From positions 1 through 24,362 of IMG/VR virus record IMGVR_UViG_3300009001_000093: a stretch of DNA of 24,362 nucleotides. One strand, 5' to 3'. Of this stretch, positions 1 to 24,362 are shown piece by piece. This DNA comes from a virus. The position numbers and the translations under genes are program-made. Positions within the stretch are counted from its first letter, which is position 1. Each line of letters begins with the position of its first letter. The notes under the pieces are model-generated. The model ran no database searches. It was not told the DNA's origin and saw only the letters and a list, made by a program, of their open reading frames with translations.

Positions 1-338
1 ATACTTGCAGTTGCCGTAGAACAAGATGAACCTGAGCCATCACTGTCACAATTAAAATCAATGTTGTTGCTGTTACCAGTTGTTGAAAATGTGCCTGTAA
101 ATGTTGCACCGTTGACATCAAATGTCAATATGTTTGTATTACCAATCTGGTCAATGTCAATAGTAGATGTTGCACCAACCACCGATGATGATGTGGTACT
201 GTTACCCACCTTGTTGTCTTGACCATCTTGAGTAATATCAAGATCAAGTGTTGCGCCAGATTGTGTTACATAAATATCATTTGCATGAGCAAACGACACC
301 ATCAATAGCATAATTATTCCTAAGAATAACCTTTTCAT
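1..338 (-). CDS. Curlin-like secreted protein (CsgA/CsgB type), 3' end beyond window
   Basis: The 5' part of a gene starts at ATG 338-336 and runs off the left edge after about 112 codons. Residues 1-19 form a clean signal peptide ending in SFAHA, so the product is exported. The mature part is rich in Ser, Thr, Asn, Gln, Asp and Gly. It has curlin-like units such as ITQDGQDNKVGN and IDQIGNTN, matching the Gln-x-Gly-x-x-Asn spacing of CsgA/CsgB strands. The start overlaps the csgG stop (ATGA) and has a strong GGAGGA ribosome binding site, so it is coupled to csgG. By known curli biology it would be the amyloid substrate or nucleator secreted through CsgG. Two cysteines (in FNCDSD and SSCST) are unusual for a curlin. 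The repeats are degenerate and the C-terminus is unseen, so CsgA versus CsgB cannot be decided. Confidence 0.72.
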   Translation of the reverse strand, partial: MKRLFLGIIMLLMVSFAHANDIYVTQSGATLDLDITQDGQDNKVGNSTTSSSVVGATSTIDIDQIGNTNILTFDVNGATFTGTFSTTGNSNNIDFNCDSDGSGSSCSTATAS

Positions 339-1135
339 TCCTCCTCCTTCTTCTTATATTTCCAGAGCCCTTTCGCTTCGCCTTTCTCTACCATTTGTAA
401 AACACTATATTCTATTGCTGTTCTGATAGCGTAGTTAGTGGGTTCGTTTCTAGCCACGCCAAGTTCTACCTCTAACGCCTTTGTTCCTAAGTCTAGAAAC
501 TTAAAGGCATCGCCGCCTATCTTCTGACTGGCGATTGTTTTTGTTGAGGATACTGATAGTAATATCTCTCCTGTCTGAACAGCTACTAAACGCAAAGATA
601 CTGTGACTTGATCCGTTCTGTACTTTCTATAAGCACCTATGCCAAAGTATCTTGCACCTTCTCCACCACTTACCACATTTGAATCATAACTTACGATTCC
701 ACCTTCTACTAGAAGGCCTGCAAAAAGTAATGGTTTTAATGAATTCACCGCATCACCATCGTATGCTTCTCTTGTTGACCTTATCAATTGTCTTTCTTTT
801 ATTAAACTGTCTAAGCCCTGTCTCTCCACTACCGTAAACCAATCACCATTACCGACAGACTTTAGAGCATCTATTAGATATGTTTCTGGTGCCTGTGATA
901 CAGCAGTCGATAACTGTGAAAACCTTGTCGATGGTTTTCTCTGTCCTGATCTGTCTGGAAAACTATACACCGCAATTGTTATCACTGGTTGGTTTAGTTG
1001 TGGTACAGCTCTTAGCAACTCAGTAGTGGGTGTTCCTTCTGCATAGGGCAATGACCCATGTAGAATAAACTTTTTACTGCTTGCACATCCACCCAGCACA
1101 AGTGCAATTCCAAAAACTAATAATATCTTTTTCAA
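335..1135 (-). CDS. csgG: Curli secretion channel lipoprotein CsgG
   Basis: The 266-residue product matches E. coli CsgG along most of its length. It has a lipoprotein signal with lipobox LGGC (Cys17), then family signatures such as WFTVVERQGL, SGGEGARYFGIGA, TGEILLSVSSTKTI and a C-terminal GLWKY. In bacteria CsgG forms a nonameric outer-membrane pore that exports curlin subunits. The start is TTG at 1135-1133, overlapping the csgF stop (TTGA), with AGGAG about 10 bases upstream. No in-frame ATG lies nearby and the signal peptide begins at this codon, so I accept TTG. The pore-constriction segment differs from E. coli: KP-STRFSQL-STAV replaces KP-YPASNF-STAV. This is one of the safest assignments in the window, although its role in a phage is unknown. 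Confidence 0.95.
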   Translation of the reverse strand: MKKILLVFGIALVLGGCASSKKFILHGSLPYAEGTPTTELLRAVPQLNQPVITIAVYSFPDRSGQRKPSTRFSQLSTAVSQAPETYLIDALKSVGNGDWFTVVERQGLDSLIKERQLIRSTREAYDGDAVNSLKPLLFAGLLVEGGIVSYDSNVVSGGEGARYFGIGAYRKYRTDQVTVSLRLVAVQTGEILLSVSSTKTIASQKIGGDAFKFLDLGTKALEVELGVARNEPTNYAIRTAIEYSVLQMVEKGEAKGLWKYKKKEEE

Positions 1136-1701
1136 AATCCAAAATCTCCTACTGGTACAGTCATCGAAGTTGTTGTACCATCACTATCTGTTATTACCAG
1201 AGTAATTGTTCCTAAGTCTGGGTCTTTAGTCCAAACTAAAATAGAACCTTCAATGTCTGCTGTACCTGTTAATGGCACATCACATTCAGAACCTTCACAA
1301 TCTTCATCTGGTGTGGCAAACATATTGTCCACCAACTGTTTGGACAAGTTGGCATAGATACGGCTCTCTACGTTCTTGATAAACTTATTGATGGTTGTAT
1401 TATTTTCTTCACGTTCATCTTGTCTTTCTTGTGCCTCTGCTTGTTCTCGAATATCTTCTTTTCTATTGTGCTGTAACTGTTCAATAGAAAGCATATGGGT
1501 ACTCCAACCCACACCACTAAACGATGGACTATGAAACTCATGTACCAACTCTGACGCAAGAGATTTAGTCATAGCAAAAAACATTAGACCAATAAAGATA
1601 GCCATGATGCCTGCACCAAAGGTAAAGGACATTACCATTTCTTTAAAGGAATAGTTTCCCCAATCGACCTGTCGTTCTTTAGTCTTTTTCATCAGATTCA
1701 T
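1132..1701 (-). CDS. csgF: Curli assembly protein CsgF
   Basis: The 189-residue protein resembles CsgF. After a hydrophobic segment (about residues 25-48) ending near SLASE, the mature start reads ELVHEFHSPSFSG, parallel to the E. coli CsgF start TFQFRNPNFGG that plugs into the CsgG pore. A helix follows (INKFIKNVESRIYANL, like the E. coli neck helix), then a beta-rich C-terminus (ITLVITDSDGTTTSMTV, like the E. coli LQLNVTDRKTGQTSTIQV). It differs from E. coli CsgF in a long charged segment of about 35 residues (Glu/Gln/Arg rich) and a longer cytoplasmic N-terminus before the signal segment. ATG 1701 has AAGGA upstream; ATG 1692 is an alternative. It overlaps the upstream holin-like gene by 23 bases and is coupled to csgG. 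CsgF normally attaches to CsgG and anchors the nucleator. Confidence 0.85.
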   Translation of the reverse strand: MNLMKKTKERQVDWGNYSFKEMVMSFTFGAGIMAIFIGLMFFAMTKSLASELVHEFHSPSFSGVGWSTHMLSIEQLQHNRKEDIREQAEAQERQDEREENNTTINKFIKNVESRIYANLSKQLVDNMFATPDEDCEGSECDVPLTGTADIEGSILVWTKDPDLGTITLVITDSDGTTTSMTVPVGDFGF

Positions 1702-1948
1702 TTTTTTCCTTTAATTTTAAAGTTTCATTCATTTCAATGAAGATGTTTAGTTTTTGATCCAATCGTATTAGATCGTTATCTAACATTCTGATACGGTCTA
1801 TCAATGCAATCAACACAACGGCAGTCTCACCCAACTTAGGTTTAATCTGTGTCGTTACATACTTCCATATAAAGAATATAAAGTATCCCATACCACAAGC
1901 AACAACTATAGGCAGTCCGTATTGATTTACTAGTTCTATAACATCCAC
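1679..1948 (-). CDS. Small membrane protein with coiled coil, holin-like
   Basis: An 89-residue protein with one transmembrane helix near the N-terminus (about residues 12-32, LPIVVACGMGYFIFFIW) followed by a basic turn and a heptad-like helix (IDRIRMLDNDLIRLDQKL). This layout resembles BhlA/UviB-type holin-like proteins and a small membrane protein common in marine T4-like phages. The start is GTG 1948, which shares one base with the stop of the preceding gene; no in-frame ATG lies near. The second half resembles the 96-residue protein at 2348-2638 (MLDNDLIRLD against TMNNEVIRID), so the two may be diverged copies. A holin or antiholin role is inferred only from topology and from the nearby spanin genes. 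Confidence 0.7.
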   Translation of the reverse strand: MDVIELVNQYGLPIVVACGMGYFIFFIWKYVTTQIKPKLGETAVVLIALIDRIRMLDNDLIRLDQKLNIFIEMNETLKLKEKNESDEKD

Positions 1949-2169
1949 TATCTCATTCTCACTATGTGTCCGTACTTTCGTTGCCGTACAGATACCTTTG
2001 AACCATTTACTGCATTTATATGCTTACAGGGTCCTGGAGCTAGTTTGTAACTATGTCTATCATTATTCATTTTCCAACGAGAACAGGAACAACTATACAT
2101 ACCTCTAGAGTATTCTACATCGTAATAGTTGCTGCCAGTTTCATCCATTATCATCCAATGTTGTGACAC
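1948..2169 (-). CDS. Tiny SWIM-type zinc-finger protein
   Basis: A 73-residue basic protein with the metal-ligand pattern Cys27-x-Cys29-x18-Cys48-x-His50 (SCSCSRWK ... GPCKHINA). This is the CxCxnCxH pattern of SWIM zinc fingers, which bind DNA or protein in bacteria and eukaryotes. Nothing else is in the protein, so it is essentially a free-standing finger with a basic C-terminal tail (RQRKYGHIVRMR). The start is GTG 2169, supported by GGAG 8 bases upstream. ATG 2154 is in frame but has no visible ribosome binding site. It overlaps the upstream 65-residue gene by 19 bases. The target is unknown. Confidence 0.68.
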   Translation of the reverse strand: MSQHWMIMDETGSNYYDVEYSRGMYSCSCSRWKMNNDRHSYKLAPGPCKHINAVNGSKVSVRQRKYGHIVRMR

Positions 2170-2348
2170 AATGTTCTCTCCTGTTCACCTTCCATTTTAA
2201 TAAGCCAACCACTTTCGTTGACAACAAAAATATCTCCCGGTTTGTATAAACAACAATCTTTCTTATCCATTACTTCTGTAGGTGTAATACCTTCTACTCT
2301 AAAACTACCGTCTTGCAATTGATCTATGGAATAATCAATCCATCTCAT
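2151..2348 (-). CDS. Small soluble protein of unknown function
   Basis: A 65-residue protein not recognised as a known family. It has a predicted beta-rich middle (KPGDIFVVNESGWLIKM), which looks like a small barrel or SH3-like turn, and two adjacent cysteines (DCCLY). ATG 2348 shares a base with the stop of the 96-residue gene upstream (TAATG), and its 3' end overlaps the SWIM-protein gene by 19 bases. This tight packing within a co-oriented run supports a real gene. No function can be assigned. Confidence 0.6.
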   Translation of the reverse strand: MRWIDYSIDQLQDGSFRVEGITPTEVMDKKDCCLYKPGDIFVVNESGWLIKMEGEQERTLCHNIG

Positions 2349-2638
2349 TAGTCTTTCCTCGCGTCTTTTTGCCCGTCTGCACGAGCAATTCGGTCTAAAT
2401 CTGGTCTTACACCGACCACGGTACTAATTAAGGTATCGATACGAATAACCTCGTTGTTCATAGTTTTGACCCGCAAGTCCAATGCGGATATCATACCATG
2501 TAAAGAGTTAGCCTGTCCTACGACAGACTCAAGAATATACTTTAATAAAAGTACAATAAAGAAACCACCGGCGAGCGTTCCCGCGGCAGCGAATCCTAAC
2601 TCAAGAAATTGAGCAAGGGAATTTGTAGTTGGTTCCAT
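2348..2638 (-). CDS. Small membrane protein with coiled coil, holin-like
   Basis: A 96-residue protein with a Gly/Ala-rich transmembrane helix at about residues 13-36 (AAAGTLAGGFFIVLLLKYIL) followed by an amphipathic helix (ISALDLRVKTMNNEVIRIDTLI) and a charged tail. Topology and size fit a one-helix holin or similar phage membrane protein. It shares the motif M-x-N-x-x-I-R-x-D with the 89-residue protein at 1679-1948, which suggests duplication. It starts at ATG 2638, just after the stop of the DUF6356-like gene, and ends one base into the next start. A lysis role is inferred from context and not shown by any catalytic feature. Confidence 0.7.
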   Translation of the reverse strand: MEPTTNSLAQFLELGFAAAGTLAGGFFIVLLLKYILESVVGQANSLHGMISALDLRVKTMNNEVIRIDTLISTVVGVRPDLDRIARADGQKDARKD

Positions 2639-2641
2639 GCA

Positions 2642-2851
2642 TTATTCATCCGTATTTCTCCCTCTCATATCTTTGTTCAGTTCGCGAACAATGTCACTTG
2701 CTGTTCTTTTGAACAGAAAAGGTAATATAGCATGAATAAATGCAATAAAAAATAATAATAAAAAGGTAAGAGCAAATCTAGCTGCATTAAACATATGCAT
2801 AAGATAGCTCTCACCGACACTTTTGGGGTGTTCTGTAAATATATTTTTCAC
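2642..2851 (-). CDS. DUF6356-like small membrane protein
   Basis: A 69-residue protein whose start (MKNIFTEHPKSVGESY) and central hydrophobic helix ending in HAILPFLF match, from memory, the small bacterial and phage family DUF6356. One transmembrane segment lies at about residues 25-47, with a charged C-terminal tail. Biochemical function is unknown. The conserved N-terminus requires the GTG start at 2851, yet no Shine-Dalgarno sequence precedes it. A perfect T4-late-type octamer TATAAATA ends 5 bases before it, so the message may be leaderless. An alternative start is ATG 2800 (Met18, MHMFNAA), which has a weak GAGAG upstream but would drop the conserved N-terminus. Confidence 0.72.
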   Translation of the reverse strand: MKNIFTEHPKSVGESYLMHMFNAARFALTFLLLFFIAFIHAILPFLFKRTASDIVRELNKDMRGRNTDE

Positions 2852-2856
2852 AGAAC

Positions 2857-2864
2857 TATTTATA
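2857..2864 (-). promoter_or_regulatory. Candidate T4-type late promoter (TATAAATA)
   Basis: Minus-strand TATAAATAG lies in the short gap between the stop at 2876 and the GTG at 2851. It matches the T4 late -10 consensus exactly. T4 late transcripts begin about 6 bases past the octamer, which would be at or next to the GTG. In a sequence this AT-rich, one or two such octamers per strand are expected by chance, so the intergenic position is the main support. Confidence 0.55.
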
Positions 2865-2875
2865 TTTTATAGTTG

Positions 2876-3943
2876 TTAAAACGTGCCCGAAAAACCAAAA
2901 AACAACTTACTATCATCATAACCTCTTGTTGTAGTATGTGATAGTTCCATATCAAAATTTAATGTTTTATTTTTGTTTTCAAAAAGACTAAATGTCTTTT
3001 TAGTTCCATAAGTTTGGTAGTTATCTGTAGCATCAAACTTTAACTCAAAATCATAGTTAGTATGTAGATAGTAGGCACTCCAGGCCGCGATTGCAATACC
3101 AACAACAGCGATTGCTATCTCTGTATCTTTGTTATCCTTTTCTTCTGGCGGCGCTTCGTATCCGCAGAACGTTACACTACGTCCATTACCTGTTCCCACT
3201 GCACCCGCCGCACAAGCAGCATCACCAAGAGCTCTAGCAGTAGCAGACCTATTTTCTTTATGATACTCTGATGCTACTACAGGTTTACCTGTAACAGCAA
3301 TAGCATTGGCAACCATAGTCTTAACTTGTTCGGCTGAAACATTAAAACCAGTTTGTAAAAATACATAATCGGCGTTTACAAAATATTCTTTTTTCATACC
3401 AGGAGTTAGGTGAACACCAACAGGTTTGTTCGTTTTACTTTTTAGATGTGCAACTAAAGTTTGTACTTGTGCAGCAGACCAATACTCATCACATTCTAAA
3501 CAAGTAACATACCCAGTAACCCTACTGTCAAATCTATTGACCATATTGGTAAAGTGTGCCTTCTGGGCATCCATAGATTGATTTACAATAGAAGGACTAT
3601 CATCTGGTGTCAACCACAGAACAGGTTTGAGTCCCATGTTATTGAGTTCATCTAGTCTTGCTTCCCAATCTGGTTGGGGACTAATATTGCCGAGATTAAA
3701 GCCGACGCCATTGTCTCCAGCATTTCTGGTGTAGATGTATATGTGAGTATCGCCATTGGCCTTTGCGGCATTTCTCATGCCGACCTTATTGGCGTCAGGG
3801 TGCAGATAGTTAAGTGTCATCCACTTACTATCCATCATTAGAAAACTAGCACGGGATCCATGTAGTGAAAAGTTTGTATCGTAAGCTAATACACTAAAGT
3901 TTATTAGACTTCCTAGGAGCACTGCTACCATTTTCGTTGTCAT
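2876..3943 (-). CDS. Secreted protein with possible TIM-barrel domain and beta-rich C-terminus
   Basis: A 355-residue product from ATG 3943, which has GGAG 7 bases upstream; a TTG at 3964 is in frame but unlikely. A signal peptide (KMVAVLLGSLINFSVLA) precedes the mature start YDTNFSLHG. Residues about 40-240 show alternating strands and helices with turns such as MGLKPVLWLTPDD, VTGYVTCLECDEYW and NKPVGVHLTPGM, the feel of a glycoside-hydrolase-like TIM barrel. Glu or Asp of CDEYW is a possible catalytic acid. A hydrophobic helix (EIAIAVVGIAIAAWSAYYL) follows, then about 55 residues of alternating strand residues ending in SKLFFGFSGTF. The terminal Phe is like the C-terminal signature of outer-membrane beta-proteins. 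I do not recognise a named family. The gene overlaps the small membrane-protein gene upstream by 50 bases. Confidence 0.75.
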   Translation of the reverse strand: MTTKMVAVLLGSLINFSVLAYDTNFSLHGSRASFLMMDSKWMTLNYLHPDANKVGMRNAAKANGDTHIYIYTRNAGDNGVGFNLGNISPQPDWEARLDELNNMGLKPVLWLTPDDSPSIVNQSMDAQKAHFTNMVNRFDSRVTGYVTCLECDEYWSAAQVQTLVAHLKSKTNKPVGVHLTPGMKKEYFVNADYVFLQTGFNVSAEQVKTMVANAIAVTGKPVVASEYHKENRSATARALGDAACAAGAVGTGNGRSVTFCGYEAPPEEKDNKDTEIAIAVVGIAIAAWSAYYLHTNYDFELKFDATDNYQTYGTKKTFSLFENKNKTLNFDMELSHTTTRGYDDSKLFFGFSGTF

Positions 3944-4109
3944 CTTTAATCTCCAAATGTTCAACTTTACTAGTCACGGTACTCATAATATTTTCCATTT
4001 TGTTATCAAACCACTTGCCCATTTTAGTTTTACTAAACCACTTATAAACTGCATTTCCTATTATACTGAATAGAATAGTTCTAATCAGCATCCAAGCAAA
4101 CAAATTCAT
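3894..4109 (-). CDS. Small one-helix membrane protein, unknown
   Basis: A 71-residue protein with a hydrophobic N-terminal helix (about residues 3-23, FAWMLIRTILFSIIGNAVY), a basic stretch (KWFSKTKMGKWFDNK) and a polar tail ending in SAPRKSNKL. The ATG at 4109 overlaps the stop of the DUF1353 gene (TGATG), a typical translational coupling. Its 3' end overlaps the next gene by 50 bases. It could be a holin or an accessory lysis protein by position, but nothing in the sequence proves this. Confidence 0.65.
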   Translation of the reverse strand: MNLFAWMLIRTILFSIIGNAVYKWFSKTKMGKWFDNKMENIMSTVTSKVEHLEIKDDNENGSSAPRKSNKL

Positions 4110-4603
4110 CAGGACTGGACCATACTCGATTTACGAATTGCGAATCGACCAAAAGGCCGTACAGACCAGTAACATGGTTTTGCTTTCCACATTTTTACTG
4201 GGGGTTCAACTTGTCCCATACCCTCTAAGAATACACGATCAGCTGCGGCCCGCAATTCTTCTATAAACTTCTCATCGTGTGTTTTATTTTTTAGTGCAGT
4301 TCTCAATGCACCATACAATACATCATGTATGATTGCTGGTCGTGCAACATCCCAAGGCGCTACAGCAACCCAACCAAATCTAGGTATAGATGCAAGGTCG
4401 GTATCAAAACCTTTAGGTGCATATACCTTAGAATATCCTTCTGGTGATTTGGGCGTAGTAATTTTTACACCCAGTTCTTTCCAAGTTTGGTGATGTGTAT
4501 TAGCTTCTTTGGATAGAAACCACATCTCCTTGTTTAGTTCCCAATGCATTTTGCCATGGAACGTACAATCTAATTTGCCAGACCAAACTTTATTCTTTGA
4601 CAC
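4109..4603 (-). CDS. DUF1353 family protein
   Basis: The 164-residue protein contains the DUF1353 hallmark: GFDTDLASIPR at residues 65-75, then an Ala/Pro stretch and IIHDVLYG at residues 91-98, and a later helix ADRVFLEGM. The conserved Asp, His and Asp of these motifs could form a metal site, but the activity of the family is not established to my knowledge. DUF1353 proteins are common in phages and prophages, often near lysis genes, as here directly after the spanin pair. The start is GTG 4603, with GGGAG about 10 bases upstream, overlapping the o-spanin gene by 14 bases. The next in-frame ATG would cut off 18 residues. Confidence 0.82.
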   Translation of the reverse strand: MSKNKVWSGKLDCTFHGKMHWELNKEMWFLSKEANTHHQTWKELGVKITTPKSPEGYSKVYAPKGFDTDLASIPRFGWVAVAPWDVARPAIIHDVLYGALRTALKNKTHDEKFIEELRAAADRVFLEGMGQVEPPVKMWKAKPCYWSVRPFGRFAIRKSSMVQS

Positions 4604-4946
4604 CCTCGTAATACTCCCGATATTGATTTAAGATAACGATATACTCTCCTATTTGAGCACGAATATCTTTTATGTTAAGAGCCAATCTCTTATAATCACC
4701 ATGTCGAAGAGCAAACAATGCAACACCCTCGTTATCATCTTGTAACATTTTCCAAACATCATCAATATTGGCTTCGGTTACTATTACCCAGTTTACTTCT
4801 CGCAACTCTAATGCATCAGGGTTTGGTATACCAAGAGATAACTTATCTACTGGTACACTTTCTACTACTATTTGTTTAGTCTTTGGAGTAATACTACACC
4901 CAGTTAAAAATGCAACAGCAATAAACAATACAATCAATTTTTTCAT
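4590..4946 (-). CDS. Outer-membrane lipoprotein, likely o-spanin (Rz1-like)
   Basis: A 118-residue protein with a lipoprotein signal (MKKLIVLFIAVAFLTGC, lipobox LTGC, Cys17). The mature part has a Pro-containing stretch (IPNPDALEL) and C-terminal helices (YKRLALNIKDIRAQIGEYI ... YREYYEGVKE). Its ATG overlaps the stop of the upstream i-spanin-like gene by four bases (ATGA), with AAGGAG 9 bases before. In Gram-negative phages a type II membrane protein next to an outer-membrane lipoprotein is the usual i-spanin/o-spanin arrangement, which fuses inner and outer membranes at lysis. It is longer than lambda Rz1 and not Pro-rich, so the assignment rests on topology, pairing and position. Confidence 0.75.
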   Translation of the reverse strand: MKKLIVLFIAVAFLTGCSITPKTKQIVVESVPVDKLSLGIPNPDALELREVNWVIVTEANIDDVWKMLQDDNEGVALFALRHGDYKRLALNIKDIRAQIGEYIVILNQYREYYEGVKE

Positions 4947-5413
4947 TCTATAATCTCCTTACCTAAGTTGGGGTTAGCCAATTCAGGACACTCACCATTG
5001 CTTTGCGACTTCTTTGTTGCTGCCAATTCTTTTTCTGTATGTTTTGCACCCGTAGCAAGTTCAAAACATCTCATTTCAGCAGCAGATGCCCTATTGATAA
5101 TTCTATCAACTAGACCTGGTTTGTTCTGTGCAAGAATATCAAGCTCGTGCCTACCAAGTTTGTTGGCAAGGTTCTTTGAATCTTTTTCAAGTTTCTTCTT
5201 TTGTTCTCTCAACTCGGCATTAGCATTTTGAATTGCCGCAGCCTCTTCTTGTTGATTAACAATAACATCTCTTTGTGATTCAACAGCACCTTCAAGTTTT
5301 TCCTGATTAATCTGAAGAACTTGATTCTCTGCCTGCAAATTTGTAATCCAACTATAGGCTCCAAATCCACCAACTCCCATCAATGCAACTAATATTAATA
5401 CAACTTGTATCAT
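4943..5413 (-). CDS. Likely i-spanin (Rz-like inner-membrane coiled-coil protein)
   Basis: A 156-residue protein with an N-terminal membrane anchor (about residues 3-23, QVVLILVALMGVGGFGAYSWI) followed by a long periplasmic coiled coil (about residues 27-95, rich in Gln, Glu and Lys). It ends with a conserved-looking module containing MRCFELATGA and NGECPELANP, recalling a Rz-like family in marine T4-like phages. The two cysteines (RCFEL, ECPEL) could form a disulfide. ATG 5413 has GAGG upstream. A late-promoter-like GATAAATA lies just before it, and it is coupled to the lipoprotein gene that follows. No endolysin with a known catalytic motif is visible in this window. Confidence 0.77.
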   Translation of the reverse strand: MIQVVLILVALMGVGGFGAYSWITNLQAENQVLQINQEKLEGAVESQRDVIVNQQEEAAAIQNANAELREQKKKLEKDSKNLANKLGRHELDILAQNKPGLVDRIINRASAAEMRCFELATGAKHTEKELAATKKSQSNGECPELANPNLGKEIIE

Positions 5414-5435
5414 AATATAACCTCAATTATATAAC

Positions 5436-7517
5436 TTATTTATCTTTAACGTTTTGTACGGCCGGATGATCTGGGTCTTTCTTCTTAATACCCCTCATAA
5501 CCCTTCGCAACTTTTCTCTTGCTGCTATTGCTTTTGGACTATCTAAAGGAGAATCATATCGGCGAGCAGGGCCTTGTATGTTTTTAGGAGAAGGTGCACC
5601 TCTTGCCTCTTCTACTTCTTCTTTAGACAACTTATCAACAGCCTTATTAATACCCTTCTGTCGTTTGATTGCTTTACCGGCGTGTTTGGTAACATCAGCC
5701 CGTGTCTGTTTAGGACCCTGTGAGATACCCAAATCAAGTGTGGCATTACTCTTATCAACAGATGCTTTCTTCACATAAGAACCCAATGTCTTTTTGGATA
5801 GTTCATCAATCTTCACTTCTTCTTTCTTTATCTTAGAAGCAATGGCTTGACGCCGACGATGCAGAAACTTATCTGAACCATCAACATCACCATCATTATC
5901 AATGTCTTTGTCATCGCGATCTTTATGTTTACCCTTCAACTCATCGGGGTTAACAGCATCTAGTGATCGTCTATGTTGTTTGAAAGACACACGGCCGGCC
6001 GTGCGTTCTTTATGATCTTTTTCAGATTCACCCGCTCTCCTCTCAGGCACTTCGTCATGTTTGTCACCTTTCTCATGTTTGAGTTGAGTAGATTCAGCAG
6101 CAGCTCCGGGTGCTGACTTTGGCACAATACTAACTCCACCACCAGGTTTTGTTACCATCTTATGTGTTTTGGTATTATAAGATGGTTTTATTTTTTGTTT
6201 AGATCCAACTTGTGTTGTGGTCTGTTTATTATAATGATCCGGATTATGTTTTTCACCCATTAAAGCTTCTAAAACGGCATCTTCTAAACTCATAGGTTTT
6301 GTTTTAAGATATTTTTTCATGTTCTCGTCCACATTAAGTTGTTGCTGTTGTGCAGCCTGTTCCTTTTTCTTTCTGACATCAGCATTCTTGGCATCATCAT
6401 TAGTAATACCCTGACCCGGTGTCATTTCTTTTGTGTAGTTTGTATATTTGTCTGAACCGGCATCTCTTTCGCCATTCTCTGTTTCTTTTGATTCTTTCTT
6501 TAGACCTTTTAGTATTCTGTTCGTGTCATTACTAAACTGTCTACGAGTTGCTCGTAACTTGCCAGAGATTCTTTTGTCTGCTGTCTTGTAGTCTTGTTTC
6601 TTTTCAGCGTCTGCCTGTGATGCAGATGCCTTCTGGGCATAACTGGACATTGTTTTGTTACTGAGTTCGTCAATCTCTACTTCTTCAAGATGAGGATTCT
6701 TCATAGGAGGTGCCATCTTCTTCATATCTTTTCTGGCCTTCTCGTTGTTATCCTGACGTTTCTTCATGTTAGGTTCAAGATAACCACTCTTCTTTTCTTC
6801 GTTGGCCTTCTTGTAAGTTGTTTTCTGAACTGTGCCACCCTGTGCAGTTTTCTTTGTGGTTGTCTTATCTTTCTTTATGCCCATTGTCCTGCGCATCTTT
6901 GCCAAGTTCTTACTGGCATCTTTCAACTTACCAAAACCTTCTTCCACGCCTACATCTTTTTTAGGCAATGTAAGTGTTTCTCTTTCATCGTTTGGGTTTT
7001 CAAAGGTGGTCAATGCTTTTATGATTGCATCTTCAATACTACCGCCTTTCGTTTCAAGATATTTGTTTGTTTCTGTTTCTTCCTTAAAAGGACTCGAAAC
7101 AACTCCAAATTGACTAAGTTGTTTTTTTATTTTTCTCATTTGAATTTTTTCTTTTCTATCGCTGATGCGTTTGTTAGCTTCTCTATATTCTTTAGTGCGG
7201 CCGTCTAACTTTCTTCGTTTGATAAAGACCTTTGTGCCCTTTGCATTTGGGGCCATGTCAACACCACCGCCAGCAACAGAATTAACTGGTGCATCTTCTT
7301 GTTGAACAGTCTCAACCTGTTCAAATCTTTGAAATCTTCTGTTACTCACGAAATGTTTATAGTCCCTTACTTGACCTGGTGTAGGTTGTTTGAACTTTCT
7401 TGAAGTTTCTTTTGCTTTATCTGGTCCCTGTGACCAAACTGTCCAAACATGATCTCGTCTATCACTTTTGTCTTGAATTTCTTTACTATTTATAATATCA
7501 TCTTTTTTAGGCATCAT
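5436..7517 (-). CDS. Large Lys-rich modular head-associated protein with EF-hand-like loop
   Basis: About 693 residues, strongly basic and low-complexity, apparently built of modules. A motif with KYLxTKxxSxEDA occurs twice (about residues 152-169 and 402-419). A second motif, IDELSxKTxxSYxxKAS, also occurs twice (about 280-299 and 568-587), each followed by a Lys/Arg-rich helix. At about 538-549, DIDNDGDVDGSD is an EF-hand or dockerin-like calcium loop, followed by KFLHRRRQA. These modules recur in many marine T4-like phage proteins; a role as prohead core or packaged DNA-binding protein is my inference. ATG 7517 or 7514 both fit AGAGGA upstream. It overlaps the preceding gene by 11 bases. 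A perfect TATAAATA lies inside its first codons. The antisense strand shows long open frames because Lys codons read as Phe/Leu. Confidence 0.85.
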   Translation of the reverse strand: MMPKKDDIINSKEIQDKSDRRDHVWTVWSQGPDKAKETSRKFKQPTPGQVRDYKHFVSNRRFQRFEQVETVQQEDAPVNSVAGGGVDMAPNAKGTKVFIKRRKLDGRTKEYREANKRISDRKEKIQMRKIKKQLSQFGVVSSPFKEETETNKYLETKGGSIEDAIIKALTTFENPNDERETLTLPKKDVGVEEGFGKLKDASKNLAKMRRTMGIKKDKTTTKKTAQGGTVQKTTYKKANEEKKSGYLEPNMKKRQDNNEKARKDMKKMAPPMKNPHLEEVEIDELSNKTMSSYAQKASASQADAEKKQDYKTADKRISGKLRATRRQFSNDTNRILKGLKKESKETENGERDAGSDKYTNYTKEMTPGQGITNDDAKNADVRKKKEQAAQQQQLNVDENMKKYLKTKPMSLEDAVLEALMGEKHNPDHYNKQTTTQVGSKQKIKPSYNTKTHKMVTKPGGGVSIVPKSAPGAAAESTQLKHEKGDKHDEVPERRAGESEKDHKERTAGRVSFKQHRRSLDAVNPDELKGKHKDRDDKDIDNDGDVDGSDKFLHRRRQAIASKIKKEEVKIDELSKKTLGSYVKKASVDKSNATLDLGISQGPKQTRADVTKHAGKAIKRQKGINKAVDKLSKEEVEEARGAPSPKNIQGPARRYDSPLDSPKAIAAREKLRRVMRGIKKKDPDHPAVQNVKDK
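5437..5444 (-). promoter_or_regulatory. Possible late promoter (GATAAATA) before the lysis block
   Basis: Minus-strand GATAAATA matches the T4 late octamer TATAAATA at 7 of 8 positions. It overlaps the stop of the large gene at 5436 and lies 23 bases before the i-spanin ATG, leaving room for a leader with the visible GAGG ribosome binding site. A single mismatch and overlap with a stop codon make chance a real possibility. Confidence 0.35.
5757..5816 (-). repeat. Protein repeat B, copy 2
   Basis: Encodes VKIDELSKKTLGSYVKKASV, the second copy of the module at 6621-6680. It lies about 20 residues after the EF-hand-like loop. Confidence 0.78.
6261..6314 (-). repeat. Protein repeat A, copy 2
   Basis: Encodes KYLKTKPMSLEDAVLEAL, the second copy of the module at 7011-7064. 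The predicted form is a short amphipathic helix after a basic turn. Confidence 0.75.
6621..6680 (-). repeat. Protein repeat B, copy 1 (IDELSxKTxxSYxxKAS)
   Basis: Encodes VEIDELSNKTMSSYAQKASA, matching the copy at 5757-5816 at 13 of 20 residues. Each copy is preceded by acidic residues and followed within about 30-40 residues by a Lys/Arg-rich helix, so the repeated unit is probably longer than the well-conserved core. Confidence 0.78.
7011..7064 (-). repeat. Protein repeat A, copy 1 (KYLxTKxxSxEDA)
   Basis: Encodes KYLETKGGSIEDAIIKAL within the large modular protein. It pairs with the copy at 6261-6314 (KYLKTKPMSLEDAVLEAL), matching at 10 of 18 residues. The copies lie 250 residues apart, so this is a dispersed module and not a tandem repeat. 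Confidence 0.75.
7487..7494 (-). promoter_or_regulatory. Perfect late-promoter octamer inside a gene start
   Basis: Minus-strand TATAAATAG falls about 8 codons into the large modular protein gene. Transcription from it would begin near 7481 and could not supply that gene's own start codon, but could feed the lysis and curli genes downstream. One or two such octamers per strand are expected by chance at this base composition. Confidence 0.3.
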
Positions 7518-8148
7518 CAAGATCCTCTAGTGACACATAGATTTCTTCTTTTGATCTCTGGTGAACTACTTTGAAAATGCTCTGACCAAGCACTTCATCT
7601 GTAGGAGATATTTCGGAGAAAGCAACTACGATATCGCCTTTACTTCCTTTAATCTCTGACTTATCCGTAAATATATCTTGGTTTAGTCTGTATCTACCTT
7701 TTGGTAAAGTTTCACCAATGCCGATAACTGATTCTTCCAAATCGTCAGCCTCTGCATATCCATTATCTATTAACCAATTAGCAAATGTTTTTTCAATCAT
7801 TTCAGATTCTTCGGCGTCAGTAATTACACTCTGTTTGAGTAGGAACAAGGCAGTAGCATATGTTCCTATTTTAGTTCTCACACCAGGAACTTTATTTAGA
7901 ATTCTTTTTAGATTAAAAACTAACCGATGAAGAAGGGTAAATGATTTCTTCTCCTCATCAGTGGTTAGTGTGTTTGCCTTTCTTAACAGTTTACCATTAT
8001 CATCAATGATGCCAAATTTGAAAGCATCTTGATCTTTCCAAGGCGTTGTAAGAATTCTCAGAAAGCGATATGCAACAAACAAGTCTATAGCTCGACCTTC
8101 TGCTAATAATTTATGTTTATCGTCTATATACTTTGTAATGTGTTCCAT
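7507..8148 (-). CDS. Conserved marine T4-like phage protein, unknown
   Basis: A 213-residue protein. Residues about 15-55 (EGRAIDLFVAYRFLRILTTPW, then DQDAFKFGIID) and 85-110 (LLHRLVFNLKRILNKVPGVR) look like a well-conserved helical family that I recall from T4-like cyanophages and pelagiphages. The C-terminal 70 residues are beta-rich and acidic (YRLNQDIFTDKSEIKGSKGDIVVAF) and may be a separate domain. ATG 8148 overlaps the upstream gene by 25 bases. Its position in a run of virion-associated genes suggests a head or structural accessory role. No catalytic motif is visible. Confidence 0.75.
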   Translation of the reverse strand: MEHITKYIDDKHKLLAEGRAIDLFVAYRFLRILTTPWKDQDAFKFGIIDDNGKLLRKANTLTTDEEKKSFTLLHRLVFNLKRILNKVPGVRTKIGTYATALFLLKQSVITDAEESEMIEKTFANWLIDNGYAEADDLEESVIGIGETLPKGRYRLNQDIFTDKSEIKGSKGDIVVAFSEISPTDEVLGQSIFKVVHQRSKEEIYVSLEDLDDA

Positions 8149-8492
8149 ACATACTCGTCCCTAGGTGTAGTTGATAAGGCTGGTTCATTCCAAGATATCA
8201 TGTTTAGATAGGCTAAAAATGTTTTTAACTCCGGCCAATACTCTGGCTCTATTTTAAACAACAGCAAAGTTGTTGAGGCTTCAATACCAAAAACATTAGA
8301 TAAAACAATAATGTGATTCAATATCAATCTCTCTTTCAACTCGCCGCCTTCGTGATATTTCTTCAACAACCTCTTGAGGTATTTAAACCTCTTGAGGTCG
8401 TCTTGAAACTCCTCTTCACCATCCGCTTGCGGATTATCATAATGTTTCATAGCAAACATAGTCCAGTTTGCCGCAGTTATTTTTTCAAACAT
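8124..8492 (-). CDS. Conserved marine T4-like phage protein, unknown
   Basis: A 122-residue, mainly helical protein. Its start (MFEKITAANWTMFAMKHYDNP) and the segment FKYLKRLLKKYHEGGELKERL followed by LNHIIVLSNVFG resemble a short conserved family I recall from marine T4-like phages that often sits beside the gene at 7507-8148. ATG 8492 follows directly on the stop of the upstream gene (TAAATG). The 3' end overlaps the next gene by 25 bases, which suggests the two products are made together and may interact. No function is known to me. Confidence 0.75.
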   Translation of the reverse strand: MFEKITAANWTMFAMKHYDNPQADGEEEFQDDLKRFKYLKRLLKKYHEGGELKERLILNHIIVLSNVFGIEASTTLLLFKIEPEYWPELKTFLAYLNMISWNEPALSTTPRDEYVWNTLQSI

Positions 8493-8912
8493 TTATGCTA
8501 TTTTTGCATATACTTTAAAAGAATTATTCCTTAGGTTCTCTACCTGAATGTTTAAACTTTTATCAATGCCATCCTCACTATCAAATTCATCAAAGGGTGT
8601 ATCTACACTCTTACCAAATACGCCACCATATCGTTTTAGTGGCAGGCTTAGATTACCAGATTCTGGAAGTTCTTCGGGCATATCGAAACATAGTCCAATT
8701 CTCTCCAAAAATCCTTGCAATTGATTTACTGCATTTTCAGGAATAAGATACTCCCTATCTGCAATAGAACCAACAAAAGCATTTACTCTTTTTAATACAT
8801 CATCGTTTTGAATGTCGTAAGGATCAGAACCGCCGTGTTGGTTAATCGAAATAGAATTTCCAACCTTTGATCCTGGAGCGTCCTCAGACATAAACTCTTT
8901 ATAAGATTTCAT
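8493..8912 (-). CDS. Small protein with capsid-targeting-like N-terminus
   Basis: A 139-residue protein starting MKSYKEFMSEDAPGSK. The first ten residues closely resemble the T4 internal-protein capsid targeting sequence (MKTYQEFIAEA in T4 IPII as I recall it), including the Glu after which the prohead protease gp21 cleaves. The rest is soluble and mixed in structure, with DREYLIPENAVNQLQGFLERIG near the middle and a beta-rich C-terminal end (DKSLNIQVENLRNNSFKVYAKIA). ATG 8912 is preceded by a weak GGAAAG. Packaging into the head followed by protease trimming is inferred from the N-terminus and location. Confidence 0.72.
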   Translation of the reverse strand: MKSYKEFMSEDAPGSKVGNSISINQHGGSDPYDIQNDDVLKRVNAFVGSIADREYLIPENAVNQLQGFLERIGLCFDMPEELPESGNLSLPLKRYGGVFGKSVDTPFDEFDSEDGIDKSLNIQVENLRNNSFKVYAKIA

Positions 8913-8913
8913 T

Positions 8914-9114
8914 TTACTTTCCGCCCTTCTTAGTTTTTTCTTTTAGTTCTGCATCAGTAACCGGAGTATCATCTTCTTCAAAAGACATTTCTACTTTTGG
9001 TTCTTCAACTGCTGGTTCTTCTTCTGGTGTTGGTTCTACATCTGTACTTTGAGGACCAACTTTTCCCATATATGGTTTACCACCAGCGCCATATCGTATT
9101 ACTTCTTCACTCAT
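8914..9114 (-). CDS. Small acidic protein, unknown
   Basis: A 66-residue, strongly acidic and probably disordered protein. It begins MSEEVIRYGAGGKPYMGKVG and is then rich in Glu, Pro and Val (TPEEEPAVEEPKVEM), ending with Lys/Gly. The ATG overlaps the stop of the coiled-coil gene upstream (ATGA), so the two are coupled. Low complexity prevents a family assignment. It could be an accessory or scaffold-like peptide of the head by location only. Confidence 0.62.
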   Translation of the reverse strand: MSEEVIRYGAGGKPYMGKVGPQSTDVEPTPEEEPAVEEPKVEMSFEEDDTPVTDAELKEKTKKGGK

Positions 9115-9317
9115 TTTGATTTATCCTCATTCTTAGATTCTTTTTCTTCGCACTCTTTCAAAAAATATTCAACTTGTTGAAGAGCACCTTGGAGCGCATA
9201 GAGGTTAGCTTGTAGTTGTGACCTCTGTGCGTCCAAGTTTGCGATTGTTTCCTCAACCTTTTTAATATCTTCTGATATAGTTTCGTGCCTTTTACTTAGT
9301 TTTTCAATTGTTATCAT
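9111..9317 (-). CDS. Small coiled-coil protein, unknown
   Basis: A 68-residue protein that is a coiled coil for nearly its whole length (about residues 3-60), with heptads such as ISEDIKKVEETIANLDAQRSQL and a charged tail. ATG 9317 has no Shine-Dalgarno sequence. A 7-of-8 late-promoter-like octamer (TATAATTA) ends 4 bases before it, similar to the arrangement at two other genes in this window. It is coupled to the acidic protein that follows. Confidence 0.65.
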   Translation of the reverse strand: MITIEKLSKRHETISEDIKKVEETIANLDAQRSQLQANLYALQGALQQVEYFLKECEEKESKNEDKSK

Positions 9318-9321
9318 AATA

Positions 9322-9329
9322 TAATTATA
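9322..9329 (-). promoter_or_regulatory. Possible promoter (TATAATTA) close to a start codon
   Basis: Minus-strand TATAATTA differs from the T4 late octamer at one position and also contains a host-like TATAAT. It sits in the 19-base gap between two genes and ends 4 bases before an ATG that lacks a ribosome binding site. No convincing -35 element is visible. Confidence 0.3.
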
Positions 9330-9336
9330 CTACTTA

Positions 9337-9837
9337 TTAAGCAATAGTTACTCCAATTGCTGCAAGTGTATGCCACTTACTGTTATTGAAGATACCGACC
9401 CATGTAGAACCAGTACCAACACCCATTGCACCTGTAGCAGGTGTTAGTGTTGAACCGTTAGTACCCTGAGTCCATGCAATTGTTGTACCACCAGCAAGAT
9501 TGGCTGGTGTCATTGTCATTGTACCAGCACCCGAACCGTCAATACAAGTGACGATCTTGATCTGACCCTGAGCGCCGTCAGCAAGGGTTAGTGCCTGTGC
9601 TGTACCTGCTAGTGTCAAGTTGGTGATGGATGATGTGACGTTGACGGCACCAGCTGCTGTTAGAGCCTGTGCTGTATCAGCAAGTCCTAACCAAGAAGGA
9701 ACATTATTGAACACATTAGCTGCGCTGATCTTCTTGTTTACAGGTGTACCTGTTGGGTCATCAATTACATGAAACAAATCCGCCGCAGCGATACCTGTTC
9801 CCAAATCGGTCAAAGCCGTAATTTTCTTATCTGCCAT
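9337..9837 (-). CDS. Virion structural protein, tail-fibre/baseplate-like
   Basis: A 166-residue protein starting [22 protein letters not shown], with a following [21 protein letters not shown]. This N-terminus is typical of surface or fibre-associated proteins in marine phages. The remainder is Ala/Gly/Thr-rich and beta-rich, with a repeated TAQALTxA element (TAQALTAAG and TAQALTLAD) and a terminal [14 protein letters not shown]-like segment of the kind seen in fibre tips and decoration proteins. ATG 9837 has a strong AAGGAG upstream. A virion surface role is likely; the exact location on the particle is not determinable. Confidence 0.78.
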
Positions 9838-9858
9838 TTACTTTTCTCCTTATATAAA

Positions 9859-9894
9859 CCCTTTCGGGAATTCTACTCTATGCATATACATAGA
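9859..9894. other. Two small inverted repeats in a 72-base gap
   Basis: The gap 9838-9909 contains a 6-base-pair inverted repeat (TCTATG, six-base spacer, CATAGA at 9877-9894) and a short GC hairpin (CCC, TTTC, GGG at 9859-9868; a GAAA loop on the minus strand). Neither has a following U run, so they are poor terminators. They may shape the leader of the gene at 9837. Confidence 0.3.
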
Positions 9895-9909
9895 TCACAT
9901 TAATTCATA

Positions 9910-10497
9910 TTATGGTAATATTACTTTGATTCGTGGTCCGTCTGTCTCAGCAGTATCTGTTGCTGCTGCACGGTTACCACCAGTTACTGGGTTACCTGTG
10001 TTGCCTTGGTTGGCTGCGTTGGTAATAGTTGTTACTGTTGATGTACCAGCATCTTTGATTGTGCCACCGTTCAATGAGATGGCGTTTGCATTGATATTAA
10101 GAATATCAGTAGCACTCAAGTTGCCTGAGATACCTGTTTTACTAAACACGATTACGTCTGTGCCTGTGCCAGAAGCATAATCAAGTGTTGTGTTTGTGCC
10201 TGTGGAGTTGACGAGCAACTGAGGCGTACCTGTGATATCAACATTCTCACTGAAGTAAACATTTACAGTTAGAGTACCCGTACTGGATGTAACTGTATCT
10301 GAACCCCAACGGAAGGATGAAATCCAACCAGTGACGGAACCTGAACCACGGAAGGCGACTAGAATTTCTGGGTCACCACCAGATGAGCCGGTTTCATCAC
10401 CAGGCTTACGAACCCAACCACCGGGCCCCATTTCTACATTTCTTTTCTGCGCAGCCGTTAAATACTTTGGTTTATGTGCGCTACTTGGGTCTGACAT
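9910..10497 (-). CDS. Ig-like-domain virion protein
   Basis: A 195-residue protein. The first 50 residues (PKYLTAAQKRNVEMGPGGWVRKPG) look like a phage-specific anchoring segment. Residues about 70-155 match a bacterial Ig-like repeat known from large adhesins: LTVNVYFSENVDITGTPQLLV, then LDYASGTGTDVIVFSKTG and LNGGTIKDAGT. Phages commonly place such domains on capsid decoration or fibre proteins, where they bind cell-surface sugars. The C-terminus (ETDGPRIKVILP) looks like the usual end of a fibre-associated protein. ATG 10497 has AGAGGA upstream, and a GATAAATA octamer lies about 70 bases before it. Confidence 0.8.
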   Translation of the reverse strand: MSDPSSAHKPKYLTAAQKRNVEMGPGGWVRKPGDETGSSGGDPEILVAFRGSGSVTGWISSFRWGSDTVTSSTGTLTVNVYFSENVDITGTPQLLVNSTGTNTTLDYASGTGTDVIVFSKTGISGNLSATDILNINANAISLNGGTIKDAGTSTVTTITNAANQGNTGNPVTGGNRAAATDTAETDGPRIKVILP

Positions 10498-10565
10498 TAT
10501 TATTTCCTCTCTTTTCGGTTGATAACTTCACCTACTCGGCATAATATATTTGTTATTTGTAATAC

Positions 10566-10573
10566 TATTTATC
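10566..10573 (-). promoter_or_regulatory. Possible late promoter (GATAAATA)
   Basis: Minus-strand GATAAATAG overlaps the stop of the gene at 10569 and opens a 71-base gap before the Ig-like virion gene. It matches the T4 late octamer at 7 of 8 positions. It would give a leader of about 60 bases that includes the AGAGGA ribosome binding site. Confidence 0.4.
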
Positions 10574-11693
10574 TATTTAGATACTGTTGGAGACCACGAT
10601 CTGTAACGTGTTTGACTGAACTTGCTGCTCTATGAAGGGCTACGGCAGGTTTATCTCCACGTTTGATGAACTGATTATACAATTTTGATGCAGCATCATA
10701 CTCTTTTTTATATAGTTTCTTCTGTGTGGATGTAAGTTGTTTTGGAAATAAAAACTTAAAAAAGTTTTCATCTATTTCATTTTCTAGACTTTCATTTTTA
10801 GGCACACAATTTGGAACAATCTTGTTACCCTTCTTTTTAGTGCCAACTTGTTTATGAGTATCCCAACAGGCTTCATCATGTTGACGGCCAACAGGATCTT
10901 TGTCCTGATTCTTTTTATCTTTTTCTAATGACTCTATAACATAACCTACTGGTTTGTATGTTCGATATCCTCTAAAATCTTTACCAAGTTTTTTACCAGC
11001 CTTCTTTAATTTTTTTATTTCTTTATCTTGGTCGCGACTATTTCCCTTGAATACTATTTTCCAACCCTTTGGGTCTTTCATAGCAACAGCAAAACCAGTG
11101 CTTGTCATACGAGATTCTTCTATAAATTCTTTTAAAGATTTTACACTCATTGCCTTCTGTAAGGCTTTAAACACTGTCTGTCCTTGTTTGAACTTTTTGG
11201 GTAAACCTCTCTGAAACGATGTGTAATCGTTGTCTTGGGCAGCCTTTCTCATCTTAGATGCTGACATACCAGTTACTCCTTCTGTGTCTGGGTCTCTTTC
11301 ACCAGCACTTATGACTCGGATACTTTTGAACTTGTAGTATCCGTGTCTTGCCTTCTTTCCATTGTAAGCGTTTAGTAGTTTTTCAAACTCACCAACTCGG
11401 TCTGAACCGACCACCATAACCACATCGGTATAATTTTCTTTATATAGATTGACCATAACATCTATGGCCGTTTTTACTTTATCTGTAGATATGCTTCGTG
11501 CATGAATGGGAAACATAGCTTTCATTATAGAAACTTTACTTCTAAAGTTTAGAGGATTCTTCTTTGCATCTTGTGACTGACTCGCATAGATACGATAGTT
11601 TCTGTTTGCCTTACGAGTTTGATCCATGAGTTTTTCATGGCCAATAGTCGGCGGGTTAAATCGACCAAAACTAAATGATATAGATTTTGCCAT
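10569..11693 (-). CDS. Nucleotidylyltransferase (NMNAT/cytidylyltransferase-like) fused to phage head modules
   Basis: A 374-residue fusion. Residues 1-180 form a Rossmann-type nucleotidylyltransferase: GRFNPPTIGHEKL carries the (H/T)xGH active-site motif, VVMVVGSDRV a central strand, and GMSASKMRKAA the second, ISxTxxR-like phosphate-binding motif. Such enzymes transfer AMP or CMP to a phosphate substrate such as nicotinamide mononucleotide; the substrate here cannot be told. At 182-195, MSVKSLKEFIEESRM looks like an internal capsid-targeting or cleavage signal. A Lys-rich domain follows, then a module with CWDTHKQVG and VPNCVP that recurs in marine phage proteins, and a C-terminal helical domain. 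ATG 11693 shares a base with the preceding stop (TAATG). A capsid-packaged NAD-related enzyme is possible but unproven. Confidence 0.82.
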   Translation of the reverse strand: MAKSISFSFGRFNPPTIGHEKLMDQTRKANRNYRIYASQSQDAKKNPLNFRSKVSIMKAMFPIHARSISTDKVKTAIDVMVNLYKENYTDVVMVVGSDRVGEFEKLLNAYNGKKARHGYYKFKSIRVISAGERDPDTEGVTGMSASKMRKAAQDNDYTSFQRGLPKKFKQGQTVFKALQKAMSVKSLKEFIEESRMTSTGFAVAMKDPKGWKIVFKGNSRDQDKEIKKLKKAGKKLGKDFRGYRTYKPVGYVIESLEKDKKNQDKDPVGRQHDEACWDTHKQVGTKKKGNKIVPNCVPKNESLENEIDENFFKFLFPKQLTSTQKKLYKKEYDAASKLYNQFIKRGDKPAVALHRAASSVKHVTDRGLQQYLNR

Positions 11694-12622
11694 TAATCTT
11701 CTACTTTAGAACCTGCTCGCCACTGACGGCAAGACCAATATCTAGCTTTCCATTTAGGTCCTGGATTATCACAATTGTGTCGTGCTCTAAATGATGCTCT
11801 GCGGCCCGGATCATCTCGTTTGATTTCCATATTAGGATCACCAAACGAAACTTTAACGATGTTGCCTTTGTCATTTTTTACATAAACATAAAACTTTTTA
11901 GTACCACCACGTTGTGGTTTGTTTAATGTTACATTTTTCTTTTCGCCGGCTTCGATGATAAGAACATCTTCGTGTTCTAAACCTTCTGCCATGTGTAGAC
12001 AGTCATCGCAACAAGTTTCTTCTTTAATACGTTTACCATCTTCGTCATATTTACCAGACTTCTTCTTAGAAATAGCAATTGCGGCCTGTTGAGCGAGCGA
12101 ACTTGCTTCACCCAAACCTTCTTTACGAACCTTGCCGGCAAGATCGGAGTCTGCTCCACCCCAAGTACCTTTACCCTTTGTGATAAATGAATTGACTCTA
12201 GCAAAGGCCCACTGTTGGGGTGTTGTTCCGGGTCGATGACCACCTTTCCATGCAGCCATACCACGATCATAAACTTTCTTGAGTATTCCGTATGAAATGC
12301 CCGACTTCTCTGATTTTGATTTTAGACCTTCTACCTTTTCTTCTAGATTTTCTTCACCATACATCTGTTTGAACTTCTTGGTGTGTTTGGACTCTTTGGT
12401 CTTTGCATCATCATCGCCAGGTGCAGGTGATTCTGAACCACCTTTAGCAAAATGATTTGCTCTGGCTTCTTTTTCTGACTTAGATAGACCTTTGTAATAC
12501 TTTGCGGGTTGTGTACCCTCTTTATCATCTACTGTAGGATCTTGTTTTACAGCTCTAGTATGACCATCTTTTTTGGCCTTTTCATCCATATATTCTTTTG
12601 TTCTTTCAACTAAACTTTTCAT
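11693..12622 (-). CDS. Modular head-associated protein (DUF5824-like region plus C-terminal Cys/Trp module)
   Basis: A 309-residue basic protein. An N-terminal segment (AKYYKGLSKSEKEARANHFAK) is followed by a central module with GILKKVYDRGMAAWKGGHRPG, TTPQQWAFARVNSFI and a Gly/Trp element, which I recall as DUF5824-like. A CCDDC metal-ligand-like cluster stands near residue 205. The C-terminal module VSFGDPNMEIKRDDPGRRASF followed by RARHNCD and ARYWSCRQW is common in head or prohead-associated proteins of marine T4-like phages. The start MKSLVERTKEYMDEKAK only weakly recalls a capsid targeting peptide. ATG 12622 directly follows the preceding stop. A virion role is likely; the enzymatic role, if any, is unknown. 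Confidence 0.78.
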   Translation of the reverse strand: MKSLVERTKEYMDEKAKKDGHTRAVKQDPTVDDKEGTQPAKYYKGLSKSEKEARANHFAKGGSESPAPGDDDAKTKESKHTKKFKQMYGEENLEEKVEGLKSKSEKSGISYGILKKVYDRGMAAWKGGHRPGTTPQQWAFARVNSFITKGKGTWGGADSDLAGKVRKEGLGEASSLAQQAAIAISKKKSGKYDEDGKRIKEETCCDDCLHMAEGLEHEDVLIIEAGEKKNVTLNKPQRGGTKKFYVYVKNDKGNIVKVSFGDPNMEIKRDDPGRRASFRARHNCDNPGPKWKARYWSCRQWRAGSKVED

Positions 12623-13420
12623 TTATGCGTTATCCACCAGAATAATTGTGAAGTCAACAGATATTGTTGCATTTGATGAACCTTGAACTCTCAAGTCAAT
12701 ATCTGTTTTCTCTGTGAATTTTAGGGGAACAGGAAAATCAATTGATTGATTACTTTGGTTCAGTGAAATTGTAGATACAACTCTGAATGCACCACCGAAA
12801 GGTCTTTGATATAAGAACAAGTCTGTTGATTGGTTTTTACTTGCAGATGCATTGATGTTAGTCATGTATCCAGTTTTACCAGCAGGGATAGTATAGAAAC
12901 ATTGCAATGTCTGTCCAAAGTCAGCACCAATCTCTGTTACAACAACACCACCAATAGATGCCTGAATCTTACCCACATTTGTTTCAGTCTGCATAAATGC
13001 ACGATTTACTTTTGTGAATGATGTAGAACCAGTTACAGGTGTTGTTCCAGTAAGGGTGAATGTCTCTTCTACAAACTCATAGTTTGCATCAAGTCCTTGA
13101 ATGGTAACATCAGTCACATCAGAACCACTTGTAGAAACCACAGATAGTGTTCCAGCTCCATGACCCCAATTGTATAGTGCAGTAGCAGATGTATCTGCGG
13201 CTGTCCATACAGTTGAGAATGTTGATAGTGCAGTTCCAAAAACTGCACCATATTTGTGTACACCAGTATAACCAGCAAGTCCACCAGCCGCAATAATCAC
13301 ATTAGACGCAGCGCCAAATGTATTGATGATGTTACCATCTTCATCCGCAATGTTTACTACTTCAAAAATAGTTTTATTGTGTTCAAGATATTCTTGACGG
13401 TCTATTCTCCATTGTGACAT
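12623..13420 (-). CDS. Virion structural protein, beta-rich
   Basis: A 265-residue protein beginning MSQWRIDRQEYLEHNKTIFEV and then almost entirely Ser/Thr/Gly-rich beta strands (for example LSVVSTSGSDVTDVTIQGLD, IPAGKTGYMTNINASAS, FRVVSTISLNQSNQSIDFPV). The start and composition resemble structural proteins of marine T4-like phages, and the jelly-roll-like second half (about residues 170-265) suits a decoration or whisker-like protein. No enzyme motif is present. It is tightly packed between a membrane-protein gene and the modular head protein. Confidence 0.75.
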   Translation of the reverse strand: MSQWRIDRQEYLEHNKTIFEVVNIADEDGNIINTFGAASNVIIAAGGLAGYTGVHKYGAVFGTALSTFSTVWTAADTSATALYNWGHGAGTLSVVSTSGSDVTDVTIQGLDANYEFVEETFTLTGTTPVTGSTSFTKVNRAFMQTETNVGKIQASIGGVVVTEIGADFGQTLQCFYTIPAGKTGYMTNINASASKNQSTDLFLYQRPFGGAFRVVSTISLNQSNQSIDFPVPLKFTEKTDIDLRVQGSSNATISVDFTIILVDNA

Positions 13421-13421
13421 T

Positions 13422-13700
13422 TTATTCTTCTTCTCTCGCAGCTTTGCTATAAGATATCAATAATCGATTCATTAATCTGTTAAGTTCTTCAACGTCTTTT
13501 TTGTTTTGGTGCATCATGCCTTTGATAGCAATAACATCGTTTTGTATCACTGCTATGTCAGTTGCGTTATCAGCAACTTGACTAATCGTAACTGTATTTC
13601 TTTCAACTTTAGTATCCGTTTCGGACGCCCACCAAACAGCTACACCTAACTGGGTTGATAGAAAAACTCCTAAAGTTACAGCTGAACCACTCCAATCCAT
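13422..13700 (-). CDS. Small membrane-anchored coiled-coil protein
   Basis: A 92-residue protein with a moderately hydrophobic N-terminal segment (about residues 5-25, AVTLGVFLSTQLGVAVWW) and a following coiled coil (TISQVADNATDIAVIQNDVIAI, KDVEELNRLMNRLL). The topology resembles the two holin-like proteins at 1679-1948 and 2348-2638. ATG 13700 has GAGGAA upstream. Function is unknown; a third holin-like or membrane-associated phage protein is the best reading. Confidence 0.68.
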   Translation of the reverse strand: MDWSGSAVTLGVFLSTQLGVAVWWASETDTKVERNTVTISQVADNATDIAVIQNDVIAIKGMMHQNKKDVEELNRLMNRLLISYSKAAREEE

Positions 13701-13718
13701 TTTTTGTTCCTCAAGAAA

Positions 13719-14975
13719 TTAACCCTTGACCCAGTTTTTATCTACAGTAAAATTATTTGTACTAAACTCTAACCTATCCACCAGTTTCGTTGCTTTACCG
13801 ACATGATCGATTGCCACAAAACCTTCTGGAGCTGTTACTTTGTATCCGTTGGGTGTTCTTATAAATGTGCCTATGTTCTCTGCCCTTTCTAACTTTTTGA
13901 TGATTAGAGTTTTAGCAGTTTGTAAAGTTATGTAAGTTGCGATAACATAATACAAATCTTTTTTATATTTATTATATTCGGAAAGTCCATCCTTCTTTAT
14001 TTGTTCCCACTTTTTCTTTCCTGCGGCCGATTTGACACTTTTTATCTTCTTATTCAGGCGTTCCTCATAGTATTTGCCAAAAAATTCTAACACCTTTTTT
14101 GTGTTTTCTATCTTTTGACCACCACGAATATAAGAGTTTAGAAATATTTTCATCGTTCCGCCGGGTGTCCATTCGTTTTTTGCTTTAACATCTTTCTCGA
14201 TAACACGAAGATAATTAGATGCCTTTTTCAAAGAACCTGATGCCATGTTCAATACTTTTTGAAACTGTTTAGCCTCAGCAGAAGTAAACTTAACATTGCC
14301 CGATGTGTCTTTAAAGGCTGCATCAATAGACCAGACGTTTCGTGACTTGGCTAACGATTTAGCATTAGCCCCAAACTTAGCCTTCATACTGTCCATTGTC
14401 TTGCCACTGTATGTCGTATGCCAAACTACACCAATCTTTGCTGCTTGAATAGTATTAGCGAGTTCAGATACTAATGGCACTGCATATGTAATTGTGTTTG
14501 GTGTAAAGATAACGGAAGCATCACCACCAACCTCTGTTGTCTTTAGATCGTCCTGTGTGTAGAGTAGATCGCCCTGCCAAACACCTGGTATTTTAAGTTT
14601 CTTAAAATGATCTAATGCAACGTGAAGTTTTGGTCCAGGACCACCAGGATGATTCTTATCAATGTCTGCATGAGTATAATTAATTAATGGTCCAACTCGA
14701 CCACCTTCTTCTTTTGGTACATTGAAAATTGCCTTTGTGCCAACAAAGAACTTTCCATTCTCAGGATTAGTTCCTGCAAAGATAGCGGGTGCACCATCCC
14801 ACTTCACAGTTACATTCATTTTTCTTTTACTGTAACCTTGAAGCATATCACTTAATGATATAAGAAATGATATGGCGGTCTTGCCACCAGACACACCATT
14901 ATTAATAATCTCATCTTCTAGATGTTCTAGGTGAGTGTTCTTATCTTCTGTTAGAAATTGATTAAAGTTATTCAT
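13719..14975 (-). CDS. Nucleotidyltransferase/ligase-like protein (DUF6267-like) with capsid-targeting-like N-terminus
   Basis: A 418-residue protein. The motif VKWDGAPAIFAG (KWDG at residues 58-61) matches motif I (KxDG) of covalent nucleotidyltransferases, where the Lys takes AMP or GMP. GVWQGDLLYT (about 131-140) fits motif III, and APEGFV (382-387) with KATKLVDRLEFS (394-405) fits motifs IV and V of RNA/DNA ligases. About 240 mostly helical residues separate motifs III and IV, unlike compact ligases. The first residues MNNFNQFLTEDK resemble the T4 capsid targeting sequence with a gp21-type LxE cleavage site. I recall a related phage family called DUF6267. ATG 14975 has no clear ribosome binding site. 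Activity, substrate and head packaging are inferences. Confidence 0.75.
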   Translation of the reverse strand: MNNFNQFLTEDKNTHLEHLEDEIINNGVSGGKTAISFLISLSDMLQGYSKRKMNVTVKWDGAPAIFAGTNPENGKFFVGTKAIFNVPKEEGGRVGPLINYTHADIDKNHPGGPGPKLHVALDHFKKLKIPGVWQGDLLYTQDDLKTTEVGGDASVIFTPNTITYAVPLVSELANTIQAAKIGVVWHTTYSGKTMDSMKAKFGANAKSLAKSRNVWSIDAAFKDTSGNVKFTSAEAKQFQKVLNMASGSLKKASNYLRVIEKDVKAKNEWTPGGTMKIFLNSYIRGGQKIENTKKVLEFFGKYYEERLNKKIKSVKSAAGKKKWEQIKKDGLSEYNKYKKDLYYVIATYITLQTAKTLIIKKLERAENIGTFIRTPNGYKVTAPEGFVAIDHVGKATKLVDRLEFSTNNFTVDKNWVKG

Positions 14976-14981
14976 ATATTT

Positions 14982-16496
14982 TTAAGAAAGTTTTATAAAC
15001 GGAGCACTAAATTTAGAATTGGATAAAGCTAATAATACTTCTTCTCGTACAAATTCCTTTTGTTTTCCTTTTATGTTATATAAAATTTGCAGTCCATAGT
15101 ATTTAGAATACCTCCAGCTGGCACCATCACGGCCCTCTAGATTGGTAGCTTGTCTTTTAAAATCATCTTTTGATATTTTTGATCCTGATTCTAAACTAGA
15201 ATACCAAGTATACATATCATCTAACATACCCTGATGTTGTTCTGGATTTAAAGCCATTTGTTTTACTTCGGAAGTAGGAGTTGATGTTTTAATTTTTAAA
15301 TCGGATAAAATTCCGTCTAAAGGACCTTGAGATAGTTTTCCCAAATTGGCATTTGTTCCTTTTATTTCACTTTGCCAACTAGAAACTCCATCGGTACTAA
15401 AGGTTCTAAATTGTTGTTTAAATCTTACACCATTCATTTCAAAAAGTAAATAAACATCTTTACCAGACCAAATATCTTTTGAAGCAGATTTAATTTCATA
15501 ACCTTTATAATTAACATCTCTCTTCTTTTCTCCCATATTAAATAAATCTAAATGGGCATTTTTTACAGATTTCTTCAAAGACATTCCAACAATCAAAGAA
15601 TCATTTATTTTTCCTAAAAGATACTGATTCAATTCTTCTAGTGAATTTATTTTGTTTAGATCGTTAGATAACTGAGCTGAAGTTACAGAAGAATCAAAAG
15701 CCCAGATATCAGCCGGAGACCATTTATTTTCGTTAGAAAAAGGAACCTTTAATTTTTTATTCAGTTCTTTATACTTTTTATAGATAAGATTTACCATACT
15801 AGATCCTCTATGAAAAATATATTTTTTATTAGGTTTAAGATATCTTTTGAATGTAGAATCCTTTGTCCATAAATTAGCTAAGGTCGTAGAAGATTGCACC
15901 CAATCTATTCCCATTTTATTTAAAACATTATCATCACTATCGGTAATATCAAAACTATTACTAAATTTTTTAATATTAGACCTTACATAATTGTCATTTA
16001 TAGGTTTGTGTCTATTGTGTTGTACTGCTGCCAAATAAACACACTGAGCAGATTCTCCTAAATCTGTTGCTGCAGCACCTGCACCCGATCCTCCTGTAGA
16101 ACCAAATTCAGGAGTTTTTTGTAGTAAAATATCTGGAATAAAAACCTCTTGTCGAGACTGGCCCAATACTCCATTATATCCTAAAGAACCTGTCCATCTC
16201 ATTAATTCCGATTTAAAATTATCTTGTTTAGCTACAGTGTTTAAATTACTTTTATAAAATTGTTTTGATGCTGAAGAATTCCAATCTTTTCCATTCCAAA
16301 AAACAATAGATTTTATTTTAAATTTTTTATTCCAATCAGAAGATTTATATCCAAATTGTTCTAATTCGGCAACCCAAGATTTTGCTTGATTAGGAGGAAC
16401 CATTGCAAAGAATTCATCATTTAAAAACTTATTCATCAAAATACCAATACGTTCTGGTTTGCGTTGCAATTCTTCTTTTAACTTTAACGCGGCCAT
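14982..16496 (-). CDS. AT-rich gene for a large protein with nuclease-like D...SLK signature
   Basis: A 504-residue protein of no family I can name. Its middle has KWSPADIWAF (residues 258-267), then IVGMSLKKSVKNAHLDLFN (302-320), the spacing of an Asp followed by (S/E)xK as in variant PD-(D/E)xK nuclease folds. A preceding helix with Glu148 (LGESAQCVYLAAVQH) could give the extra acid. Other parts are mixed: an N-terminal helical domain (1-105) and a C-terminal basic domain. Base composition is far more AT-rich than its neighbours: sampled 60-base lines at 15421, 15961 and 16261 have 23-25% G+C, against 43-50% in lines at 14521 and 17221. That suggests recent acquisition. ATG 16496 has only a weak ribosome binding site. 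Confidence 0.72.
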   Translation of the reverse strand: MAALKLKEELQRKPERIGILMNKFLNDEFFAMVPPNQAKSWVAELEQFGYKSSDWNKKFKIKSIVFWNGKDWNSSASKQFYKSNLNTVAKQDNFKSELMRWTGSLGYNGVLGQSRQEVFIPDILLQKTPEFGSTGGSGAGAAATDLGESAQCVYLAAVQHNRHKPINDNYVRSNIKKFSNSFDITDSDDNVLNKMGIDWVQSSTTLANLWTKDSTFKRYLKPNKKYIFHRGSSMVNLIYKKYKELNKKLKVPFSNENKWSPADIWAFDSSVTSAQLSNDLNKINSLEELNQYLLGKINDSLIVGMSLKKSVKNAHLDLFNMGEKKRDVNYKGYEIKSASKDIWSGKDVYLLFEMNGVRFKQQFRTFSTDGVSSWQSEIKGTNANLGKLSQGPLDGILSDLKIKTSTPTSEVKQMALNPEQHQGMLDDMYTWYSSLESGSKISKDDFKRQATNLEGRDGASWRYSKYYGLQILYNIKGKQKEFVREEVLLALSNSKFSAPFIKLS

Positions 16497-16500
16497 AACT

Positions 16501-17565
16501 TTACCAAGTAGGTGTGTTGTTGAAAGATATCTGAGGTTCTAAATTCAAAAACTGTATTAGTCTTTGCCAGTTATTACCAATGTATGCAATAACCTTCTTC
16601 AACATTTTTTTGATGTATGTTACAAACTTATTATATACTCTTTTGATCTTATCAAGAACTGCCTCTGTAAGTAGATCACCTTCGATGGTGTCAAGTTCTT
16701 CTTGCATATTCTTTAGGCCAAGACCGACTGCACTGTAGATAGAATAGAATCCAGTTTTCTTTGTGATTCTCGTATTGGGATCTACTTTCTTTTGTGACCC
16801 AGATTTAAATCTTGCTTCAGGAACAACTCGACTAGAAATCTTTTTAACATAACCCTTGTCCTTAAAAGCATCATGAACATTTGCCTGATCGCCGGTCCAA
16901 TCCGTAACTAGAAAATACTGTGCGGCACCTACATTAGTTTGACCAAACTTCTGTACACCGGTCATTGCTTCAAATGTAAAGTGGTAGGCAAACTCTTTAT
17001 TCTTTGAGAAAATTGATCTAAGGTCTTTCTTAAATTCTTCGTGAATCTTGTTTGTTTTATTAATCAATTCTGATTTCTGGTTCTTGACTAACTCTCTAGC
17101 GTTACCCTTAACATTAGGCACGGTCGTTGACATCATAGAATTAAATTGACTTTCTAATTTCTTGATGGCGCCGTCAATAGGTATATTACCAGAACTACAA
17201 GCAGCATAGAATGTAGCAGTTGCTTCTGACTTACCACCACTCATCAACTGAGCACCACTACCAGTCTTTAGAGATATTCTTCTAGTACCAATAAGAAAAT
17301 CAGTCTTAGGTGTTTTGGTTGCACCTGGTGCTTTACCGCCAGGAAAATATGATGCCCAATCGGGTGTAACATCGTAGGCATTTTTGGGCATTGCACCCTT
17401 GCCTGTAAGATTTAAATTTTTAACAATTTTTTCTCCGGCATCAGGAGAAATCTTTTTATCTTTAGCCGTGTATGAAGGTCCACCGGCCGCTGAAACAATA
17501 ACTCGTTCCATTTCAAAGGCAGCAGAAGTTGCAGCCTCTGTCAAGTGCTGTTTAAAAGTTTTCAT
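16501..17565 (-). CDS. Capsid-targeted-like protein with nuclease-like TD...ISLK signature
   Basis: A 354-residue protein. It begins MKTFKQHLTEAATSAAFEME, strikingly like the T4 capsid targeting peptide with a possible gp21 site after LTE. Residues 88-108 read TDFLIGTRRISLKTGSGAQLM: Asp89 followed by S-L-K at 98-100, the layout of a PD-(D/E)xK-like active site, with Glu19 as a possible extra acid. The C-terminal 60 residues contain a second LLTEA and amphipathic basic helices (KIKRVYNKFVTYIKKMLKK). No Shine-Dalgarno sequence precedes ATG 17565; an AATAAATA octamer ends 5 bases before it. A packaged nuclease or DNA-binding protein is my inference, and the homologous family's function is not known to me. 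Confidence 0.75.
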   Translation of the reverse strand: MKTFKQHLTEAATSAAFEMERVIVSAAGGPSYTAKDKKISPDAGEKIVKNLNLTGKGAMPKNAYDVTPDWASYFPGGKAPGATKTPKTDFLIGTRRISLKTGSGAQLMSGGKSEATATFYAACSSGNIPIDGAIKKLESQFNSMMSTTVPNVKGNARELVKNQKSELINKTNKIHEEFKKDLRSIFSKNKEFAYHFTFEAMTGVQKFGQTNVGAAQYFLVTDWTGDQANVHDAFKDKGYVKKISSRVVPEARFKSGSQKKVDPNTRITKKTGFYSIYSAVGLGLKNMQEELDTIEGDLLTEAVLDKIKRVYNKFVTYIKKMLKKVIAYIGNNWQRLIQFLNLEPQISFNNTPTW

Positions 17566-17570
17566 AAGGC

Positions 17571-17578
17571 TATTTATT
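17571..17578 (-). promoter_or_regulatory. Candidate late promoter (AATAAATA) giving a leaderless message
   Basis: Minus-strand AATAAATAG lies between the gp41 stop and ATG 17565, leaving only GCCTT between octamer and start codon. The spacing is identical to the perfect octamer before GTG 2851. It marks the switch from replication to virion genes, where a late promoter would be expected. Confidence 0.5.
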
Positions 17579-18959
17579 AAACTTTGAAGTCAGCAAATCG
17601 ATCTATTAGCTCTTCTCCTTGTCCATTATCAACCATATCTTCTTGTGCAGTTTGATTGACATCATAAAGTTTCATCTTTGCCCTATCTACTCCAATAATA
17701 AACTTTTTGTTTGCAGTTGGATCAGCATATCTGTTTTTCAATTGTTTAATCAAAATCTGATTGAGTTCTTCAAGTTCTTCAGTCTGTATCAATGCAAACA
17801 TAAAGTCAGCAGTAGCAGGTAAACCAAAAGATTCCGATGTATCTTCTAGACCAATGTCTGTCGATACAAACCCTGTTCTGGTTGTTTGTGTTGCAGAAAC
17901 AATCGGCAAATCAAACTCTACAGCAAGACCTCTAAGTTCTTCAGCAATACCCTTAATATAAGTATAAGAGTTTACATTAGCACCAGCTTTAAATCTACTC
18001 GAAGCACATATGTTGATATAATCTACAAATACAATATCTGGTTTAAAATCTTTCTTCAACATCAGTTCATTAAGAAGTGATCTAAAATGACCACAATGTG
18101 CTGATGCTGTTGGATATTCTTTAACTATAAGTTTGCCTTGTGTTTTCTTTTGAAGTTTAGCAAACTTACTCTCATACATATGTTTGGGCAAATCGTGTAG
18201 ATCGTCCATTGTCACATTCATCAAGTTTGCATCTACACGTTCAGCAATTCTTTCTTCAGCCATTTCTAATGTGATGTATAATGCGTTTTTACCTTGCATC
18301 ATAACAGATGCGGCCATGTGACACATAAACAACGATTTACCAACACCTGTGCCGGCGATGGCAATATTCAATGTCTTGTTTGGTAAACCACCTTTGGTAA
18401 TTCTATTGAAGAAATCTAGATCAAAGGATATTTTAGATTCGGAACGATTGTAATATTCAAATCGATCTTCGAATTGTTCCATGTAGTCATGGCCAACGTG
18501 TTTATCAAACGATACAGAAAGTGCATCTGACAATAAACTTGGCAGAACATCGGGTGTTTGATCTCTGTCTTTACCTTCAATGATGTGAATGCTGTTGAGT
18601 ACAGCATTGTAGATAGCTTTATCTTTACACCACTGTTCAGTTTCATTAGTTAACCATTCAAAACCAACATCTTCGATTGGTAACCCTTCTAACCACTCTA
18701 ATGAAACACGATATTGTTCATCGTTTAGTGATGTTTTTTTTACTTCTATAGCAAGTGCAGCAGGTGTTACTGTACTCTTGTATTCTTCGGCATAACGCCA
18801 AATAGATTTGAATATTACCTTTTCAATAGCATCCTGAAAATACTCTTCTTTTATAAACGGAATAACTTTTCTTGCAAATTCTTCATTATGAATCAGATTG
18901 CTCAGTATAGTCCTTTCTATCCTCGGTGTCATCGCTTGTGCCAATTTGGATTTGGTCAT
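17577..18959 (-). CDS. 41: Replicative DNA helicase, DnaB family (T4 gp41)
   Basis: A 460-residue helicase that unwinds DNA 5' to 3' at the fork and works with primase. The N-terminal domain aligns with T4 gp41 (TILSNLIHNEEFARKVIPFI, EEYFQD). The RecA-like domain has Walker A GTGVGKS at 203-209, the following strand with LEMAEE at about 231-236, Walker B VFVDYIN near 310-315, and SATQTTR as the H4-type sensor loop. The C-terminus is acidic and may bind partners. ATG 18959 is favoured by AAGGA about 8 bases upstream, although it overlaps the preceding gene by 74 bases. Met10 (18932) would align better with the short start of T4 gp41 but has no visible ribosome binding site. Confidence 0.95.
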   Translation of the reverse strand: MTKSKLAQAMTPRIERTILSNLIHNEEFARKVIPFIKEEYFQDAIEKVIFKSIWRYAEEYKSTVTPAALAIEVKKTSLNDEQYRVSLEWLEGLPIEDVGFEWLTNETEQWCKDKAIYNAVLNSIHIIEGKDRDQTPDVLPSLLSDALSVSFDKHVGHDYMEQFEDRFEYYNRSESKISFDLDFFNRITKGGLPNKTLNIAIAGTGVGKSLFMCHMAASVMMQGKNALYITLEMAEERIAERVDANLMNVTMDDLHDLPKHMYESKFAKLQKKTQGKLIVKEYPTASAHCGHFRSLLNELMLKKDFKPDIVFVDYINICASSRFKAGANVNSYTYIKGIAEELRGLAVEFDLPIVSATQTTRTGFVSTDIGLEDTSESFGLPATADFMFALIQTEELEELNQILIKQLKNRYADPTANKKFIIGVDRAKMKLYDVNQTAQEDMVDNGQGEELIDRFADFKV

Positions 18960-19245
18960 GTTCTAATCCTTCATCTAAAACAGTCATCAAAATATCTCCG
19001 ACTGTCTTATTAAATCTATCTAACGAATCTTCATTCACTAGTCCATTTTTATTATACAATATTTCATACTCAAAAGTCAATGGTATTACCTCAACTTCTT
19101 CTAAGTCTAATCTATTGCCTTCTGGGTCGTGTATTGGCAGTTTTACATTTCTGTAGTTCCAAACAACACCTTCAAACTCGCCTGCTTGTAGACGAAAGGC
19201 TTGTTCGTCTGTTTCTTTATGAAAGACGTAATGATAATCATGCAT
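18886..19245 (-). CDS. Unknown protein between UvsX block and gp41
   Basis: A 119-residue protein, beta-rich at first ([38 protein letters not shown]) and then helical and acidic (DRFNKTVGDILMTVLDEGLE). It is not recognised as a named family. In the T4 map gene 40 lies between uvsX and 41, but no similarity is evident by eye. ATG 19245 overlaps the oxygenase gene's end by 8 bases and the 3' end overlaps gp41 by 74 bases, so it belongs to the same transcript. Its conservation beside the replication genes would need a database search to judge. Confidence 0.7.
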   Translation of the reverse strand: MHDYHYVFHKETDEQAFRLQAGEFEGVVWNYRNVKLPIHDPEGNRLDLEEVEVIPLTFEYEILYNKNGLVNEDSLDRFNKTVGDILMTVLDEGLEHDQIQIGTSDDTEDRKDYTEQSDS

Positions 19246-19813
19246 AGTGACAATACGAATGTATAATGTATTTTCTATTCGATACAGGTTTTACACCTGC
19301 ATGATAGTATTGCCAAGTTGGCGGAAACATTAACAATCGTCCTCTTTTTGGTTTTACTTCGTATGGAATATATGTGCCAGGTGTATTAATATTCATAAAC
19401 TTTGTTTCGCCACCTTCTTCGACATCGTTGAGATAGATAAAGAAAGCAAGAAACCTTCGTGCAGACTCATGGTTCATCACATCAACGTGAGGATCAAATC
19501 TGTCATAGTCGTTTGCAAGATATCGTTTCATTCTCACCGCTTCATAGCCATACTTCTCTGGCCACATCTTGTCATAGATGTTACAGTCTAGTTTGTAATG
19601 AACGATGTAATCTTGAAACAAGTCAAGCAAACCTTTCTGAACATCATTCCAACCTTGTGTAAATAAATTTAGTTGTTCAAATGAAATGGCATTACCACTT
19701 TCTTCTTGGTGTATAGTTTCATACATCTCATGTTCATCTTCAAATCTTTTAATAAGTTCTTTACAAGATGTTTTATCTATTACATCATCATATACTTTGA
19801 TGTAATTATCCAT
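19238..19813 (-). CDS. 2-oxoglutarate/Fe(II)-dependent oxygenase (prolyl-4-hydroxylase-like)
   Basis: A 191-residue protein from ATG 19813; a TTG at 19843 is in frame but less likely. The double-stranded beta-helix motifs are clear: His109-x-Asp111 (FDPHVDVM), the family segment [15 protein letters not shown] at 125-139, distal His171 (YYHAGVKP) and the 2-oxoglutarate-binding Arg180 or Lys181 (SNRKYIIH). Such enzymes hydroxylate proteins or other substrates using O2, Fe(II) and 2-oxoglutarate. Members are common in marine T4-like phages, with unknown targets. It sits between UvsX and gp41, one gene from a DNA-glucosyltransferase-like gene, so a nucleic-acid target is conceivable. The family signature is nearer to protein hydroxylases than to TET/JBP enzymes. 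It overlaps the uvsX end by 8 bases. Confidence 0.9.
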
Positions 19814-20810
19814 ATGTAAACTTCTCTTTGGCAAACGTATCAAGTTTCTCCATTACTTCTGGTGTAAAGTATTTCTCTGGATCGTTGTTGATAGTTTTAC
19901 CAAACGTCTTTGTGCCGTCAGGTAACTCTATTCTTGTTGATACTGCATTGAACACACCGGCTTCTACAGCAAGTTCTAGAAGCCCATAATACCTATCTAA
20001 ACCCTTCGTGTAAGACAGCCTAACGTCTACCATTTGATTTTCTTTTGTAAGTCTAGACTTATACGTCTTACAATGAACTATGTTGCCTACGACTTCTGTG
20101 CCCTCTTTCTCTTTCTTCTTTGAAAGATACACGATGGTTGATGCAGCATACTTGAGGCCTGAACCACCACCCATTTCTTTCTGTGGGAACATACTACCCA
20201 CAACATCATAGGTGTGGTTAGTCATAATCATAGGTACACCCATCTTACCTAGTTTCAAAGTCAACACTCGAAAGGTTGCCTTTACAATCTGGGCACGAGT
20301 CATATCTTTTGTTTCTTTACCTGCCTCGGTATCTTCAATCTCTTTTGTTGTAGATAACATACCAAGACTATCAAGACATAACAGTAAAGGTTTACCTTCG
20401 CCTGTTTGTTCGTATGCCTCTAACACTTGTAGTGCCTGATAACGAAACTCTTGTACCGTTGTGACTGGCAAAATAGCCATTCGTGCGGAGTCAATATCTC
20501 TTGACTCAATCATGTCCTTTGTAATTGCGGACTCTGATTCAAAGTAGACAACATTCGCATCGGGATCATTGTCTAGAAAAGTTTTACATACACCTAATGC
20601 GAAGAAGGTTTTCCCTGTCGCACTCTCTCCGGCAATTGCCGTAATTTTATTATTAGGCAGACCACCGTGTATAGAACCAGATACCAAAGCATTGAAAATG
20701 TGACTACCAGTGTCCACATAACCCCCAACATCAGCAGCATCAACACCATCAGCAACGATTGAACCATACTTATTACCTGTCTCCCTTATTACGTTCTTCA
20801 AAAAACTCAT
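19806..20810 (-). CDS. uvsX: RecA-like recombinase UvsX
   Basis: A 334-residue recombinase of the T4 UvsX type, which coats single-stranded DNA and drives strand exchange for recombination-dependent replication. Walker A GESATGKT is at residues 61-68, an acidic strand motif YFESESAI follows near 89-96, and Walker [10 protein letters not shown] lies at 142-150. The L2-type region is around MTNHTYDV and [10 protein letters not shown]. The start is ATG 20810 with GGAG 7-8 bases upstream; the TTG at 20813 is not needed. The glycosyltransferase gene ends within this start (TGATG). Length and motifs are ordinary for the family. Confidence 0.96.
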
Positions 20811-21802
20811 CAATTTTCTCCAATATATTTATCCATCATACCTTTAAACAAATCATAATACTCATCCTGTGTAGGGAGTATTGATGTGTAATTTTTTCGT
20901 ATGTCGTTTAGTTGTGTGCCGTCTAGTGACAATATTTTTTCTCGCAAATCTTCATAACTAGAAACTCTTTGCCAGTCATCAATATTGTATGTATTGTTTA
21001 AGTCATAGTCACCCCACACAAAAGGAACTAGACCTACAGAAATTGATTCTGGGTATCTTGATGTTGTTGCTGTAGGATCAAGCCAATTGAAACACAAGGT
21101 ACACTTGGCACGTTCTATCATTGGATACAATACTTTCCACTCTTTGATCCATTTAGCATCTCGTTTGACACCAGAAGGAAACCCACCAACCAATACTGTT
21201 GATATATCTGGATCTCTATACAATTGTCTAATAGTTTTTTCTCTTTGATTTCTCTCAGAAGGTTTCATTCTACCCCAATAAGCAAAGTCTCTATCTTTGG
21301 GTGCACCCATCATCTGAGCCAGTGGATTCTTCAATGTCTGTATGAAATGATACTTCATGCCGTGTATGTTGGCAGGAAAATCAATCTCATCTATTGTATG
21401 AAAGTCACCAAGAGTCACATCTTTGAATGTGCCTTCACGATATAGTTGTTCGGTGTCACCACGATCTGATCGCCACATAATAACTTTCTTACCTTCCATA
21501 TGTGGTGTAAATTCTTTTACAAAGTTATTTGATGTTTCTAAATCTCTTGGGTCAATCTGTATCTCACCGTGATATCTAAACTCACTATCAGATGGTATCA
21601 CAACAACATCAGCATCTTTGAATACTTCTGGATTACGTTTAGGTCTTTGTCGTTTATCAAACGATAGATTATAAGAATCATATTCGTGTTGGGGATTCTC
21701 TTTTATCCAACGAACATACAATTCAAAGAAGGAATCCAATACAGTTTCCAACGGGCCCGTATAGGTCACGTTGCTACGAATTCTTGCACAAACTATTTTC
21801 AT
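20810..21802 (-). CDS. GT-B glycosyltransferase, T4 beta-glucosyltransferase-like
   Basis: A 330-residue protein from ATG 21802; a TTG at 21838 would add 12 residues, but MKIVCARI resembles the start of T4 beta-glucosyltransferase. By eye it follows that 351-residue enzyme: [19 protein letters not shown] (173-191) corresponds to the T4 segment with GGSFRSGQRES that binds UDP-glucose, and [15 protein letters not shown] (247-261) corresponds to TLRVWETMASDAVML. The spacing to the C-terminus is similar, with a final [19 protein letters not shown]. Its place next to uvsX matches beta-gt in T4. The T4 enzyme glucosylates hydroxymethylcytosine in phage DNA, but no gene 42 homologue is seen here, so the acceptor is uncertain. 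Other GT-B transferases cannot be excluded. Confidence 0.75.
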
Positions 21803-21821
21803 ACTATACAGCCTATCACAA

Positions 21822-22949
21822 TTATCTAATAATGTCAATACTATCTATGTTATCTTTTCGCCAAACTTCCAATTCGGTTCTGAGTCTACCTTCCGACTTT
21901 ATATTCTCGTAACGTTTACTTGCTTTCTTTTTCCACCAATTCACAATGTTACTCAACTCATACTTATCCCATTGGTCACTCTTTACCAACTTGTCTGTTT
22001 CTCGCAATATGTATTCTCGACTATTGGCATAGCCATAAGTGGACATATAGAATCGTTTTTGTGTTGTAACATTTTCAGTATCTTTTCTGAACTGTACAAA
22101 CTTCTCATGGGCTGCAGCATTATGTTGTTTCAAACTGTTACTGATAATTTGAATCATCTTGGTCTGTGTTTTGAGTTTGCGACTGCTGGCACCTTTATGC
22201 ACCAAAACACCATCATTCTTTTCTTCAAACCATTTTCTCATCTCATGGTACATATTATCAGCAAAGGTTAGAAAGAACTTTGATTCTGTATCGCCTTTGT
22301 AACGTAAGTATGGACGCATACCATCATACATAGACCCACCTTTGATGTTACCATACAGTGAGGTAGTTTCAAACATACAGAAAGGCCCACCATACTTTTG
22401 ATTTAGAAATCTGCGAACATCATGTGAACAACATATTGCTGCCATCAGTTTGCCACCTAGATAGTTAAACCCAAATGGTTGTGCCGGCACAATCACAAAC
22501 CCCATAATGGTGCCTCTGTTGAAGTGTTGCATCTCTTCCTTATTCTCTGTCTGTAGAGGACGACCTAACCATTCGTTTCTAGGTTTGGCGTTGATAAGAG
22601 GTGATGCCAGTTTGATGAACCCAACAATCTTACCTGAGTTCTTTTCCTGCACACATAGTTTACTATTCTTACCTGGCGGATCATCAGGTGAGAAACTAGC
22701 AGTCATCTCTAACAGGTTATCAAATGTCTCACCTGTTCGTTTGACTACCTCAAAGTCCATATCTTGCGGGTGTACATCAAAGTTCTGAAACAAATCATCT
22801 TCTGGGCCCAAACCAAATAGTGGTGTAGGCATCTCTTTGATACGGTCTATCTTACGACTTCGGAAGTAATCATCTATCCGTTTGAAGTCGGAAAAATAGT
22901 TTACAAGTTTCTCTGCTGCCCAATATGTATCTTTTTCATCAAGTATCAT
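21822..22949 (-). CDS. DruA/DUF4338-like protein
   Basis: A 375-residue protein. Its core (about residues 108-220) follows the DUF4338 pattern of the Druantia protein DruA: VGFIKLASP then RNEWLG (RDxWIG in the family), FVIVP (FLILP in the family), a small-residue helix YLGGKLMAA, and CMFETTSLYG (ETFVxxxxxG in the family) followed by YLRYKGDTE. The C-terminal 150 residues are basic and helical, which fits nucleic-acid binding. ATG 22949 overlaps the polymerase stop (ATGA). DruA belongs to an anti-phage defence system of bacteria; its biochemical role is not settled to my knowledge. Why a phage would place a relative between gp43 and a glucosyltransferase is open. The family call is by eye and needs a profile search. 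Confidence 0.62.
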   Translation of the reverse strand: MILDEKDTYWAAEKLVNYFSDFKRIDDYFRSRKIDRIKEMPTPLFGLGPEDDLFQNFDVHPQDMDFEVVKRTGETFDNLLEMTASFSPDDPPGKNSKLCVQEKNSGKIVGFIKLASPLINAKPRNEWLGRPLQTENKEEMQHFNRGTIMGFVIVPAQPFGFNYLGGKLMAAICCSHDVRRFLNQKYGGPFCMFETTSLYGNIKGGSMYDGMRPYLRYKGDTESKFFLTFADNMYHEMRKWFEEKNDGVLVHKGASSRKLKTQTKMIQIISNSLKQHNAAAHEKFVQFRKDTENVTTQKRFYMSTYGYANSREYILRETDKLVKSDQWDKYELSNIVNWWKKKASKRYENIKSEGRLRTELEVWRKDNIDSIDIIR

Positions 22950-24362
22950 CCGAACAAACTCTCTAGTGTTCTTCGTGTGCCATAACTTCTATCGACTTGC
23001 CAATCAATACATTCCATAATCATTTCGATTGGATCAACAAAAGACTTTGAAAATTGTTTGTCTCTGTCAATTTGTTCATGCAAATTAAACTCTTTAGGTA
23101 ACTCTGAGATAAAAGCAATCACATTAGACTGTAAAATGTTAGGTGTTTTAAGCAAAAGATATTTTAACTTCTCACCTTCTTGAATCAGTTGATACTTGTG
23201 AGTTAGTTTATGTTTCTTCAATAGATGATTATATATCAATGCACCTTTGATATGCATCGGTGTACCTTTCTTAAATATGCTCGACTTGTCTCCCCATTTT
23301 CTAAGACCATTTACTGATCTAGGAAATGCAGTTTCTTCTACAGGCAAATTCATAAAGTCTTTTCTGAAATCTTGAATAAATTTATTTACAGAACTTTCAT
23401 CTTCATTCACAATCACCTTCAAAGAATCTTTCATCTTTTGCCGGCAAGCGTATGGTGTTGATGATTTGACAGACTCAATACCCATAACTTTTAAATTAGG
23501 TTCACTATATCGAACACCCTCGTTGTCATGTACATTGAGAATATATCTTTTCTTGGCAGTCCAGATACCTTTATCAGCAATGACTTCTCGGCCCATCTCC
23601 ATCTTCTGGTCATAGGCGTGAACATAGTCAGCAAGTTCCTGATAGCACCCATTGATAAACGGTTGTAATTTTTCTTCGGCAACCTTATTCAGAAACTCAA
23701 TAGGATTCTTTGGGTTGACTTTATCAACCAACTCTTTGAATCTTACATAGATAGAATCTGTATCTGATGCCACAATGTAATCAATATTATCAGTTTTCAA
23801 TATATCATTTAGATATTTGTTTACTCTCGATTCAATCCAACGAATAGATAACTGACCAGATGTTGTAATGGCAGTTGCCATTCGTTCATCATAATAACGA
23901 AAATACTCATTACCCAAAGCACCATAAGCACTGTTTAGAGCAATCTTTCTAGCCATCTGAATGTTGTGATACGTTGATATTTGACTTAGGTACTTTCTAT
24001 CTTTAGTATCTTCATAGTTTTGTTTTGCCTCAAGCAGATAACCTTTAAACTTAGTTCGGTCAGTGTAATACTTCTCCATCAACTCAGGCAAGAAACCACG
24101 AATATCTGTTCTGAAACAAGCGCCGTTAGGCGTCACTGTGAGTTTTTCACCAAGAACATCCGTATTGACTTCTTTGTTTAACAGTCTGTCGATAGAAATA
24201 GAATCTGGAAACTGTTGTTTAATAAGAGTCTCTAGAGATATGTTGTATTGCATAATCAAATGCGGATACAAACTGTTTAAGTCAAACGACATAATCCATT
24301 CGTGTTGGCCGACTTGTGGTTCTTTCACATAGGCACCAACATACTTTGCACCTTTGGTGTGA
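22946..24362 (-). CDS. 43: Family B DNA polymerase gp43, 5' end beyond window
   Basis: The C-terminal 472 residues or so of a T4-type replicative polymerase. The reading frame stays open to the right edge (KYVGAYVKEPQVGQ), so the 3'-5' exonuclease domain and start lie outside. Visible motifs are A (MSFDLNSLYPHLIMQYNIS), B (KIALNSAYGALGN) and C (VASDTDSIYVRF), whose aspartates bind the two metals. The extreme C-terminus RRTLESLFG resembles the sliding-clamp-binding tail of T4/RB69 polymerases. The stop overlaps the DruA-like gene start. A GTG at 24328 is only an internal codon and not the true start. Confidence 0.97.
   Translation of the reverse strand, partial: HTKGAKYVGAYVKEPQVGQHEWIMSFDLNSLYPHLIMQYNISLETLIKQQFPDSISIDRLLNKEVNTDVLGEKLTVTPNGACFRTDIRGFLPELMEKYYTDRTKFKGYLLEAKQNYEDTKDRKYLSQISTYHNIQMARKIALNSAYGALGNEYFRYYDERMATAITTSGQLSIRWIESRVNKYLNDILKTDNIDYIVASDTDSIYVRFKELVDKVNPKNPIEFLNKVAEEKLQPFINGCYQELADYVHAYDQKMEMGREVIADKGIWTAKKRYILNVHDNEGVRYSEPNLKVMGIESVKSSTPYACRQKMKDSLKVIVNEDESSVNKFIQDFRKDFMNLPVEETAFPRSVNGLRKWGDKSSIFKKGTPMHIKGALIYNHLLKKHKLTHKYQLIQEGEKLKYLLLKTPNILQSNVIAFISELPKEFNLHEQIDRDKQFSKSFVDPIEMIMECIDWQVDRSYGTRRTLESLFG

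What the first reader, a model, noticed from the sequence alone, without database searches (positions are those of the whole stretch)
14982..17565. Two adjacent genes share a nuclease-like D...SLK signature
The 504- and 354-residue proteins both have an Asp followed by a strand with S-L-K (PADIWAF...GMSLKK and TDFLIGTRRISLK), plus a Glu-bearing helix earlier. This is the layout of divergent PD-(D/E)xK folds. Next to the ligase-like gene they form a possible cut-and-seal set of virion enzymes.
Basis: inference. Interest (0 to 1): 0.72.

Follow-up and report, generated by a model that had tools for sequence, protein, structure and literature searches.

The report
Phage head-packaged nuclease and ligase-like pair
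Two neighbouring genes of a marine T4-like phage look like DNA-cutting enzymes, at least one built like a restriction enzyme and carrying a tag that in phage T4 loads proteins into the virus head, and they sit beside a ligase-like gene, so they may supply the host-DNA-cutting and sealing tools these ocean phages were thought to lack.

Summary
The 354-aa protein is very likely a PD-(D/E)XK nuclease: its AlphaFold2 model (pLDDT 84) matches HinP1I, MspI and HhaI (Z 10.0, 9.8, 7.0), and E20, D89, S98 and K100 are invariant in 42 of 42 non-redundant relatives. The 504-aa protein keeps an equivalent E/D/SLK set (E148 64 of 65; D263, S306, L307, K308 65 of 65), but its model matches no solved fold, and the two families show no detectable homology. 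They occupy the same gene slot, before the ligase-like DUF6267 gene, and are usually alternatives; this phage has both.

"Virion enzymes" is supported. N-termini of the 354 and DUF6267 families resemble T4 capsid-targeting peptides; both nuclease families are enriched for an upstream late-promoter motif; a 504 homologue is labelled a virion protein in a phage whose virions were analysed by mass spectrometry.

Most likely these are head-packaged, ejected endonucleases that cut host DNA, with DUF6267 as a possible sealing partner. A review notes that cyanomyoviruses lack denA, denB and T4 DNA ligase. Substrate, activity and ejection are untested.

The parts
16501..17565 (-). 354-aa PD-(D/E)XK nuclease (HinP1I/MspI/HhaI-like fold), first gene of the nuclease-DUF6267 unit
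   Evidence: ORF; AF2 model pLDDT 84; fold matches; conservation
17506..17508 (-). codon of E20, invariant Glu in helix 15-26
   Evidence: (42/42)
17299..17301 (-). codon of D89 (KTD), putative metal-binding Asp
   Evidence: 42/42
17266..17274 (-). codons of S98-L99-K100, the SxK of the putative catalytic site
   Evidence: S and K 42/42, L 40/42
17536..17565 (-). first ten codons, MKTFKQHLTE: capsid-targeting-sequence-like propeptide (T4 IPII/IPIII begin MKTYQEFIAE)
17571..17578 (-). AATAAATA, match to the cyanophage late-promoter consensus NATAAATA, 13 nt before the start codon (very short leader; overlaps the helicase stop)
14982..16496 (-). 504-aa second nuclease-like protein (phrog_1462 family), between the 354 gene and DUF6267; unusually low GC3 (0.18)
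16053..16055 (-). codon of E148
   Evidence: 64/65
15708..15710 (-). codon of D263 (PAD-IW)
   Evidence: 65/65; partly preselected by the pattern
15573..15581 (-). codons of S306-L307-K308
   Evidence: 65/65
13719..14975 (-). 418-aa DUF6267 protein with ligase-type ordered motifs K58-W-D-G, QGD134-136, EG[FY]V384-387, K397; starts MNNFNQFLTE (capsid-targeting-like)
   Evidence: Pfam (E 1.5e-116); motif counts
10569..11693 (-). cytidylyltransferase/NMNAT-like protein (phrog_3041/395) of the same cluster; relatives are found in cyanophage virions
8493..8912 (-). 139-aa protein starting MKSYKEFMSE, the third strict capsid-targeting-like N-terminus among 25 window ORFs tested

Best explanation
The two genes encode metal-dependent endonucleases that are made late in infection, packed into the phage head and ejected into the next host with the DNA. 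The 354-aa protein is a PD-(D/E)XK nuclease of the HinP1I/MspI/HhaI structural type, with E20, D89 and S98-x-K100 forming the catalytic site and an N-terminal ten-residue propeptide that targets it to the head core and is removed by the prohead protease. The 504-aa protein is a second, unrelated or very distant nuclease family that does the same job; most relatives carry only one of the two. Once inside, they cut host DNA, the role that denA and denB play in T4 and that these phages lack. DUF6267, made from the same unit, seals nicks in phage DNA as the missing ligase. Shown here: fold and residue conservation of the 354 protein; residue conservation of the 504 protein; shared gene slot; late-promoter and capsid-targeting-like signals. 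Supported by homologues: virion location. Inferred: nuclease activity, ejection, host DNA as substrate, and ligation by DUF6267.
For: Fold: HinP1I Z 10.0 (185 residues, rmsd 4.3), MspI Z 9.8 (195, 4.6), apo HinP1I Z 9.0, HhaI Z 7.0; the next rows down include other PD-(D/E)XK enzymes (Hjc, RecE, MutH, Sau3AI, RecU). Foldseek's only hit under 0.001 is MspI (7.4e-4). Residues. Slot: of 87 354-family genes, 40 have DUF6267 within 200 nt downstream and 19 more within 2.5 kb (12 run off the contig; of the other 16, 5 have it upstream); of 84 504-family genes, 41 and 18 (8 run off, 17 without). Twelve non-T4 phage records chosen for holding a nuclease carry exactly one of the two families each (3 and 9), and 11 of the 12 have DUF6267. 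Capsid-targeting-like N-termini: 354 family 30/43 (shuffled 0.3), DUF6267 37/74 (0.9), cytidylyltransferase 23/55 (0.3), 504 family 14/67 (0.5), against helicase 0/54, 2OG 0/29, UvsX 2/27. T4 IPII and IPIII match the same strict pattern; IPI does not. Late-promoter motif within 90 nt upstream: 354 31/57, 504 48/77, against 66/421 other ORFs and helicase 0/73. A 504 homologue is labelled 'virion protein' in S-SCSM1, whose virions were analysed by mass spectrometry. Open gap: a 2010 review says cyanomyoviruses lack denA, ndd, denB and g30 ligase and may use an undescribed way to degrade host DNA (PMC2984593, passages).
Against: The 504 model matches no solved fold, and the window's 504 protein lacks a capsid-targeting-like N-terminus, as do 53 of 67 relatives. 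In HTVC008M as a whole, the loose targeting pattern is not enriched (9 of 196 CDS, shuffled mean 4.2, up to 12) and the strict one is absent; its nuclease gene has no NATAAATA within 90 nt. In the window the late motif sits only 13 nt before the start codon. In S-SCSM1 DUF6267 lies far from the nuclease, is a short form and is not labelled a virion protein. DUF6267 has no significant profile match to T4 ligases, PDB chains or Pfam ligases. GCGC and CCGG are not avoided in the window, so there is no sign of HinP1I/MspI-like specificity with self-avoidance. The S-SCSM1 authors themselves caution that non-structural proteins could be carry-over.
Confidence: 0.55

Rival explanations
1. A late recombination or packaging nuclease, that is a replacement for T4 gp49 (endonuclease VII): it resolves junctions and nicks in replicated phage DNA so that it can be packaged, with DUF6267 sealing, and is not ejected as an effector.
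For: No endonuclease VII match in 9 of 9 marine T4-like records, while T4 matches. The unit lies next to uvsX and gp41 helicase. Resolvases Hjc and RecU are among the weaker fold matches (Z 4.5 and 3.0). Late-promoter motif upstream.
Against: The best fold matches are restriction enzymes, well above the resolvases. Capsid-targeting-like N-termini and the virion label of a homologue are not expected of a resolvase.
Confidence: 0.2
2. An ejected nuclease aimed at competitors or defence, such as plasmids, prophages or co-infecting phages, rather than at the host chromosome.
For: T4 internal proteins include dedicated counter-defence factors (passages). Two exchangeable, fast-diverging families and an extra tandem 354-family copy (L025) fit an arms race.
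Against: Frequent pairing with one conserved ligase-like family and presence across phages of cyanobacteria, SAR11 and Methylophilales suggest a basic role. No convincing match in PADLOC (354 family only).
Confidence: 0.13
3. Inert internal head proteins that keep a nuclease fold but act structurally, as scaffolding or DNA-condensing proteins.
For: T4 IPIII has a mild role in head assembly (passages).
Against: Near-complete conservation of the E, D, S and K positions in 42 and 65 sequences is not expected of dead enzymes.
Confidence: 0.05

Closest known systems
Type II restriction endonucleases HinP1I, MspI and HhaI (PD-(D/E)XK)
   Same: Fold of the 354-aa protein (Z 7 to 10 over 164-195 residues); E-helix, D before a strand and xxK on the next strand (layout recalled for these enzymes).
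   Different: No detectable sequence similarity; S in place of the usual D/E before xK; phage-borne beside a ligase-like gene; no methylase seen in the window; extra C-terminal helices after residue 300 and a targeting-like N-terminus.
T4 internal head proteins (IPI, IPII, IPIII, Alt) with capsid targeting sequence
   Same: N-terminal ten residues: MKTFKQHLTE and MNNFNQFLTE against MKTYQEFIAE of T4 IPII and IPIII, at the positions known to matter (4, 7, 8, 10).
   Different: The known T4 cargo is an ADP-ribosyltransferase and small internal proteins; here the cargo looks like a nuclease and a ligase-like protein. The window's 504 protein lacks the signal.
T4 host-DNA-degrading endonucleases DenA and DenB
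   Same: Proposed role: starting host DNA breakdown; reported absent from cyanomyoviruses.
   Different: T4 DenA is encoded beside RNA ligase rnlA but is not known to be packaged (recalled) and is not a PD-(D/E)XK enzyme (recalled).
ATP/NAD-dependent ligases and T4 RNA ligases (compared with DUF6267)
   Same: Ordered motifs KxDG, QGD, EGxV and K, invariant or nearly so in 51 sequences (motif names recalled).
   Different: No significant profile match.

Membership tests
PD-(D/E)XK nuclease superfamily (354-aa protein) | Core fold with helix, central sheet, helix | tested here: met
   HinP1I, MspI, HhaI at Z 10.0 to 7.0; further PD-(D/E)XK entries among the next rows
PD-(D/E)XK nuclease superfamily (354-aa protein) | Conserved acidic residues and a lysine (E...D...xxK) | tested here: met
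   E20, D89, S98, K100 42/42; the usual D/E before xK is a Ser.
PD-(D/E)XK nuclease superfamily (354-aa protein) | Metal-dependent phosphodiester cleavage | not testable with these tools
   needs an assay
PD-(D/E)XK nuclease superfamily (504-aa protein) | Core fold | tested here: inconclusive
   No PDB match by Foldseek or VIA-align; no domain-only model could be run
PD-(D/E)XK nuclease superfamily (504-aa protein) | Conserved acidic residues and a lysine | tested here: met
   E148 64/65; D263, S306, L307, K308 65/65
HinP1I/MspI/HhaI restriction enzymes | Sequence similarity to the family | tested here: inconclusive
   no match by Pfam or the PDB profile search
HinP1I/MspI/HhaI restriction enzymes | Four-base-pair recognition and paired methylase | not testable with these tools
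   GCGC and CCGG at expected counts in the window; no methylase seen among the window's ORFs, but the window is a fragment
T4-type capsid-targeted internal proteins (354-aa protein, DUF6267) | N-terminal targeting propeptide | tested here: met
   354 and DUF6267 proteins match the strict pattern; loose matches 30/43 and 37/74 in their families
T4-type capsid-targeted internal proteins (504-aa protein) | N-terminal targeting propeptide | tested here: not met
   absent from the window protein; present in 14/67 relatives
T4-type capsid-targeted internal proteins | Present in the virion, cleaved, ejected | not testable with these tools
   a 504 homologue is labelled virion protein in S-SCSM1; no data seen for the 354 family
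Covalent nucleotidyltransferase ligases (DUF6267) | KxDG and following motifs in order | tested here: met
   K58 50/51, D60 50/51, G61 50/51, QGD 51/51, E384-G385 51/51, K397 51/51; motif scheme recalled
Covalent nucleotidyltransferase ligases (DUF6267) | Profile similarity or fold | tested here: inconclusive

The most novel reading that the evidence does not exclude
Marine T4-like phages of SAR11, cyanobacteria and methylotrophs carry in their heads a ready-made cut-and-seal kit: a restriction-type nuclease from one of two unrelated, interchangeable families, and a ligase of a new family. On ejection the nuclease breaks the host chromosome before any phage gene is expressed, and the ligase seals nicks in the phage's own DNA. 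This would be the missing host-DNA degradation pathway and the missing DNA ligase of the cyanomyovirus group.
Probability: 0.27. Interest if true: 0.86.

Novelty: new variant of a known kind. Interest (0 to 1): 0.66.

Why it matters
A 2010 review points out that cyanomyoviruses lack T4's host-DNA-degrading nucleases and its DNA ligase, and suggests an undescribed degradation route (PMC2984593, passages). The genes described here are named candidates for both gaps. HTVC008M and the Melnitz phages are isolates with known hosts, so the idea can be tested directly. A phage that naturally packs a nuclease with its own DNA also raises the question of how the cargo is kept silent.

Tried and rejected
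Sequence-level annotation: Pfam, PHROGs, NCBIfam and PADLOC give no functional name for either nuclease (PADLOC was run on the 354 family only); weak hits (ATP synthase D, plexin, phiKZ internal head protein) are below cut-offs and were ignored.

Homology of the two proteins to each other: rejected at profile level.

PDB profile searches for both nucleases and for DUF6267 gave only chance hits. Fold search of the 504 model gave only low-score rows (Cas12k Z 3.4, PX domains) and, in BFVD, only uncharacterised or unnamed phage proteins at E up to 0.001.

Restriction specificity: I tested avoidance of palindromic 4-mers. GCGC and CCGG are not avoided in the window. GATC is avoided in many of these phages (HTVC008M 83 against 405 expected, Melnitz part 2 against 103) but less in the window's own clade (238 against 429) and in the 504 set (2180 against 2823). 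It does not track the gene clearly, so I draw no conclusion.

An HhaI-type methylase annotated upstream of recA in Melnitz suggested a restriction-modification pair; no such annotation was seen in HTVC008M, and none was seen in the window, so it was dropped.

Bacterial origin: no 354-family match in genome contigs or plasmids; five 504-family matches in genome contigs lie in MAG or single-cell contigs and were not examined further.

Whole-genome capsid-targeting scan of HTVC008M was not significant; the family-level test was, and both are reported.

Rows dropped before counts: one search left out 18 loci (duplicates of the same contigs, the window's own copy and the annotated phage records); one search left out L004, L023, L024, L102, L182 and ORFs open at the 5' end, then made the sets non-redundant; one search left out nine loci and duplicate upstream stretches; one search reduced 67 to 42 and 78 to 65; one search translated 196 of the 198 HTVC008M features (two cross the fetched stretches' borders).

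No report of this found in print: searches (DUF6267: no paper). Most subscription papers are not held.
Full report
WHAT THE WINDOW IS. The window is a 24,362-base virus record of a T4-like marine myovirus related to Pelagibacter phage HTVC008M and Methylophilales phage Melnitz. From high to low coordinates, all on the minus strand, it reads DNA polymerase, a 375-aa protein, a 342-aa protein, UvsX-like recombinase, a 2OG-Fe oxygenase-like protein, a small protein, gp41-type helicase, the 354-aa protein, the 504-aa protein, DUF6267, and then DUF5824 and cytidylyltransferase-like proteins (polymerase, UvsX and oxygenase named by reading and by synteny). A similar order, with one nuclease, is seen in HTVC008M, Melnitz and cyanophages.

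THE OBSERVATION. Both ORFs and both strings are present at the stated coordinates. The pattern by itself is common: 82 of 654 other ORFs of at least 200 aa contain D-x(6-45)-SLK. It is the conservation that matters. In 42 non-redundant 354-family proteins, E20, D89, S98 and K100 never change. In 65 non-redundant 504-family proteins, S306, L307 and K308 never change, D263 never changes (partly preselected by the scan pattern) and E148 changes once. In each model the Glu lies in an early helix, the Asp directly before a strand, and the SLK in or at the end of a later strand.

FOLDS. The 354 model (pLDDT 84, pTM 0.72) matches HinP1I (Z 10.0), MspI (9.8), apo HinP1I (9.0) and HhaI (7.0); below them come Hjc, RecE, MutH, Sau3AI and RecU among other rows. 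Foldseek's single hit under 0.001 is MspI. I take the 354 protein as a PD-(D/E)XK nuclease, about 90% likely. The 504 model (pLDDT 82, pTM 0.71) has no PDB match; in BFVD it matches only uncharacterised or unnamed proteins at E up to 0.001, many of them from cyanophages. Its nuclease nature rests on the conserved residues, the order of structural elements and the shared gene slot; I put it at about 65%. The families are not homologous at profile level.

THE SLOT. After duplicates were left out, 59 of 87 354-family genes have DUF6267 within 2.5 kb downstream, 40 of them within 200 nt; 12 run off the contig, and 5 of the remaining 16 have DUF6267 just upstream. For the 504 family it is 59 of 84, 41 within 200 nt, with 8 running off and 17 without. 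Near-identical contigs remain in these counts. Six contigs beside the window carry both families; two of them (L001, L002) are close relatives of the window. Thirteen phage records were searched whole: 354-family in 3, 504-family in 9, never both, neither in T4; DUF6267 in 11. The twelve non-T4 records were chosen because they held a nuclease, so only the mutual exclusion and the DUF6267 count are informative. The window's 504 gene has GC3 of 0.18 against 0.23-0.38 for the thirteen other ORFs measured, which suggests recent arrival between 354 and DUF6267.

LATE AND HEAD-TARGETED. The cyanophage late promoter is NATAAATA (PMC2984593, passages). It lies within 90 nt upstream of 31 of 57 354-family and 48 of 77 504-family genes, against 66 of 421 other ORFs, 9 of 99 DUF6267 and 0 of 73 helicase genes. 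So a late unit appears to begin at the nuclease gene. Against this, HTVC008M's nuclease gene lacks the motif and only 5 of 11 of its expected late genes have it, with 1 of 8 expected early genes, and in the window the motif is only 13 nt before the start. The T4 capsid targeting sequence is ten residues, with positions 4 and 7 for targeting and 8 and 10 for processing (PMC9026906, passages). T4 IPII and IPIII begin MKTYQEFIAE; the window's 354 protein begins MKTFKQHLTE, DUF6267 MNNFNQFLTE and a 139-aa protein MKSYKEFMSE, the only three strict matches among 25 window ORFs tested; T4 IPI does not match the pattern. By family, loose matches are 30/43 (354), 37/74 (DUF6267), 23/55 (cytidylyltransferase) and 14/67 (504), against 0/54 helicases, 0/29 2OG and 2/27 UvsX, with shuffled expectations of 0.1-1.2. 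Over all CDSs of HTVC008M the pattern is not enriched. A 504 homologue and the adjacent NMNAT-like protein carry 'virion protein' labels in S-SCSM1, where 45 virion proteins were found by mass spectrometry (PMC9602691, passages); cytidylyltransferases were also found in S-SM1 and S-CREM2 virions (PMC3037559, PMC10665884, passages). The S-SCSM1 and S-CREM2 authors caution about carry-over.

DUF6267. It has KxDG, QGD, EGxV and K in the order expected of ligases (scheme recalled), invariant or nearly so in 51 sequences. No profile comparison reached significance. ATP-dependent DNA ligase, NAD-dependent ligase and RNA ligase families are undetectable in 8 of 9 marine records tested, S-CREM1 having an RNA-ligase-like gene, while T4 rings for the ATP-dependent DNA ligase and the RNA ligase.

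MECHANISM. The best reading is a late-made, head-packed, ejected endonuclease that cuts host DNA, with DUF6267 as sealing partner. The steps shown are the fold and residues of the 354 protein, the slot, and the signals; ejection, substrate and ligation are inferred. The 2010 review says cyanomyoviruses lack denA, ndd, denB and g30 and may degrade host DNA by an undescribed method (PMC2984593, passages). The main rival is a junction or packaging nuclease replacing gp49, whose family is undetectable in 9 of 9 marine records while T4 rings.

VERDICT. None of it has been assayed.

Noticed in passing
N-termini of several 354- and 504-family proteins in IMG/VR loci: A second, different N-terminal signal, roughly LQ-YV[RK]Q[LI][KNR]P..E, appears on members of both nuclease families that lack the MKxFxxFLxE type; possibly the targeting signal of another phage lineage.
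   Followed up: no
L025:3862-4992 and 5001-6068: Tandem pair of 354-family genes; the extra copy keeps KTD and ISLK but has lost the AQLMSGG stretch.
   Followed up: no
L017:5272-6837 (Pseudoalteromonas phage XG4): The 504 homologue lies directly after an ORF that looks like the large terminase and before one that looks like a tail tube protein (by reading), inside a virion gene cluster.
   Followed up: partly
HTVC008M, Melnitz part and 354-family contigs: Strong avoidance of GATC (83 against 405; 2 against 103), and of TCGA and CGCG in HTVC008M (2 against 121; 1 against 68).
   Followed up: partly
window 335-1135 and 3-338, minus strand: Look like curli secretion (CsgG-like lipoprotein) and curlin-repeat genes, as reported for pelagimyophages (PMC7029224, passages); identified by reading only.
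   Followed up: no
window 14982-16496: GC3 0.18 against 0.23-0.38 in the neighbouring ORFs measured, suggesting recent acquisition.
   Followed up: partly
L012:3808-5025 (Melnitz-3): Annotated HhaI-type modification methylase some genes upstream of the 354 homologue.
   Followed up: partly
L014:5851-6912 (Microcystis phage Mel-JY01): A 354-family nuclease in a phage record with no DUF6267 match and without the targeting-like N-terminus.
   Followed up: no

What the first reader, a model, noticed from the sequence alone, without database searches (positions are those of the whole stretch)
21822..22949. DruA-like protein encoded by a phage, next to its polymerase
DUF4338/DruA is known from the bacterial anti-phage system Druantia. 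Here a relative sits in the core replication operon of a phage, where T4 has imm and 42. It could be an inhibitor mimic, a nucleic-acid enzyme of phage replication, or the ancestral non-defence role of the fold.
Basis: partly seen in the sequence, partly recalled or inferred. Interest (0 to 1): 0.72.

Follow-up and report, generated by a model that had tools for sequence, protein, structure and literature searches.

The report
DruA-like acyltransferase in phage DNA-modification locus
A marine T4-like virus carries, beside its DNA-copying enzyme, a relative of the bacterial anti-virus protein DruA that looks like an acyl-transferring enzyme and usually travels with a sugar-transferring enzyme, which suggests it helps the virus disguise its DNA chemically rather than defend a cell.

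Summary
Window 21822-22949(-) encodes a 375-aa protein over Pfam's DruA cut-off (E 4.6e-9), starting 4 nt inside gene 43. The resemblance is already published for six Synechococcus phages (Phold, 2026), so DruA likeness is not new. A confident model (pLDDT 89) is a GNAT acyltransferase; the longest solved-structure alignment is phage Mu Mom, a DNA-base-modifying enzyme (Z 9.8, tied with other GNATs). Profiles link bacterial DruA to Mom (96%, E 2e-9) and the phage protein to bacterial DruA (94-96%), but not the phage protein directly to Mom. Two Mom active-site positions are changed here.

Gene neighbourhood is the strongest functional clue: a glycosyltransferase-like gene with a weak T4 beta-glucosyltransferase signal lies within 1.5 kb of the DruA-like gene in 62 of 80 loci found from that gene alone, in several genomic positions. 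Some cassettes add TAGT or Mom, at the slot where T4 keeps 42 and beta-gt. Best reading: an acyltransferase of phage DNA hypermodification. No Druantia partner lies nearby, and the gene is not fixed after the polymerase (15 of 64 informative loci). Chemistry is untested.

The parts
21822..22949 (-). DruA-like protein (here DruA1), 375 aa
   Evidence: Pfam DruA 4.6e-9; PHROG_19197; dN/dS 0.06-0.08 against close relatives
22260..22769 (-). GNAT-like core, about residues 61-230
   Evidence: model m4f32dc1a1432, pLDDT 89.3, pTM 0.85; solved-structure matches spanning residues 61-329
22446..22487 (-). P155-AQPFGFNYLGGKL-168, candidate acyl-CoA-binding segment
   Evidence: P155, Q157, P158, G160, N162, G165, G166, K167 invariant in 63 sequences; role inferred from its place before the helix after the GNAT strand
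22350..22370 (-). E194-TTSLYG-200 segment
   Evidence: invariant in 18 relatives; S197 and L198 invariant in 63; aligns with ETFVD of bacterial DruA
20810..21802 (-). glycosyltransferase-like protein; relatives start at the ATG at 21802, not the TTG at 21838
   Evidence: profile match to T4 beta-glucosyltransferase family, prob 76.7%, E 2.1e-5; score 45.5 against 23.5 for the best of 30 shuffles; no Pfam or PHROG family over threshold
22946..24361 (-). gp43-like DNA polymerase, 5' part beyond the window
   Evidence: PF00136 3e-23; PHROG_262
19806..20813 (-). UvsX-like recombinase
   Evidence: PHROG_97 3.5e-88
19238..19843 (-). 2OG-Fe(II) oxygenase; part of the replication block, membership in the modification cassette not shown
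   Evidence: PF13640 2.6e-12
17577..18959 (-). gp41-like replicative helicase
   Evidence: PHROG_19 1.2e-123

Best explanation
A GNAT-fold acyltransferase of the DruA branch that takes part in hypermodification of the phage's own DNA. Shown here: DruA profile homology, a predicted GNAT fold, profile homology of bacterial DruA to Mom, and repeated gene linkage to a glycosyltransferase-like gene and, in some phages, to TAGT and Mom. Inferred: it moves an acyl or aminoacyl group from a CoA-type donor to a base, or to a sugar already on a base, and the neighbouring glycosyltransferase acts on the same nucleotide, protecting the DNA from host nucleases. The order of steps, the base and the donor are unknown.
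For: Fold: model pLDDT 89.3; the leading solved-structure matches listed are overwhelmingly acyltransferases; Mom 8bv8 gives the longest alignment, 180 residues, Z 9.8. Profiles: bacterial DruA-Mom 96%, E 2.2e-9; phage-bacterial DruA 94-96%; unrelated families at most 3%, ordinary GNATs at most 12%; real scores 62-70 against shuffled maxima of 15-22. Linkage: of 80 loci found by the glycosyltransferase alone, 66 carry the DruA-like gene, 62 within 1.5 kb and 41 abutting, in several flanking contexts. HTVC008M has a second DruA-family gene in a row glycosyltransferase-cupin-DruA. Cassettes: pol43-DruA1-GT-TAGT-Mom-uvsX in L249-L251 and L258; Mom in 4 of 14 records carrying the gene. T4 keeps 42 and beta-gt between 43 and uvsX, and T6-like phages carry TAGT at the beta-GT position (PMC13390438).
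Against: No direct profile match to Mom (0.9%; score 21.5 against a shuffled maximum of 21.3) and no PF25680 match. Mom S124 corresponds to G165/G166 and Mom D149 has no aspartate counterpart. Z differences under 1 are ties, and no Foldseek PDB match reaches 0.001. The glycosyltransferase match to T4 beta-GT is moderate. No thymidylate-synthase-type hydroxymethylase was found in 14 records, most of them fragments. Isolate cyanophages carry the gene without this glycosyltransferase. Loci are related, so counts are not independent.
Confidence: 0.5

Rival explanations
1. A GNAT acyltransferase that acylates a protein, such as a host polymerase or replisome subunit, during takeover.
For: Same fold; the gene lies inside the replisome operon, often between clamp-loader genes 44 and 62. 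The jumbo-phage review cites phage GNAT Rac acetylating host RNA polymerase (PMC7824862).
Against: Profiles put it with DruA, whose relative is Mom, rather than with ordinary GNATs; repeated linkage to a glycosyltransferase-like gene, and in some phages TAGT and Mom.
Confidence: 0.2
2. A nucleic-acid-binding accessory of the replisome on a GNAT scaffold that has lost catalysis.
For: Mom S124 and D149 positions are changed; operon place; the C-terminal helical part carries net charge +9.
Against: A dense set of invariant residues at the predicted active face; linkage to enzymes of modification.
Confidence: 0.15
3. It modifies a glycan or small molecule together with the glycosyltransferase, not DNA.
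For: Glutaredoxin, cytidylyltransferase-like and cupin genes lie between the pair in L053, L062 and L120; further glycosyltransferases and methyltransferases in some cassettes.
Against: TAGT and Mom in the same cassettes are DNA-modification families; T4's DNA-modification slot.
Confidence: 0.1
4. A counter-defence decoy or inhibitor of Druantia, or a phage-borne defence part.
For: Homology to DruA only.
Against: No Druantia partner among ten window neighbours by PADLOC; broad, strongly conserved family in replication operons.
Confidence: 0.05

Closest known systems
DruA (PF14236, DUF4338) of Druantia type I
   Same: Pfam match over the cut-off; profile match 94-96%; shared R[DN]x[WY][IL]G and ET segments
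   Different: No Druantia partners nearby; the serine and acidic positions of bacterial DruA changed; own C-terminal helical part; own PHROG family
DruA-like protein of Synechococcus phage S-PRM1 (Phold paper PMC12774648)
   Same: Same family: S-PRM1 record matches at 45.6% identity; structural likeness to DruA already published
   Different: The passages read there give the likeness only, not the gene linkage or the Mom relation
Mom of phage Mu (PF25680; structure 8bv8)
   Same: GNAT fold; longest solved-structure alignment; related through bacterial DruA
   Different: No direct sequence signal; S124 and D149 positions not kept; both genes co-occur in some phages, so not simple substitutes
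T4 42 and beta-gt locus
   Same: Same slot between gene 43 and uvsX; a glycosyltransferase-like gene in it
   Different: No hydroxymethylase found; an acyltransferase-like gene in its place

Membership tests
DruA family (PF14236) | curated Pfam score | tested here: met
   36.3 bits against 27; 18 of 18 relatives match
Druantia defence system | partner genes beside druA | tested here: not met
   ten other window proteins scanned with PADLOC, no Druantia partner; the record is a 24-kb fragment
Druantia defence system | protects a host from phage | not testable with these tools
   needs a plating assay
GNAT superfamily | GNAT fold | tested here: met
   model pLDDT 89.3; acyltransferase matches, Z up to 9.8, none under Foldseek E 0.001 in PDB
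Mom family (PF25680) | Pfam Mom match | tested here: not met
   not among families matched by the 18 relatives at E<=5; profile score equals shuffles
Mom family (PF25680) | S124 and D149 of Mu Mom | tested here: not met
   G165/G166 and S197/L198 at those positions by alignment through bacterial DruA; 8bv8 is titled inactive mutant S124A, its sequence confirms the site; role of D149 from memory
T4 beta-glucosyltransferase family (neighbour gene) | profile match and T4 D100, R269, E272 counterparts | tested here: inconclusive
   76.7%, E 2.1e-5 one way, 46.9% the other; D125, R261, E264 kept in 26 of 26 sequences by motif search; residue roles from memory

The most novel reading that the evidence does not exclude
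DruA-fold proteins are a branch of DNA-modifying acyltransferases related to Mom. In marine T4-like phages one works with a beta-glucosyltransferase-like enzyme to build an undescribed acylated and glycosylated base, and in Druantia the DruA subunit may mark or read DNA chemically.
Probability: 0.27. Interest if true: 0.85.

Novelty: new variant of a known kind. Interest (0 to 1): 0.55.

Why it matters
DruA has no assigned activity in the passages read here. If its phage relatives modify DNA, that gives a direct assay for the family and a testable idea for what DruA does in Druantia. It would also point to a hypermodification system in abundant marine phages, at the same genomic slot where T4 modifies its cytosines.

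Tried and rejected
Direct phage DruA-like versus Mom profile match: no signal above shuffles. PDB sequence search with the phage profile: no match at E<=10. PDB sequence search with the glycosyltransferase profile: none. First model (13 sequences) was poor, pLDDT 69. Thymidylate synthase family in 14 related records: none. Tet_JBP: none, but the control also failed to ring, so uninformative. A dN/dS comparison of the glycosyltransferase failed because the reading frames were offset and was dropped. Paper on Mom mechanism (10.1093/nar/gkaa319) is not held. Inhibitor mimicry was set aside for lack of any support.

Full report
Observation. The ORF at 21822-22949(-) encodes 375 aa and begins within the last four bases of the polymerase gene. 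Pfam DruA matches at E 4.6e-9, above the curated cut-off, PADLOC DruA1 at 1.4e-5, and PHROG_19197, a family of unknown function, matches over the full length. All 18 relatives first aligned match DruA.

Prior knowledge. The Phold paper (PMC12774648) reports that six Synechococcus phages encode proteins structurally similar to DruA and shows S-PRM1; our protein matches the S-PRM1 record at 45.6% identity over its length. Another paper describes DUF4338 as a GNAT domain (PMC10853773). One GenBank record names a relative 'methylcarbamoylase mom'. DruA likeness and the GNAT fold are therefore not new.

Fold. With 63 sequences the model reaches pLDDT 89.3 and pTM 0.85. Foldseek against PDB gives mostly acyltransferases, none under E 0.001. 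Realigned by VIA-align 2, Mu Mom (8bv8, S124A) leads with Z 9.8 over 180 residues; the other listed chains are acyltransferases with Z up to 9.2 over 136-165 residues, which is a tie in Z. In the viral library the best matches are giant-virus proteins (Faunusvirus, E 1.5e-16) and an uncultured Caudovirales protein; a Mom is seventh.

Profiles. Bacterial DruA against Mom: 96.2%, E 2.2e-9, 171 columns. Phage against bacterial DruA: 83.8% with 18 sequences, 94-96% with 79. Unrelated phage families give at most 3% and ordinary GNATs at most 12%. Column-shuffled controls give maxima of 15.0 (bacterial DruA-Mom, real 69.9) and 21.9 (phage-bacterial DruA, real 62.4). The phage family shows no signal to Mom itself. 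The serine mutated in 8bv8 corresponds to an invariant serine in the bacterial DruA set and to glycine here; the Mom D149 position is an acidic residue (D or E) in bacterial DruA and not acidic here. Chemistry may therefore differ from Mom, or be lost.

Distribution. Positions vary: after gene 43, between 44 and 62, between hsp20 and 43, and elsewhere. Of 78 polymerase-seeded loci, 14 had no room after the polymerase; of the other 64, 15 have the DruA-like gene next, 25 uvsX and 24 something else. In the phage collection 31 records match, while 870 records hold a related polymerase, not all of them marine. The gene is widespread but not fixed.

Neighbour linkage. The next ORF, a glycosyltransferase-like protein, was used as an independent seed. 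Of 80 loci, 66 also carry the DruA-like gene in the fetched stretch, 62 within 1.5 kb and 41 abutting. The adjacent pair has flanks pol43/uvsX, pol43/gp41, hsp20/pol43, gp44/gp62 and others, so it has kept together through relocations. Many loci are near-identical, so the contexts weigh more than the counts. The glycosyltransferase matches the T4 beta-glucosyltransferase profile at 76.7% and 46.9% in the two directions, with score 45.5 against 23.5 for the best of 30 shuffles.

Cassettes. In L249-L251 and L258 the order is pol43, DruA-like, glycosyltransferase, a TAGT-like ORF, Mom and uvsX, with endonuclease-like ORFs between; the TAGT match was measured on the L237 copy (PF20691, E 1.4e-15), and the others resemble it by eye. 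L237 shows glycosyltransferase-TAGT-Mom without a DruA-like gene, near a contig end. L213 has a C5 DNA methylase and another methyltransferase between pol43 and the glycosyltransferase. Mom occurs in 4 of 14 records carrying the gene. T4's order is 43-imm.1-imm-42-beta-gt-segA-uvsX, and T6-like phages carry TAGT where T4 carries beta-GT (PMC13390438). The slot is thus a DNA-modification slot in T4 relatives, which is the main ground for the functional reading.

Two paralogues. HTVC008M has DruA-family genes at 99535-100659 and 86116-87258, the second after a glycosyltransferase and a cupin gene.

Conclusion. A DruA-branch GNAT acyltransferase, probably of phage DNA hypermodification (0.5). Shown: homology, predicted fold, linkage. 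Inferred: substrate, donor, order of reactions and protective effect. The gene is under strong purifying selection, dN/dS 0.06-0.08.

Noticed in passing
L127:616-2376: In single-cell genome AG-453-E14 a DruA domain is fused behind a ParB N-terminal domain; in Microbacterium phage Appa a Mom gene follows a ParB-like gene.
   Followed up: partly
L142:33-2051 and L143:1513-2532: Bacterial DruA domains appear fused to what read by eye as transposase domains; no profile scan was run.
   Followed up: no
L171:12549-15259: HTVC008M carries a second DruA-family gene next to a glycosyltransferase homologue and a cupin gene.
   Followed up: partly
L043: A record titled Thermoplasmata chromosome holds a relative flanked by gp62, regA, hsp20 and pol43 homologues; this looks like phage DNA binned into an archaeal MAG.
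   Followed up: no
L164:332-1168: In Enterococcus phage vB_EfaS_159 a Mom-family gene lies between DNA polymerase and a glutaredoxin-like gene, resembling DruA-like followed by glutaredoxin in L053.
   Followed up: no
window 3-1135 (-): Two ORFs look by eye like curli subunit and CsgG-type secretion proteins; not scanned.
   Followed up: no
viral library matches: Best fold matches of the model are uncharacterised giant-virus proteins (Faunusvirus, Yasminevirus, Dasosvirus).
   Followed up: no
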